From the NCBI GenBank assembly GCA_003331985.1, contig QOQK01000001.1:62001-126000 (forward strand): DNA of 64,000 bases, given 5' to 3'. The position numbers were made by a program, and so were the translations under genes. This document shows positions 1 through 64,000 of this stretch, in pieces (the first letter of the stretch is position 1; each line of letters opens with the position of its first letter). The stretch is from PS1 clade bacterium. Lineage in GTDB: Bacteria > Pseudomonadota > Alphaproteobacteria > RS24. The notes beneath the pieces were generated by a model, which saw only the letters and a program-made list of their open reading frames with translations, was not told where the DNA came from and ran no database searches.

Positions 1-1827
1 GGGCTGGTCCATATTGCCCCCGGGCATGGTCAGGATGACTTTGAACTTGGTTTAAAACACAAAATAGAAGTCCCCTTCACAGTTGATGAAGCGGGCGTGT
101 ATTTTGACCATGTGCCGATTTTTGCCGGCAAAAGAGTGTTGGATGAAAATGGCAAAAACGGCGATGCCAATGGCGCAGTCATTACAGCACTGATTGAAGC
201 TAATGGGCTTTTTGCCAAAGGCAAATTACGTCACCAGTATCCCCATAGCTGGCGGTCAAAGGCCCCGTTAATTTTCAGAAACACGCCACAATGGTTCGTG
301 TCTATGGAACACAATAATCTGCGAGATAAAGCCCTGAAAGCCATTGATGAGGTCAACTGGTTCCCTCAAGCCGGGCGTAACAGAATTCACGCAATGATAG
401 AAAACCGCCCCGACTGGGTGCTGTCGCGGCAACGCGCTTGGGGCGTACCGCTGACGGTCTTTATGCACCGCCAATCGGGTGAGATTTTACGCGATGAAGC
501 CGTCAATCAACGCATTGTCGACGCAGTGAAAACCCAAGGTGCAGATGCGTGGTTCAACACCGACCCGCAGGTTTTTCTCGGTGACGCCTATCAAGCATCA
601 GATTACGAGCAAGTAACCGATATTCTTGATGTCTGGTTTGATAGCGGCACAACACATGCCTTTGTGCTGGAAGAGCGCGACAACCTTCACTGGCCTGCTG
701 ACGTTTATTTGGAAGGCTCTGACCAACATCGTGGCTGGTTTCACTCCTCCTTGCTCGAGTCCTGCGCGACGCGCGGTGTCGCCCCCTATAAAAATGTAGT
801 TACCCATGGTTTCACCATGGATGAAAAAGGTCGTAAAATGTCCAAATCTACGGGCAATGCTGTCGACCCGCTTAAAGTCATTGACCAATCAGGAGCTGAG
901 ATTATCCGGCTCTGGACCACCAGTTGTGACTACAGTGAAGATCAACGTATCGGGCCGGAAATCATCAAAGCTAATACAGATGCTTATCGCAAAATGCGAA
1001 ACTGTTTCCGTTTTCTGCTCGGTAACCTATCAGTTTTCACTGATACTGAAAAAAGTGACCTGCAAGATTTACCGGAGCTTGAGCGTTATATGCTGCATCG
1101 CCTCAGCGAGGTTAGCGATGAAGTGCGCGCCGGATATGAAGGTTTTGACTTCCGACGTGTTTACCAAACATTGTTTAATTTTATGACAGTGGAACTGTCG
1201 GCGTTTTATTTCGATATCCGGAAAGATGCATTATATTGCGACCCCGAGGACAGCCCCGAAAGACGCGGTTGCCGCACCATTATGGATATAACTTTTGACT
1301 GCCTGACAAGTTGGCTGGCTCCGGTTTTATGTTTCACCACTGAAGAGGTTTGGCAAAGCCGTTTTGGTGAAACCCGTGGTTCCATTCATGAGCAACAATT
1401 CCCTGACATTCCTTCAGATTATAAAAATAATGACCTAGCGGCAAAATGGGACGTCATTCGCAAAATTCGCCGCGTCGTAACCGGCGCACTAGAAATTGAA
1501 CGGCAGGAAAAGCGTATTGGCTCCAGTCTTGAGGCCGCGCCTGTTGTTTTTATTCCCAAGGCAGACTGGTATGATAAAACGCAAGACTTGAACATGGCCG
1601 ATATTTGTATCACCTCGCAAATTGATATCCGCAATGAAGCGCCGCCCACAGATGCTTTCACGCTAGATGATGTCAAAGAAGTCGGCGTAATCCCGGCTTT
1701 AGCCGTTGGACAAAAATGTCGCCGGAGCTGGAAAATCTTACCGGATGTCGGCAGCATTGAGGCTTATCCGGATTTAAGCCCCCGCGATGCTGAGGCTGTG
1801 TCAGCTTTTGACAACCAAAGCGGATAG
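1..1827 (+). CDS. ileS: Isoleucyl-tRNA synthetase, 3' part (5' end outside window)
   Basis: Frame open from base 1; class I aaRS motifs DVWFDSGTTH and KMSKSTGN; followed by lspA. Confidence 0.95.
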   Translation, partial: GLVHIAPGHGQDDFELGLKHKIEVPFTVDEAGVYFDHVPIFAGKRVLDENGKNGDANGAVITALIEANGLFAKGKLRHQYPHSWRSKAPLIFRNTPQWFVSMEHNNLRDKALKAIDEVNWFPQAGRNRIHAMIENRPDWVLSRQRAWGVPLTVFMHRQSGEILRDEAVNQRIVDAVKTQGADAWFNTDPQVFLGDAYQASDYEQVTDILDVWFDSGTTHAFVLEERDNLHWPADVYLEGSDQHRGWFHSSLLESCATRGVAPYKNVVTHGFTMDEKGRKMSKSTGNAVDPLKVIDQSGAEIIRLWTTSCDYSEDQRIGPEIIKANTDAYRKMRNCFRFLLGNLSVFTDTEKSDLQDLPELERYMLHRLSEVSDEVRAGYEGFDFRRVYQTLFNFMTVELSAFYFDIRKDALYCDPEDSPERRGCRTIMDITFDCLTSWLAPVLCFTTEEVWQSRFGETRGSIHEQQFPDIPSDYKNNDLAAKWDVIRKIRRVVTGALEIERQEKRIGSSLEAAPVVFIPKADWYDKTQDLNMADICITSQIDIRNEAPPTDAFTLDDVKEVGVIPALAVGQKCRRSWKILPDVGSIEAYPDLSPRDAEAVSAFDNQSG

Positions 1828-1831
1828 CTTC

Positions 1832-2347
1832 ATGGGCACCCTCACCTCATTTAAGTCTCTCTTGAAACAGGGGCCTGCCAGAAAAGGGCTCATTATTTGC
1901 TTGGCGCTCATTTTTATCGACCAATTGAGCAAGCAAACCGTTTTGATGCAAATTTCAGAGACAGACCGCATTCAAGTTCTACCAATCCTCGATTTTATCC
2001 TGATATGGAACACGGGCATCAGCTATGGGCTTTTTGACAGTTCAGGCATGGTGGGGCGCATCACCCTATCTGTTCTGGGCTTCCTCATAACTCTATTTTT
2101 GCTTGTGCAAATGGCGCGTTCAACAGCAAAATGGGAACGACTTGGTTATTGTCTTATTATTGGTGGCGCGATAGGCAATATAATTGATCGTATTATTTAT
2201 GGCGGGGTTATTGACTTCATCAGTTTTCATTACGAAGACTATTACTGGTATGTCTTTAATCTTGCCGATGTTTGGATTAGTTTAGGTGTTATAACGATTT
2301 TACTGGACAGTTTTCTTCTGTCTGGCAAAACTCCCGATGGAGTCTAA
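1832..2347 (+). CDS. lspA: Lipoprotein signal peptidase (signal peptidase II)
   Basis: Four-TM protein with catalytic-type GGAIGNIIDRIIYGGVIDF and FNLADVWI; ileS-lspA order. The ORF track start at 1787 overlaps ileS; ATG at 1832 is preferred. Confidence 0.93.
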   Translation: MGTLTSFKSLLKQGPARKGLIICLALIFIDQLSKQTVLMQISETDRIQVLPILDFILIWNTGISYGLFDSSGMVGRITLSVLGFLITLFLLVQMARSTAKWERLGYCLIIGGAIGNIIDRIIYGGVIDFISFHYEDYYWYVFNLADVWISLGVITILLDSFLLSGKTPDGV

Positions 2348-2434
2348 TCTCCTGAATAATTAGATATTATAATGGTGTTTAATGTGCCATTACCTGATAT
2401 GGAATTGCTTAACAAGGTAACAAGGAAAGTGAGC

Positions 2435-2863
2435 ATGACGAATTTGAAAATGAACCGCGGGAAAAATATCCTCGGTCTTTTGTGTATGACACTGACAGTC
2501 TCAGCCTGTGGCGGCGGTCTATCAGACGCTTTCGCCTACAAAAAAAATCCCCCGGATGAATTCGCTATTTTGAAAAAACAACCGCTGATTATTCCGCCTG
2601 ATTATTCTTTGAAACCACCAAATGAAGCTGGCAGTAAAATTGCCCGTACCAGCACGCGTGTTGAGGCCGAACAAATATTGACCGGTAGAGAAGTTGACAT
2701 TTCAGAAATTGCCTCAGACGGCGAGAAAGAAATTCTTGAACGCATAGGCTCCGATCCAAGCCAAAACAATGTCCGTTCAAAAATCCAAAGTGACGGCAAT
2801 ACTGTTATCGGCAAAGAGCAAGCTGTCACAGAAAATCTAATTTTAAATACGACCGGAGAATAG
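2435..2863 (+). CDS. DUF3035-like lipoprotein
   Basis: Lipobox LTVSAC; PPDEFAILKKQPLIIPPDYSLKPP resembles alphaproteobacterial DUF3035 proteins found after lspA. Internal ATG chosen to place the signal peptide. Confidence 0.7.
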   Translation: MTNLKMNRGKNILGLLCMTLTVSACGGGLSDAFAYKKNPPDEFAILKKQPLIIPPDYSLKPPNEAGSKIARTSTRVEAEQILTGREVDISEIASDGEKEILERIGSDPSQNNVRSKIQSDGNTVIGKEQAVTENLILNTTGE

Positions 2864-2873
2864 GCTGGATTTC

Positions 2874-4292
2874 GTGATGTTTTTCCGGTCGTCTTTTCGG
2901 TCTTCAGGACGCCGCTTTTATTTTCTGCTTGCGATGGTGAGCATAGCTTTTTCAGCTTGCACGCAATCTACGGATAACCCTCAAAATATTAAAACAGACC
3001 ACCTACCAAACGGGCTTGAGATTGTTGTTATCACCGACAAAAGAGCACCGGTCATTACTCATATGGTCTGGTATAAAGCTGGTGGAATTGATGACCCTGA
3101 GGGGAAATCAGGTATCGCGCATTACTTCGAACATTTGATGTTTAAAGGGACTGACACCCTCGCATCGGGAGAATTTTCAGAGAAAATCGCCATGATGGGC
3201 GGCAGTGAAAACGCCTTTACAGCTCATGACTACACAGCATATTTCCAGCGCATCTCAGCTGACAGGTTGGCCGAGGTCATGAAACTGGAAGCTGACCGCA
3301 TGGCGAATTTGATATTTGTTGAGGAACAGGCTTTATCTGAACGTGATGTTGTGTTGGAAGAACGCTCATCCCGCACCGACTCCAGGCCGACAGCCCTTCT
3401 GGGAGAAAAATTGCGTCATGTCTTGCATAAGCCACATCCCTATTCCCGCCCGATTATCGGCTGGCGACACGAAATTGAAAAATTAAGCGTGGAAGATGCC
3501 AAGAGGTTTTACAAACGCTTTTACGCGCCAGATAATGCTATTCTGATTGTTGCTGGCGATGCAGATATGCCAGAAGTTAAAAAACTCGCAGCACGTTATT
3601 ATGGCGTAATCCCGTCCGCGAATAAGCCGAAAAATCAGCTTATAGAAGCTGATATCTTGTCCTCTCCCGAAGCAATTTATATGCAAGATGTTCGTACCCG
3701 CCAACCGGTCATGCAACGCATATACCGACTGCCTGTCTGGAGTAGGGATAATACCAAATCCTTTGCAGCTCTTGAGTTACTGATGGAAATTTTGTCGTCA
3801 GGCACAACAGGGCGGTTATATCAATCGCTCATTGTAAATGAGAAAATTGCAGTAGGCGTCGGGGGATGGGCAGATACAATGCGCCGCGCTTATGGGGAGG
3901 CCGTGGTGTATATATCACCCAGCGACACAACCCAAATAGATGACAATATTGCGCTTTTGGATGCTGAAATCAAAAAACTAAAAACTCAACAGGTAACACT
4001 TCAGGAACTTGAACGCGCCAAGACCAAAATTCTTGCCGACGCTCTTTACGCGCGGGACAGTCAATTTGCCCAGGCACGGATTTATGGTTCTTTAATCTCA
4101 ATTGGCCTAACGATTGAAGATGTAGGGCGCTGGACAAAAGATATTGAGGCTGTTTCAGTCCATGATATTCTGAAGGCCGCAAATTTATACCTTGATGCAA
4201 GCCAAAGCATAACAGGGATACTAACCCCACCTGTGGACACTTCAAATAAAACAAAACAAGGCTCTCAAAAAGCAGAGGCACCAATATCATGA
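2874..4292 (+). CDS. M16 family zinc peptidase (catalytic type)
   Basis: HYFEHLMFKGT contains the inverted zinc motif HxxEH; signal peptide/lipobox-like N-terminus. Confidence 0.92.
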   Translation: MMFFRSSFRSSGRRFYFLLAMVSIAFSACTQSTDNPQNIKTDHLPNGLEIVVITDKRAPVITHMVWYKAGGIDDPEGKSGIAHYFEHLMFKGTDTLASGEFSEKIAMMGGSENAFTAHDYTAYFQRISADRLAEVMKLEADRMANLIFVEEQALSERDVVLEERSSRTDSRPTALLGEKLRHVLHKPHPYSRPIIGWRHEIEKLSVEDAKRFYKRFYAPDNAILIVAGDADMPEVKKLAARYYGVIPSANKPKNQLIEADILSSPEAIYMQDVRTRQPVMQRIYRLPVWSRDNTKSFAALELLMEILSSGTTGRLYQSLIVNEKIAVGVGGWADTMRRAYGEAVVYISPSDTTQIDDNIALLDAEIKKLKTQQVTLQELERAKTKILADALYARDSQFAQARIYGSLISIGLTIEDVGRWTKDIEAVSVHDILKAANLYLDASQSITGILTPPVDTSNKTKQGSQKAEAPIS

Positions 4293-5608
4293 AGCGACAT
4301 CTCGTGAAAATGATTGCCGGGTTCTGTTTTCTAATGGCATTTGCTGCAGGGCCTTTTTCATCATCCGCCGATGCACTCGAAATACGTCAACTCACCAGCC
4401 CCAAAGGAATAAAGCTGTGGTTTGTAAAAGACACAAACCTGCCCATCATACAAGTGAGATTCTTGTGGCGCGGCGGAGCTGCAAATTTTGAACCTGGGCT
4501 GATCCGTTTTTTATCGACCATGATGGATGAAGGTGCCGGAGACCTTAACTCCAAGGCCTTCCAGACCCGTAAAGAAGATTATGGCATTAAGCTTTCATTT
4601 TCTGCAGATAAAGACAATTTTAGCGGTTCACTAAGGACTTTATCGAAGCATAAAGATGAAGCTTTCTCTCTGCTAGCCCTTGCAGTCAACCAACCGCGCT
4701 TTGACCCTGCGCCCCTCGAAAGAATGCGCCAAGCATTGATGGCAGGGCACCGCAGGAGTGCCTCCGACAGTGGTACCATTGCTTCAGAAACATGGTGGCA
4801 AAATGCCTTGGAGGGGCATGCATATGGCAATGCTGTACGAGGATCTCCTGAATTTACCCAAAAAGTTACGCCGGATATGTTGCGTAAAGCGCACCGACAA
4901 CTGTTTGCACAGGATAATCTGATAATATCTGTTGTAGGTGATATTGAGGAAACGGATTTACTATTCCAAATAGATAAGATTTTCGCCGAATTGCCGGTCC
5001 AAAATACTACCCAACAAGTCGGGCCGTTTGTCCCCTTGGATGGAAACTTTGTATTTGTTGAATTTCCCGGACCTCAAACCGAAATTATATTTGGGCATAT
5101 CGGCATCTCATTTGATGACCCCGATTATTACGCCGCACTTGTCGTGAATCATATTCTTGGCGGTGGTGGATTTTCAGCACGCCTCATGACTGAAATTAGA
5201 GAAAAACGTGGCCTCGTTTACAGCGTCTATAGCTATCTGAATGAAACTGGCTCACTGCCAGTTTGGATGGGGCGAATGGGAACAAGCCATAAAAATGTTG
5301 AAGAAGCGCTGTCTGTGTTGCGCACTGAATTAAAGCGCATGCGTGAAGATGGCCCAAGTGAAATCGAACTTGAAAATGCAAAAAATTATATCGAGGGGAG
5401 TTATGCGCTTGGCTTTGACAGTGGCAAAAAAATTGCCTCTAAAATGTTAACAGCACAATTTTTCGATTTACCCCCATCGCATTTTGATAAACGCAATAGT
5501 TATATTGAAGCTATCACGCTTGAAGATGTCAGGCGCGTTGCTCGCCGGCTTTTGAAGCCCGACCAGTTGATTATTACGGCTGTCGGTGAAAAGAACACGA
5601 CTGAGTAG
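4289..5608 (+). CDS. M16 family peptidase homologue (non-catalytic partner type)
   Basis: M16 fold sequence (GLVYSVYSYL, GGGGFSARLMTEIREKRG) but FLSTMMDEGAG in place of HxxEH; 4-nt overlap with upstream M16 gene. Confidence 0.9.
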   Translation: MKRHLVKMIAGFCFLMAFAAGPFSSSADALEIRQLTSPKGIKLWFVKDTNLPIIQVRFLWRGGAANFEPGLIRFLSTMMDEGAGDLNSKAFQTRKEDYGIKLSFSADKDNFSGSLRTLSKHKDEAFSLLALAVNQPRFDPAPLERMRQALMAGHRRSASDSGTIASETWWQNALEGHAYGNAVRGSPEFTQKVTPDMLRKAHRQLFAQDNLIISVVGDIEETDLLFQIDKIFAELPVQNTTQQVGPFVPLDGNFVFVEFPGPQTEIIFGHIGISFDDPDYYAALVVNHILGGGGFSARLMTEIREKRGLVYSVYSYLNETGSLPVWMGRMGTSHKNVEEALSVLRTELKRMREDGPSEIELENAKNYIEGSYALGFDSGKKIASKMLTAQFFDLPPSHFDKRNSYIEAITLEDVRRVARRLLKPDQLIITAVGEKNTTE

Positions 5609-5612
5609 AAGT

Positions 5613-6377
5613 TTATTTACCCTTCCATTGTGGGGCTCGTTTTTCGGCAAATGCCGTCGCTCCTTCAATCGCATCTTCACTTTTCAGAATAGGTGTCGAC
5701 AGAACTTTTTCTTTTTGGAACATTTCTTCATTAGACCAGTCCCGCGCACAGTTAACGATTTTCTTACTTGCTGCAACGGCAAGCGGGCCATTTGCGCAGA
5801 TTTTTTCTGCCATTTCAATCGCTGCCTCAAGCGCCTTACCATCCTCAACGACATGATTAACCAGCCCGGTCTGGTAAGCGCGTTCGCTGTCAATAAAGTC
5901 ACCTGTTAAAGCAAGCTCCATCGCCAGTCGGTGAAATGTCTGTGTGGGTAAGCGAAGCAGACCACCCCCAGCAGCAACAAGGCCCCGCTTCACTTCAGGC
6001 ACACCAAATTGCGAGCTTTTCGAAGCGATAATCAAATCACAGGAAAGAGCAATCTCAAATCCACCCGCAAGCGCATAGCCCTCGACGGCTGCAATTAAGG
6101 GTTTTTCCGGAGGCGACTCGACCAGGCCGGCAAAACCTTTGCCCTCCAATGACGGGGACTCCCCGCTGACAAAAGCTTTCAAATCCATACCCGAACAAAA
6201 TGTACCACCTGCGCCGGTAAGAATGCCGACCCGAATATCTGGGTTTTCATCCAGTTCCACCATTGCAGCACCAATTTTTTCGGATGCAGCCCGATTAATT
6301 GCATTTCTTGCTTGGGGTCGATTAAGGGTAACAGTCAAAATACCATTTTCAACTTGGGTGATTACTTCTTCGCTCAT
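5613..6377 (-). CDS. Enoyl-CoA hydratase/isomerase (crotonase) family
   Basis: NRPQARNAIN, GTFCSGMDLKAF, AAVEGYALAGGFEIALSCDLIIAS are crotonase motifs. Confidence 0.92.
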   Translation of the reverse strand: MSEEVITQVENGILTVTLNRPQARNAINRAASEKIGAAMVELDENPDIRVGILTGAGGTFCSGMDLKAFVSGESPSLEGKGFAGLVESPPEKPLIAAVEGYALAGGFEIALSCDLIIASKSSQFGVPEVKRGLVAAGGGLLRLPTQTFHRLAMELALTGDFIDSERAYQTGLVNHVVEDGKALEAAIEMAEKICANGPLAVAASKKIVNCARDWSNEEMFQKEKVLSTPILKSEDAIEGATAFAEKRAPQWKGK

Positions 6378-6506
6378 AATTAACTCCGGGCTTCCCTTAT
6401 TTATCTATACTAGCTTTAATAATATTTTCAGACACTATGCCTAACAAATGACATGTGATTATGTTAACCACAATAGGTAATCATTATAATTGCCAGGATT
6501 GATAAC

Positions 6507-7340
6507 ATGTTTTTTTTCCCGCTGAGAGACGATAATCCCACATCAAAAACCCCTTGGGTGAACTGGGTTATTATTGCCTTATGTTGCTTTGTATTTTTGG
6601 TTCAACTATCTCAAGGCGGCTATAATGAAGTGCTTATTCAAGGTTTGGGTGTTACCCCCGCTGTTTTGTTTGGACAGAACTATCTCCCTTTCGAATATCA
6701 ACTCGTGCCCTCCTGGGCAACTGTCTTGACGTCAATGTTTCTGCATGGCGGGATCATGCATCTACTTGGCAATATGCTTTATCTTTGGATTTTTGGTGAC
6801 AACATAGAGGACTGTGTCGGCTCAAAATTTCGTTACATTGCTCTCTATGTCTGCTGTGGAATTGCGGCAGCATTTGCACAAAGCTTAGTTGACCCAAATT
6901 CGATGGTACCCATGATTGGTGCCAGTGGGGCAATTGCCGGTATGCTCGGCGCCTATCTGATTTTACATCCACGGGCCAATATCATCTGCCTTGTAGGATT
7001 TTTCGTTTTTTTCCGTACCGTTAATGTCCCGGCATTTCTGGTGCTGGGTGGTTGGATTGGTTTGCAATTCCTCAATCTCGGACAAGTTGATAGTGGCGTG
7101 GCATATGTCGCTCATATAGGCGGATTTGTTGCCGGTATTATCCTAATTCCCTTTTTCAAGCAGGCTCAAGTACCGCTTTTTGACAAGCCACATTCCAAGG
7201 CGTTTAAAATTGATCGTGTAGAGACTAAAGAACTGGCAAAGGGACTACATGTGCCCTCTATGCCCAGAACACCGACGGAAAAACCCGTAAAAACACCAAC
7301 CGACAATGAAAAAAAAACAAAAAAACATCCTTGGGCTTAA
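6507..7340 (+). CDS. Rhomboid family intramembrane serine protease
   Basis: MFLHGGIMHLLGNMLYLWIFGDN, catalytic IGASGAIAG and AHIGGFVAG. Confidence 0.93.
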   Translation: MFFFPLRDDNPTSKTPWVNWVIIALCCFVFLVQLSQGGYNEVLIQGLGVTPAVLFGQNYLPFEYQLVPSWATVLTSMFLHGGIMHLLGNMLYLWIFGDNIEDCVGSKFRYIALYVCCGIAAAFAQSLVDPNSMVPMIGASGAIAGMLGAYLILHPRANIICLVGFFVFFRTVNVPAFLVLGGWIGLQFLNLGQVDSGVAYVAHIGGFVAGIILIPFFKQAQVPLFDKPHSKAFKIDRVETKELAKGLHVPSMPRTPTEKPVKTPTDNEKKTKKHPWA

Positions 7341-7591
7341 AATATATTTTGTAATAAGAAATTATGTTATTTAGATTTTTAAGCTCTAGGAATAATCTAC
7401 CAAGAATTAAAACATATTAAATGTCAGGCTTGACGTAATACTAAAATAAGTTCAACTTTAAATGCTAGATATCGGATATTAGCGATTTAATCTTAAATAT
7501 TAAAATAGATATTTATTAATAATTGACAGGTTCAATAACAAGACTATTAAGTATCTTTTATTTTATTTTTTCCTAATTAAGCGATTTAAAA

Positions 7592-8224
7592 ATGCAACTG
7601 GACATAAACAAAATACTAGAATTTATATTTGTTGAATTTGATAAAAACCCAACAGAATGGATACTTTTCGGTTGTTTGATTGTTTTATTTTTAGTTTTTT
7701 TTGTATTGAGATTAGTGTTTTTCAGCTCTAAGGACGTTGTTGCAAGAAAAGGGAAGCCGAGTATTTTAAATAGTATTAAAAATGTTGAAGAAAAAGATTT
7801 ATCATTACCACTCGGTTTTTTAGATACTAAGAAATCTAATAATGTTGAAAATTTTAACCTTAATTCTAATGCCCTTGACGATAATGCAAACTCATCTGTT
7901 AGCGAATATCTATATCTTGATGATAATAGCCTAATTGAAGAATTAACTATTCCTCGGCCAGGAGATGTTTCAAGTGATAAAAAAAATTATTCACCAGATA
8001 AATCAGCTTTAGAAACTAAAAAAGATTTTTCAACATTTGATCAAAAAAATATTCATGAACAAGAAATTCTTGATAAGTCAATTTTAAATTTATCTGAACT
8101 TGAATTAATAGAGATAGAGAGAAAGCTAATTGCTTTAAAAGAACTGCATAATGCTAATTTGATTGCCAAAGAAATTTATGTTTTAAAAAGTCGTGAAATT
8201 TTAGAGGATTTTTATAATTCTTAA
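7592..8224 (+). CDS. Membrane-anchored protein with SHOCT-like C-terminal helix pair
   Basis: One N-terminal TM, low-complexity linker, C-terminal ELIEIERKLIALKELHNANLIAKEIYVLKSREIL resembles SHOCT-type short C-terminal domains. Confidence 0.55.
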   Translation: MQLDINKILEFIFVEFDKNPTEWILFGCLIVLFLVFFVLRLVFFSSKDVVARKGKPSILNSIKNVEEKDLSLPLGFLDTKKSNNVENFNLNSNALDDNANSSVSEYLYLDDNSLIEELTIPRPGDVSSDKKNYSPDKSALETKKDFSTFDQKNIHEQEILDKSILNLSELELIEIERKLIALKELHNANLIAKEIYVLKSREILEDFYNS

Positions 8225-8335
8225 AATCAATTTATTTATTTTGAAAGTTTGTTGAGATTATTCTAGTATAGTGTATTAATGAGAGTTAATTATCTAGACT
8301 TTACTAGATAATCATTTACCTAAGGATCAAACGAG

Positions 8336-8629
8336 ATGTTTCAAATTAAAAATCTATATGTAATATTTACTATTTTATTATTTGGAGTCTCAGTAAGTGC
8401 TTGCGATAATGCAAATAAACCACAAACTGAAGAACCAGTCAGTGAAACTTCTATTGAGGAACTTAACGAAGCTCCAGCTGATGATGAGGCTCCAGCTGAT
8501 GATGAGGCTCCAGCTGATGATGAGGCTCCAGCTGATGATGAAGCTCCAGCTGATGAAGAAGCTCCAGCTGATGAAGAAGCTTCAGCTGATGAAGAAGCTT
8601 CAGCTGATGAAGAAGCTTCAGCTGAATAA
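8336..8629 (+). CDS. Small acidic repeat lipoprotein
   Basis: Signal peptide with VSVSAC lipobox followed by hexapeptide EAPADD/EAPADE/EASADE repeats. Confidence 0.7.
   Translation: MFQIKNLYVIFTILLFGVSVSACDNANKPQTEEPVSETSIEELNEAPADDEAPADDEAPADDEAPADDEAPADEEAPADEEASADEEASADEEASAE
8468..8626 (+). repeat. 18-bp in-frame tandem repeat (about 8.8 copies)
   Basis: gaR gct Yca gct gat gaW repeated; copy variants occur in ordered blocks. Confidence 0.95.
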
Positions 8630-8671
8630 GATTCTCCTATTTAGTAATTATTAATTTTACTTAAAAAGATT

Positions 8672-8700
8672 AACCCCGCTTTAATTGGCGGGGTTTTTTT
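8672..8700 (+). terminator. Rho-independent terminator
   Basis: aaccccgc / gcggggtt stem with 8-nt loop, then a T run. Confidence 0.85.
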
Positions 8701-8844
8701 ATCATTAATCGAATTTTTAATTTTTTTTAATATTTGACTCTTAAAATTGACCTTTGGTTTTACTATTAAAATTACAGGTTTGTGAAAGTACTCAAAATCA
8801 TTAATCGTTAATTTTTCTAGAGAATTAAATTATTATTATTAAAG

Positions 8845-9888
8845 TTACTGAGAAGCTTTTGCTAATTCTGCTTTCAGTGCTTCAAGCTTTTGATAAAGGA
8901 TATTTACCTCATTTGATAATTTTCTTAATTCTTCACCGTAAGACGCTTTTTTTTCAATTATTTTCATCTGGCCTTTGAAAATCATCTCTTTAATTTGGAG
9001 CAAAGATGAAGACAGGCCACTTTGTAAAGAAACATTCATGTCTAAATAAGTTTGAAACCCCAACTGAGGGGTATGTTTACTAGGTTGTAAATAATTTTCA
9101 TAAAATTCTAATAATTCATTTTTTTGAAATATTAATTCCTTCTTATTCTTATGTATTTTTGCAATTTGGTTATGAGCTGTAGCTACTCTTATAGCTTTTA
9201 TCATATGGGTATCGAACTCTTCCTCGTTAAAGAAACGAGCAATTGACAACTCAATATCGTACGCCAAAGTGACACTGTATTCGTCAAGAAGTATTTCTAG
9301 AATATCTAAGGTATCAACGTTTTGCATTTTCAGGAAAACTGGTTCTTTACTTGCCTGCAGAGATGGTGAAAGGTAGATTGAAATATTCATTGACTTTGCA
9401 AGTGTCTCAATAACATTAGGTAAATGTAGACCAGCAAAATTAGCACTCATCTTTTTACTGGATATTAATTCTTTTAATTCAACTTGGCCAGCTGTAAATC
9501 TATTGGTAGATGAGTTTGCACCTAAAAAAATAAAACCCTCCTGAAGACTAACAAACTGATCGGGAGCTGAAATTTGGTTTCTACCTAAAAATGCTAACTC
9601 CTCCGCTGAGTCGCTTTTTGAAAAACCAATATTAGTTTTTTCTTCCAGTGTTATGATTTCATTATTTAATTCTATTAATTCTGAAACGATAAATTGTTCA
9701 ACGTCAAAAATTATTTCTTTCTCAAGTAAAGAAATTTCACCATCCATATTTGTCATAAAATCTTTTAGATTATTTTTTTTATGGTCTAATTCTTCTGTTA
9801 TGATTTCTATATTAGCTTGTAAAGAGAAAATGTTTTGATTATCACTTATACTGCATCCTGTTAATAATAAAATTATTATTAGAGGCAA
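8845..9888 (-). CDS. Lipoprotein with STN-like (secretin/TonB short N-terminal) domain and coiled coils
   Basis: LLLTGC lipobox; VIETLAKSMNISIYLSPSLQ...VDTLDILEILLDEYSVTLAYDIE resembles STN-type domains; coiled-coil flanks. Confidence 0.5.
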   Translation of the reverse strand: MPLIIILLLTGCSISDNQNIFSLQANIEIITEELDHKKNNLKDFMTNMDGEISLLEKEIIFDVEQFIVSELIELNNEIITLEEKTNIGFSKSDSAEELAFLGRNQISAPDQFVSLQEGFIFLGANSSTNRFTAGQVELKELISSKKMSANFAGLHLPNVIETLAKSMNISIYLSPSLQASKEPVFLKMQNVDTLDILEILLDEYSVTLAYDIELSIARFFNEEEFDTHMIKAIRVATAHNQIAKIHKNKKELIFQKNELLEFYENYLQPSKHTPQLGFQTYLDMNVSLQSGLSSSLLQIKEMIFKGQMKIIEKKASYGEELRKLSNEVNILYQKLEALKAELAKASQ

Positions 9889-9944
9889 TCTTTTTTGATC
9901 GTTAAATAATATATTAATTAAAAATTTAATAGTTAATCTCCCTC

Positions 9945-10340
9945 TTAAAGAGGTTTACGAACGTCTGCTATTTTACCTATTGCTTCTTTTATCACAGCTT
10001 TAGCTATACTAGCCATATGACGATTGATCCAAGCTTCAAGCAAAGGTTTGGTGACCTCTACCACTGCCTTATTTATTGTTTCGCGGGTACTCTCTGTATC
10101 AAATACACTACTAAATCTTAAAAATTCCGCTCGTAAAGCTAATGTTGCTTCTTCGGTAATGAGTAAATCAAGACCTTCAATATGCTTAGAAAGCTCTTCC
10201 TCGGTTATGTTGATACTTTCCTGTTTCTTACCTTCAATATCACTAACATCACCACTAGAACTATGAAGGGTTTTTTCTGCATCTGAAATCAATATTTTAA
10301 TAGACGAAAGCAGTTCCTCAGAGGTTCTAATATTTGTCAT
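9945..10340 (-). CDS. PopZ-like / DUF2497 family protein
   Basis: N-terminal RTSEELLSSIKILISDAE resembles the DUF2497 SxEEILxSIRxIIxD motif; C-terminal TKPLLEAWINRHMASIAKAVIKEAIGKI resembles the PopZ C-terminal helices; acidic middle. Confidence 0.65.
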   Translation of the reverse strand: MTNIRTSEELLSSIKILISDAEKTLHSSSGDVSDIEGKKQESINITEEELSKHIEGLDLLITEEATLALRAEFLRFSSVFDTESTRETINKAVVEVTKPLLEAWINRHMASIAKAVIKEAIGKIADVRKPL

Positions 10341-10447
10341 GATGTCTAATCCATATTTTACGGTTTACAGCAAAGAGCATAGGTACGTATATTTTTAAGT
10401 ATATCTAGAATGCAACTGTTTTTGCAGAAAATTTTTTTCAATAACCA

Positions 10448-11260
10448 CTAAAGGTAAATATTATATAGATGATTTGTAACATTAAAAAAATGATCAATTA
10501 AAGCCGCACAAACGAGAAAGCACCCAAACGGTAATTCTAGCTCTAAAATATTTTTATTATTTATAGCGCTAAAAGAAATATCTAACTTAGAGTAATAAAT
10601 AACATAGCTAATACCTAGTAAAGTTCCCAAAAAGCTGGCGATAAACAAAATTACTAAAATATTTTCTACACCCATCCATATTCCAAGCATTAGCATTAAC
10701 TTAGCATCACCAAATCCAATTCCATTCTTACCCCGCAAAATACGATAAATTAAATTAATAAAATAAATTGTAAAGAACCCCAATCCTCCCGCAATTAATG
10801 ACTCAGTAGTATTAGGCAAACTAGGAAATTTGTATATTACGAAAATTAATCCTATGGCAGTTCCACCTATAGAGGCGATATCAGGAATGTGAAAGGCTTC
10901 CATATCCGTTAGGAAAATTATACTGAGAATGCAAATAAATGGCAGATAAACTACTGTTAGATAACCACCGAAAACCATCAAATGTGAAATAAAAATAATC
11001 GCAAAGGCAAATTCAACTAATAAATAACGTATCGGAATTTGAGAGGCACAACACTTAGAGTTGCCGAAATAGCGCAGATAACCAAAGATAGGTATATTTT
11101 GAAGAAAAGTAAGTTTTTTATTACACGCAAAACATTTGGATTTAGTAAAAATCCAATCCTGTCCCCTTACTAGTCTATAGGCGCTTGCATTAACAAAACT
11201 TCCAATACAAGCCCCCAAACCAAAAAAAAGAATAAGATAGTATAAATTTAATTCTAGCAT
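10448..11260 (-). CDS. Prepilin peptidase (A24 family, PilD-like)
   Basis: GACIGSFVNASAYRLVRG, Cys-rich zinc-binding-like segment (KCFACNK...KCCASQIPIRYLLVE), catalytic-type FLTDMEAFHIPD and GFGDAKLMLMLG. Confidence 0.88.
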   Translation of the reverse strand: MLELNLYYLILFFGLGACIGSFVNASAYRLVRGQDWIFTKSKCFACNKKLTFLQNIPIFGYLRYFGNSKCCASQIPIRYLLVEFAFAIIFISHLMVFGGYLTVVYLPFICILSIIFLTDMEAFHIPDIASIGGTAIGLIFVIYKFPSLPNTTESLIAGGLGFFTIYFINLIYRILRGKNGIGFGDAKLMLMLGIWMGVENILVILFIASFLGTLLGISYVIYYSKLDISFSAINNKNILELELPFGCFLVCAALIDHFFNVTNHLYNIYL

Positions 11261-11336
11261 TTAAATAATCAAAACAGATGAAGTAAATTTGGATAAATTG
11301 TTATTGGTTAATAAATCTTACAAATTTAATTAGATA

Positions 11337-11906
11337 TTAATTCCATAGTATTGTTTCTTTTATTTTTTTCCAGTGAAGCCCTGTATCAGATTGTTTCACT
11401 GTCATGTCCAGACAAACAAATATTGAAATATTAAATTGACTACTTTGAAGAGATGTATCATTAGCAATAATCACTATGCCATCCACTCCGTTGGCATCAC
11501 CTGTTTTATTGCAATCTCTATTACTATTTGGTGTTTCAATATCATGGAAAACTTTATGTGGCTCTGGAATATTTCTAGCTTCAACAGCATTATTTTCAAT
11601 ATTGTAAGGATTTTCTATATTAACAAATGGACCGTTTTCCATATAGAAACTTTGAAGACACGACAACATCTGATCATGGCTTAATATTTCATTGCATTCA
11701 CTAAATTTTATGTTTTCTTGATTGGAGTAAGTTGCCAAGGTTCGGTAGATACTTTCCGCATTAGAGATGGCTTGATCTTTTCTAACACCTTCAACAAAAC
11801 CATTATAATTTGTAAGACCTATAGCAGAAAGTACCCCAAAAATTGCGATGACTATTAGCAACTCAATTAAACTGAAACCATTTTTTACTTTTTGAAAAAA
11901 TTTCAT
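11337..11906 (-). CDS. Type IV prepilin-like protein
   Basis: Prepilin cleavage motif G/FSLIELLIVIAIFGVLSAIGL near the N-terminus. Confidence 0.85.
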   Translation of the reverse strand: MKFFQKVKNGFSLIELLIVIAIFGVLSAIGLTNYNGFVEGVRKDQAISNAESIYRTLATYSNQENIKFSECNEILSHDQMLSCLQSFYMENGPFVNIENPYNIENNAVEARNIPEPHKVFHDIETPNSNRDCNKTGDANGVDGIVIIANDTSLQSSQFNISIFVCLDMTVKQSDTGLHWKKIKETILWN

Positions 11907-12179
11907 TTTAAGCCCTCACAAATTAATTATTTTTAAATTTTGTCATTGATAATTAAACTTTTAAGAAATTCTAAACAACAAGATAAATTTATAATCCACT
12001 TAATGTTGATGACAAGCTAAAAGTCTTATGTTTTTTCTAAATAGTAGGGGTGAATAAAAAAAAAACACAATAAAAAAACATATATTACATAATAGGAACT
12101 TTAAAAAATATTAATGAAAATATGTTTAACCATATTAGTTAACGATCTTATATTTTCAGACTATGCCATTAATAAAGTT

Positions 12180-13451
12180 TTAATTCACCATTGGTAAAGA
12201 ATTAATTGGTAAAGTCAAAATTTGACCTTGAAAATCAATAGCGATAACCTCTTTATTAGTAATTTTAATAACCATCCCACCAGAATTACCTATTTCTTGT
12301 CCTTCATACATATTAAATGTTTTTGTGGAGATATTTTCAAGACTAGTTTCCTTACTTTTGACTTTATTTTGATTGATTATATTTTGCAAAAACCTTATTG
12401 AAGCTATACTATTAAAAGTCTTCTGACGTTCGTTACCAGGCATCCTTCTTATCGGTTTACACTCCAACCCGAAACTTTTAAATAAAGCACAGTAACTTTT
12501 TGCATGAGATAATGTTTCAATGGGGCCAAGTTCAAGAGTAATAATCTCTTCTTTATTATTATTATTATTATTTTCATTTTCAAAACGTAAAATTATGTCT
12601 GTGTCAAGAAAGTCTCGATAATCTGAATAAAATTCATTAGTTTTACTCGTCGCTTCTATAATATTTTTAAACCTAAAAAGTTGTACATAAAATTTGCGAG
12701 CAATCCCATCATTTGAATTGAGTTTTTTTGTAAAATTTACTACCGAAACTAAATCTTTTTTCATTTCCTCCGAAATAGTATTTTTTCGGATTAATAAATT
12801 TTGCCCTTTAAAGAGCCAATCATTAGAAGCAATTTTATTTTCTTTTTTAAGCTCTTCGATGGAAATATTATATATACGTGAAAGTTTAAAAAGAGTATCT
12901 CCGGTTATGACCTCATGAATTAAAGAGCCATTATCCTCAGGCGAAACAAAAAACTCATCTTTATTTAAAAGTTTTTCAACTTTAGAAACCCCATTCAATA
13001 TGGCTAAATCATGGCTATGAAGACGAAACCTATCTAAAATATCTTTTATAGTTTCGTCCTTTTCGGGACGGTATATCCATCTTCTGCTTTTAGGATCTAA
13101 AAATAAAATATTATTATTATTTTTTAAATCTGACTTGTCCAAATGTATAACAGGGGATTGTGGAGCCTCCAAAACAAGAAGACCATCTACTCGGTAATGA
13201 GAAAAACTCAAAATTTGGTTAAAATTGGGAAAATCAAAAATTCTTTGAGCGTTTTCCTCCCTTTGTTTAAGATTGTTTTTATTAGTAACGTTGCCAATCC
13301 GTTTTTGAAAACCATCAAATGTCTTTTGCCTTTGCAAACCTCGAACGAATGGATCATCATTTTCAACTATAAAGTTTTGTGAAACTGAATTTCCCGCACT
13401 TGTCATCATCACTATTATCATAAAAGAAAAAAAAAATTTACGTTTCATCAT
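12180..13451 (-). CDS. LysM + SPOR-like protein with PilP/GspC-like C-terminus
   Basis: Signal peptide; LysM EVITGDTLFKLSRIYNISIEELKKENKI...LFKGQNLLI; SPOR-like FYVQLFRFKN...LGPIETLSHAKSYCALFKSFGLECKPI; C-terminal SGGMVIKITNKEVIAIDFQGQILTLPI. Confidence 0.6.
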   Translation of the reverse strand: MMKRKFFFSFMIIVMMTSAGNSVSQNFIVENDDPFVRGLQRQKTFDGFQKRIGNVTNKNNLKQREENAQRIFDFPNFNQILSFSHYRVDGLLVLEAPQSPVIHLDKSDLKNNNNILFLDPKSRRWIYRPEKDETIKDILDRFRLHSHDLAILNGVSKVEKLLNKDEFFVSPEDNGSLIHEVITGDTLFKLSRIYNISIEELKKENKIASNDWLFKGQNLLIRKNTISEEMKKDLVSVVNFTKKLNSNDGIARKFYVQLFRFKNIIEATSKTNEFYSDYRDFLDTDIILRFENENNNNNNKEEIITLELGPIETLSHAKSYCALFKSFGLECKPIRRMPGNERQKTFNSIASIRFLQNIINQNKVKSKETSLENISTKTFNMYEGQEIGNSGGMVIKITNKEVIAIDFQGQILTLPINSLPMVN

Positions 13452-14677
13452 TCTTTGCCTTTTAATGCAATTGCCATCTTTAAACTTACACTTAACAAAT
13501 TTGTGTCCTGTTTAGCGATTAAACTTTCCTCAATTATTGCAACATTTTTAATTTCATCTATGAATTCTTGTCTTATAGATTGATAAATCTTAAATCTGCT
13601 TTCTAACTCCACAGTAACTGTGTTGATCAGAACCGGCAGATTATTGCCAACTATAAATTTACTTTCAGCATCCACATCATTGGTAATTGATATGATTTCA
13701 ACACCAAAACGTTCAAATGCTGCAAGAAACCGTTGTAATAAAAAGTCAAACCTCTCCCGATCAACAAGCGTACCTGCTAAGTTTTCTGACCTTTTCTCCA
13801 GCAATTTTATTTGGGAGAGGAGATCACCGGAACGTTTGTTATTTTTGGCAATCTGACCCTGAAAAATCTTAATTTCATCAGCTTTTCGGTTATTTTCCGA
13901 AATGGAGGGCTGAATATAGGTAAAATTCAAAATCGGGGGAAGCACAGCCACCAGCAATAGAACAAAAGCAAGAACTGCCGTTTTAGGAATAGGCGACGAG
14001 GATATTTCAGCCTCAAAAATTTTCCTCACCACACCCGGTGCGTCAGCATCCGCAACGCCACTGGCCTGTCCGCCTTTTATTTTGTTAAGCCCTGCAGCAA
14101 AACGTAATTTCAGCTGTTCTAGATGTGAAACAGGGGCAAAATTATTATCCGCCTCATTTGTATTATTACCAACTTCTTCATCTTCATCTGATGACTTAGC
14201 AAAATTCGGCAATGCGTCATGCATATCGCGAACAAGTGTTGACAAATCCCCTGACGCAGCCGCAACATCAGCATAATCAGCCTCGACATCTGTCATAAGA
14301 TTCATCAACTGATCGCCGCCCCTATCGGGAATATCGAATTCATTCGTTATTGGGACATCTTTATCAACTTTATCGCTGTCACCCGGCTCATCAAATGTCT
14401 CATCGAATGTCTCATCATATTTCTGGGTGTCAATTTCATCAGATGTAAAGGCGTCAAAAACCATTGCATTCAATTCAGTCTGTTCTGACGGCATAATATC
14501 CGCTTCAAAACTATGAACTTCTTGATCCGCGCCGGGGGCTTCACCATTCATGGGGAGCGTGACATATTTCCGAGTAGCCTTGTCGGTCGCCAAGTCAGCT
14601 AGCATAGTCTGAGCATCGCTGGACAAATGCGACAGTCCATCAGCTTCATCATGAAATTCTTTTTGCGACGATGACAT
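13448..14677 (-). CDS. PilO/GspM-like membrane protein with long acidic N-terminal cytoplasmic region
   Basis: Single TM (TAVLAFVLLLVAVLPPILNF) followed by coiled coil and small alpha/beta domain; located between the PilMN-like gene and the LysM gene; 4-nt overlap with the latter. Confidence 0.55.
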   Translation of the reverse strand: MSSSQKEFHDEADGLSHLSSDAQTMLADLATDKATRKYVTLPMNGEAPGADQEVHSFEADIMPSEQTELNAMVFDAFTSDEIDTQKYDETFDETFDEPGDSDKVDKDVPITNEFDIPDRGGDQLMNLMTDVEADYADVAAASGDLSTLVRDMHDALPNFAKSSDEDEEVGNNTNEADNNFAPVSHLEQLKLRFAAGLNKIKGGQASGVADADAPGVVRKIFEAEISSSPIPKTAVLAFVLLLVAVLPPILNFTYIQPSISENNRKADEIKIFQGQIAKNNKRSGDLLSQIKLLEKRSENLAGTLVDRERFDFLLQRFLAAFERFGVEIISITNDVDAESKFIVGNNLPVLINTVTVELESRFKIYQSIRQEFIDEIKNVAIIEESLIAKQDTNLLSVSLKMAIALKGKE

Positions 14678-14680
14678 CCG

Positions 14681-16324
14681 CTAACCCTTCTGACGTATCA
14701 TAGCGTTAATGGTGAAACGGTAATAACCGCCAGTTTTTTGTTGTGTAATCGGTGCTTGTGTTGCGAGGCCGCTTTTCACCAACTCTGCTGCAAATGTGTT
14801 GATAGCAGAACTGCTCAGCGACAATCCTTCCAATGTCACGGTACCATCGCTCTTAACGTTCAATTTTTGTAATTCGGCATCTTGCGGTAACATGGTCGCA
14901 AGGCTGGACATGAAAATGGTAAACCCCTTCGGCTCAGTAAAGTCACTGATTTTTTTCTCATTATCTCTGAGCTTATCGAGTTTTTTTGTGAGGCCTTTAT
15001 ATCTTATAGCTTCTGTCTGAGCCTCACCTTGTAACGCCTCATAGGCGGCAACTTTAGAGGAAGAACTGACCAGCTCTGGGATATTTGTAATACCCATCAT
15101 GAGAGTAGAGGCCACAAAAACGGCACACACCGCCGCAATTAGCAATTTATTAACCGCCGCAAATTGTCGGAAAGTTCGGATATTCCCACTGTTAGGCAGA
15201 AAATTGATATCCAAAAGTTTTTTATAGCGCTGGCTATCATCATAACCCGCAATATTGATGCTTTGCGTGGCGAGCCCCAGCGCCGAAGTAAATACGCTGC
15301 TATTATTAAAATAATCTACGAATTTGGCTTGGTCAGGTGGAACTTCAATATCCTCAAGCAACTCAATTTTCTTAAGCCTGAGATTACCAACTCTGTCGCG
15401 CAAAAGAATTTCTACATTGCCAATATTTTTATGCTCGCTCACCAACCAAAAGGATTTGATTGTGGGAAAGTTTTTTACTTCATTGAGATAAGCAATCGCC
15501 TGATTGATATGCTCCCCAACCCTAATACCTACTTCATCCCAGAACTCACCGGATATATCGTCCAGTTCCTCAAGTTCCAAAAGCAATGCATCGTCGAATT
15601 CACTGACGGAAATCGGAAAAATTTCAATGCTGTTTTTAGTAAAACCGATGACAACATTATGACCGGGACATAAATGGACAATCAGTTGAGGTTTTTGTAG
15701 ATCCTCAAATGATAATTTCGTGTAAATGCCATTTACCAAAGAAAAAGCTTCATTTTCGATGTAAACGGGCATAAGTCCGGCTTCGAGCAACAAATCTGTG
15801 TAGCGTTTAACGGTTGTTTCAGGAATGCTTGAGAAAAGAACTGTTGTGCGGTCTTCATTCTCATTGGCGCTTAATATTTGATAGCGCACAATCTTGCCAT
15901 CCAGATCGTTTAATTCGGGATCATTTTCCCCCCAGAAGCCTTCAAGTTGCGACTCATCTTCTAATTCTTCCGGCAACATAAAGGGTAAATTAAGTATGCG
16001 GGTGTCAAATTGGGAAAAGGGGATAGATATCCCTGCATCAAGACCGGTAACATTGGCTTCGATACGGACTTGTCTAATCTGATTGACCAGATACTCGAAA
16101 TCTTCTTGAAGAGGTGCAGGTCCTACATTCCGACCTAGCGACCAGGTCACAATCCGGTCAAGACGCCAACCATCTGAGGAAGCGGCAGCATCCATAGCCG
16201 GGTCAAGTTGCAAAACCGAGATAGAGTCAGGATGGATTTTAACCGCAACAATGTTATCCTGAACTGTATGGATTTTACTGGCCGCTTGAACGGCACTACT
16301 AAGAAACGCCTCGGACCTACTCAT
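14681..16324 (-). CDS. PilM-PilN-like fusion (actin-like ATPase domain plus TM assembly domain)
   Basis: N-terminal PilM/GspL-like region (VAVKIHPDSISVLQL, RQVRIEANVTGLDAGISIPFSQFDTRILNLPF), then TM and PilN-like IFMSSLATMLPQDAELQKLNVKSDGTVTLEGLSLSSSAINTFAAELV. Confidence 0.65.
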   Translation of the reverse strand: MSRSEAFLSSAVQAASKIHTVQDNIVAVKIHPDSISVLQLDPAMDAAASSDGWRLDRIVTWSLGRNVGPAPLQEDFEYLVNQIRQVRIEANVTGLDAGISIPFSQFDTRILNLPFMLPEELEDESQLEGFWGENDPELNDLDGKIVRYQILSANENEDRTTVLFSSIPETTVKRYTDLLLEAGLMPVYIENEAFSLVNGIYTKLSFEDLQKPQLIVHLCPGHNVVIGFTKNSIEIFPISVSEFDDALLLELEELDDISGEFWDEVGIRVGEHINQAIAYLNEVKNFPTIKSFWLVSEHKNIGNVEILLRDRVGNLRLKKIELLEDIEVPPDQAKFVDYFNNSSVFTSALGLATQSINIAGYDDSQRYKKLLDINFLPNSGNIRTFRQFAAVNKLLIAAVCAVFVASTLMMGITNIPELVSSSSKVAAYEALQGEAQTEAIRYKGLTKKLDKLRDNEKKISDFTEPKGFTIFMSSLATMLPQDAELQKLNVKSDGTVTLEGLSLSSSAINTFAAELVKSGLATQAPITQQKTGGYYRFTINAMIRQKG

Positions 16325-16475
16325 ATAACCTGCTCGATCAACAATACACCTCTAGCTTGGGCTCCTGAAATGTTCAGAAACCAATAAAGCCAGTATTCGC
16401 CTCACCATTAAGTGATTCGTTTCTTGTTAATTCTTAGCATATTCTTGTGGATAATTTTACAACAATATGAAGGAT

Positions 16476-17048
16476 TTAACTGTTTCGAGAGTGGTTGCCA
16501 TTATGCAAAGCATCGGCCATGGCACGGGTTTTTTCTCTCGATCCGCTTGAGGACCCGAAAAAATAAGCAATAACTTGGTCAGCTTTGGCGGAAACATAGC
16601 CGACAAGCGTCCCGGAAAAGGCTGCCGTCGTACTGTCTAGATGGTTCAACCCATTCATCAAAATGTAAGCAACTGTGGCAAAAAAACAAAGTAAAACCAT
16701 GATTCCAAGTAAGTTAGGCCAATAATCACCAAGCTTTTCCTGTCGATGGCGTGCCGCATTTCGATCTTGTACATGCAGGGTCTCTATTTCGACATCAAGC
16801 TTACGCATCTGCACATCAAATTTCTTTTCTGCCTGTCTAAGTTTTTCCAGCATGACAGCATCGCCCGTTAACGGACCGGAGAGAAGTTTCGTGGGACTTG
16901 CAGACTGCTTCACGCCAGATTGATCGGGGAATAGTGTGTTTGCCAATGTTTGCGTTGCGAGACCGGCAAATGGCCCCCCCAATGCCAGGCCAACCCTTGG
17001 CGCAATACTCTTGATTAACCCCTGCCAGGCTTTATTAGGCCTACGCAT
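16476..17048 (-). CDS. 3TM holin, gene-transfer-agent/phage type
   Basis: RVGLALGGPFAGLATQTLANTLF, coiled coil with DRNAARHRQ, C-terminal TM helices and AKADQVIAYFFGSSSGSREKTRAM match the GTA-type 3TM holin pattern. Confidence 0.85.
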   Translation of the reverse strand: MRRPNKAWQGLIKSIAPRVGLALGGPFAGLATQTLANTLFPDQSGVKQSASPTKLLSGPLTGDAVMLEKLRQAEKKFDVQMRKLDVEIETLHVQDRNAARHRQEKLGDYWPNLLGIMVLLCFFATVAYILMNGLNHLDSTTAAFSGTLVGYVSAKADQVIAYFFGSSSGSREKTRAMADALHNGNHSRNS

Positions 17049-17473
17049 CAGTCACCTTGCCTCGCATAGCTCCAAATCATAGGGCGAGGCGCAAAAGGAC
17101 GAGACTCGGCATTATCCAGATGAATATATCGCCCCACCAACGGGCAGGACTGCATTACCCCGATACCGGTCATGCCGAGCGATGTAGCGGCTTGCACCAA
17201 CTCATAGGCGCGTTCTCCATAAACACCTATATCCGCAGCACAACCCAAAGCATGCGAACCGGGAGACAACTTCAATGTCTCGAGTGGATGCTGCAGGCTG
17301 CGGTAACCCGATGTGATTATGAAGGGAAACCCCAATGCGGATCTCAATAGCTGTAAGGCATCCAAAAAACGGAGTTGCATTCCACATGACCCTGTATGCT
17401 TACATTGAAATTCTCGTAAGGCGAAATTCGGCCATCTCTCTTGATTCCAATTTTCTGCATTAATGTGATTCAT
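17048..17473 (-). CDS. M15-family D,D-peptidase (phage-type endolysin)
   Basis: FALREFQCKHTGSCGM, ITSGYRS, SPGSHALGCAADIGVYG and YIHLD supply the M15 zinc ligands; 1-nt overlap with holin. Confidence 0.87.
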   Translation of the reverse strand: MNHINAENWNQERWPNFALREFQCKHTGSCGMQLRFLDALQLLRSALGFPFIITSGYRSLQHPLETLKLSPGSHALGCAADIGVYGERAYELVQAATSLGMTGIGVMQSCPLVGRYIHLDNAESRPFAPRPMIWSYARQGD

Positions 17474-17608
17474 ATCAAAATAATGCCATATCCCCCAAAA
17501 GGGTGGAAAACACGGCTATTTCCATGAATTAAAGCTTAAATTTGACCCAAATAGCAAATTGGGGCAGTCTTAACAGACCCTAAAAAAATAAAAATTGAGG
17601 AGGGGCTA

Positions 17609-17836
17609 ATGTTATCTAAAGTAAAAATTTTCTTGAAAGAAGTAATTGATCTTAGTCTTTTGGTTGTCGCTCTTGGCGTCATCCTACAGGTCATTTTTGG
17701 AAGTTCCGTTCCATTTATTGGCGGAGACATTGTTAATAATATGCTGAGCATTATCGCGCAGCTAGGCGATGGTGGCTTAGTTGGCCTGATTGCACTTGGT
17801 ATCATTGTTTATCTCATAAACAAGCAAGCAGTCTGA
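17609..17836 (+). CDS. Small two-TM membrane protein
   Basis: 75 aa, two hydrophobic helices, strong Shine-Dalgarno (gaggaggggc) and a downstream terminator. Confidence 0.75.
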   Translation: MLSKVKIFLKEVIDLSLLVVALGVILQVIFGSSVPFIGGDIVNNMLSIIAQLGDGGLVGLIALGIIVYLINKQAV

Positions 17837-17862
17837 CCCAGGTCTTATAAGTTTGAGTATTA

Positions 17863-17894
17863 CCCCGTATCCCACCGGATACAGGGTTTTTTTT
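17863..17894 (+). terminator. Rho-independent terminator
   Basis: ccccgtatcc / ggatacaggg stem followed by t8. Confidence 0.85.
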
Positions 17895-17954
17895 GAAGCT
17901 AATGACCTAAATATATGTCAACTTAAGGGGCTTTGCGCTTATAGAGGGGGAGTT

Positions 17955-18620
17955 ATGCCAAAAGCTGCAGAACAAGCATATTTAATCATTAGGGAGGCCA
18001 TCCTCAATGGTCAGCTAAAAGAAGCTGAAAAAATTGTTGAGGAAGAACTTGTCGAGCTTTGTCAGGTCAGCCGCACCCCCGTGCGCGATGCGTTAAAAAA
18101 ACTCAATTATGAAGGCTTTATCACGCTTAAGGAAAATCAGGGCGGGTGGGTTCGTCAATGGTCAAAGGAAGAAGTCAGAGAAGTTTTTGAAGCCCGCGCC
18201 CTTGTTGAAGGCTATATTATCCAGCTGACCGCCGATAAAGTTCAGGAAGACGATATTACCTATCTCGCCGGAAATGTCGCAAATCTAGAAGATATTATCG
18301 CCGCCCATATTGCTAACAATGAAAATGTTGAGAGCATTCTGCCTCTATTTTTGGAAAATAACCGCGCTTTTCATCACAAACTTTATGAAATATGTAGGAA
18401 TGACCGCTTACGAAATCTAATGTTTGCGCTATCGCCCCCACCTTTAGTTCATAGAACCGCCAAAGTATTTGATTTTAAGCGCATTCAGCAATCCTGCCAT
18501 GACCATAAAATGATTGTCACAGCGCTAAAATCCGGCGACAGAAATTGGGCACAATCTGTCATGCAAGCGCATATTCTTGCGGCTGCTGATAGCTATGCCG
18601 AACATTTTAATGACTTCTGA
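17955..18620 (+). CDS. GntR-family regulator, FCD (FadR-like) subgroup
   Basis: wHTH EEELVELCQVSRTPVRDALKKLNYEGFITLKENQGGWV and FCD-type C-terminus. Track start at 17853 lies before the terminator, so ATG 17955 is preferred. Confidence 0.9.
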   Translation: MPKAAEQAYLIIREAILNGQLKEAEKIVEEELVELCQVSRTPVRDALKKLNYEGFITLKENQGGWVRQWSKEEVREVFEARALVEGYIIQLTADKVQEDDITYLAGNVANLEDIIAAHIANNENVESILPLFLENNRAFHHKLYEICRNDRLRNLMFALSPPPLVHRTAKVFDFKRIQQSCHDHKMIVTALKSGDRNWAQSVMQAHILAAADSYAEHFNDF

Positions 18621-18680
18621 TTTTTCTTCTGTCTAGGTCTTTTTCTCTTGCAAAAGACTGTCCCTCAGACTAATTAATAG

Positions 18681-18692
18681 ATTGTATACAAT
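18681..18692. promoter_or_regulatory. Perfect palindrome ATTGTATACAAT, candidate GntR operator
   Basis: 12-bp perfect inverted repeat 28 nt before the CoA-transferase start and just downstream of the gntR gene. Confidence 0.65.
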
Positions 18693-18720
18693 TTACTGAT
18701 ATTTACTGGATGTAAAATTT

Positions 18721-19881
18721 ATGAAAAAGCCACTTGAAGGCATAAGGATGCTCGATTTAACGCATATGCTCTCCGGGCCATATGGCGCTATGATTATTTC
18801 CGATTTGGGGGCTGACACTGTTAAAGTTGAGCCACCTAAAAGCGGCGAAGGCACCCGTCGTCTGCTAGAAAAAGACCCAAATAATTCAATCGACGGCATG
18901 GGCGCATATTTTTTCACCCTGAACAGGAACAAGCGTAGTGTCACGCTGGACTTAAAAAGTGAAGAGGGATTGTCCCAGTTTTATGAGCTTGTGAAAGTTG
19001 CTGATGTTGTGATGAATAATTTTTCTGCTGGCGTCACCAAAAAATTAAAAATCGACTATGAGTCACTCTCAAAAGTTAATCCGCGCATCATCACTTGCAC
19101 CGTAACAGGTTTTGGCGAAACAGGCCCTGCCTGTAAGCGTCCGGCATTTGACCAAATTGCGCAAGCCCTTGGCGGTGGTATGTCCATTACAGGCAATAAT
19201 CCCGAAGATGTTATCCGCGCAGGTATTCCGATTGGTGACCTAGGCGGCGGTATGTTTGCCGTGATGGGTATTCTTGCAGCAATAAACGCACGGCATACAA
19301 CTGGCAGAGGTCAACATGTTGATATTTCTATGCTGGACTGCCAGCTCAGCATGATGAATTACATGACAACCATGCATTCAATGTCGGGAGATATTCCAGG
19401 CCCGCTAGGCAATTCACATTTTGTGCATGTGCCTTACAACACATTTAAAACTAAAACAGATATGATTGTTATTGCCTGTGTCGGTGACCAATTCTGGCCG
19501 CCGCTTCTAGATTTGCTTGATGATGACGAATTGCGTGACCAACGGCTTGAATTTGCACCAGCCAGATTGAATGAAAAAGCCTATATTGAAGAGCGTATCA
19601 CCAAGGTTCTGGCAAATCATGAGGCTGATTACTGGCTCGAAAGGCTGGAAGCTGCGCGCATCCCTTGCGCCCGTGTAAACAATGTTGCGCAGGCCATGAC
19701 AGACCCCCAAATTACGGCGCGTAACATGGTTGTAGAATTACAGCACCCAGTCGAAGGCAGCGCCCATGTGCCGGGCAATCCGATTAAATTGTCAGATACA
19801 GATGGAGACACTTTTTCTCCACCACCGCTGCTTGGCGCGCATAATGACGACGTAATGAAAGAATGGCTTAATAAAGACTAA
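18721..19881 (+). CDS. CaiB/BaiF (family III) CoA-transferase
   Basis: LDLTHMLSGPYGAMIISDLGADTVKVEPP, GRGQHVDISMLD. Confidence 0.93.
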   Translation: MKKPLEGIRMLDLTHMLSGPYGAMIISDLGADTVKVEPPKSGEGTRRLLEKDPNNSIDGMGAYFFTLNRNKRSVTLDLKSEEGLSQFYELVKVADVVMNNFSAGVTKKLKIDYESLSKVNPRIITCTVTGFGETGPACKRPAFDQIAQALGGGMSITGNNPEDVIRAGIPIGDLGGGMFAVMGILAAINARHTTGRGQHVDISMLDCQLSMMNYMTTMHSMSGDIPGPLGNSHFVHVPYNTFKTKTDMIVIACVGDQFWPPLLDLLDDDELRDQRLEFAPARLNEKAYIEERITKVLANHEADYWLERLEAARIPCARVNNVAQAMTDPQITARNMVVELQHPVEGSAHVPGNPIKLSDTDGDTFSPPPLLGAHNDDVMKEWLNKD

Positions 19882-19911
19882 TACTAAGCCCAATCTCTGG
19901 AGTGACCCAAA

Positions 19912-20814
19912 ATGAGTGATAATTTTATATTTGTAAATGATGTCGGCCCACGGGACGGATTGCAAAATCAAGCCGTTCAGGTAGAGCCGGAAACACGCAT
20001 TACATTGATACAAAAGCTTATTGATGCCGGCGTGCCAGGTGTTGAAGTTGCCAGTTTTGTCAGCCCAAAAGCTGTACCACGCATGGCAGGCGCTGGGGAG
20101 ATTATGACCGCGCTCAAAGATAGTCCGGCAGCGCTAAGTGCGCTGGTGCCTAATTTAAAAGGCTACGAGATGGCACGAGATGCGGGTACGAAAATCATTT
20201 CCGTCGTGCCATCCGCTACAGAAACCATGAACCGAAAAAATATCAATATGGGCTATGAGGACATACTGGCACTCAGTTGCGATTTGATGAAGCGTGCCAA
20301 GGATGACGGCATTAAAGGGCAAGCTTATGTCTCTGTGGCCTTTGAGTGCCCTTTTGAAGGGCAGGTTTCTCAAGACCGTGTTATGGAAATGACAGAAACC
20401 CTTCTAAATGCTGGGGCTCAGGAAATTATTATTGCCGATACAATTGGCGCAGCAAATCCATCTCAGGTTAAGAGCTTGTTTAATCGCCTTACATCATCAT
20501 TCGACAAAAAACTCCTTGCAACACATTTTCATGACACTCGAGCGATGGGGCTTGCAAATGCATATGCAGCAATTGAATGTGGAATTAGAAAATTTGACGC
20601 CTCTATTGGCGGTCTTGGGGGTTGCCCATTCGCACCAGGAGCAGCAGGTAACCTAGCTACGGAAGATCTTGTCAGCATGGCACATCAAATGGGCTATGAA
20701 ACAGGCATTGATGAAAAGGCCCTGCTGGAGACTTCGCATTTTGCCGGTGAGATTATCGGACAGCAAATTGGTGGGCGTATGGCCGGATGGATGACTTATC
20801 AAATGTCCAAATAA
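19912..20814 (+). CDS. Hydroxymethylglutaryl-CoA lyase family
   Basis: VNDVGPRDGLQNQ, GVPGVEVASFVSPKAVPRMA, THFHDTRAMGLANA, GGLGGCPFAPGAAGNLATED. Confidence 0.93.
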   Translation: MSDNFIFVNDVGPRDGLQNQAVQVEPETRITLIQKLIDAGVPGVEVASFVSPKAVPRMAGAGEIMTALKDSPAALSALVPNLKGYEMARDAGTKIISVVPSATETMNRKNINMGYEDILALSCDLMKRAKDDGIKGQAYVSVAFECPFEGQVSQDRVMEMTETLLNAGAQEIIIADTIGAANPSQVKSLFNRLTSSFDKKLLATHFHDTRAMGLANAYAAIECGIRKFDASIGGLGGCPFAPGAAGNLATEDLVSMAHQMGYETGIDEKALLETSHFAGEIIGQQIGGRMAGWMTYQMSK

Positions 20815-20833
20815 ACAAAAAGTTTCTCAATAG

Positions 20834-20866
20834 AAAAACCCCCGCCGCAAACCGCGACGGGGGTTT
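20834..20866. terminator. Bidirectional terminator between convergent genes
   Basis: aaacccccgccgc-aaacc-gcgacgggggttt with A run before and T-rich stretch after. Confidence 0.8.
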
Positions 20867-20886
20867 AATTTTGTAAAAAGTCTAAC

Positions 20887-23361
20887 TTAGAAGCTCAGGC
20901 TGGCCTCAACACCGACCAGACGACGTGCGCCCGGTGATACGAAGGAACCGGCAAATTCCGCAGCAGGAATAACCTCTGCGAGGAACTTCTCATCAAATAG
21001 ATTTCTAGCATATGCAGATACTTTGAGATTACCATTTGTGATACCAATACGTGCGTTCATTACGCCATATTCATCTCTTTCAGCCAATGCAAAATTACCA
21101 GGAGCAAAACTTGCCCACTGAGATGTATTTACACCTTGAACAGTATGGAAGAAAGTCGGCCCGGTAACTCTATAATCGAAACGAGCCGTTAATTCTGAAC
21201 CATTATTAAGTTCTTTAGAGAAATCTGCACCAATATTAATGGTATATTCAGAAGTGTAAGGCGACTTATTACCAACAGTTGAAGGACGAGCTGAATTAGA
21301 GGTTATTTCACTATCGAGATAGTTGAATGATCCAAACAATGCTAACTCATCGTTCAGGTCATATTTTAAACTACCCTCTAAACCCATAATTTCAACTTCA
21401 TCAATGTTGTTGACGACTCTCAATAGACCAAATGTACCTACGAAGAACTCAAAGAACTGCATATCTTCAACTTCTGTATAATAACCAGCAAGTTCATAAG
21501 TAAAGTCTCCAGATGTACCCTTAACACCTACTTCAAATGCAGTGGAGGTCTCTTTTTCGTAGTTATCGGCAATGGTTACTTCAGAATTAACATTTGCAGC
21601 CGTTCCAGTAAGAGCAAGATCCAATAATGTAGGTCCATTAACAAGATTATTTGAAATAATCTGTGCTGCACCAGAGTTGTTGAAACCACCAGACTTGAAG
21701 CCAATACCTGCGTTAGCAAAAATATTTGTTTCATCGTTAACTGCATAGTTCATGGAAATTTTAGGTTGCAGTTCGTCGTAAGTTTCACTGTCAGAAGGTA
21801 TCGCAGTTAACACGCCGTCACCATCAACATCTTGTCCAGGATTTAGAGCTGCACCAGTTATTGGGTCAGCGACTAGTGGAACAAGGTTATCAACCTCTCT
21901 TTTTTCTTCATCATAACGAAGAGCAAAACCAACGTTAAGGTTATCCGAAGCTGCATAATCAAGCGAGGCGAAAATGGCCGTAACTTCAGTTGTGAAGTCA
22001 TCATGATAAAGCTGTGATGTCGGGTTAACTGTCGTTGGGCCATTATAAAGGCTATATAAAACCCCTTGTCCAAGGTCTGCTCCAAGGCTAACACCAACTT
22101 CCCTATCTATATCAAGATAGTACACTCCAGCTTGCCACTGCAGAGGGCCATCTGTATTACTTGCAAGCCTTGCCTCGACACTAAAGTCTTTTTGATTTCT
22201 AACCTGATACTGTGAACCGTCACAAGTTGTAGGGCTGTATGGACCTAATGTCCCACCAATTTGACCTGGAGAGTTAATTACAAAAGTACTGAGTGCAGCT
22301 GTAGTAGCCGCACATTGAGCAGCAGAAGCTGTTGCTGCAGGCGTACCTGCTAAGGCTGCTGCTGCATAACGACCGAAGTCAGCAGAGGTACCATCAGCCA
22401 TCAAGTCCTGCTCGACTTCACTATACAACATCCAAGCAGTAAGAGTATGGTCTTCCATTTCATGATCAACTTTAGCTGAAATCTCAACTGTTTCCTGATT
22501 ATTAGTAGGAATTATATTACCATAGTAAGCATCGCCGTTTTCCTCAAAATCTATGCTATTAACGTTTTGTGTGAACCCAGGACCAAATGCTGGTAGCTGG
22601 AATGCTGCACGGAAGTTAATTGAAGCACTATCAACTTTTGCATATCGTGCTTTTAAATCCCAAGTAGTTGAGTCTAACTCAACCATCAAACGGGTATCAA
22701 TTCCATAAAGCTCTGCGTTATCTACAACATCCTGGTTTAGGAACCTGTTTGTGTAAAATCCGTCAGTTTCTTTTCTATTAAATGAAACCACAAAACCTGA
22801 GTTTGAGCCAACAGGGCCGGACACATAACCTGACGCGGACTGTGTGCCATGCTCAGCAAGGCTGACTTTAAGGTTACCTGTGTACTCATCAGTTGGCTTC
22901 AGGGTTGAAAGGACAATCGCACCGGCGGCAGCATTTCGGCCGTAAATAGCGCCCTGTGGACCTTTAAGAATTTCAACCTGGCTCATTGTGCCGTGGTTTT
23001 GGTTCAACTGGGCTGTGTTTGTTTTCAAAATTCCGTCAACAACGAGGGCAACAGAGCTCTCAGCATCACGGGCACCATTCATACCACGAATGTTAATCTG
23101 ACTGTCACCCACTTCGGCTGTGCCAGTAACAATGGTGACACCGGGTGTTAACTGAACAAAATCTTCAGCAAGTTGAGCGCCAGTTTTTTCTAGAGCGTCG
23201 GCAGTTAAAACACTCACAGATGCAGGTACATCTCTGAGGCTTTCTGATTGTCGCCGCGCTGTGACAACAATCTCGTCAATGCTTTGAGCACTGACGGGCA
23301 GGATGGGCATTAGCACTGCTGCTGCACATCCAGACAAAACAAATGTCTTAAAGTTTCTCAT
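20887..23361 (-). CDS. TonB-dependent outer membrane receptor
   Basis: Signal peptide, TonB box-like DEIVVTARRQ, plug motifs LTPGVTIVTG, QINIRGM, GPQGAIYGRNAAAGAI; C-terminal LVGVEASLSF. Start at MRNFKTFVLSG preferred over 23397. Confidence 0.94.
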   Translation of the reverse strand: MRNFKTFVLSGCAAAVLMPILPVSAQSIDEIVVTARRQSESLRDVPASVSVLTADALEKTGAQLAEDFVQLTPGVTIVTGTAEVGDSQINIRGMNGARDAESSVALVVDGILKTNTAQLNQNHGTMSQVEILKGPQGAIYGRNAAAGAIVLSTLKPTDEYTGNLKVSLAEHGTQSASGYVSGPVGSNSGFVVSFNRKETDGFYTNRFLNQDVVDNAELYGIDTRLMVELDSTTWDLKARYAKVDSASINFRAAFQLPAFGPGFTQNVNSIDFEENGDAYYGNIIPTNNQETVEISAKVDHEMEDHTLTAWMLYSEVEQDLMADGTSADFGRYAAAALAGTPAATASAAQCAATTAALSTFVINSPGQIGGTLGPYSPTTCDGSQYQVRNQKDFSVEARLASNTDGPLQWQAGVYYLDIDREVGVSLGADLGQGVLYSLYNGPTTVNPTSQLYHDDFTTEVTAIFASLDYAASDNLNVGFALRYDEEKREVDNLVPLVADPITGAALNPGQDVDGDGVLTAIPSDSETYDELQPKISMNYAVNDETNIFANAGIGFKSGGFNNSGAAQIISNNLVNGPTLLDLALTGTAANVNSEVTIADNYEKETSTAFEVGVKGTSGDFTYELAGYYTEVEDMQFFEFFVGTFGLLRVVNNIDEVEIMGLEGSLKYDLNDELALFGSFNYLDSEITSNSARPSTVGNKSPYTSEYTINIGADFSKELNNGSELTARFDYRVTGPTFFHTVQGVNTSQWASFAPGNFALAERDEYGVMNARIGITNGNLKVSAYARNLFDEKFLAEVIPAAEFAGSFVSPGARRLVGVEASLSF

Positions 23362-23386
23362 AATCATCCCCCTAAGGATAAACAAA

Positions 23387-23398
23387 ATAGTATACAAT
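23387..23398. promoter_or_regulatory. ATAGTATACAAT, candidate GntR operator upstream of the TonB receptor
   Basis: One mismatch to ATTGTATACAAT at 18681; 26 nt before the receptor start. Confidence 0.5.
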
Positions 23399-23442
23399 TT
23401 TTATGTAATTTTTACCCTAAGCACATAATAATTGTATGTAAA

Positions 23443-24312
23443 CTAAAATGGTACAGCCCTTTCAGCTTGTGGAAGGATTGTAGTTCTGAACATAAGTCGT
23501 TCATGAACACTGTCAAATGGCTCTCTGCGGTGCATTGTGCAGGCATTATCCCACAAAAGTGCATCTCCCAGACGCCAATTATGCTTGTAAACAAAATCGT
23601 CTTGTAAGCACCAATCGAACAATTGTTGTAATATTGCATCACTTTCATGATCAGGTATGCCGGTAATACCAACTGTCATTCCGGGGCACAAATAAAGTGC
23701 GCGACGACCAGTAACGGGATGTGTTCGCACGAGTGGCTGCGTGATTTTTTGTGTCAGACTGGTTTGATTTTCATCTGTTTTGGTTGAATAGAGATTATTG
23801 AAATTCTCATAAGATTGAATTCCCAGGCGGCCATCAATGGTGGCTTTAAGTTCAAGCGGTAAGCGCTCATAGGCTGTTGTCATGTCAGCAAAATAAGTGC
23901 ACCCACCCTCAGGTGGGATTTTTACAGAGCACAGAAGTGACCCAAGCGCGGGTCTTTTCAGGTAAATCTGGTCATAATGCCAACCAACTTCACCATCTGC
24001 GAGGGCGCCAATCGGCTTGCCGTCAACATTAATATTCGAAATTTGCAGAATTTCAGGATGCGATTCATTAAGCCATTCATTGCGGATATGGATCTCCAAA
24101 TCCCCTAATTCACGGCTAAAGCCAATTATATCTTCTTTTGATAAGTCCTGATCTCTAAAAAGGAGGATTTGATACCTGTTCCAATATGATTTGATCTGGT
24201 TCAATTCATCTTGTGACATCTGGTTGGATAACTTAACACCGCTTATAATAGCACCAAACGTCTCGGTTATCGGGGTGATGTCTAAATTAATCTCATGAGA
24301 TTTTAAGGACAT
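23443..24312 (-). CDS. TauD/TfdA family 2-oxoglutarate-dependent dioxygenase
   Basis: GWHYDQIYLKRPALGSLL (HxD), RTHPVTGRRALYL, LWDNACTMHRREPFD. Confidence 0.92.
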   Translation of the reverse strand: MSLKSHEINLDITPITETFGAIISGVKLSNQMSQDELNQIKSYWNRYQILLFRDQDLSKEDIIGFSRELGDLEIHIRNEWLNESHPEILQISNINVDGKPIGALADGEVGWHYDQIYLKRPALGSLLCSVKIPPEGGCTYFADMTTAYERLPLELKATIDGRLGIQSYENFNNLYSTKTDENQTSLTQKITQPLVRTHPVTGRRALYLCPGMTVGITGIPDHESDAILQQLFDWCLQDDFVYKHNWRLGDALLWDNACTMHRREPFDSVHERLMFRTTILPQAERAVPF

Positions 24313-24389
24313 GGATTTCCTGACGTTAAATTAATGGTATGGACTAAAGGTTATACGACTTTTTCAAGAGATGCAAATATTAACGTTGA

Positions 24390-25291
24390 TTAACTGAGCA
24401 AAATCCACACTGAGGTAATAATAAGTGCGATACCCATAATTTCAGTGCGCCCGATTTGTTCTTTGAAAAACCAGAAACTGAAAGCCATGCTGAAAATAAT
24501 CTCCACCTGACCCAGCATTCTAACCGGCGCAACACCAATAAGGCTGAAAGCTACAAACCACATAAAGGTTGTAATTGCAGCCACTGTTCCGGCAAATGTC
24601 GATACGCGCCAACTGCGAACACAAGCGAAAAACTCATCTTGGCGCCATATCAGTAGAGCGGCTCCCATAATCACCGTCTGAATGGCAACCGACAGAAAAG
24701 CCGTGAGCACGGCCCGATTAAGCACATCGAGATAGGGTAAAGTATCCATGGCAATTCGAAAGAAAACGAGCACCCGCCAAGCGCAAGACCAGCAAGTAGA
24801 CCAAGGGCGACTGAATTGGCTTTTTGTCGCCAATTCGTGGCGGCATCCCCCTTATTCCGGCTGAGAGATATAATGTAGACGCCAAGAAAACTGATTGAAA
24901 TAGCAATCACAACTTTAATATCAGGCACGAGCGAGAGCAGAACCAGCTCAAACAGGGCAGCCTGAATAGCATCGGTTTTAGACAGAGCAATGGAGGTGGC
25001 AAAATTACGTTGCTCGAAGGCTTTACCGAGAATAATCGTAAAGAGAATTTGAATAATCGCCGCCGGCACCAACCATAAATAAAATTCGGTAGGCAAATGA
25101 AGCGTTCGAATATCATAATCCTGGAAAATAAATAGCAACAGAAGAAGAGACGCCGGAAAGCCATAAAGGAAACGCACATATGCACTGCCATAAAGCCCAA
25201 GCTCCTGACGGTAGCGTTTCTGAATGACAGATCTTAATGCTTGTCCAAAAGCCGCCGTGAAAGTGGCGAGGACCCAGAAAATACCCTCCAA
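24390..25291 (-). pseudogene. EamA/DMT-family transporter interrupted by a frameshift
   Basis: ORF 24671-25291 encodes the first half; the continuing TM half (RIAMDTLPYLDVLNRAVLTAFL...) is in another frame (24390-24833). Break near 24755-24785. Confidence 0.7.
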
Positions 25292-25331
25292 AGGAGACTC
25301 ATCCTTATTTTATGTCGTTTTATACGGCGCT

Positions 25332-26876
25332 TTACTCTGCGGCTTTATTGTCGGTATTACCGGAAACCAACTCATCACCATGACAGCCCTTGGCACAGCA
25401 ACGTCCCGGCTGGCGGTCAATCTTCATGCCCTTGCCCAGCTCCAGTGCATTGCGATCAAACAAAGCCTGAACAAGATCTCGTCTTGCCTGGACATTATAG
25501 TTGCGCAAAATTTCAAGCTTCATAGCTTCTGGCGACCCGCCACCATGCAGACTGATTACAGAATACCACCCACCGGTTTCGGACGCAGTCAAATCCTCTA
25601 TAAATCGCGCCACATTAGCTCGATGCTCATAGGTCACATCAGGGCTACCGCGCAATACATCTTGAAGGACTGCCGCCGTTGCCGGATTGTGGTCTTCATC
25701 GGGACCGGGGAGTGCCACGACCAAACCACCGGAAAGATCATGCGCCAGACGATGCATGTCATAAATCTGATTTGCCAATAACAGCTTGCCAATATTGGAA
25801 TAAATTTGGTCAGGGCGGAAATTCCCTGCTTCATCATGAACACCCATAGTCGAGGCAGCGATTCCGCAGGCATAAAAACCCTCGGTAATTTTGATTAAAT
25901 CGACCATTTTTTCGCGCATATGGCCTTTTTTCTCGACATCCAGCCCGTTGGCTTCAGCCATCATAGCACCTGCCCCAATCAGCAAATCACCAAAACCTGC
26001 GCGCGCACCAATACAACTATGTCGGTGATGCGTGGCATAATGTGTTGTCATAATGTGCGCTTCTTCAATTTCGCCATCAATAAACACTTTGTCGTATGGG
26101 ACAAATACATTGTCAAAATGCGCAACACCCACTGCCTGAGCAAATTTAGCGCTCATTTTGGCTGCCGGATTTTCAGGACGGCCCGCAGGGCGCGCGACAA
26201 TAGTAATACCTTCCGCATCAACAGGCACGGCACAAGCGACAGTGAAATCCTTGTCATCTTCCTGCATTCGACGGCAGGGCATGACGAGAAACTCATGCAT
26301 GTAAGGGGCGCCGGTAATAATGGCTTTTACGCCGGAAATTACAATACCGTCTTTGCGGCGCTCGGTGACATGCACATAGGCGTCACGAACTTCCTGCTGG
26401 GATGGGCGTTTTGAACGATCTCCTTTTCCGTCGGTCATCGCCACACCGACAGAGAGGTCATTTTCTTGGACATGTTGGATATAGGCCAGAAGGCGGTCAT
26501 GGTTTTCGCCGCCCGTACGTTCGCTAATCCGCCATGTTGCTTCATAAAGTGCGTTAAACGCATCATGTGTCAAATAACGCTGAGCACAACCGGCAAACTG
26601 GCAGGTCAGGCGAACAGCTTCGAGTTTTTCAAGCAAATCCTGCCGACTGCGGTTAATCGCAAGGAGACGGTTCGTGGTTTCGCCATTGACGCCCTTAGCG
26701 GTCATCATATCTTTATAGTCATCGACAAGAGCAAAATCATAGGTGATACCCGTGGCGTTCACACCCGGCGCAAAACCGGGCTCATCGGCTACGGACTCCA
26801 CCAAATTACCGCCCAAATAGACTTTTGGAGATAAGCGACGGAGGGATTCTCTGTATTCTTCAGATGTCATAAGCAT
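25332..26876 (-). CDS. 4-hydroxyphenylacetate 3-hydroxylase (HpaB) / 4-hydroxybutyryl-CoA dehydratase-like protein
   Basis: TSEEYRESLRRLSPKVYLGG, GVKAIITGAPYMHEFLVMPCR, HHRHSCIGARAGFGDLLIGAGAMMAE, AVLQDVLRGSPDV. Confidence 0.85.
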   Translation of the reverse strand: MLMTSEEYRESLRRLSPKVYLGGNLVESVADEPGFAPGVNATGITYDFALVDDYKDMMTAKGVNGETTNRLLAINRSRQDLLEKLEAVRLTCQFAGCAQRYLTHDAFNALYEATWRISERTGGENHDRLLAYIQHVQENDLSVGVAMTDGKGDRSKRPSQQEVRDAYVHVTERRKDGIVISGVKAIITGAPYMHEFLVMPCRRMQEDDKDFTVACAVPVDAEGITIVARPAGRPENPAAKMSAKFAQAVGVAHFDNVFVPYDKVFIDGEIEEAHIMTTHYATHHRHSCIGARAGFGDLLIGAGAMMAEANGLDVEKKGHMREKMVDLIKITEGFYACGIAASTMGVHDEAGNFRPDQIYSNIGKLLLANQIYDMHRLAHDLSGGLVVALPGPDEDHNPATAAVLQDVLRGSPDVTYEHRANVARFIEDLTASETGGWYSVISLHGGGSPEAMKLEILRNYNVQARRDLVQALFDRNALELGKGMKIDRQPGRCCAKGCHGDELVSGNTDNKAAE

Positions 26877-26926
26877 AGCATCACCTTTACGTTTGAATTT
26901 TTAACATAGTTCAGTTATAGAAAACA

Positions 26927-26946
26927 GTCCAGCATATAGTCTGGAC
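26927..26946. promoter_or_regulatory. Inverted repeat GTCCAG-N8-CTGGAC in divergent promoter
   Basis: gtccagcatatagtctggac between divergent genes starting at 26876 (-) and 26961 (+). Confidence 0.6.
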
Positions 26947-26960
26947 AATTGGAGAATATA

Positions 26961-28151
26961 ATGACGCAAGCTCATACAGAAAAAGATATCCGCCCGGCTC
27001 CCGGCGCACTGAACGGTCTTAAAGTCCTAGATTTGGCGACTTTTATAGCTGGCCCTTATTGTGCGACGTTTCTGGCAGAATTTGGCGCAGATGTCGTCAA
27101 AGTTGAACTCCCCGGCTCAGGTGATCCGGTCAGAAAATTTGGAACACCCACAGAATGCGGAGATACACTGGTCTGGATGAGTGAGGGTAGAAACAAAAGA
27201 TCGATTGAGTTGGATTTACGTTCTACAGAGGGAGCTGAAACACTCAAAAAACTCGTCGCTGAGGCTGATGTTCTTTGCGAAAACTTTCAGGTCGGCACAC
27301 TTGAGAAATGGGGTCTTGGTGCGGATATTCTTCAGGAAATTAACCCCGCACTCATCATTGCACGCATTACAGCATACGGGCAGACCGGGCCATATCGCCA
27401 TCGCCCTGGATTTGGGCGCATTGCCAATGCATTTAGCGGCATCTCTTATTTGTGCGGCGAACCCGACGCGCCACCCGCCTCCCCCGGTACGGCTACATTG
27501 TCCGATTATATGTCCGGCGTTTATGCGGCATTAGGCGTTCTGGTCGCCTTGCAGTCCCGCGCCAAAACAGGTAGCGGACAGATTGTAGATGTCGGCCTGT
27601 ACGAAAGTGTTTTCCGAATTCTGGACGAGTTGGCTCCGGCCTACGCCTATAAGGATTTTGTTCGTGAGCGCATGGGCGCAGGAACAGTTAACGCCGTGCC
27701 GCATAGCCATTACCCGTCCAAAGACGGGTTGTGGGTAGCGATTGCCTGTACGAATGACAAAATTTTTAATCGCCTTGCCGGTCTGATGGATCGAAATGAT
27801 GTAACCGGCGACGGTATTTATGGCACGATTGCGATGCGCGAAGCTAAACGTGCAGAGGTGGATGCTTTTGTAACGAATTGGACGACTGGCTTTACGCGCG
27901 ATGAAATTCTGAAGGCTTGTGAAACCGCTGAAGTGCCCTGCGGCCCGGTTTATTCGATTGAGGAAATTTTCAATGACCCGCAATATAAAGCCCGTGAGAA
28001 TTTAGTCGAAATTAACGACCCGCGCCTCGGCTCAATAACCCTGCCGAATGTCTGCCCCCGCCTCACAGAGACGCCGGGTCAAATTAGCTGGGCAGGTCGC
28101 GCTCTGGGTGCAGATACGGAAGATGTGTTAAAGGATTGGCTCGGCGAATAG
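26961..28151 (+). CDS. CaiB/BaiF (family III) CoA-transferase
   Basis: LDLATFIAGPYCATFLAEFGADVVKVELPGSGDPVR, GSGQIVDVGLYESVFRILDE. ATG at 26961 has RBS ggaga; track start 26949 is TTG. Confidence 0.93.
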   Translation: MTQAHTEKDIRPAPGALNGLKVLDLATFIAGPYCATFLAEFGADVVKVELPGSGDPVRKFGTPTECGDTLVWMSEGRNKRSIELDLRSTEGAETLKKLVAEADVLCENFQVGTLEKWGLGADILQEINPALIIARITAYGQTGPYRHRPGFGRIANAFSGISYLCGEPDAPPASPGTATLSDYMSGVYAALGVLVALQSRAKTGSGQIVDVGLYESVFRILDELAPAYAYKDFVRERMGAGTVNAVPHSHYPSKDGLWVAIACTNDKIFNRLAGLMDRNDVTGDGIYGTIAMREAKRAEVDAFVTNWTTGFTRDEILKACETAEVPCGPVYSIEEIFNDPQYKARENLVEINDPRLGSITLPNVCPRLTETPGQISWAGRALGADTEDVLKDWLGE

Positions 28152-28174
28152 TAATCAACAGGGATGCATAAATC

Positions 28175-29062
28175 CTAGCTGTAAGTTTCAGCGAGCCGGC
28201 GAATGGCATAAGCTTTTTCGACAATCGGATAATCAATAAAGTAACCATCGACCTGAATGGAGGCTGAGCCGGATGCTTCAGCAGCCTCAAAGGCAGCGAT
28301 GATTTTTTCCGCCCTATCAATCTCAGCCGCGTCCGGCATGTACCCCTGATTAACAGAAGGAACTTGCTTTGGATGAATACATAATTTCCCTTGGAAGCCG
28401 TATTTTACACCTGTTTTGACAGACTCTTCAAAACTGTCTTCATCTTTGAGGTCAATATGAACAGTGTCAATTGGTGGCTCTAAACCCGCATCACGCGCTG
28501 TTAAAATCATGTGACCGCGCACATACGAAAGTTCGCCTTCATCCGCACTCCACTTAATGCCAACATCACGGGTAAAGTCACCTGCACCAAAAGAGAAGCG
28601 CTTCATTCTGCCCGGCTTTTTGCAGAGGGCCTCAAGGTTTTTCATCCCTTTTGCCGTTTCGATAATGGGCATAAGGTCAATACTCCCGGACGGCAAATTG
28701 CGTTCTTTTTCATATTCCGTTATTGCCCAGTCCACGGCAAAAAGTTCTTCGGGGTTTTCCAACTTTGGCAACAAAATGCCATCAAGCCATGGGCCGATAA
28801 CTGTATCAATGTCGCGGAAGCAGTAGGGCGTATCTATCGCATTGACCCGAACATAACCTTTCCCGGTGCGCGGCTTTTTCAAAACATCAATAACAGTTTG
28901 TCTTGCGTCGACCTTATCGGCATCCGCACATGCATCTTCAAGATCAAGAATGACCGCATCCGCACCATAAGAAAAAACCTTGGCCAACTTGTCTGGGTGG
29001 TTGCCCGGCACGAATAGAAAGCTCCGCAGTCCTGAAAATGGACGAACACCTTCTTGGGACAT
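28175..29062 (-). CDS. CitE/HpcH-HpaI-like CoA ester lyase (citrate lyase beta/malyl-CoA lyase family)
   Basis: RSFLFVPGNHPDKLAKVFSYGADAVILDLEDACAD, GKLCIHPKQVPSVNQGY. Confidence 0.92.
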   Translation of the reverse strand: MSQEGVRPFSGLRSFLFVPGNHPDKLAKVFSYGADAVILDLEDACADADKVDARQTVIDVLKKPRTGKGYVRVNAIDTPYCFRDIDTVIGPWLDGILLPKLENPEELFAVDWAITEYEKERNLPSGSIDLMPIIETAKGMKNLEALCKKPGRMKRFSFGAGDFTRDVGIKWSADEGELSYVRGHMILTARDAGLEPPIDTVHIDLKDEDSFEESVKTGVKYGFQGKLCIHPKQVPSVNQGYMPDAAEIDRAEKIIAAFEAAEASGSASIQVDGYFIDYPIVEKAYAIRRLAETYS

Positions 29063-29064
29063 TC

Positions 29065-29796
29065 TTATCTCCTATAACTCATATTAAATGAATAGGTAAA
29101 TCTGCTTGCCGGATGTTCACTGACAGAGACCTCGAAAAGCCGCCCCTGCGTATCACGATAACGCCTGACAATAATGATTGATGAACTCCCAGCTTCCACA
29201 TTTAATCGCGCAGCACGCTCTTTGCCAAGACTGCCAGCCATAATCTCAGCGTTTATTTCTTCTGCCTGAAGCCCAAAGTTTTCTTCTATGATTTTAAAGA
29301 CGGGTCGATTCGGCTTATTAACATCCTTTAGTGAAAGATTAATTTCTTTAGGTACATAAATGTCGGTTATGCAGAAAGGTGATTTATCCTGTGTGACCCT
29401 CAGACCTTCCAATCTTGTCCATTCGGTACCGGGCGTAGTTTTTAAAAAATTTGCGAGTGAAATGTCAGCTTCAGTCGAACTAGACTTGGTCATGTGCAGG
29501 ACAGTATCCTGTGGATATTGAAACAACTCTTCAAAACCCTTAATTTCTTGAACGATAAGTTCAACAGGCTTGTCGGACAAAATGATAGTTCCACGACGCC
29601 GATGGCGGCTAATCATCCCCATTTTTTCAATTTCTCTCAACGCGGCTCTAATCGTGAAGCGGCTGACATTGAAACTTTCCGACATGGCCTGTTCGGAGGG
29701 GAGTTGTTGTCCTAATTCATAGTGACCACTTGTTATCTGGTTAATGAGTGTTTCGGCAATCTCCGAATATCTGGCTTTATATATTTTTTTTTGCAT
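29065..29796 (-). CDS. GntR-family regulator, HutC/UTRA subgroup
   Basis: YELGQQLPSEQAMSESFNVSRFTIRAALREIEKMGMISRHRRRGTII; UTRA-like C-terminus. Confidence 0.92.
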   Translation of the reverse strand: MQKKIYKARYSEIAETLINQITSGHYELGQQLPSEQAMSESFNVSRFTIRAALREIEKMGMISRHRRRGTIILSDKPVELIVQEIKGFEELFQYPQDTVLHMTKSSSTEADISLANFLKTTPGTEWTRLEGLRVTQDKSPFCITDIYVPKEINLSLKDVNKPNRPVFKIIEENFGLQAEEINAEIMAGSLGKERAARLNVEAGSSSIIIVRRYRDTQGRLFEVSVSEHPASRFTYSFNMSYRR

Positions 29797-29828
29797 TTAA
29801 ATAACAATCTGTCTTGATTTATTGGTCT

Positions 29829-29841
29829 GCATCATTGATGC
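29829..29841. promoter_or_regulatory. Palindrome GCATCA-T-TGATGC in gntR/hyuA divergent promoter
   Basis: Perfect 13-bp inverted repeat between genes starting at 29796 (-) and 29910 (+). Confidence 0.45.
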
Positions 29842-29909
29842 TACTATAGTTAAACAAGCATTCAAAATATTACTAGTAGAAAATATCCATTACACATGGG
29901 GGAATAAAA

Positions 29910-31982
29910 ATGTTTAAGGTAGGAGTTGATGTAGGCGGAACCTTCACGGACGTCTTATTGGTCGATACAAAATCATCAAGTTTTTTTACATCCAAAGTAC
30001 CATCAACACCAGAGGATAGCTCCAAAGGCGTATTAAACGGTATTAAAAAAGCTTGTGAATTAGCCAATGTAGATATGGCAGATATTGAGGTCATTACACA
30101 CGGTACAACTGTCGCAACTAACGCCATTTTGACTGGGAAGGGCGCAAAAGTAGGCCTTGTCACCACAAAAGGCTATGGACAGGTTTTGCAGATTGCGCGC
30201 TCTTATGTGCCGGGCGGTTTGGGTGGATGGCTCTACTATCAAAAGACTCCGCCACTAGCCCCCTTAGAATTTACGATTGAAGCTGACGAGCGCATGGGCG
30301 CGGATGGTGAAATTGTTAAAGGTCTCGACGAGGCTGCGCTCAGAACTTCACTGGAAGGTCTCAAAGCTAAAAATATCGAAGCCCTGACAATTTGTCTCAT
30401 CAACAGCTTCTCAAATGATGAACATGAAAAACGCATCAGAGAGATTGCCAGCGAAGTCATGCCGGATATTCCTGCATCAATATCAAGCGAAGTTATTCCT
30501 GAACTGCAGGAATATGAGAGAACGGTCACCACAGTCGCAAATTCCTATGTGCGCCCTGAGGTTGAAAAATATATCTCCAATCTTGAAGCCGAATTTAGCG
30601 AAAAGATGAATGGCGCTAGCCTGTCAATCCTAAGATCTGATGGTGGTTTGGCTACGGCCCCGTCAGCCGCCAATTTTCCGGTGAACCTGCTTATGAGCGG
30701 CCCGGCTGGTGGCGTATCAGGTGCTATCTGGGTTGGTGAACAGGCCGGTATTAATAATGTCATCACCTTCGATATGGGTGGCACATCTACAGATGTGGCA
30801 CTGATTGAAAACGGTCAGGCGCTTGTCCGCCGTGAAACGACTGTCGGTGATGTAACTGTCCGCGCCAGTGCCTTGGATGTGCGTTCTATCGGTGCCGGTG
30901 GCGGTTCAATCGCCCACGTGCCGGAACTAACCAAAGCTCTGCGTGTCGGCCCCGAATCTGCCGGTGCTGTCCCCGGGCCTGCTGCTTATGATAAAGGTGG
31001 TGAAAACCCAACAGTTACTGACGCCAATGTGGTTCTTGGCTACCTGCCTGAAAATCAAAAACTTGGCGGTGACATGAACATCCGTAAAGACCTTGCCGAA
31101 AAAGCTGTCCAGAAAGTTGCTGATGCGCTGGGATTAACGGTTAACGAAGCCGCGGAAGGTATCGTCAAAATCGTCAATGAGCGCATGTTCGGTGCCGTTC
31201 GTCTCGTATCAATTGAAAAAGGGTATGATCCGCGTGATTTCTCTTTGATGGCATTTGGTGGTGCCGGACCTCTGCATGCCAACGCACTTGGTGAGTTGAC
31301 GCAGTCATGGCCGGTAATCGTGCCGCCAGGGCCGGGTATTCTTTGTGCCTATGGTGATGCCACGACACGCTTGAGAAATGAGGCGTCTAAAACCATCATC
31401 GTCAATATGAAGAATGCCGATGGCGGCAAAATCGCTAAAGATCTTGGTGAATTGGCACAAAGTGCCGGTGACGGTCTAACCATCTCCGGTAGCAATGATG
31501 CCATTAACCTCGACACCAAAACGCTGGAATATCGTTATGAGATAGATATTAGGTATTCAGGTCAGGGTCTGGTGTTAACTGTGCCTGTGTCCCTCGAAGA
31601 CGTAAAAGCGGGTAAATTCGATGCAGTAGCCAATGATTTCGACGAGATGCACGAACAGCTGTTCACATTCCGTCTGGATGCTGAAAAAGAATTCGTTAAT
31701 CTTCGCGCTATCGTTCTCGGCCCACCATCAGATGTTGAGTTGTCGGACTCCGGCGAAGCCTCATCCGGATCGGTTGATGATGCTATCATTATGGATCACG
31801 AAATTTTCCATAATGGTGAATTACACAAAGCAAAAGTTTATGACCGCGCCAAACTTGACCCCGGACACATTGTTAACGGCCCTGCCGTAATCACTGAAAT
31901 GGACTCAACAACCGTTGTGTTCCCAGGCCATGAAGCCATAGTAGACAGCCGTCGCAATTTGCTGCTGTCACCTAAATCCTGA
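29910..31982 (+). CDS. hyuA: Hydantoinase/oxoprolinase A subunit family (HyuA)
   Basis: GVDVGGTFTDVLLVD, THGTTVATNAILTGKGAKVGLVTTKG, FDMGGTSTDVALIENG, SLMAFGGAGPLHANALG. Confidence 0.93.
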   Translation: MFKVGVDVGGTFTDVLLVDTKSSSFFTSKVPSTPEDSSKGVLNGIKKACELANVDMADIEVITHGTTVATNAILTGKGAKVGLVTTKGYGQVLQIARSYVPGGLGGWLYYQKTPPLAPLEFTIEADERMGADGEIVKGLDEAALRTSLEGLKAKNIEALTICLINSFSNDEHEKRIREIASEVMPDIPASISSEVIPELQEYERTVTTVANSYVRPEVEKYISNLEAEFSEKMNGASLSILRSDGGLATAPSAANFPVNLLMSGPAGGVSGAIWVGEQAGINNVITFDMGGTSTDVALIENGQALVRRETTVGDVTVRASALDVRSIGAGGGSIAHVPELTKALRVGPESAGAVPGPAAYDKGGENPTVTDANVVLGYLPENQKLGGDMNIRKDLAEKAVQKVADALGLTVNEAAEGIVKIVNERMFGAVRLVSIEKGYDPRDFSLMAFGGAGPLHANALGELTQSWPVIVPPGPGILCAYGDATTRLRNEASKTIIVNMKNADGGKIAKDLGELAQSAGDGLTISGSNDAINLDTKTLEYRYEIDIRYSGQGLVLTVPVSLEDVKAGKFDAVANDFDEMHEQLFTFRLDAEKEFVNLRAIVLGPPSDVELSDSGEASSGSVDDAIIMDHEIFHNGELHKAKVYDRAKLDPGHIVNGPAVITEMDSTTVVFPGHEAIVDSRRNLLLSPKS

Positions 31983-32001
31983 AAATTGGGAGATTATTAT
32001 C

Positions 32002-33879
32002 ATGCATGAGAAAATTCTCGAGACAAACACAACCCCTTATAACCGGTTAGAAGTTGACCCCATTACACTGGATATTATTGAAAATGCGCTTCGTAATACC
32101 CGTGAGCAAATGGATGCAACGCTTTTCCGTACAGCCATGTCACCGGGCATCCGTGAACAGGGCGACGCTTTTCCAATGATTGCCAATGTAGACGGCAAGA
32201 TGGTTGTTGGACAATTTGGTTCGTTCATTCATGGCTTCATGGAAGCTTTTGAAGGCACCATTGAAGAAGGTGACATGATTTTCACCAATGACCCTTACAG
32301 CTGTGGTGGCGCAGTCAGCCATTTGAATGATTATTTGGTCATCAAACCGGTTTTTAAAGATGGCCGTCACCTCTGCTGGGCAGCGCATTTCGGTCATATG
32401 ACTGATATTGGCGGCCGAGCACCAGGTTCATTGCCGAACGAAGCCCGTGAGATTTTTGAAGAAGGTGTGGCCGTGCCGCCTGTGAAGGTCTTCAGAAAAG
32501 GTGAATTACAAGACGACATTATTAAAATTGTTTTGCGTAACTCACGTATGCCTCATTGGAACGAAGGTGACTTTAAAGGCGTTATTGCCGCCTGTAATAT
32601 TGCGGATCGTCGTTGCATTGAAATGGCCGAACGCTTTGGTGATGATGTTTTCTATTCTGCTCTTGATGAGTTGCTAGAACGTAACTGCCGCGCCATGCAA
32701 AAACTAATCATGGAAACAGTACCGGAAGAGGTTCAAACCTTCGAAGATTATATCTGTGATGATGCGCTGGGTTCCGGGCCTTATAAAATCAAATGCTCAA
32801 TGTGGCGTGAAGGCGAAAAAGTCATTTTTGACTTCGACGGAACCGACCCACAAAGCCCCGGTTCGATTAACTTCTTGCTGAATGAGGAAATGTTCAAAAT
32901 GTTCTGCGGAACATTTATGATTTCAGCATTTGACCCGCAAATTCTCTTTAATGACGGTTTCTACGACTACATGGATGTCCGTATTCCTGAAGGGTCTTTA
33001 CTGAAACCAACCCGCCCGGCAGCACTTTCATGCCGGACACATGCGCTGGGACGTATCTTTGATGTTCTTGGCGGATTACTTGGTCAAGGTAATCCGGATT
33101 TCCTTTGTGGTGCAGGCTTCTCTGACAGTCCTCACTTTATGTATTCCGGTTATGATAAAAATGGTGAATGGTATCAGCTTTACCAAATTGGCTTTGGCGG
33201 TATTCCGGCAAGACCTATTGGTGACGGGCCTGATGGTCACTCCCTGTGGCCAGGCTTTAAGAACGTACCTAACGAATTCCTTGAGGCTTATTTCCCGCTC
33301 CGCATTGAAACTTATGAGTCAATTACGGACTCAGGCGGTGCTGGCTATCACCGAGGTGGTAACGGCATTCGCATGGGTTACAGATTCCTTGAAGATGGGG
33401 AAATCTCAATTCATGATGACCGTTGGTTGACCTACCCATGGGGTGTTAACGGCGCTAATCCTGGCTGGCGTAGCACAAAAGAACTGGTGCGTGCGACCGG
33501 TGAAACAGAAATGCTGCCATCCAAATGTGACCGTTTTGAAGTTAAAAGCGGCGACATTCTTTACTTCAATACTTGGGGCGGCGGCGGTGTCGGCGACCCG
33601 CTGACAAGAGAAGCAGAGCGCGTCCTGAAAGACGTAAACTCAGGACTTGTCAGTCTTGAAGCCGCTAATGACATTTACGGTGTGGTTATCGCAAATGGCG
33701 CTGTTGACGAAGCCGCTACAGAGGCATTGAGAACCGATAAAGCTGCCAATAAGGCGGAGGCTAAGCTGTTTAACTTTGGCGATGAACTCGAAGAGCTTCG
33801 AGCCAATTGCCTAGCAGAAACAGGTCTTGAGCCACCTGCAGCACCGGACTTTTCAAAAAGCCGTCTGGCCGCTGAATAA
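32002..33879 (+). CDS. hyuB: Hydantoinase/oxoprolinase B subunit family (HyuB)
   Basis: DPITLDIIENALRNTREQMDATLFRTAMSPGIREQGDAFPMI, FTNDPYSCGGAVSHLNDYLVIKPVF, GGGGVGDPLTREAERVLKDVNSG. Confidence 0.93.
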   Translation: MHEKILETNTTPYNRLEVDPITLDIIENALRNTREQMDATLFRTAMSPGIREQGDAFPMIANVDGKMVVGQFGSFIHGFMEAFEGTIEEGDMIFTNDPYSCGGAVSHLNDYLVIKPVFKDGRHLCWAAHFGHMTDIGGRAPGSLPNEAREIFEEGVAVPPVKVFRKGELQDDIIKIVLRNSRMPHWNEGDFKGVIAACNIADRRCIEMAERFGDDVFYSALDELLERNCRAMQKLIMETVPEEVQTFEDYICDDALGSGPYKIKCSMWREGEKVIFDFDGTDPQSPGSINFLLNEEMFKMFCGTFMISAFDPQILFNDGFYDYMDVRIPEGSLLKPTRPAALSCRTHALGRIFDVLGGLLGQGNPDFLCGAGFSDSPHFMYSGYDKNGEWYQLYQIGFGGIPARPIGDGPDGHSLWPGFKNVPNEFLEAYFPLRIETYESITDSGGAGYHRGGNGIRMGYRFLEDGEISIHDDRWLTYPWGVNGANPGWRSTKELVRATGETEMLPSKCDRFEVKSGDILYFNTWGGGGVGDPLTREAERVLKDVNSGLVSLEAANDIYGVVIANGAVDEAATEALRTDKAANKAEAKLFNFGDELEELRANCLAETGLEPPAAPDFSKSRLAAE

Positions 33880-33884
33880 CAATA

Positions 33885-33916
33885 ACCCACATTGTCGTGA
33901 GAGCGGCAATGTGGGT
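33885..33916 (+). other. 13-bp stem hairpin without T-tract between hyuB and the YrdC-like gene
   Basis: acccacattgtcg-tgagag-cggcaatgtgggt (one G-U pair), followed by cttacac. Confidence 0.8.
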
Positions 33917-33944
33917 CTTACACTTTACATAGAGGGGATTTATT

Positions 33945-34628
33945 ATGGGCGTTTTAGCTATCGAGAAAGACGCAAAGCAAGCCTTTGACGTCATTATGGG
34001 CGGCGGTACTTGCATTCTACCAATGGATGTAGGCTATGCTTTCTTGGGCAAAGGTCTTGACCCTGTTATGCATATTTTCAATACCAAGCAACGCGCAAAC
34101 ACAAAATATAACGCACTTATCGGTAACATGGACCATCACCGCTCTTTGCATGAATGCACAAGCAGAGGACGCGAAATCGTTTCTGCCATTGTCGAAGATT
34201 ATGATCTTCCTTTAGGTATCATTGCGCCCTGCAACCCTGAACACGAGTTGTTTGGTACAATTGAAGAAGAGCTTTACACACGTAGCACAGTGGACAACAC
34301 GCTTGCCATGCTCACAAATGCCGGACGTTTTCATGCAGAAATTACACGCCTGTCTTTCGAGGCGGGTCAGCTTTTCTTTGGTTCATCTGCCAATGTTTCG
34401 ACAACCGGTACGCGTTTCCGTGTAGAGGATGTGCAGGATGAGATTAAAGAAGCCGCAGATTTCATCGTGAATTACGGTCCCGTGAAATATACCCATCAAG
34501 GCATGTCATCGACTCTTTTAAATGTCGAGACGCTAGAAGTGGTTCGTTTTGGTTGTTGCTATGAGAATATCAGCGATATCCTAAAACGGCATTTCAATAT
34601 TGATATGCCGCCCAGACCTGCTGAGTAA
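33945..34628 (+). CDS. YrdC/Sua5/YciO-domain protein (stand-alone)
   Basis: GGGTCILPMDVGYAFLG, FNTKQRANTKYNALIGN, FFGSSANVSTTGTRFRVEDVQDEI match the YrdC-domain pattern. Confidence 0.85.
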   Translation: MGVLAIEKDAKQAFDVIMGGGTCILPMDVGYAFLGKGLDPVMHIFNTKQRANTKYNALIGNMDHHRSLHECTSRGREIVSAIVEDYDLPLGIIAPCNPEHELFGTIEEELYTRSTVDNTLAMLTNAGRFHAEITRLSFEAGQLFFGSSANVSTTGTRFRVEDVQDEIKEAADFIVNYGPVKYTHQGMSSTLLNVETLEVVRFGCCYENISDILKRHFNIDMPPRPAE

Positions 34629-34734
34629 AGACTGGCTGAATAGAGCAAGGCAAAATAAAGCCCTGCTGAATTAATACAAACCGAGCAAAGCACGATTATG
34701 AGTGTTAACTGCAATTTATGAGTGAGAGATAATT

Positions 34735-36105
34735 ATGTCTGAAGCAACCCATATTTTATCAGAATTCTGTGAAAACATTGCCTATGAGGATATTCCTCAG
34801 GACGTTATTGACCGCACAAAACTTCTTCTGCTGGATACCATTGGTATTATTGTCCGCGCCAGGCATGACAGCGAGTCGACAGATAGTTTACTCGCTGGTA
34901 TCGACAAGCTTGGTCTTAATGACGGCAATTGCAGTGTCTTCGGTGATACCCAGAATTATGCCCCTGCGGCAGCGGCTCTTATTAACGGCACGCTGGCGCA
35001 TTCGCTTGATTTTGATGACACACATGCAGAAGCCTCGGTTCATGCCAGCGCACCAATTATTCCTGCTGCAATTGCCGCCGCACAATTAACGGGGGCTTCA
35101 GGTCGTGAACTTTTAACCGCTTGTGTTGTTGGATATGAAACCCATATCCGGCTGGGTGAGGCAGTTGGCGCGGCAGATCATTATGAGCGTGGCTTTCATC
35201 CGTCAGCAACCTGCGGGATTTTTGCAGCTGCCGCCGCCGCAGGTAAAATCCTCAAACTCACCAGCGAGCAATTTAGATATGCCTTTGGTATTGCTCTCAG
35301 CCAATCAGCCGGCTCCATGCAATTCTTAACGGATGGTGCTTGGACGAAAAGACTGCATGTCGGTCAGGCTTCACAGAATGGGCTGATGGCAGCTTTCTAT
35401 GCGCATGAAGGTTTTAAGGGACCCGAAGAAGCCTTTGAAGGTAAATGGGGCTTTTTCAACAGCTACAGCAGTGCCGCCAAACATCATCGGGCAACAGAAG
35501 GTCTCGGAAAAAGCTGGAAAACCATGACACTGGGCGTGAAGCCCTATCCGTCATGTCGTTATAGTCATGCTGCAATTGACGGAATTCTGGATATTCTTGA
35601 GGAAAGCAACCTCGATACCAATAGCGATATTAAAATCGATGTTGGCCTTTCTAAAAGAGGCTATGGCATTATCGGTAATCCACTGGATCAGAAGCAACAG
35701 CCCAAAAGCATTGTAGACGGTCAGTTTTCCATGCCTTTCAGTGCTGCCGTTGCTTTTAAAAAGCACGGGCTGGTCTGGGACGATTACCGCGAATGTCTTG
35801 ACGATAATGACACGTTGGAACTTTGTAAAAACATCAATGTTTATATTGATGATGAAGCAGAATCTTTCAGTCCAGAAAATATGAGCGCCAAGGTAAAAAT
35901 TCATGCCGGCGATGAAAGCTATGAACGTTTTGTTCAAATTCCAAAAGGCGAGCCTGAAAACTTCATGTCGGGCGATGAGTTTTTGTTCAAGTTTAACAGC
36001 TTATGCGGACCCTATATGACGGATGGTGATATGGCGCGACTCTCCGACAGTATTTTGTCATTGGAAAGCCGGAACAATATCGCAGAAGCGCTTTTTTCCG
36101 CTTAA
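34735..36105 (+). CDS. MmgE/PrpD family protein
   Basis: TKLLLLDTIGIIV, AALINGTLAHSLDFDDTH, GFHPSATCGIFAAAAAAGKIL. Confidence 0.93.
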   Translation: MSEATHILSEFCENIAYEDIPQDVIDRTKLLLLDTIGIIVRARHDSESTDSLLAGIDKLGLNDGNCSVFGDTQNYAPAAAALINGTLAHSLDFDDTHAEASVHASAPIIPAAIAAAQLTGASGRELLTACVVGYETHIRLGEAVGAADHYERGFHPSATCGIFAAAAAAGKILKLTSEQFRYAFGIALSQSAGSMQFLTDGAWTKRLHVGQASQNGLMAAFYAHEGFKGPEEAFEGKWGFFNSYSSAAKHHRATEGLGKSWKTMTLGVKPYPSCRYSHAAIDGILDILEESNLDTNSDIKIDVGLSKRGYGIIGNPLDQKQQPKSIVDGQFSMPFSAAVAFKKHGLVWDDYRECLDDNDTLELCKNINVYIDDEAESFSPENMSAKVKIHAGDESYERFVQIPKGEPENFMSGDEFLFKFNSLCGPYMTDGDMARLSDSILSLESRNNIAEALFSA

Positions 36106-36119
36106 GCTTGATTTAGACC

Positions 36120-36731
36120 CTAGCTTAAAGCTGTGATGATTTCCTGACAGCTCATTATGTCGGCATAACGTCTGCCAACATCTCTGATATTGTCAGCATG
36201 CGCGTCTGCATCCTGATCGCCACAACAATCCTCGGCAACAATTGTTCTGTAACCATATGAAAAACTGTCTATGACGGAGGCGCGAATACATCCGCTCGTC
36301 GTACATCCGGTTATGATAGTTGTATCAATATTGTGTTTAGTCAGCCACGTAAGAAGCGGGGTCAGGAAGAATATGGATGGCGCAGATTTAATAAACTCAA
36401 AATGATTATCCGGGTCAGAAAGGCGCGGGTCAATTTCAGTAAATTTATGGCCGTGAAAAAAACCACCCTCGAAAAGCGGCGCGACTTTCCAGTAAGACAT
36501 TTCTTCGGGTCCGCTCCAACTTGTCCGGCAAGAGGCAATTGGCATATCCACACTTCTCGCAAACTTAACCAGTTCAGCAGTTTTATCGACAGCAGCATTT
36601 ACATGCGACGACCCACCAATCTGGCTCGACGGGTCGGTAAAACCGTTTTGAAAATCCACAATCAAGAGCGCACATTTCTCGCCAATGCCGATATTGTCCG
36701 ACCCATAACCTGCTTTATCAAAATTACTCAT
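36120..36731 (-). CDS. Isochorismatase-family cysteine hydrolase (N-carbamoylsarcosine amidase/maleamate amidohydrolase-like)
   Basis: ALLIVDFQNGF, FIKSAPSIFFLTPL, ITGCTTSGCIRASVIDSFSYGYRTIVAEDCCGD (D-K-C triad). Confidence 0.9.
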   Translation of the reverse strand: MSNFDKAGYGSDNIGIGEKCALLIVDFQNGFTDPSSQIGGSSHVNAAVDKTAELVKFARSVDMPIASCRTSWSGPEEMSYWKVAPLFEGGFFHGHKFTEIDPRLSDPDNHFEFIKSAPSIFFLTPLLTWLTKHNIDTTIITGCTTSGCIRASVIDSFSYGYRTIVAEDCCGDQDADAHADNIRDVGRRYADIMSCQEIITALS

Positions 36732-36786
36732 CCTATCCCCCGTTAATTTTCATTATTATATTGAAAGTCCAGACTATTGTCATTAG

Positions 36787-36798
36787 TTTGTATACATG
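36787..36798. promoter_or_regulatory. TTTGTATACATG, candidate GntR-type operator overlapping a start codon
   Basis: Contains TTGTATACA as at 18681; overlaps ATG at 36796. Confidence 0.4.
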
Positions 36799-37464
36799 AC
36801 CCAGCCAACTTTTATTGATGCTTTTACGCAACCCATAGAAATCAATCCATCTTCAACAGCCCTTATCGTAGTTGATATGCAAAATGCTACCGGCAACCGC
36901 GCTATGGGGCTTGGTAAATTGCTCGCAGAGAGCGGAAAAGCAGAGCAAGCCGGTTACAGGTTTGACCGGATTGAACAATTGCTCGTGCCGAATATTCAAA
37001 AACTCCTGACCGCATTTCGAGATAATAATTGGCCGGTTATTTTCGTAACCTATGGCGCTGAAACACCTGACGCACATGATGTACCGCAACATTTGAAGCC
37101 AATCGTGACCGCAACAAATAATATTGAAGGCCAGAAGGAACATGAAATCGTTACCGACTTAACGCCGCTCCCCAATGAGCCTGTACTCAACAAAACCACT
37201 ATGGGTGCCTTTTGTTCAACCAAAATCGATACGGTCCTGCGCGCCACAGGTGTGGACACGCTTGTCTGTGTTGGTGTATCGACCAATAATTGTGTCGGCA
37301 TGACCGCCATGGAAGCCTGTGACCTCCAATATAAAGTTATTGTTGTGAGTGATGCTACGGGCACGGATAGTCAGGAAATGCAGGACAGCACCCTGAATAT
37401 GCTCGGGCGATTATGGGCACGGATTATGACTACAGATGAAGTCGTCTCCACTGTAAAAAGTTAA
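36796..37464 (+). CDS. Isochorismatase-family cysteine hydrolase
   Basis: ALIVVDMQNATGN, LNKTTMGAFCSTKIDTVLRATGVDTLVCVGVSTNNCVGMTAMEA. Confidence 0.9.
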   Translation: MTQPTFIDAFTQPIEINPSSTALIVVDMQNATGNRAMGLGKLLAESGKAEQAGYRFDRIEQLLVPNIQKLLTAFRDNNWPVIFVTYGAETPDAHDVPQHLKPIVTATNNIEGQKEHEIVTDLTPLPNEPVLNKTTMGAFCSTKIDTVLRATGVDTLVCVGVSTNNCVGMTAMEACDLQYKVIVVSDATGTDSQEMQDSTLNMLGRLWARIMTTDEVVSTVKS

Positions 37465-37514
37465 GCTAAAGAGTCATCACCAAATATTTGGGAAAACCGT
37501 CATTTGAAACAGTT

Positions 37515-37532
37515 ATGTCACAATCGTGTCAT
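37515..37532 (+). promoter_or_regulatory. Candidate Pho box ATGTCAC-AATC-GTGTCAT
   Basis: Two TGTCA(C/T) half-sites with 11-bp period, upstream of arsC. Confidence 0.55.
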
Positions 37533-37624
37533 ACATATTCGAATCATATGGTTTTGTTTACTTCTACGGAACCAATAGGTAGCGCCCCTTAATGGGTGCA
37601 ATAAGCAGATTGGTTAACGTAACT

Positions 37625-38071
37625 ATGCATCACATTCTTTTTTTATGTACCGGCAATAGCTGCAGATCCATTCTGGCTGAGGCCTATGTAAATCACCATT
37701 ATAAACATACATGGCAAGCCTATAGCGCTGGTAGCAACCCGACTGGTGCCGTGCATCCAATGGCTTTGGAAGTGCTGAAAGGCCACAATGTTTCCGTCGA
37801 AGGCTACCATTCTAAAAACTGGAATGTCTTTGGGCCTCAAAACGGCACCTCCCCCACCACTGCGATGGATTATATTGTGACAGTTTGCAACAATGCTGCC
37901 GGAGAGACCTGTCCTATCTGGCCAGGGCATCCAGCTACGCATCATTGGCCTTTCCCAGACCCCGCAAGATTTTCGGGAGACAGAGCTTCTACCCGACAAT
38001 ATTTTGAGGACGTTTACGACATGATTAGTCATAAAATTGATGATGAATTAACATCCGGGCTGAAAAGTTAA
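37625..38071 (+). CDS. arsC: Low-molecular-weight PTPase-fold arsenate reductase
   Basis: ILFLCTGNSCRSILAEAYVNH P-loop; followed by MIP channel. Internal ATG 37625 preferred over 37592. Confidence 0.8.
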   Translation: MHHILFLCTGNSCRSILAEAYVNHHYKHTWQAYSAGSNPTGAVHPMALEVLKGHNVSVEGYHSKNWNVFGPQNGTSPTTAMDYIVTVCNNAAGETCPIWPGHPATHHWPFPDPARFSGDRASTRQYFEDVYDMISHKIDDELTSGLKS

Positions 38072-38103
38072 AGCCACTTTATAAGCTAAAGAAAGCCATA
38101 ATA

Positions 38104-38772
38104 ATGATTTTTGATACGCGCAAACTTGCCAGCGAATTTATCGGCACCCTGTTTCTGGTTGCAACAGTTGTTGGATCGGGAATCATGGCCGAGTCACTTG
38201 CTGGGGGGAATGCGGCAGTAGCCTTACTCGGCAATACACTGGCCACAGCTGGCATACTTTATGTGCTTATAACTTGTTTAGGGCCGGTTTCAGGTGCCCA
38301 TTTTAACCCGGCGGTCAGTTTTGTATTCTGCCTTAAAGGAGAACTCGTCCCAGCGCATTGCGTTCAATATATTATTTTTCAGTGCCTCGGGGCGATGGCG
38401 GGGGTCATGCTAGCCCATGCCATGTTCGATCAAAGCCTGATACAGGCCGGTGTCAACATTCGTTTTGGCAGCAATATATGGCTCTCAGAGGGTGTCGCGA
38501 CTTTCGGCCTTGTCGCAACGATACTAACAGGTCTTCGTCATAAACCTGAAAGTGTCGCCAGTCTGGTCAGCCTTTATATCACGGCGGGTTACTGGTTCAC
38601 TTCATCTACGAGTTTTGCTAATCCGGCGGTAACATTGGGCCGAAGCTTTACGAATAGCTTTTCAGGCATAAGACTTTCCGACATGCCTTTTTTTGTGATT
38701 GCTCAGTTTTTAGGCGCAGCACTCGCTTATTATCTGGTGAGAGAATTATTGTCGAAAAAACACTCTCAATAA
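38104..38772 (+). CDS. MIP-family channel (aquaporin/aquaglyceroporin, AqpS-like)
   Basis: Two NPA motifs: GAHFNPAVSFVF and SFANPAVTLGRSFTNSFSGI; adjacent arsC. Confidence 0.88.
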   Translation: MIFDTRKLASEFIGTLFLVATVVGSGIMAESLAGGNAAVALLGNTLATAGILYVLITCLGPVSGAHFNPAVSFVFCLKGELVPAHCVQYIIFQCLGAMAGVMLAHAMFDQSLIQAGVNIRFGSNIWLSEGVATFGLVATILTGLRHKPESVASLVSLYITAGYWFTSSTSFANPAVTLGRSFTNSFSGIRLSDMPFFVIAQFLGAALAYYLVRELLSKKHSQ

Positions 38773-38794
38773 GCGCTCTTATTTAACTTTGGAT

Positions 38795-38812
38795 TTGTCA
38801 CAAATCTGTAAC
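38795..38812 (+). promoter_or_regulatory. Candidate Pho box TTGTCAC-AAAT-CTGTAAC
   Basis: Near-consensus direct repeat with 11-bp period, 22 nt upstream of the metallophosphoesterase start. Confidence 0.65.
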
Positions 38813-38834
38813 TGAATCCCATTACGTTATAGGC

Positions 38835-39665
38835 ATGGTTGATTCGCATTTGTCTTTTATTGGTAATGATCAAGTTGGACCGACTAAGTATCGTACAATT
38901 TGGATCTCAGATATTCACCTCGGCACTGCAGGATGCAAAGCTCCTAGCCTGCTGGATTTTCTCAAACACACTGAAGCCGACACAATTTATCTTGTCGGCG
39001 ATATTATTGATGGCTGGCGACTTAAAAAGAAATTTTTCTGGCCGCAAAGCCATAATGATGTGATTCAAAAAATTCTCAGGAAAGCCCGTAAAGGCACACG
39101 GGTTGTTTATGTGCCTGGTAATCATGATGAAGGCGCGCGCCAGTTTGTGGATATGAAATTTGGCGACATCGAAATTCTTGATGAGGCTTTTCACGAAACT
39201 GTAGACGGCAAGCGTCTCTGGGTTGTTCATGGCGACAAGTTTGATGGCATTATGCAACATGCACGCTGGGTCGCTCATATAGGTGATTTTGCATATACGA
39301 CGCTTTTGGTCATTAATAACCACCTCAATGCCATAAGGCGATTGTTTAAGCTTCCATATTGGTCGCTGTCACAATATCTCAAGCATAAAGTTAAAGGTGC
39401 CGTTTCATTTATTAGTACCTATGAAAAAGTAATGGTCACGCAAACTAAACGTAAAGGGTGCGATGGTGTTGTGTGTGGTCATATTCACAAGGCGGAAATA
39501 CGAGACATTGATGGCATTCTTTATGCCAATGATGGTGACTGGGTGGAGTCCCTGTCGGCTCTTGTTGAGCATGATGATGGTCGTCTAGAAATTATCTATT
39601 GGGATCACCTTGTAGATAGTTTGTCTGATGATGAAGATGTGCCCGAAACAGCACTGGCCAGTTAA
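38835..39665 (+). CDS. plcP: Calcineurin-like metallophosphoesterase, PlcP-like phospholipase C (annotated in some genomes as UDP-2,3-diacylglucosamine diphosphatase)
   Basis: TIWISDIHLG, LVGDIIDGW, VPGNHDEG, VVHGDKFDG, VCGHIHKAEI; directly followed by GT4 glycosyltransferase. Confidence 0.75.
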   Translation: MVDSHLSFIGNDQVGPTKYRTIWISDIHLGTAGCKAPSLLDFLKHTEADTIYLVGDIIDGWRLKKKFFWPQSHNDVIQKILRKARKGTRVVYVPGNHDEGARQFVDMKFGDIEILDEAFHETVDGKRLWVVHGDKFDGIMQHARWVAHIGDFAYTTLLVINNHLNAIRRLFKLPYWSLSQYLKHKVKGAVSFISTYEKVMVTQTKRKGCDGVVCGHIHKAEIRDIDGILYANDGDWVESLSALVEHDDGRLEIIYWDHLVDSLSDDEDVPETALAS

Positions 39666-39667
39666 GT

Positions 39668-40738
39668 ATGAAAATTCTAATAATCACCGACGCTTGGTTC
39701 CCTCAGGTAAATGGCGTTGTTCGCACATTGTTTAAAACCCGCGAGTGCCTCATTGCCGCCGGACATGAGGTAAACATGGTCACACCGGAACCTTTTTTTT
39801 CCGTTCCTTTGCCAAGTTATCCTGAAATACGAATTGCCCCTTTTGCAAATTCTGCCGTGCGTCAAAAAATTAAGGAATATGCGCCAGATGCGCTTCATAT
39901 CGCAACAGAGGGACCGCTCGGCCTTGCTGCCCGTCGCTATGCAGTCAAAATAGATATGCCTTTCACAACCGCCTATCACACGAGGTTTCCAGAATATGTT
40001 AAAGCCCGAACAGGCATCCCGTTAAGTGTCAGCTATGCATTTTTGCGTTGGTTTCATAAAAAATCAGAAAGAGTCATGGTGCCAACACCAGCGGTAGTCG
40101 AAGCCCTAAAGGATTGGCATATTGGCAATCCTGTTTTATGGCCACGCGGCGTAGATTTAGATCTTTTCAGTCCCGGCAAAGCTTCATTTCCAAGCAAAAG
40201 CAACCCTGTATTCCTCTCTGTTGGCAGAGTTGCCGTAGAAAAAAATTTAGACGCTTTTCTTTCACTTGATTTGAAGGGTGAAAAATGGGTCGTCGGTGAT
40301 GGCCCGGATTTGCAACCTCTCAAGAAAAAATACCCAAATGTGACGTTTTTTGGCATGAAATCAATGGAAGAACTGCCTGATTACTACAGATCTGCCGATG
40401 TTTTTGTATTTCCCAGTAAAACCGACACATTTGGGCTCGTCATGCTCGAGGCAATGGGCTGCGGATTACCCGTTGCCGCATATCCGGTAGATGGCCCGAT
40501 TGATGTGTTAGGAAACACCAAATCTGCGGTCATGGACAGTGATTTAAAAAAAGCCTGTGAGTCAGCTTTACATATTTCCAAAAAATCAGCTCGGAAATAT
40601 GCCGAAAACTTCAGTTGGCAGACAGCGACAGAGATTTTTGCTTCACATCTTGTAACCCGCAAGAAAAATCAAACTGAAACCGACCAAGAGAAAAGTCGTG
40701 AAAACTTATTAGATTTCAAAGTATCCGCCAAAGTATAA
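39668..40738 (+). CDS. agt: GT4-type glycosyltransferase, Agt-like (glycolipid synthesis)
   Basis: ITDAWFPQVNGVVRTL, ATEGPLGLAARRYA, AYHTRFPEYV, VFPSKTDTFGLVMLEAMGCGLPVAAYPVDGP. Confidence 0.75.
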   Translation: MKILIITDAWFPQVNGVVRTLFKTRECLIAAGHEVNMVTPEPFFSVPLPSYPEIRIAPFANSAVRQKIKEYAPDALHIATEGPLGLAARRYAVKIDMPFTTAYHTRFPEYVKARTGIPLSVSYAFLRWFHKKSERVMVPTPAVVEALKDWHIGNPVLWPRGVDLDLFSPGKASFPSKSNPVFLSVGRVAVEKNLDAFLSLDLKGEKWVVGDGPDLQPLKKKYPNVTFFGMKSMEELPDYYRSADVFVFPSKTDTFGLVMLEAMGCGLPVAAYPVDGPIDVLGNTKSAVMDSDLKKACESALHISKKSARKYAENFSWQTATEIFASHLVTRKKNQTETDQEKSRENLLDFKVSAKV

Positions 40739-40764
40739 TGACGCCAGAAAAGGCTTAAACTCGC

Positions 40765-40792
40765 TTGACTTGGCAAGGTGGAAATGTATATT
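40765..40792 (+). promoter_or_regulatory. Candidate sigma70-type promoter for rplU operon
   Basis: TTGACT - 16 nt - TATATT, about 85 nt before rplU. Confidence 0.4.
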
Positions 40793-40875
40793 GCGCATCT
40801 AATTGTGCGGTTATGCATCGCGCAGTGTTTCTGCCTATCTAAGGGTTAATTTTATGGTGGGCAGCCTATTTAAGG

Positions 40876-41271
40876 ATGAAGATAATGTATGCCGTAATAC
40901 GGTCCGGTGGAAAACAATACCGGGTAGCTAAAGACGATGTTTTGGAACTGGAACGCCTGGATGGTGAAACTGGGGACAAAATCAAGCTGGATGAAGTTCT
41001 GATGATTGGCGAAGCCGGTAAATCTCCTACAATCGGAGATCCACTCGTGAGCGGCGCCAGCGTCACACTTGAAGTCCTCGACCAGGTTCGTGGTGACAAA
41101 ATTGATGTGATTAAATTCAAACGTCGTAAGAACTACCATCGTCAACTCGGTCACAAACAGCAACTCACAAAGGTTAAGATTTCAGCAATTAGCAAATCAG
41201 CGAGCAAAGCAAAAGCTGCTGCAGAGACTCCTGCTGAAACCGCAACTGACACACAAGCTGATAAGGAGTAA
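40876..41271 (+). CDS. rplU: 50S ribosomal protein L21
   Basis: [47 protein letters not shown]. Confidence 0.95.
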
Positions 41272-41276
41272 CTGAT

Positions 41277-41549
41277 ATGGCTACTAAAAAAGCTGGTGGT
41301 TCATCCCGTAACGGCCGCGATAGTGCCGGCCGACGCCTCGGCGTCAAAAAATTCGGTGGGGAGCATGTTATTCCCGGCAATATCATTATCCGTCAGCGCG
41401 GCACAAAATGGCATCCCGGTGACAATGTTGGCATCGGTAAAGACCACACAATTTTTGCCCTGACTGAGGGTAAGGTCAGTTTCTCCAAATCAACCGGAGA
41501 CCGGACCTATGTGTCTGTTGACACAGCACCGGAGAGCCCTGCGGAATAA
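41277..41549 (+). CDS. rpmA: 50S ribosomal protein L27
   Basis: [48 protein letters not shown]. Confidence 0.97.
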
Positions 41550-41580
41550 AGTGGCGCGGCTATACGACCTAAGTGTTTTA

Positions 41581-41610
41581 AAGGGAGATCGCCGTATCTC
41601 CCTTTTTTAT
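41581..41610 (+). terminator. Rho-independent terminator after rpmA
   Basis: aagggagat-cgccgt-atctccctt followed by T run. Confidence 0.85.
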
Positions 41611-41640
41611 TTTCTGGACAAAACTGTATAATAAATTGTT

Positions 41641-42669
41641 ATGAAATTTCTTGATCAAGCCAAAGTATTTATTCGGTCCGGTGACGGCGGCGCAGGGTGC
41701 ATTAGTTTCCGGCGCGAAAAGTATGTCGAATTTGGCGGCCCTGACGGCGGCGATGGCGGCTGTGGCGGAAATGTCATTGTCAGATGTGTAGATGGCCTGA
41801 ACACATTGATTGACTATAGATATCAGCAACATTTCAAAGCAGGCACCGGCACCCATGGTATGGGCAAAAACCGCACCGGCGCAGATGGTCCCGATAAAAT
41901 TTTGAAAGTACCGGTCGGAACACAGATTTTTGCAGAGGATGGAAAAACACTTATTGGCGATTTAACCGAAATAGGCGACGAGATTGTTCTGGCTAAAGGT
42001 GGTAATGGCGGTTTTGGCAATGCGCGCTTTAAGGGGCCGGTTAATCAATCCCCCCGTCATGCAAATCCCGGACTAGCCGGACGGGAAGCTTGGATATGGT
42101 TGCGTATGAAACTCATCGCCGATGCCGGGCTAGTTGGGCTGCCTAATGCTGGTAAGTCAACTTTTTTGGCCTCAGTCAGCCGCGCCAAACCAAAAATTGC
42201 CGATTATCCCTTTACAACCCTTCATCCGAATCTCGGTGTTGTCGCAGTAAAGGGAAATGAATTTGTCATTGCGGATATCCCCGGCCTAATTGAAGGTGCG
42301 AGCGAAGGCGCCGGCTTGGGGCATAGATTTCTCGGTCATGTCGAGAGATGCGAGATACTTTTGCATCTGGTCGATGCATCACAAGATGATGTCGTCGGGG
42401 ACTGGAAAACAATTCGAGAGGAAATTGCTGCCTATGAGAATGGTTTGACGGATAAAAAAGAAATCCTAGCACTAAATAAATGTGATTTGATTGACTCTGA
42501 AATATTGAAGGAAAAGCAATCAGCACTTTCTAAATCCAGCGGCAAAGACGTAAAGTTAATTTCTGGAGCAACAGGCGATGGCGTTAAGCAAGTTCTGTCG
42601 GATATTCTAGAGCATGTTTCACAAAGAAACACCGCTATAGACCTTCAAAGTGGAAGCTGGCAACCTTAA
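41641..42669 (+). CDS. obgE: Obg family GTPase
   Basis: [56 protein letters not shown]. Confidence 0.97.
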
Positions 42670-42683
42670 CGCTCATAATCAAG

Positions 42684-43853
42684 ATGAATACAGAGACACA
42701 ACATAAGACAGCCATGACGCTGACACAGGCCAAGAGACTGATTGTAAAAGTTGGCTCCTCATTGCTCATGCAGGGCAAAGACGGGACGCTTAACACGGCT
42801 TGGATGGCAACACTTGGCGAGGATCTCGCCGCCGCACGAGCGCGTGGACAAGACGTTATTCTTGTATCTTCAGGTGCCATTGCGCTGGGGCGTGGATGCC
42901 TTGGTCTCTCGGATGCACCTTTATCTTTGGAACAAAGTCAGGCAGCCGCAGCCGCAGGACAAATTTCTTTGGCGCATGCTTGGCAAGAAGCGCTGACTCC
43001 GCAAGGTATAACGATTGCACAGATACTCCTCACACTCGAAGATACCGAACAAAGACGCCGATATCTAAATGCCAGAAGCACACTCAATGCTTTGCTGGAT
43101 TTAGGAGCTGTACCTGTAATCAATGAAAATGATACTGTCGCAACACAAGAAATTCGTTATGGCGATAATGATCGGTTGGCGGCGCGTGTGACAAGTATGG
43201 TCTCGGGGGATTGTCTGGTCTTGCTATCCGATATTGACGGTCTCTATAGCGATGCTGACCGCATTGGTGATGCAGAGGCACATATTGCGGAAATACCTGA
43301 CATTACACAGAATGTACTTGCTATGGCGGGTGAAAATGCCGGACATTTTGGAAGTGGCGGTATGAAAACCAAGCTGGAAGCAGCACGCATCGCAACCGAT
43401 GCAGGTGCATCCATGATACTCGCCAGTGGGCGAAATACGAATCCCATACGCAATATTTTGGACGGGAATGGCAAAAGCACACTCTTCGGCACGAAAGCAA
43501 GCCCGCGTACAGCCCGAAAAGACTGGATTGCTGCCAGCCTTCAGCTTGGCGGGTATGTCCATATAGATGAAGGCGCGGTCAAGGCCTTGCAAGATGGGAA
43601 AAGTCTATTGCCGATTGGAATAAAAAGTATCTCAGGGGACTTTGAAAGAGGTGATTGTGTTGCCATACTAGGTCCTGATAAATCAGAGATTGCGCGTGGT
43701 CTGGTGGAACATTCATCAGAGTCAGCCTTAAATATTATCGGTAAGCAGACCGCTGAAATCGTTAATGAGATATCTTATGAAGGTCGGACCGAGATGGTAC
43801 ATAGAGACAATCTGGTAATGACGCAAAATCGAGGAGGCAAGAATGACGCTTAA
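42684..43853 (+). CDS. proB: Glutamate 5-kinase (with PUA domain)
   Basis: RLIVKVGSSLL, LVSSGAIALGRG, NENDTVATQEIRYGDNDRLAARV. Confidence 0.96.
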   Translation: MNTETQHKTAMTLTQAKRLIVKVGSSLLMQGKDGTLNTAWMATLGEDLAAARARGQDVILVSSGAIALGRGCLGLSDAPLSLEQSQAAAAAGQISLAHAWQEALTPQGITIAQILLTLEDTEQRRRYLNARSTLNALLDLGAVPVINENDTVATQEIRYGDNDRLAARVTSMVSGDCLVLLSDIDGLYSDADRIGDAEAHIAEIPDITQNVLAMAGENAGHFGSGGMKTKLEAARIATDAGASMILASGRNTNPIRNILDGNGKSTLFGTKASPRTARKDWIAASLQLGGYVHIDEGAVKALQDGKSLLPIGIKSISGDFERGDCVAILGPDKSEIARGLVEHSSESALNIIGKQTAEIVNEISYEGRTEMVHRDNLVMTQNRGGKNDA

Positions 43854-45117
43854 CACTTCACTTGAAGAAACAATGAATGCCATGGGCGCACAAGCCGCCA
43901 TAGCGGCGCGTGAACTGGGTAGAGCCACCACCGAGCAAAAAAATAAGGCCCTCATTGCAGCCGCACAGAATTTACGAGGCCAAACTGAAGAACTCCTGAC
44001 TGCCAACAGGCTGGATATGGATATTGCCAAGGAAGCAGGTCTTAATAATGCCCGTCTGGACCGAATTGCTCTAGATGCAGGGCGTGTTGAAGGTATCGCT
44101 AAGGCATTGGAAGATGTTGCAGCCCTGCCCGACCCTGTAGGCGATGTGATGGCACGCTGGGATCGTCCAAACGGGCTCGATATTTCTCGCATACGTGTGC
44201 CGTTGGGGGTAATCGGGGTGATTTACGAAAGCCGCCCGAATGTGACCGCTGACGCTGCCGCACTGTGCCTGAAGTCGGGCAATGCAGTTATTCTGCGCGG
44301 CAGTTCTGAAATTCAAAACTCAGCAAAAGCTGTTGCGGCCTGTTTTGATGCCGCGCTTGAGGGTGTCGGCTTACCCAAGACATGCGTCCAGCTCGTTCCC
44401 ACCCCTGATAGAGAAGCCGTTGGCATGATGCTGGCAGGTCTTGAGGGGACGATTGATGTGATTGTTCCACGCGGCGGTAAAAGCCTTGTAGAACGGGTTC
44501 AAAATGATGCCCGTGTTCCTGTCTTCTCTCATCTTGATGGCATTTGTCATACCTATATTCATGCCTCCGCTGATCTTGAAATGGCAAAAGACATCACGTT
44601 AAATGCTAAATTGCGTCGTACAGGTATTTGCGGAGCTACTGAGACCTTGCTCGTCGACCGCCAATGCGCCGATACGCACTTAAAGCCACTGGTTGAAGCC
44701 TTGCTGGATGAAGGTTGCGAAGTACGCGGTGATGAAAATGTTGCCTCCGTGGATAAGCGCGTTGTTATGGCTACGGCGCAGGATTGGGATACAGAATATC
44801 TCGACAGTATTATTTCCGTCAAACTCATCGAAGGGGTGGAAGACGCCATTTCCCATATTGCGGCGCATGGCTCTGGGCACACAGAAGCAATCATTTCAGA
44901 AGATGCATCTGCCGCTGAAGCCTATCTTAATGGCGTTGACAGCGCGATTGTCATGCACAACGCCTCAACTCAATTTGCTGATGGTGGTGAATTTGGCATG
45001 GGTGCAGAAATTGGTATCGCTACGGGACGCTTTCATGCGCGAGGCCCTGTTGGGTTAGAACAACTGACAACGTTCAAATATCAGGTGCGGGGCAGCGGGC
45101 AAACACGCCCCAGATAG
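43843..45117 (+). CDS. proA: Gamma-glutamyl phosphate reductase
   Basis: RIRVPLGVIGVIYESRPNVTADAAALCLKSGNAVILRG, GLEQLTTFKYQVRGSGQTRP. Confidence 0.97.
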   Translation: MTLNTSLEETMNAMGAQAAIAARELGRATTEQKNKALIAAAQNLRGQTEELLTANRLDMDIAKEAGLNNARLDRIALDAGRVEGIAKALEDVAALPDPVGDVMARWDRPNGLDISRIRVPLGVIGVIYESRPNVTADAAALCLKSGNAVILRGSSEIQNSAKAVAACFDAALEGVGLPKTCVQLVPTPDREAVGMMLAGLEGTIDVIVPRGGKSLVERVQNDARVPVFSHLDGICHTYIHASADLEMAKDITLNAKLRRTGICGATETLLVDRQCADTHLKPLVEALLDEGCEVRGDENVASVDKRVVMATAQDWDTEYLDSIISVKLIEGVEDAISHIAAHGSGHTEAIISEDASAAEAYLNGVDSAIVMHNASTQFADGGEFGMGAEIGIATGRFHARGPVGLEQLTTFKYQVRGSGQTRPR

Positions 45118-45119
45118 AA

Positions 45120-45719
45120 ATGTTCAGCAGGCGCAAACTATTTTCACCCGGCATGACAGTCGGTCTGTTCGGGGGAAGTTTTGACCCGCCGCATAAGGGG
45201 CATTCTCTGGTAAGTGCTAAACTACAGACAGCGCTCGGCCTTGATATGGTTTGGTGGTTGGTTGCACCGCAAAACCCCCTCAAAAGAGCCAGCCCTGAAG
45301 CAATGGAAAAACGCCTGAAAGCCTGTCAGGATTTGGTTGGCCCCTCAAATAACCGCGTTTACATCTCTGATGAAGAAACTCACCTAGGCACGCGTAATAC
45401 GGTAGATACCATCAGAAAACTGAAGCAACTTTACCCGCAGGTCAGGTTTATTTGGCTTATGGGCGCCGATAATATGGCGTCACTTCATCGCTGGAAAGAT
45501 TGGCAGGTCTTGATGCATGATGTTCCTATGGCGATTTATCCGCGCCCGGGATATGTTGTCAAAGCAGGACTCAGCCCTGCGGCAAAGCAATTTGGGGATT
45601 ATCGCATCGCCGCCGACCAAGCTACAAACCTCAAAAATATTGATGCGCCTGCATGGGTGATGCTCACCGGTAAGATGGATGACATCTCTTCAACTACTCT
45701 TAGAAATAATTCTTCTTAA
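45120..45719 (+). CDS. nadD: Nicotinate-nucleotide adenylyltransferase
   Basis: VGLFGGSFDPPHKGHSLV, WLMGADNMASLHRWKDW. Confidence 0.93.
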   Translation: MFSRRKLFSPGMTVGLFGGSFDPPHKGHSLVSAKLQTALGLDMVWWLVAPQNPLKRASPEAMEKRLKACQDLVGPSNNRVYISDEETHLGTRNTVDTIRKLKQLYPQVRFIWLMGADNMASLHRWKDWQVLMHDVPMAIYPRPGYVVKAGLSPAAKQFGDYRIAADQATNLKNIDAPAWVMLTGKMDDISSTTLRNNSS

Positions 45720-45792
45720 ATTATTGAAAAATTCCGAATATTGAGGCTAAATAAAATTTTGCTTTTAACGAAAGCCCATATAAAACATAAGG

Positions 45793-46158
45793 ATGAAACG
45801 TTTGTTGCCTGACGACGAGTCCAGTCTCATCCACAATATACTTAAGAGCCTTGATGACGACCAGGCTCAAGAGATTCTAACCATAGACCTTCGCGGAAAA
45901 ACGGCTTTTGCTGACTATATGGTGGTGGCTTCAGGCCGCTCCCAACGTCATGTGGGTGCTGTTGCCGATCATCTCCTGAGAAGTTTGAAAAGCCGTGGCC
46001 TGAAGAATATTCAGGTTGAAGGGCTGCCGAATTGCGACTGGGTGTTGGTTGATGCAGGGGATGTTGTGGTTCATATTTTCAGACCTGAAGTCAGAGATTT
46101 CTACAATCTGGAAAAAATGTGGGATGTAGATATTCCCAATGAGTCAGCCGTTACCTGA
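45793..46158 (+). CDS. rsfS: Ribosome silencing factor
   Basis: TIDLRGKTAFADYMVVASGRSQRHVGAVADHL, WVLVDAGDVVVHIFRPEVRDFYNLEKMW. Confidence 0.95.
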   Translation: MKRLLPDDESSLIHNILKSLDDDQAQEILTIDLRGKTAFADYMVVASGRSQRHVGAVADHLLRSLKSRGLKNIQVEGLPNCDWVLVDAGDVVVHIFRPEVRDFYNLEKMWDVDIPNESAVT

Positions 46159-46162
46159 GTAA

Positions 46163-46651
46163 ATGCGCCTCATTATAAGTGCCATTGGCCTACTCAAGAA
46201 AGGCCCCGAGTCGGACCTGGTTGCTGATTATCTCAAAAGATTGCGCGGGCCAGCCAAGCAAATCGGCATTTCGCAAGTAGAAATACTCGAATCCAAAGAA
46301 CGCTCCGCTAACAGTGGCGGGGGTGTAAATAGAAAAAACCTGGAAGCCGAACTTCTTGTCTCACAATTGCCTAATGACAGAAAAGTCATTGCCCTTGATG
46401 AACATGGCAGGCATGTAACCAGCCGCGAACTGTCAAATTTAGTCCAACACAACCTCGATCAAGGTGTACAAAACCTTTGTTTTGTTATTGGTGGTGCTGA
46501 CGGTTTGTCCGAAACTGTACTAGAATTGGCAGAGGATAAAATATGCCTTGGTAAAATGACATGGCCGCATCAACTTGTTCGTGTCATGTTGGTTGAGCAG
46601 TTGTGGCGGAGCGTATCAATTCTGACCAATCACCCCTATCACAGGGATTAA
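46163..46651 (+). CDS. rlmH: 23S rRNA pseudouridine1915 N3-methyltransferase
   Basis: VIALDEHGRHVTSRELS, FVIGGADGLS, MTWPHQLVRVMLVEQLWRSVSILTNHPYHRD. Confidence 0.95.
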   Translation: MRLIISAIGLLKKGPESDLVADYLKRLRGPAKQIGISQVEILESKERSANSGGGVNRKNLEAELLVSQLPNDRKVIALDEHGRHVTSRELSNLVQHNLDQGVQNLCFVIGGADGLSETVLELAEDKICLGKMTWPHQLVRVMLVEQLWRSVSILTNHPYHRD

Positions 46652-46658
46652 AATCCCT

Positions 46659-47825
46659 TTGGAGCCTGTTTTGAAATCAAACGTGATTGCAGTATTTCTT
46701 TTATTCGGCTTATGCGGTGCCTTTACTTTGACGGATGGGACGCTGCATCAAGCTGTTGCTCAGACAAAGGAAAAACGCCAATTAAAAAATCTCGAAAAAG
46801 AAATAAGAGCGCGCGATGAAAAAAGAGTTGAACTGGAAAAACAGGCAGAGCAGATTGCGACGCAACGCCGCAAACTTCAGTTAAATATGATTTTCATTGC
46901 CGAGCAGATCCGGGCTAATGAACAAAGACAAATCAAGATTAATAAAAAGCTGGACGCACTTTTAACCACACAATCTGATTTGCTTGCCGCTCTAAATAAA
47001 GATCGCGTTAATCTTTCTCAGTCTCTAGCTGCTCTGCAACGCTTTGAGAAATCCTCCCCGCCTGCACTCGCAGTCAGGCCTGATGACGCCCTTGAGGGTA
47101 TTCGCGGCGCACTCGCAATGGCAGGTATAGTGCCAAGCCTTAAACAAAAAGTAGATGAAATCCACGCTAGGCTTGATGAACTGTCTGCCATTCGTCGCCA
47201 GATTGTTAAACGCCAGCAAGAGTTAGACGATGCTCTGGCAAAAGCCGAGAGTGATCGCGCAAAACTCGATTCACTCGTGGCAGAAAAGCAACAAGCTGAA
47301 GCTGTACGTCGTCAGGAAGCGGCAAACGAGCAAGCAGCAATCAAACAACTCGCTGCCAAGGCTAAAAACCTAAAAGATCTTGTCACTAAACTGGAGAAAC
47401 GCCGCGCAAAACAGCATAATCAGATTAAAGGTTTCTCCCGTACCAGAGGGAAGCTTCCCCTGCCAGTTTCCGGGAAATTACTTTCAAGACCTGAGACCAT
47501 CCGCAAAAACACTGAAACAGGGCGTGAGGGCGCATATATAGTGACCCGCGCTCAAACACTTGTAACCGCTCCTTATGATGCGCAGGTACTCTATGCAGGT
47601 CCTTTCCGTGATTATGGGAATATGCTTATTCTTGGAGTCGGCAAAAATTATCATTTGCTGTTTGCCGGTCTGAGCGCAATTTCTGTGGATGTCGGTCAAG
47701 TCATTCTAGTCGGGGAACCTGTCGGGCAAATTATCCCGGAACCCCTTACAAATACGCCAAAAACGCTATATATAGAAATAAGGTATAAAGGTCAGCCTCA
47801 AGATGCGCTTTCATGGTATAGATAA
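46659..47825 (+). CDS. Murein hydrolase activator EnvC-like (coiled coil plus degenerate LytM domain)
   Basis: Long coiled coil, then LytM-like domain lacking HxH (GVGKNYHLLFAGLS). Confidence 0.83.
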   Translation: MEPVLKSNVIAVFLLFGLCGAFTLTDGTLHQAVAQTKEKRQLKNLEKEIRARDEKRVELEKQAEQIATQRRKLQLNMIFIAEQIRANEQRQIKINKKLDALLTTQSDLLAALNKDRVNLSQSLAALQRFEKSSPPALAVRPDDALEGIRGALAMAGIVPSLKQKVDEIHARLDELSAIRRQIVKRQQELDDALAKAESDRAKLDSLVAEKQQAEAVRRQEAANEQAAIKQLAAKAKNLKDLVTKLEKRRAKQHNQIKGFSRTRGKLPLPVSGKLLSRPETIRKNTETGREGAYIVTRAQTLVTAPYDAQVLYAGPFRDYGNMLILGVGKNYHLLFAGLSAISVDVGQVILVGEPVGQIIPEPLTNTPKTLYIEIRYKGQPQDALSWYR

Positions 47826-47886
47826 ACATGAAATCAAGTGGCTTCAGTTGGTTGGTTTAGACGAAAATAGGTCACATAAGATAGAT

Positions 47887-49338
47887 ATGAAACGCGCTTC
47901 CTCTTTAGCCACTTTTACAATTTTACTTACATTCCTGTTCATGCCAATTCTCTCTGTTAAGGCCATGGCAGAGGATGCTCAATCAGCGCCCACCGCCAAA
48001 TCTGAGTCAGAAAATCTATATGAACAACTAAAAATATTTGGCGGTGTTCTTGAGAAGGTTCAGCGCGAATATGTGGATGAGCCAGAGAATCGCGAGTTAA
48101 TTGAAGCTGCGATGGTTGGCATGTTGCAATCGCTTGATCCGCACTCCGCCTATATGCCGCCGAAAAACTTTGAGGATATGAAGGTTCAAACCAAAGGTGA
48201 ATTTGGTGGGCTAGGCATTGAAGTCACCATGGAAAGAGGTTTGGTGAAAGTTGTTGCCCCAATTGCTGACACGCCGGCAGAACGGGCAGGTATTCTTACA
48301 AATGACCTCATCGCCCGTCTGGACGGAGAGGATGTTCTTGGCCTCACACTATCAGACGCCGTTGATATTATGCGCGGCAAAATTGGAACCAAGATTACCT
48401 TAACGGTCTTGCGCGAAGGCGAAGAAGATCCACTCGAAATTGATATTATTCGCGATATCATCGAAATTAAGGCTGTACGTTATCGTGCTGAAGGACCAGA
48501 CGGTCAGATTGCTTATATTCGGTTAACAACATTTAACGAAAACACCACCAAAAACCTTCGTAAGGCCATGGCAGAGCTTTCAGCTTCTGCAGGTAAAGGA
48601 AAATTCGCAGGCTATATTCTTGATTTACGAAATAACCCCGGTGGCTTATTGGGTGAAGCGGTAAAAGTTTCCGACAGCTTCCTGAGTCAGGGTGAGATTG
48701 TATCCACGCGCGCGCGCAAAACCGAAGACAATATACGTTTTAATGCGCGCCGGGGAGATATGTCCAAAGGGGCACCGGTTCTGGTTTTAATAAATGGCGG
48801 TTCAGCCTCTGCATCTGAAATTGTTGCTGGAGCTTTGCAGGATCATCATCGTGCCTTGGTTGTCGGCACACAGAGTTTTGGCAAGGGGTCTGTTCAGACT
48901 GTCATTCCACTTCCCAATGATGGGGCGTTAAGACTGACGACAGCGCGCTACTTTACGCCTTCAGGGCGTTCAATTCAGGCTTTAGGTGTGACACCTGATG
49001 TGATTATTGATCAGGAACTCCCCGAGGACATGAAACCCCGCCCCAGACGAAGCGAAGCGAGCTTAAGGGGGCACCTCAGTAGCAGTCCAGGAAATGATAA
49101 AGAAAATCTGGAGACAAAAACAGATAATGCTACAGATAATGCTGATGACGCAGCCGACGATAACGGCAACACTGACTCAGAAGAAAAAAGTGATGATAAT
49201 TCAGACGACAAAACCAAAGAAAAAGGTAAATCTTTCGCATATGTTCCTCGCGAACTTGAAAAAGACATACAACTCCAAAAAGCCATTGAAATTATGCTGG
49301 CTATGGATGCCTCAAGACAACGTCTGCTAGAGAACTGA
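47887..49338 (+). CDS. ctpA: C-terminal processing (S41) peptidase
   Basis: PDZ domain GGLGIEVTMERGLVKVVAPIADTPAERAGI, GGSASASEIVAGALQDHHRALVVGTQSFGKGSVQT. ATG 47887 places the signal peptide; track start 47803 overlaps envC. Confidence 0.93.
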   Translation: MKRASSLATFTILLTFLFMPILSVKAMAEDAQSAPTAKSESENLYEQLKIFGGVLEKVQREYVDEPENRELIEAAMVGMLQSLDPHSAYMPPKNFEDMKVQTKGEFGGLGIEVTMERGLVKVVAPIADTPAERAGILTNDLIARLDGEDVLGLTLSDAVDIMRGKIGTKITLTVLREGEEDPLEIDIIRDIIEIKAVRYRAEGPDGQIAYIRLTTFNENTTKNLRKAMAELSASAGKGKFAGYILDLRNNPGGLLGEAVKVSDSFLSQGEIVSTRARKTEDNIRFNARRGDMSKGAPVLVLINGGSASASEIVAGALQDHHRALVVGTQSFGKGSVQTVIPLPNDGALRLTTARYFTPSGRSIQALGVTPDVIIDQELPEDMKPRPRRSEASLRGHLSSSPGNDKENLETKTDNATDNADDAADDNGNTDSEEKSDDNSDDKTKEKGKSFAYVPRELEKDIQLQKAIEIMLAMDASRQRLLEN

Positions 49339-49341
49339 TAA

Positions 49342-49851
49342 ATGTCACAAGTGGATACCACCCTGCCTTACCGCCCCTGTGTCGGTATCGTACTGATTAA
49401 TCGCGATGGGCTGGTCTGGTCAGGGCATCGCGTAATGGGTGATCTGCCACCAGATGCCCCGCGGTGGCAATTACCACAAGGTGGTATTGATGCAGGTGAA
49501 GTTCCCGAAACTGCCGCCAAACGCGAGCTGGCAGAAGAAACCGGTGTTACCAAAGCTCATGTAATTTATGAAATGCCAGGGTGGCTTACCTATGATTTGC
49601 CTCCAGAACTTATCGGCAAAGCATTAAAAGGCCGCTTTCGCGGTCAGCGACAAAAATGGTTTGCTATGCAATTTGAAGGCTCAGATGAAGATATTAATAT
49701 CTTGGCAACTGAACATCAGGAATTTGACGATTGGACATGGCGACAGCTTGCCGAATGCCCCGACATGGTGGTGGATTTTAAGCGCGATATCTATTTAAGC
49801 ATTGCAGCACAATTTGCCCCTTTTGTTGCATCCGGCAACAGACAGGTTTAA
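49342..49851 (+). CDS. rppH: RNA pyrophosphohydrolase (Nudix)
   Basis: YRPCVGIVLINRDGLVWSGHR, Nudix box GGIDAGEVPETAAKRELAEETGV, FRGQRQKWFAMQF. Confidence 0.95.
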   Translation: MSQVDTTLPYRPCVGIVLINRDGLVWSGHRVMGDLPPDAPRWQLPQGGIDAGEVPETAAKRELAEETGVTKAHVIYEMPGWLTYDLPPELIGKALKGRFRGQRQKWFAMQFEGSDEDINILATEHQEFDDWTWRQLAECPDMVVDFKRDIYLSIAAQFAPFVASGNRQV

Positions 49852-49860
49852 AAAGGCTTC

Positions 49861-50862
49861 ATGCCTCATTCTACTTTACCAATTATAAATATCTCCCTTT
49901 CTAAAGGGGATCAGGATGCGCAGAAGAAAAAAATCGCGTCAGATATCGATAATGCAGCATGTCAATGCGGGTTTTTTTATCTCACTGGCTATCAAATTCC
50001 AGAACAACTTATTGCTGACTGTTTTAAGGCCGCCGAAGCGTTTTTTGACCTTCCCACCACTGAAAAAAATAAAATTACTATTGAAAAGTCTCCCTGTCAC
50101 CGAGGGTGGTATGCTTTAGGCGGTGAAGTTCTCGATCCAGTTCATCAACGGGAAGGGGATATTAAAGAGGGTCTTAAAATCGGTAATGACCTGCCGCTAA
50201 ACCACCCGCTGGTGACAAATGGCATTCCACTTCACGGCCCGAACCAATGGCCTCAGATAAATTTTGAGACAATGCCGACTATGGACTCAGTTTTATGGCA
50301 AAAAACAATGCTGACAACTTATGAATATTTTTGTCAAACCGGCCTCGAAGTGATGCAGTATTTCGCCATGGCGTTAAATCTTAAGACTGATTATTTTGAT
50401 TACTGGCTTACCCGTCCGCAGTCCGAACCAATGGCAACCCTCAGCCCTATTCGCTACCCGGCGCTTGACCAGGCTGAGACTGCATTAAGCGCAGGCGCAC
50501 ATACGGATTTTGGATGTCTAACACTGCTCGCTCAAGATGATAATGAGGGATTGATAATCGCTATGCCGGACGGAACATGGTTAAGTGTCCCTCCAATTGA
50601 AAACACACTTATCGTCAATATTGGGGACATGCTGGCGTTTTGGTCCGGGGGTAAATACCGCTCGACTCTTCACAAAGTGAGCAACCGGAGCGGCCGAACA
50701 CGGCATAGTTTAGCCTTTTTTTACGACCCTGCTTATAATACACCTTTAGTTAATTTAAGGAATGATCTCGCAGAACAAAATGAAAAAGGCGGTGTGGTCC
50801 AAACCGCTTTAGATCATCTGTTAGAAAAAATCGGGGATAGCTTTAGCTACCAACAAAAATAG
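49861..50862 (+). CDS. Isopenicillin N synthase-like 2OG-Fe(II) oxygenase
   Basis: GAHTDFGCLTLLAQD (HxD), STLHKVSN, TRHSLAFFYDP. Confidence 0.9.
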   Translation: MPHSTLPIINISLSKGDQDAQKKKIASDIDNAACQCGFFYLTGYQIPEQLIADCFKAAEAFFDLPTTEKNKITIEKSPCHRGWYALGGEVLDPVHQREGDIKEGLKIGNDLPLNHPLVTNGIPLHGPNQWPQINFETMPTMDSVLWQKTMLTTYEYFCQTGLEVMQYFAMALNLKTDYFDYWLTRPQSEPMATLSPIRYPALDQAETALSAGAHTDFGCLTLLAQDDNEGLIIAMPDGTWLSVPPIENTLIVNIGDMLAFWSGGKYRSTLHKVSNRSGRTRHSLAFFYDPAYNTPLVNLRNDLAEQNEKGGVVQTALDHLLEKIGDSFSYQQK

Positions 50863-50873
50863 GCAGCTCTAAA

Positions 50874-51731
50874 ATGAAAAAATTCACCTTACTTATATCT
50901 TGTATTGACCGACCGGGTATTGTCGCCACTGTAAGCTCCTTTCTTTATGAAACCGGTCTGAATATTCTTGAAAGCAATCAATTTGGGGATCTCAAAACCG
51001 GACGCTTCTTCATGCGCGTCGCTTTTACGACAGCAGACCCCGCAGACGACGTTAAAAAGAAGGAACTACAGGATAAATTTAAAGACATTTCTGAAAAATT
51101 TGAGATGGACTGGCAGTTATTTGATATGAACCTCAACACGCCAGCAATAATAATGGTCTCAAAATTCGATCATTGTCTTGTTGATTTGCTATATCGCTGC
51201 CGCATCGGCACATTAAACATGGATATTGCTGCTGTTATATCCAATCACGATACTGCCCGTGAACTTGTTGACCGCGAGGGCATTCCCTTCCACCATATTC
51301 CTGTTACCGCCGACACCAAACAGGATGCTGAGACGCAAATCAGAAAAATCATTTCCGAGACTAGTGCTGAATTAGTAATTCTTGCCAGATATATGCAAAT
51401 TCTTTCATCGGATATGACAAATAGCTATCCCGGAAAGATAATTAATATCCATCATTCATTCCTGCCGAGCTTTAAAGGAGCTGAGCCATATAGTCAGGCC
51501 TATCATCGCGGCGTCAAAATGATTGGCGCAACCGCACATTATGTAACCCCAAATCTTGATGAAGGGCCAATTATCGCGCAACAGGTTGTTCCGGTCAGGC
51601 ATGATATGTCTGTTGAAGATATGATTGGTGCAGGTCAAGAGATTGAGCAAAGCGTTATGGCAAAGGCCATACGCGCTCACACCGAACATCGTATTCTATT
51701 GAATGAAGGTAAAACCGTCGTTTTTGATTAG
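50874..51731 (+). CDS. purU: Formyltetrahydrofolate deformylase
   Basis: N-terminal ACT domain; INIHHSFLPSFKGAEPYSQAYHRGVKMIGATAHYVTPNLDEGPIIAQ. Confidence 0.94.
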   Translation: MKKFTLLISCIDRPGIVATVSSFLYETGLNILESNQFGDLKTGRFFMRVAFTTADPADDVKKKELQDKFKDISEKFEMDWQLFDMNLNTPAIIMVSKFDHCLVDLLYRCRIGTLNMDIAAVISNHDTARELVDREGIPFHHIPVTADTKQDAETQIRKIISETSAELVILARYMQILSSDMTNSYPGKIINIHHSFLPSFKGAEPYSQAYHRGVKMIGATAHYVTPNLDEGPIIAQQVVPVRHDMSVEDMIGAGQEIEQSVMAKAIRAHTEHRILLNEGKTVVFD

Positions 51732-51757
51732 AATGAAGTTCGCAAAGAACCTTAGAT

Positions 51758-52144
51758 TTATTGGATTTCTTCTAGAACTCTCAAGATGCTCTCGGCTTCA
51801 GCTTTTTTCTGTTCATCAGTTTCAGCCTCAACACGGCTCCTCGCCTCAGTAACCGCATCTTGCAGGGCATCTTTATCATCGCCATCCACAGCAAGAGCTT
51901 GCTCGGCTAAAATGGTTAAACCGTCCGGGGTCACATCAGCGAAACCACCTTGAACAAAATAACGCGTGGTCGTTCCGCCGTCTTCGACAAGTACAATGCC
52001 AGGACGCAACACCGACATCATCGGGCTGTGATTGGCAAGCACTCCAAAATCACCTTCACTTCCCGGAACGGTGACAACGTCAACCTCTGCGGAAAATAAA
52101 TGCTTCTCTGGAGACACCATATCGAATGTAAGACGTTCGCTCAT
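51758..52144 (-). CDS. atpC: ATP synthase epsilon subunit
   Basis: LTFDMVSPEKHLFSAEVDVVTVPGSEGDFGVLANHSPMMSVLRPG. Confidence 0.95.
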   Translation of the reverse strand: MSERLTFDMVSPEKHLFSAEVDVVTVPGSEGDFGVLANHSPMMSVLRPGIVLVEDGGTTTRYFVQGGFADVTPDGLTILAEQALAVDGDDKDALQDAVTEARSRVEAETDEQKKAEAESILRVLEEIQ

Positions 52145-52149
52145 AATGC

Positions 52150-53604
<1,455 letters not shown>

Positions 53605-53628
53605 TTAAGTTGGTTCAGTTAGGAGCAA

Positions 53629-54507
53629 CTATAGGGCTTCTGCTCCAGATATAATTTCAATCAATTCCTTGGTGATTTGTGCCTGTCTTGACCTGTTATA
53701 GGTAATCGTCAGGCTGTCAATCATTTCGCCAGCATTACGTGTAGCGTTATCCATGGCGCTCATCCGCGCACCTTGTTCACTCGCAGCATTTTCAAGCAGT
53801 GCCCGCAAAATCTGGATAGAAATATTGCGCGGTAGAAGTGCATCCAGAATTTCAGTCTCTTCAGGCTCGTAATCATAAGCCGCTCCGCCCAAATCAAGCG
53901 TGGAGTCTTCATCGAGATGAGCAGGGATAATCTGCAATTCTTTAGGGTTTTGCGTGATAACATTCACAAATTCAGAATAGTAAAGCGAACATACGTCAAA
54001 AGCTTCAGTTTCAAAAAGCTCCAAAATTTGCGTTGCGACTTCTTGAGCCTGTTCAAAACCAACAGATTTAAGTCCTTGATAAGTAACTGTTTCGAGCATG
54101 TCGTCTTCAAAATCACGCTTAAGCAAATCACCGCCCTTACGACCGACACACAAAATCTTAACAGTTTTTCCTTCAGCTTTAAGGGCTAAGGCGCGCTCTT
54201 TCGCCAATTTTGAAATTGAAGCGTTAAACCCGCCGCATAAACCACGTTCAGCCGTAGCGACAATCAATAAATGCGTGTCTTCTTTACCTGTACCCGAGAG
54301 AAGCGCAGGTGCTCCATCCTGACTGGCAACACCGGCAGCAAGATTGGCAAGCACGAGGCTCATACGCTCGGCGTAAGGACGAGCTGCCTCAGCAGCCTCT
54401 TGGGCACGGCGAAGCTTGGAAGCCGCAACCATTTGCATGGCACGGGTGATTTTTTGCGTTGCCTTAACGCTTGAAATCCTATTCCGAAGTTCTTTTAAAG
54501 ACGCCAT
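53629..54507 (-). CDS. atpG: ATP synthase gamma subunit
   Basis: [35 protein letters not shown]. Confidence 0.97.
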
Positions 54508-54536
54508 CTGCTCTTCTTTTTCCTAAAATTGTTCAA

Positions 54537-56069
54537 TCAGGCAGCAAACTTAGCCGCGAAACCTTCAATGACAGATTTAAGCTTAGCCTCTGTATCATTA
54601 GAGAGAGCTTTTTCAGTCCGAATGGTTGAGAGCATGTCGCTTTCTTTTGTATGAACATGCGAAAGCAATTCTTGCTCAAAACGTCCGACGGAGGCGACAG
54701 GCAAATCATCCAGATAGCCATTCACACCCGCATAAATCACGACAACTTGTTCTTCAGCTTGAAGTGGCGAGAACTGACCTTGTTTAAGCAATTCTGTCAG
54801 TTTTGCACCACGATTAAGCAAGCGTTGTGTCGCCGCATCAAGATCGGAGCCGAACTGAGCAAAAGCTGCCATTTCACGATATTGCGCCAACTCACCCTTA
54901 ATCTTACCCGCGACCTGTTTCATAGCTTTAATCTGCGCCGCAGACCCCACACGCGAAACAGAAAGACCAACATTCACCGCAGGGCGAATACCTTGATAAA
55001 ACAGATCTGTTTCAAGGAAAATCTGACCATCTGTAATTGAAATAACATTGGTTGGGATATATGCGGAAACGTCATTAGCCTGGGTTTCAATAATCGGCAA
55101 CGCCGTCATGGAACCTGAGCCAAATTCATCATTCATTTTCGCGGCACGCTCGAGAAGACGGGAGTGCAGGAAGAAAACATCACCTGGATAGGCCTCACGC
55201 CCTGGTGGACGACGAAGCAACAGGGACATTTGTCTGTAGGCAACAGCCTGTTTTGACAAATCATCATAGGTAATCATGGCGTGCATGCCATTATCCCTGA
55301 AATATTCAGCCATGGTGCAACCCGCAAACGGTGCAAGATATTGTAGCGGTGCAGCTTCTGAGGCCGTCGCAGCAACAACAATTGAATATTTTAGGGCATC
55401 ATTTTCTTCGAGCGTCTTCACAATTTGGGCAACTGTCGAACGCTTTTGACCAATAGCGACATAAACGCAGTAAAGCTTAGCACTTTCATCATCGCCTTCA
55501 TTAACAGCGCGCTGATTCAAAATCGCATCAATAGCAATGGCCGTCTTACCTGTTTGGCGATCACCAATAATCAATTCGCGTTGACCGCGACCGATTGGAA
55601 TAAGTGCATCAACAGCTTTAAGACCTGTCTGCATTGGCTCATGGACAGATTTACGCGGGATAATACCCGGCGCCTTAACATCCACTTTGCGGTTTTCAGG
55701 GGCGTTAATTGGTCCTTTACCATCAAGCGGATTGCCCAGCGGATCAACCACACGACCAAGAAGCTCTTTACCAACTGGCACGGACACAATATCGCCCGTC
55801 CGTTTCACGGTATCACCCTCGCGAATATCGCGGTCAGAACCAAAAATCACGACACCGACATTATCTTCTTCAAGGTTAAGTGCCATGCCACGAATTCCAC
55901 CGGGGAATTCTACCATCTCACCAGCCTGAACATTATCCAGACCATAAATTCTTGCAATACCATCACCGACAGATAGAACCTGTCCGATTTCAGAAACCTC
56001 AGACTTACTGTCGAAGTCCTTAATTTGCTGTTTTAGGATGGAAGTTATTTCGGATGCTTTAATGTCCAT
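54537..56069 (-). CDS. atpA: ATP synthase alpha subunit
   Basis: [18 protein letters not shown]; canonical order. Confidence 0.98.
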
Positions 56070-56674
56070 TACCCCGCCTCATTCATGGCTTGTTTCAATG
56101 TAAAAAGTTTAGTTCGTAGAGAGTCATCAATCATTCGACTACCGACACGCACAATCATACCTGCAAGTAATGTCTGATCGACTTCAGAAATGACACTAAT
56201 GTCCTGCCCGAATTTATTTTTAAGCTGCTGTTTTAATTCATTTTCATGCTGCTCTGAAAGCTTGCTCGCAGTCGTCACATGAGCAGTCATTTCACCACGC
56301 GCTCTAGCTTCCAATGCTTTGAAAGCTCTGCAAATATCTTGTAACAGAAAAGCCCGTCGATTTTTTACAACCAGCACAGAGAAATTTGCCACAGTCTGAC
56401 CAATAGATGCTTTCGAAAAAATTTCGACCAGCGCATTTTCTTTATCTTCAACAGAAATTACGGGGCTTACGAGCATGTCACCGAAGCTTTCATCAACTCC
56501 AAAAAGTCCGGAGAGAACATCCATTGAATTGTTGATATCCGTCTGGTCAGCGTCGGGAGCTTCCTGCATAAGTTCAAAAAGCGCGGAGGCGTAGCGACCG
56601 GAAAGACCCGAGACGGAACCTACAAAATCTGGTTTGGATGACTCAACACTGGATGAACTCATATCAGAAACCAT
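56069..56674 (-). CDS. atpH: ATP synthase delta subunit
   Basis: [68 protein letters not shown]. Start uncertain (56737, 56674 or 56662). Confidence 0.92.
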
Positions 56675-56871
56675 ATCAGAACCAATGATGTACCTTTGTG
56701 CGCTGACTGCCGTTTTTGCTAAAAAATAGATGAGCAATTATGAGCAGGAATGACATTAATATTTCGAGTGAGGTAGCACAGCATGAGCCTGCTTGCAATA
56801 GACGATAAAGGCGTTTTGACACAGCTTTTGGGGATTAATTTATGTTGACTGTCAGTAGTTTAGAATAGGGT

Positions 56872-59067
56872 TTATAAAAAATTATACGGGTCAATATCTA
56901 TCGCCACTCGAATCTGACTTGGTGTTTTTGTCTTAGCCAACCAAGAGGCAATAAATTGCTGTATTTTCGCCTGTTTTCCAGCTTTTATGAGGAATCTGAG
57001 CCGATATCGGTTACGGATACGTGCAATGGGTGCGGGTGCAGGGCCGAGAACACGCACATCATCCGAAGCAGGTATCAACGCCGCCAAATCTCTTGAAAAA
57101 TTATTCAATGCGGCGATATCCGGACCGGACAGCACAAGTCCTGCCAAACGCCCAAAAGGGGGCATCTCGGACTGTGCGCGCATTTCGGCCTCGCGCTCAA
57201 GAAATATATCCCGTTCCCCGGCAATTAAAGCCTTTAAAACCGGATGGTCGGGCATATAGCTTTGCAACATCGCAGTGCCTTTTGATGCCTCTCGTCCTGC
57301 TCTGCCGGACACCTGTAGCAATGTCTGATATGTTCGCTCCGCCGCTCGCAAATCCCCATTACCAAGCCCTAAATCTGCATCAACAACCCCTGCAAAACCC
57401 AATTCAGGAAAGTGATGACCTTTGGCGATAATCTGAGTGCCAATAATAATATCTATCGCGCCACTTTGAATAAGGCTCAGCTGACTTTGAAGTTCTCCGG
57501 TCTGTCCAATCATATCGGAAGACAAAACAGCGGCCTTTTTATCAGGAAACACATGTCCAACCTCTTCCAGTACACGCTCCACGCCTGGACCACAGGCCGT
57601 CAAACAGTCAACTTCTCCACATTCTTCGCATTTATCGGGCACATTGCGTACACTCCCGCATTGATGGCAGGCCATGATGTTTTTGCTCCGATGTTCAACC
57701 AGCCATGCATCACAATCCGAACAAGCATAACGATGCCCACAATTTCGGCATAAGGTAAGCGGGGCATATCCCCTGCGGTTGAGAAAGAGCAAGGTCTGTT
57801 TTCCGCGGTCAAGCGCGTCTTGCATGGACGACACCATTGCCGGAGACAACCATTGCCCACGCGCTGGTGGGTCTATCCGCATATCAATCATAGATAAATC
57901 CGGCATACCTGCTGAACCATGGCGGCTTGGGAGTTTGACAAGATGATACCTTCCATCCCGCGCATTGACATAGCTTTCCAATGACGGCGTTGCAGATGAA
58001 AGAATAACTGTCGCATCAGCCAAACGCCCACGCACCACCGCCATATCCCTGGCATTATAAATTACCCCTTCTTCCTGCTTGAATCCGGGGTCGTGCTCCT
58101 CATCCACGACAATCACACCCAGATCTTGCCACGGCAAAAACAACCCTGAACGCGCGGCAACCATTACCTTGACCTTACCCTCCGCAACGGTCCGCCATGT
58201 CCGCCGACGTTCCGACGCCGTCAGTCCCGAATGCCATAAAGCAGGAGGACAACCAAAACGGTCTTCAAACCTTGCTAATAGTTGCTCTGTGAGGGCAATC
58301 TCCGGCAAAAGAACAAGGGCAGACTTTCCATTGGTTAGCGCCGCCGCGATAACTTCAAAAAAGACTTCCGTTTTGCCGGATCCCGTTACGCCATCGAGCA
58401 AATGGCATTGAAAGCCTCTTGTCTCGATATTATCCGTCAACATATTCACGGCTTCGTGTTGCTCATTTGAAAATTGCACACGGCTATAGGTTGGGTCAGG
58501 CACATCAAATAACGTTCCGGCCGGGAGTTCAGACTTTATCAGGGCGCCTTCTTTTTCCAAGGATGTCAGCGTAGAAATCGATACCGATGCAGCCTCGGTC
58601 AAATCTCCGGTTCGCATCGTCTTGCCGGGTAAGAGCGCAGCAAAGACCCTTTCTCGGGCATCAGTCATCCGCGACGGGCGTTTATCGGAAACCTGCCAGC
58701 CGGTCACAGGCTTTTCAGGAGAAAGGGCGTCCGGCACACTTAACACCAATTTGAGAACCGCCCCTTGTGGGCTCATCACATAAGACGATACCCAATCCAC
58801 AAATTTTCGATTTTCCTCAGATAGTGGCGGGATATCATAAAACTGCTCAACGGATTTAAGCTTGTCTTTAGGCGGGTCATTTTCTTGCCAGGGGCGCAGT
58901 TTTTCCCATATCACCCCGTAAAGTTTTTTTCTGCCGAAAGGAACAAGCACAAATTGTCCAGGCACAAGTTCGGCATCTTGCGGCACAGCATAATGAAATA
59001 CTTTGGGCACAATCGCAGCCAGGCAAACGGCAACAATTAGCATGTCGTCATTTTCTGTACTCTGCAT
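56872..59067 (-). CDS. priA: Primosomal protein N' (replication restart helicase)
   Basis: LLDGVTGSGKTEVFFE, VVDEEHDPGFKQEEG, Cys-rich zinc motifs CRNCGHRYACSDCDAW / CHQCGSVRNVPDKCEECG. Track start 59241 would overlap xerC. Confidence 0.96.
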   Translation of the reverse strand: MQSTENDDMLIVAVCLAAIVPKVFHYAVPQDAELVPGQFVLVPFGRKKLYGVIWEKLRPWQENDPPKDKLKSVEQFYDIPPLSEENRKFVDWVSSYVMSPQGAVLKLVLSVPDALSPEKPVTGWQVSDKRPSRMTDARERVFAALLPGKTMRTGDLTEAASVSISTLTSLEKEGALIKSELPAGTLFDVPDPTYSRVQFSNEQHEAVNMLTDNIETRGFQCHLLDGVTGSGKTEVFFEVIAAALTNGKSALVLLPEIALTEQLLARFEDRFGCPPALWHSGLTASERRRTWRTVAEGKVKVMVAARSGLFLPWQDLGVIVVDEEHDPGFKQEEGVIYNARDMAVVRGRLADATVILSSATPSLESYVNARDGRYHLVKLPSRHGSAGMPDLSMIDMRIDPPARGQWLSPAMVSSMQDALDRGKQTLLFLNRRGYAPLTLCRNCGHRYACSDCDAWLVEHRSKNIMACHQCGSVRNVPDKCEECGEVDCLTACGPGVERVLEEVGHVFPDKKAAVLSSDMIGQTGELQSQLSLIQSGAIDIIIGTQIIAKGHHFPELGFAGVVDADLGLGNGDLRAAERTYQTLLQVSGRAGREASKGTAMLQSYMPDHPVLKALIAGERDIFLEREAEMRAQSEMPPFGRLAGLVLSGPDIAALNNFSRDLAALIPASDDVRVLGPAPAPIARIRNRYRLRFLIKAGKQAKIQQFIASWLAKTKTPSQIRVAIDIDPYNFL

Positions 59068-59185
59068 AATGTTGCGTGTCCCATTCTTAGTTTTTATGGC
59101 ATAATTTGATTCATCATAAGTGAAGCTTTGATTTTGACCAAATGCTACTAGGAAAACATTTAACCTCATTTTGCGGTGTCTTTTT

Positions 59186-60115
59186 ATGACAGCCAATGCC
59201 GAACTACAAACTTTGATTAATGCTTGGCTGAAACAACTCAAGCAACGAAATCTTAGTTCACATACGCTTGAAGCCTATCAGCGTGATGTCAGCCAATTCA
59301 TTGATTTTCTCGCAGGGCATTATGAGCAGGAGGTCACTCCGGCTTCTTTCAATGCGTTAAAAGCTATGGATGTAAGAAGTTTTTTGGCAAAACGGCGTGA
59401 GCAGGAAACCACACAAAGCCGTTCACTTGCCAGAAGCCTATCAGGTCTTCGCTCTTTCACTTTATATCTCTCTGAAAAAGATTATCCTGTAAGTTCCGCT
59501 TTCAAGATTGTGAAATCACCCAGAATTCCCAAATCCCTGCCAAAACCTATGTCTCAAAATGATGCTCTACAAATGATAGCGCTGGCAGGAGACATATCTT
59601 CACGCCAATGGGAGAATTTACGAAATCAAGCCTTACTTATGCTGATTTATGGATGCGGGTTGCGGATTTCAGAAGCACTGAACCTGTCTTATGGGGAGCG
59701 TCCAAAACCCGGTAATGTTTCTGTCCGGATAACAGGTAAGGGTAAAAAACAGCGAGATACACCTATTTTGCCGCTCATAGAGAATGCCATACAACAATAT
59801 ATTAAAGCCGCACCATTTGACTTTAAAGATGACGATCCTCTTTTCAGAGGACTTAAAGGCGGGCGCTTCTCAGCCCGACAAGTTCAAATGATTGTCGCAA
59901 AATGTCGCCGTTTAATGGGTCTACCGGATGAGGTAACACCGCATGCCTTTAGACATAGTTTCGCAACACATTTATTGGCCGCAGGTGGTGATTTGAGAAC
60001 CATTCAAGAATTGCTCGGTCACAGCAGTCTCAGTTCAACACAGATTTATACTGAAATCGAAGACACCGAATTGGGACGTATTTATAAAAACGCCCATCCG
60101 AGATCAAAACTTTAA
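59186..60115 (+). CDS. xerC: Tyrosine recombinase XerC-like
   Basis: YGCGLRISEALNL, HAFRHSFATHLLAAGGDLRTIQELLGHSSLSSTQIYTE catalytic residues; divergent from priA. Confidence 0.88.
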   Translation: MTANAELQTLINAWLKQLKQRNLSSHTLEAYQRDVSQFIDFLAGHYEQEVTPASFNALKAMDVRSFLAKRREQETTQSRSLARSLSGLRSFTLYLSEKDYPVSSAFKIVKSPRIPKSLPKPMSQNDALQMIALAGDISSRQWENLRNQALLMLIYGCGLRISEALNLSYGERPKPGNVSVRITGKGKKQRDTPILPLIENAIQQYIKAAPFDFKDDDPLFRGLKGGRFSARQVQMIVAKCRRLMGLPDEVTPHAFRHSFATHLLAAGGDLRTIQELLGHSSLSSTQIYTEIEDTELGRIYKNAHPRSKL

Positions 60116-60118
60116 AAC

Positions 60119-61534
60119 CTACATATGTATCGCACGGTCTTCCACGGCCAAGGCCGCTTCCTTCACGGCTTCCGTCAATGTTGGGTGCGCATGACATGTT
60201 CGCGCCAAATCTTCTGCGCTCCCGCCAAATTCCATAGCAACCGCAGCTTCAGCAATCATATTCCCAGCCTCAGGTCCGACAATATGAACCCCAAGAATAC
60301 GATCAGTTTTTGTGTCCGCCAAAACTTTCACAAAACCATCTGTAGTATTATTAACCTTGGCACGACCATTAGCCATAAAAGGGAATTTCCCGATACGGTA
60401 ATCAACTCCTTGCTGGGTCAACTCTTCTTCATTAAGCCCCACCCATGCAACTTCCGGCGCAGTATAAATCACACCCGGGATTACATCATAATTTACATGA
60501 CCTGACTTACCAGCCAGCATCTCAGCGACAGCAACACCCTCATCTTCGGCCTTATGCGCCAACATCGGCCCGGTAATGACATCACCGATTGCATAAATGC
60601 CATCAACATTTGTTTTGAAGCCGTTCGTTTCAATCCGACCTGCAACATCTAGCTGAACACCGACAGACTCCAAGCCGAGCCCTTCTGTGTAAGGACGGCG
60701 ACCAATTGACACCAAAACCTTGTCAACCGACAGCGTTTCCGCCTCGCCCTCAGATTGGGCTGGCTCAATCGTCACTTTGACACTTGCCTTAAGAGGTTTC
60801 ACCTCAGTGACTTTTTTGCCAAGCAAAAATTTAAATCCTTGTTTTTGCAAAATCCGCTGGAATTGTTTTGACACTTCTTCATCAACACCGGGGGTAATCC
60901 GGTCTAAATATTCAACGACTGTCACTTCCGCACCAAGGCGCGCCCAAACCGAACCAAGCTCCAGCCCAATAATACCAGCGCCAACAATCAGCAAATGTTT
61001 TGGCACAGCGTCAAATTCAAGCGCACCGGTAGAAGACACAACAAGTTTCTCGTCAACCTCAACACCTTGAAGCGGCGTACTTTCAGAACCCGTTGCAATC
61101 ACAATATTTTTCGTGTTCAGGGTCCGTGTACCCCCATCTAAAAGGCTGACCTCAACCTGACCGGGAGCGACAATTAACGCCGATCCGTGCAATGCCTCAA
61201 CCTTATTTTTCTTAAACAAGAAATCAATACCCTGCGTATTGCCGGTAATGCCATTTTCTTTGTACGTCATCATTGCCGGCAAATCGAGTTTCGGTTTGCC
61301 GAGTTGAATGCCCATATCGCCCGCATGTGATGCTTCAGTGAACACCTCAGAGGCATGCAATAGAGCTTTAGAGGGAATACAACCGATATTTAAACATGTC
61401 CCGCCGTGACTTCCGCGTTTATCAACACAGGCAACGCGCAAACCTAATTGCGCAGCACGGATGGCGCAAACATATCCACCCGGGCCTGAGCCAATCACCA
61501 CAAGATCAAAATCACCACCAACTTCTTCAGACAT
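60119..61534 (-). CDS. lpdA: Dihydrolipoyl dehydrogenase
   Basis: [20 protein letters not shown], redox-active Cys pair; [13 protein letters not shown]-type region; [15 protein letters not shown]. Confidence 0.97.
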
Positions 61535-61543
61535 TTTATTCTC

Positions 61544-62791
61544 CTAGAGATTTAATAAGAGCCGCTCAGGGTTTTCTAATCCCTCTTTAACGCGCACAAG
61601 AAAAGTCACAGCTTCTTTACCATCGACAATTCTGTGGTCATAGCTCAAGGCAAGATACATCATTGGACGCACGACAATTTCACCATCGACAACAATCGGA
61701 CGTTCCTGGATTTTATGCATACCTAAGATACCGGATTGTGGGCTATTCAGAATTGGTGTCGACATGAGAGAGCCGTAAACCCCACCATTAGAAATGGTGA
61801 ATGTGCCTCCCTGCAAATCATCAATCGCCAACGACCCTTCACGGGCTTTTCTTCCATATTCGGCAATGGTGGTTTCAATTTCAGCAAAACCCATCATATG
61901 TGCGTCGCGAACAACCGGCACAACAAGGCCTTTATCGGTGCCAACTGCAACGCCCATATTCACATAATTCTTATAGACGATGTCAGTACCGTCAACTTCA
62001 GCATTCACAGCAGGTATTTCCTGCAATGCAACGACACAAGCTTTTACAAAGAAACTCATAAAACCGAGCTTGGCGCCGTGTTTTTTCTCAAACTGTTCTT
62101 TATAGGCGCTTCGAACCGACATCAGTTCCGACATATCGACTTCATTAAAAGTCGTCAGCATCGCAGCCGTATTTTGAGATTCTTTAAGGCGTTTGGCGAT
62201 AGTTTGGCGTAGGCGTGTCATTTTCACGCGTTCTTCAAGTGCAGGCTGCGCTCCGGTATCGTCAGATCTTGCGCTCATCGGAGGTGTAGGGATTTCTTCG
62301 GGAGCTGTAACACCTTTTTCAACAGCCTCAAGCACATCACCTTTAGTTAAGCGTCCACCTTTACCTGAGCCCGACAATGCGGCGGCATCGAGGCCATGCT
62401 CATCGACTAGACGTCGGACAGAAGGTGCTAAAACTTCATCTGAAGAGGGTTTTGTATCTGGTTCTTCTCTTGGGGGTTCAACGGATGCCGGTGCTTGGGT
62501 ATCCGATGCTGCTGAAACAGGCGCCTCTTTTGCAGGTGATGGCGGTATACCCGCACCCTCGAGAATTTCACCGAGCAAAGCACCAACTTCGACAGTCGCA
62601 CCATCCTCAACGGCTACATCTCCCATAACACCCGCTGAGGGTGCAGGAACTTCGATGGTCACCTTATCAGTTTCAAGTTCACAAAGCGGCTCATCTGCAG
62701 AAACGGCTTCACCGGGTTTTTTGTACCATTGAGCAACGGTCGCTTCTGTGATGGACTCGCCCAAAGTTGGAACGCGGATTTCTGTACTCAT
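61544..62791 (-). CDS. sucB: 2-oxoglutarate dehydrogenase E2 (dihydrolipoyl succinyltransferase)
   Basis: Lipoyl [17 protein letters not shown]; catalytic [17 protein letters not shown]. Confidence 0.96.
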
Positions 62792-62883
62792 TTTATGTCC
62801 TCACTCTTTTCATTCTATGCGGGTCATTTACTATGTTGCCACAGTGGAAAGCCTTATGCCGGTAATCTCTATTTCGATAATCT

Positions 62884-64000
62884 TTATTTCGATAATCCGA
62901 GCGCATCATTCGTAAATCTTTCCATTTCAGCCTGATGGCGTGCCATCAAACCTGTTGCGGTTGAAGCAGAAGCTGACCTGCCCGTATAAACGGGCCGCGT
63001 ATGCTTTGCATCAATCGATAGCAGTGTCTGCTCAAGATAAGGCTCAATAAATGTCCAAGCCCCCATATTTTTCGGTTCTTCTTGACACCAAATCATCTCG
63101 GCCTGTGGGAAGGCACTCAGCATTTGCCGTGCTGCAGTCTCCGGATAGGGATAAAGTTGCTCAATCCGCATAATATAAACATCATCAAGCCCAGCTTCAT
63201 TCCGCGCCTTGCGTAAATCATAATAGACCTTGCCACTACACATCACGACGCGGCGGATTTTATCAACCTCTTTGAGATGCCCGTCAAGACGTACATCATC
63301 ATGGTCCCAAAACACGCGGTGAAATGAAGAGCCAATGGACATATCTTCGAGTGAGGAAATGCATTCTTTGTGACGCAAAAGTGACTTTGGCGTCATTAGA
63401 ACAAGCGGCTTACGATAATTTCTGTGGAGCTGACGTCGCAAAATATGAAAATAATTTGCCGGAGTCGTCACATTGGCAACCTGCATATTTTCTTCAGCAC
63501 AGGATTGCAGATATCTCTCCAGACGCGCAGAGCTGTGTTCCGGTCCTTGACCTTCATAACCATGCGGCAAAAGCATCACCAAGCCTGACATGCGTAACCA
63601 TTTAGCTTCGGAAGAGGAAATAAACTGGTCCACCATAACCTGAGCACCATTAGCGAAATCACCAAATTGTGCCTCCCACAATACCAGTGCATTAGGCTCA
63701 GCCAGTGAATAGCCATATTCAAACCCAAGCACAGCAGCTTCGGACAACATGGAATTAATAACCTCATAAGAGCCTTGATCCTCTGCGAGGTTTTGTAATG
63801 GCTTATAACGGTCTTCATTTTGTTGGTCGGTCCAGACGGAATGACGTTGAGAGAACGTTCCCCGTTCACTATCTTGACCGGACAAACGAACCGGAAATCC
63901 CTCACGCATCAAGCTACCAAATGCAAGTGCTTCCGCAGTTGACCAGTCAAACCCCTGACCGGTCTCAAACATTTTTTGCTTGTTTTTTAACTGGCGAGTA
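62884..64000 (-). CDS. sucA: 2-oxoglutarate dehydrogenase E1, C-terminal part (5' end beyond window)
   Basis: DWSTAEALAFGSLMREGFPVRLSGQDSERGTFSQRHSVW, LVLWEAQFGDFANGAQVMVDQFISS; frame remains open to the window edge. Confidence 0.96.
   Translation of the reverse strand, partial: TRQLKNKQKMFETGQGFDWSTAEALAFGSLMREGFPVRLSGQDSERGTFSQRHSVWTDQQNEDRYKPLQNLAEDQGSYEVINSMLSEAAVLGFEYGYSLAEPNALVLWEAQFGDFANGAQVMVDQFISSSEAKWLRMSGLVMLLPHGYEGQGPEHSSARLERYLQSCAEENMQVANVTTPANYFHILRRQLHRNYRKPLVLMTPKSLLRHKECISSLEDMSIGSSFHRVFWDHDDVRLDGHLKEVDKIRRVVMCSGKVYYDLRKARNEAGLDDVYIMRIEQLYPYPETAARQMLSAFPQAEMIWCQEEPKNMGAWTFIEPYLEQTLLSIDAKHTRPVYTGRSASASTATGLMARHQAEMERFTNDALGLSK

Follow-up and report, generated by a model that had tools for sequence, protein, structure and literature searches.

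A type IVa pilus cluster without its motor half in an alphaproteobacterium, and its parallel in another genus

Introduction

Is a locus that carries the scaffold of a type IV pilus, a prepilin and a prepilin peptidase, and nothing to drive them, a machine of its own kind or what is left of an ordinary one? The question is raised by a run of seven minus-strand genes in the window, by which we mean the whole 64,000-nucleotide stretch analysed here. A preliminary description, made from the sequence alone, had called the run a minimal, non-standard type IV pilus-like locus and had taken its PilM-PilN fusion and the LysM modules replacing a standard PilP as signs of an atypical machine. The comparison reported here supports the description and not the reasons given for it: the locus derives by reduction from a type IVa pilus (T4aP) cluster and is not a differently built machine, and its oddity is that the motor half has been lost while the scaffold half has been kept, with a parallel in another genus.

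The window comes from a draft alphaproteobacterial genome (G000) of 1.32 Mb in 50 contigs, 78% complete. Genome content was compared over 28 genomes, those treated here being 1.1-2.0 Mb in size; G006, G009 and G010 belong to the same genus as the window and G015 to another genus (GC 54%, 93% complete).

The genes of the locus

An ORF check of the window found seven of the seven minus-strand genes where the preliminary description had placed them, most of them correctly named (Table 1).

Table 1. Genes, gaps and the divergent segment of the window locus
Feature	Positions	Strand	Evidence or remark
Low-GC divergent segment	about 7300..13600, ends approximate	none	GC ~0.30 vs 0.45; no G009 affinity inside
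Conserved membrane protein of the locus, 210 aa	7592..8224	+	No Pfam family; 43% to G010 homologue
Gap	8630..8844	none	Relatives have PilQ secretin domain and minor-pilin-like genes here
Truncated PilQ: lipoprotein signal, coiled coil, STN-like domain, coiled coil	8845..9888	-	PilQ alignment; no secretin domain
Second, T4P-linked PopZ paralogue (DUF2497)	9945..10340	-	DUF2497 E = 2.5e-6
Prepilin peptidase PilD	10448..11260	-	Peptidase_A24 E = 8e-17
Gap, 76 bp	11261..11336	none	Relatives have pilT here (opposite strand)
Prepilin, 189 aa, GFSLIE cleavage motif	11337..11906	-	N_methyl E = 3.7e-8; 50% to G010 prepilin
AT-rich gap, 273 bp	11907..12179	none	Relatives have pilB, pilC, rsbW, rsbU, STAS here
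LysM + SPOR-like + PilP-like envelope protein, 423 aa	12180..13451	-	LysM E = 6.5e-11; 47% to 483-aa G010 homologue
PilO-like protein, 409 aa, long acidic N-terminal extension	13448..14677	-	75% to G010 PilO, complete T4aP operon
PilM-PilN fusion, 547 aa	14681..16324	-	Pfam PilN, TIGR01175 PilM, PDB 3jc8

The PilM-PilN fusion, 97% identical to its counterpart in G009 and 93% to that in G010, is borne out by matches to both halves: the PilN part meets Pfam PilN at E = 6.9e-8, the PilM part meets TIGR01175 at E = 2.3e-5, which lies under the NCBI curated cut-off, and among PDB sequences the Myxococcus xanthus PilM 3jc8 is matched at E = 5e-5. The PilO-like protein agrees with its name in position and topology, and not in family searches: none of nine family members matched Pfam PilO, and a PilO profile found nothing relevant among PDB sequences. 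Its putative identity as PilO rests on operon position (pilMN before it, the PilP-like gene after it), on a topology with one predicted transmembrane stretch, and on a low-confidence alpha-beta-beta-alpha-beta-beta order at the C-terminus (mean pLDDT of the model 37). The structure models of this and the LysM protein came from 3-row alignments, with pLDDT 37 and 35, and are too poor for a fold search. In the LysM protein the LysM modules are clear and the PilP-like end is weak (PilP matches in three of ten family members, best E = 0.14); the window copy is without the Ala-rich C-terminal tail that is conserved in relatives.

Family searches confirmed the remaining names with one amendment. No A24 peptidase other than PilD was found in G000, or indeed in any genome of the family; the A24 match is single per genome in 18 of the 28 genomes, and the type II secretion (gsp) operon is without one. 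PopZ is the pole organiser of alphaproteobacteria, and the PopZ-like product of the locus belongs to that family, its DUF2497 match being above the cut-off and its C-terminal oligomerisation region conserved; the NCBIfam PopZ_fam match (E = 2.6e-8) lies under that model's whole-protein cut-off. A canonical popZ-like gene is found elsewhere, on contig C13, where it adjoins a valyl-tRNA synthetase-like gene. The product named an STN-like lipoprotein does have a lipoprotein signal and an STN-like domain; it is in fact PilQ without the secretin domain, 45% identical to residues 99-437 of the 847-aa PilQ of G010 (E = 4e-103).

Two side observations belong to the neighbourhood. At 8336-8629 (+), in the low-GC segment, lies a gene for a 97-aa putative lipoprotein with acidic EAPADDE/EASADEE repeats, which is absent at the corresponding place in relatives. 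Beside pilMN, at 16476-17473 (-), two small genes named by eye resemble a phage lysis pair (a peptidase-M15-like protein of 141 aa and a membrane protein of 190 aa); they occur in G009 and G006 and are absent in G010.

Derivation from a complete pilus cluster

At the syntenic place G009 and G010 have a complete T4aP cluster, in the order pilMN, pilO, LysM-pilP, pilB, pilC, then rsbW/rsbU/STAS on the other strand, prepilin, pilT (other strand), pilD, the popZ paralogue, pilQ, minor-pilin-like genes, the conserved membrane protein, a metallo-hydrolase and a CHASE2 adenylate cyclase. Its PilB matches TIGR02538 at E = 6e-161 and its PilT matches TIGR01420 at E = 4e-126. A fused PilMN, a LysM protein and a PilO with an acidic extension are all present in these complete clusters, beside PilB, PilC, PilT and PilQ, and so are, to judge from sequence comparison, ancestral parts of the family's ordinary pilus machine. 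A PilM-PilN fusion has also been reported in T4P clusters of Campylobacterota (PMC11870540). Besides the pilus genes, the complete clusters of the genus encode STAS, RsbU and RsbW proteins of a partner-switching module together with the CHASE2 cyclase and the metallo-hydrolase (L083:7372-9615, L085:3858-7009), which suggests control of the pilus by cAMP and a partner switch.

The absence of an assembly ATPase, platform and secretin, which the preliminary description had seen at the locus, is upheld: tblastn of the locus detected no remnant of pilB, pilC, pilT, the regulators, the minor pilins, the metallo-hydrolase or the CHASE2 cyclase, and only the N-terminal part of PilQ is present, the secretin domain being absent. 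The genome search for pilB, pilC and pilQ that it had proposed returned only type II secretion system (T2SS) counterparts. In G000, at 78% completeness, the sole T2SSE match sits in the gsp operon and the only platform found is the T2SS GspF; with one secretin, the one T2SSE ATPase and the one T2SSF platform (two domains) are all on contig C41 and are the genome's only such matches. This operon (C41 3-10065) holds gspD-E-F-G-like genes, a pseudopilin gene and GspK-, GspL- and GspM-like genes; no prepilin peptidase lies within it, and gspC was not seen, the operon being at the contig start. The GspC/D/E/F set is therefore not at the window locus: gspD, gspE and gspF are on C41 and gspC was not identified.

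The window locus shares PilM, PilN, a putative PilO, a weakly PilP-like protein, prepilin, PilD and part of PilQ with the T4aP machine (PilMNOPQ-BCTD), all homologous and syntenic with the same-genus clusters; unlike that machine it is without PilB, PilC, PilT, the secretin domain and minor pilins. A prepilin with an N-methylation motif and a prepilin peptidase are both present. The T2SS, for its part, is distantly homologous and shares the peptidase, but is a separate operon with its own gspDEFG...KLMN-like genes. The locus is descended from T4aP and is not a member of it in the working sense, ATPase, platform and secretin having been tested for and found absent; it can no longer extrude a pilus and cannot work as a known T4aP.

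A divergent segment inside the locus

Part of the locus differs in history from its flanks. At about 13,600, inside pilO, and again at about 7,250-7,350, both composition and affinity shift: GC is ~45% outside and ~30% inside, and identity to G009 is ~95% outside and ~60% inside; within the PilO-like protein identity to G009 falls from 97% to 68%, the last ~50 codons lying in the segment. Sites that distinguish G009 from G010 favour G009 in the flanks (176 vs 25 in pilMN, 103 vs 13 in a GntR gene), whereas in the genes of the segment they favour neither (50/57, 24/17, 58/49, 19/16, 46/58). Synonymous divergence from G009 is likewise about 0.1 in the flanks and saturated inside. Vertical descent with fast decay in the window lineage was considered and is ruled out by the segment siding with neither congener and by the dS contrast. 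In trees the window copy sits on a very long branch that leaves at the genus crown or close to it, and its grouping with G009 is not rejected (p = 0.14). No close match to a donor turned up among 385 genomes of the class.

Given the affinity of the flanks to G009, the lack of affinity to either congener inside the segment and the saturated dS there, the segment either came in from a divergent relative by recombination or was possibly joined by the assembler, two origins that look alike in these data; real recombination is favoured by the order and strand of the genes and by the reading frame across the junctions.

The parallel in another genus and the family loss series

G015 has nearly the same reduced gene set. 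One of its contigs carries the end of pilO, then LysM-prepilin-pilD-popZ and the N-terminal pilQ part, the conserved membrane protein and a rhomboid flank, and pilMN with the start of pilO lies at the end of another contig. In this 93% complete genome no T2SSE match above the cut-off, no T2SSF and no secretin was found. The reduced contig of G015 has a 99.6% identical counterpart in bin G011, so that the arrangement is confirmed in a second assembly; this counterpart is probably a contaminant in G011, the remainder of which has full-type pieces. A shared origin of the two reduced loci was also tried: a clade of window and G015 is rejected (AU p = 4.5e-42), and the G015 proteins group with their own relatives, not with the window. 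In alignment the two PilQ remnants have nevertheless been trimmed alike on both sides, each keeping the lipobox, lacking the same ~100 residues after it and stopping after the second coiled coil; in G015 a PilQ scrap is still detectable beyond the stop (E = 0.001). The G015 PilD (L117:10912-11700) has lost the N-terminal Cys motif and kept the GFGD protease motif.

Across the family the losses are graded, from G006 through G000/G015 and G026/G013 to G018. In G006 (L088:9521-10111) a single deletion has cut pilB at codon 133 of 570, fused it to an rsbU scrap and taken pilC away, with pilQ, pilT and the rest of the cluster intact; its T4aP motor is broken. G026 keeps prepilin, pilT, pilD and popZ, and G013 keeps prepilin and popZ. 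In G018 (L155:8822-9892) only the popZ paralogue and the conserved membrane protein are left of the whole cluster, a pairing that hints at a joint role apart from pili. PilMN occurs without T4aP PilB/PilC in three of the 28 genomes (G000, G006, G015), and the reverse occurs in none of the 28.

Constraint and drift

On the G015 branch, set against G011 with its full system, PilMN is not accelerated (19 vs 15 changes, dN/dS 0.05), whereas the N-terminal part of PilQ is (38 vs 12); had PilMN in G015 been relaxed to the same degree, about 54 changes would be expected (P about 5e-8). On the window branch the LysM protein (57:27), the prepilin (29:7) and the N-terminal PilQ part (55:17) are accelerated, PilD less so and PopZ not at all (4:4). 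The window segment has ~108 excess replacements, which under neutrality would bring ~9 stops where none is observed (P about 1e-4), an estimate assuming that every excess replacement arose after the reduction. Of the deeply conserved columns, 23 of 24 are kept in the LysM modules against 34 of 54 in the SPOR/PilP part of the same protein (p = 0.002), and 45 of 45 at the C-terminus of the locus PopZ. Weaker are the rate contrasts between proteins, with p = 0.06 for the N-terminal PilQ part against PilMN and p = 0.22 for window PilQ, LysM protein and prepilin against PopZ. All genes are open; the LysM modules and the PopZ C-terminus, and PilMN in G015, are still constrained, and the pilus-specific parts drift.

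What the retained half may be

We slightly favour reading the reduced cluster as a static, motorless polar envelope anchor, with a probability of roughly 0.45, because the parts that were kept match the polar-delivery half of T4aP and the scaffold that PilMNO proteins form in Campylobacter without a pilus. In Pseudomonas aeruginosa the polar delivery of T4aP involves the alignment complex, the peptidoglycan-binding N-terminal part of PilQ, a LysM protein and a polar hub (PMC5285504; M. xanthus PMC10653833), and PilO localisation there requires the N-terminal AMIN domains of PilQ and the LysM of FimV (PMC5285504). The half of this installation pathway (PilQ AMIN, FimV LysM, PocA; PMC5285504, with M. 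xanthus PMC10653833) that is retained at the window locus would differ in what it serves, since there it places a functioning pilus machine, whereas the window locus has no extrusion apparatus; its binding domains are different too, no AMIN having been found. In the flagellar motors of Campylobacter, PilMNO homologues without a pilus form a scaffold, or cage (PMC11870540). This FcpMNO/PilMNO cage resembles the window locus in keeping alignment-complex proteins without a pilus motor, and another cage protein has a PilQ-N1-like domain (PMC11870540); the window locus, for which a role as static scaffold is proposed only, differs in also keeping prepilin, PilD, the LysM protein and the PopZ paralogue.

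The anchor reading starts from the observed gene content and homology, the absence of motor genes at the locus, the G015 parallel and the patterns of constraint. Its proteins would form one complex at the pole: PilMN-PilO would sit in the inner membrane, the LysM modules would hold peptidoglycan and the trimmed PilQ lipoprotein would link the anchor with the outer membrane, while a polar hub, PopZ or a different one, would be bound at its cytoplasmic face; the formation of the complex, its polar position, the PopZ link and the function are what we infer. None of the papers searched joins PopZ and PilM. PilD is probably kept since the type II pseudopilins of the genome need a peptidase, it being the only A24 peptidase found while the gsp operon has none; the lost Cys motif in G015, where no T2SS was detected, fits this retention for type II secretion. 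That this alphaproteobacterial family converted T4aP on two or more occasions into a trans-envelope polar anchor which has no motor (PilMN-PilO, LysM/PilP-like protein, secretin-less PilQ lipoprotein) and is tied to a dedicated PopZ paralogue is a tentative proposal, which we would expect to fail rather than hold.

The same genes may instead be a slowly eroding relic of repeated pilus loss, leftovers without joint function in which PilD serves type II secretion and PopZ its own function at the pole, and pilMN, pilO, the LysM gene, the prepilin and the PilQ stub have simply not yet been deleted; we give this nearly as good a chance as the anchor. The graded losses speak for it, as do the truncated pilB of G006 with its rsbU scrap, pilC gone and the rest intact, the acceleration on the window branch of the LysM protein, prepilin and PilQ part and not of PopZ, and the loss of the PilD Cys motif in G015; the graded series and this last loss, together with the G015 PilQ scrap, the drifting SPOR/PilP part and prepilin and the weak rate contrasts between proteins, count against the anchor. 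Erosion sits less easily with ORFs that are all open despite deep divergence, with the strong constraint on G015 PilMN after drift of PilQ had begun, with the preserved LysM modules, with the three genomes that have PilMN and not T4aP PilB/PilC where none has the reverse, and with the parallel retention of nearly one gene set, down to the matching two-sided trimming of PilQ around a kept lipobox.

Two further explanations bear on whether the locus is what it seems. It is unlikely that the contig wrongly joins G000 to a low-GC relative at ~13,600 and ~7,300, so that the reduced cluster would be another organism's: the sharp shifts in GC and affinity at both ends, the incomplete draft of 50 contigs and the lack of a donor among the 385 genomes would fit, but pilO and the pilO-LysM overlap are in frame, order and orientation match relatives on both sides, and two correct joins would be required. 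Even then the 6 kb reduced cluster would be the real sequence of some close relative. Very improbable is a filament that the prepilin and the PilMNO scaffold would build with the help of the T2SS, using its motor, platform and secretin; G000 does have GspE, GspF and GspD and no peptidase other than the PilD of the locus, but the T2SS has GspL- and GspM-like genes of its own, and G015 carries the same reduced set with no T2SS ATPase, platform or secretin detectable.

Implications

If the retained genes are only a relic, they record repeated loss of the pilus in a lineage of small genomes, and they are a warning against taking pil genes in such genomes as a sign of pili. If the leftover half is functional, it would join the Campylobacter flagellar cage as the second case in nature of a pilus alignment complex working without a pilus, and here the alignment complex would be linked to PopZ.
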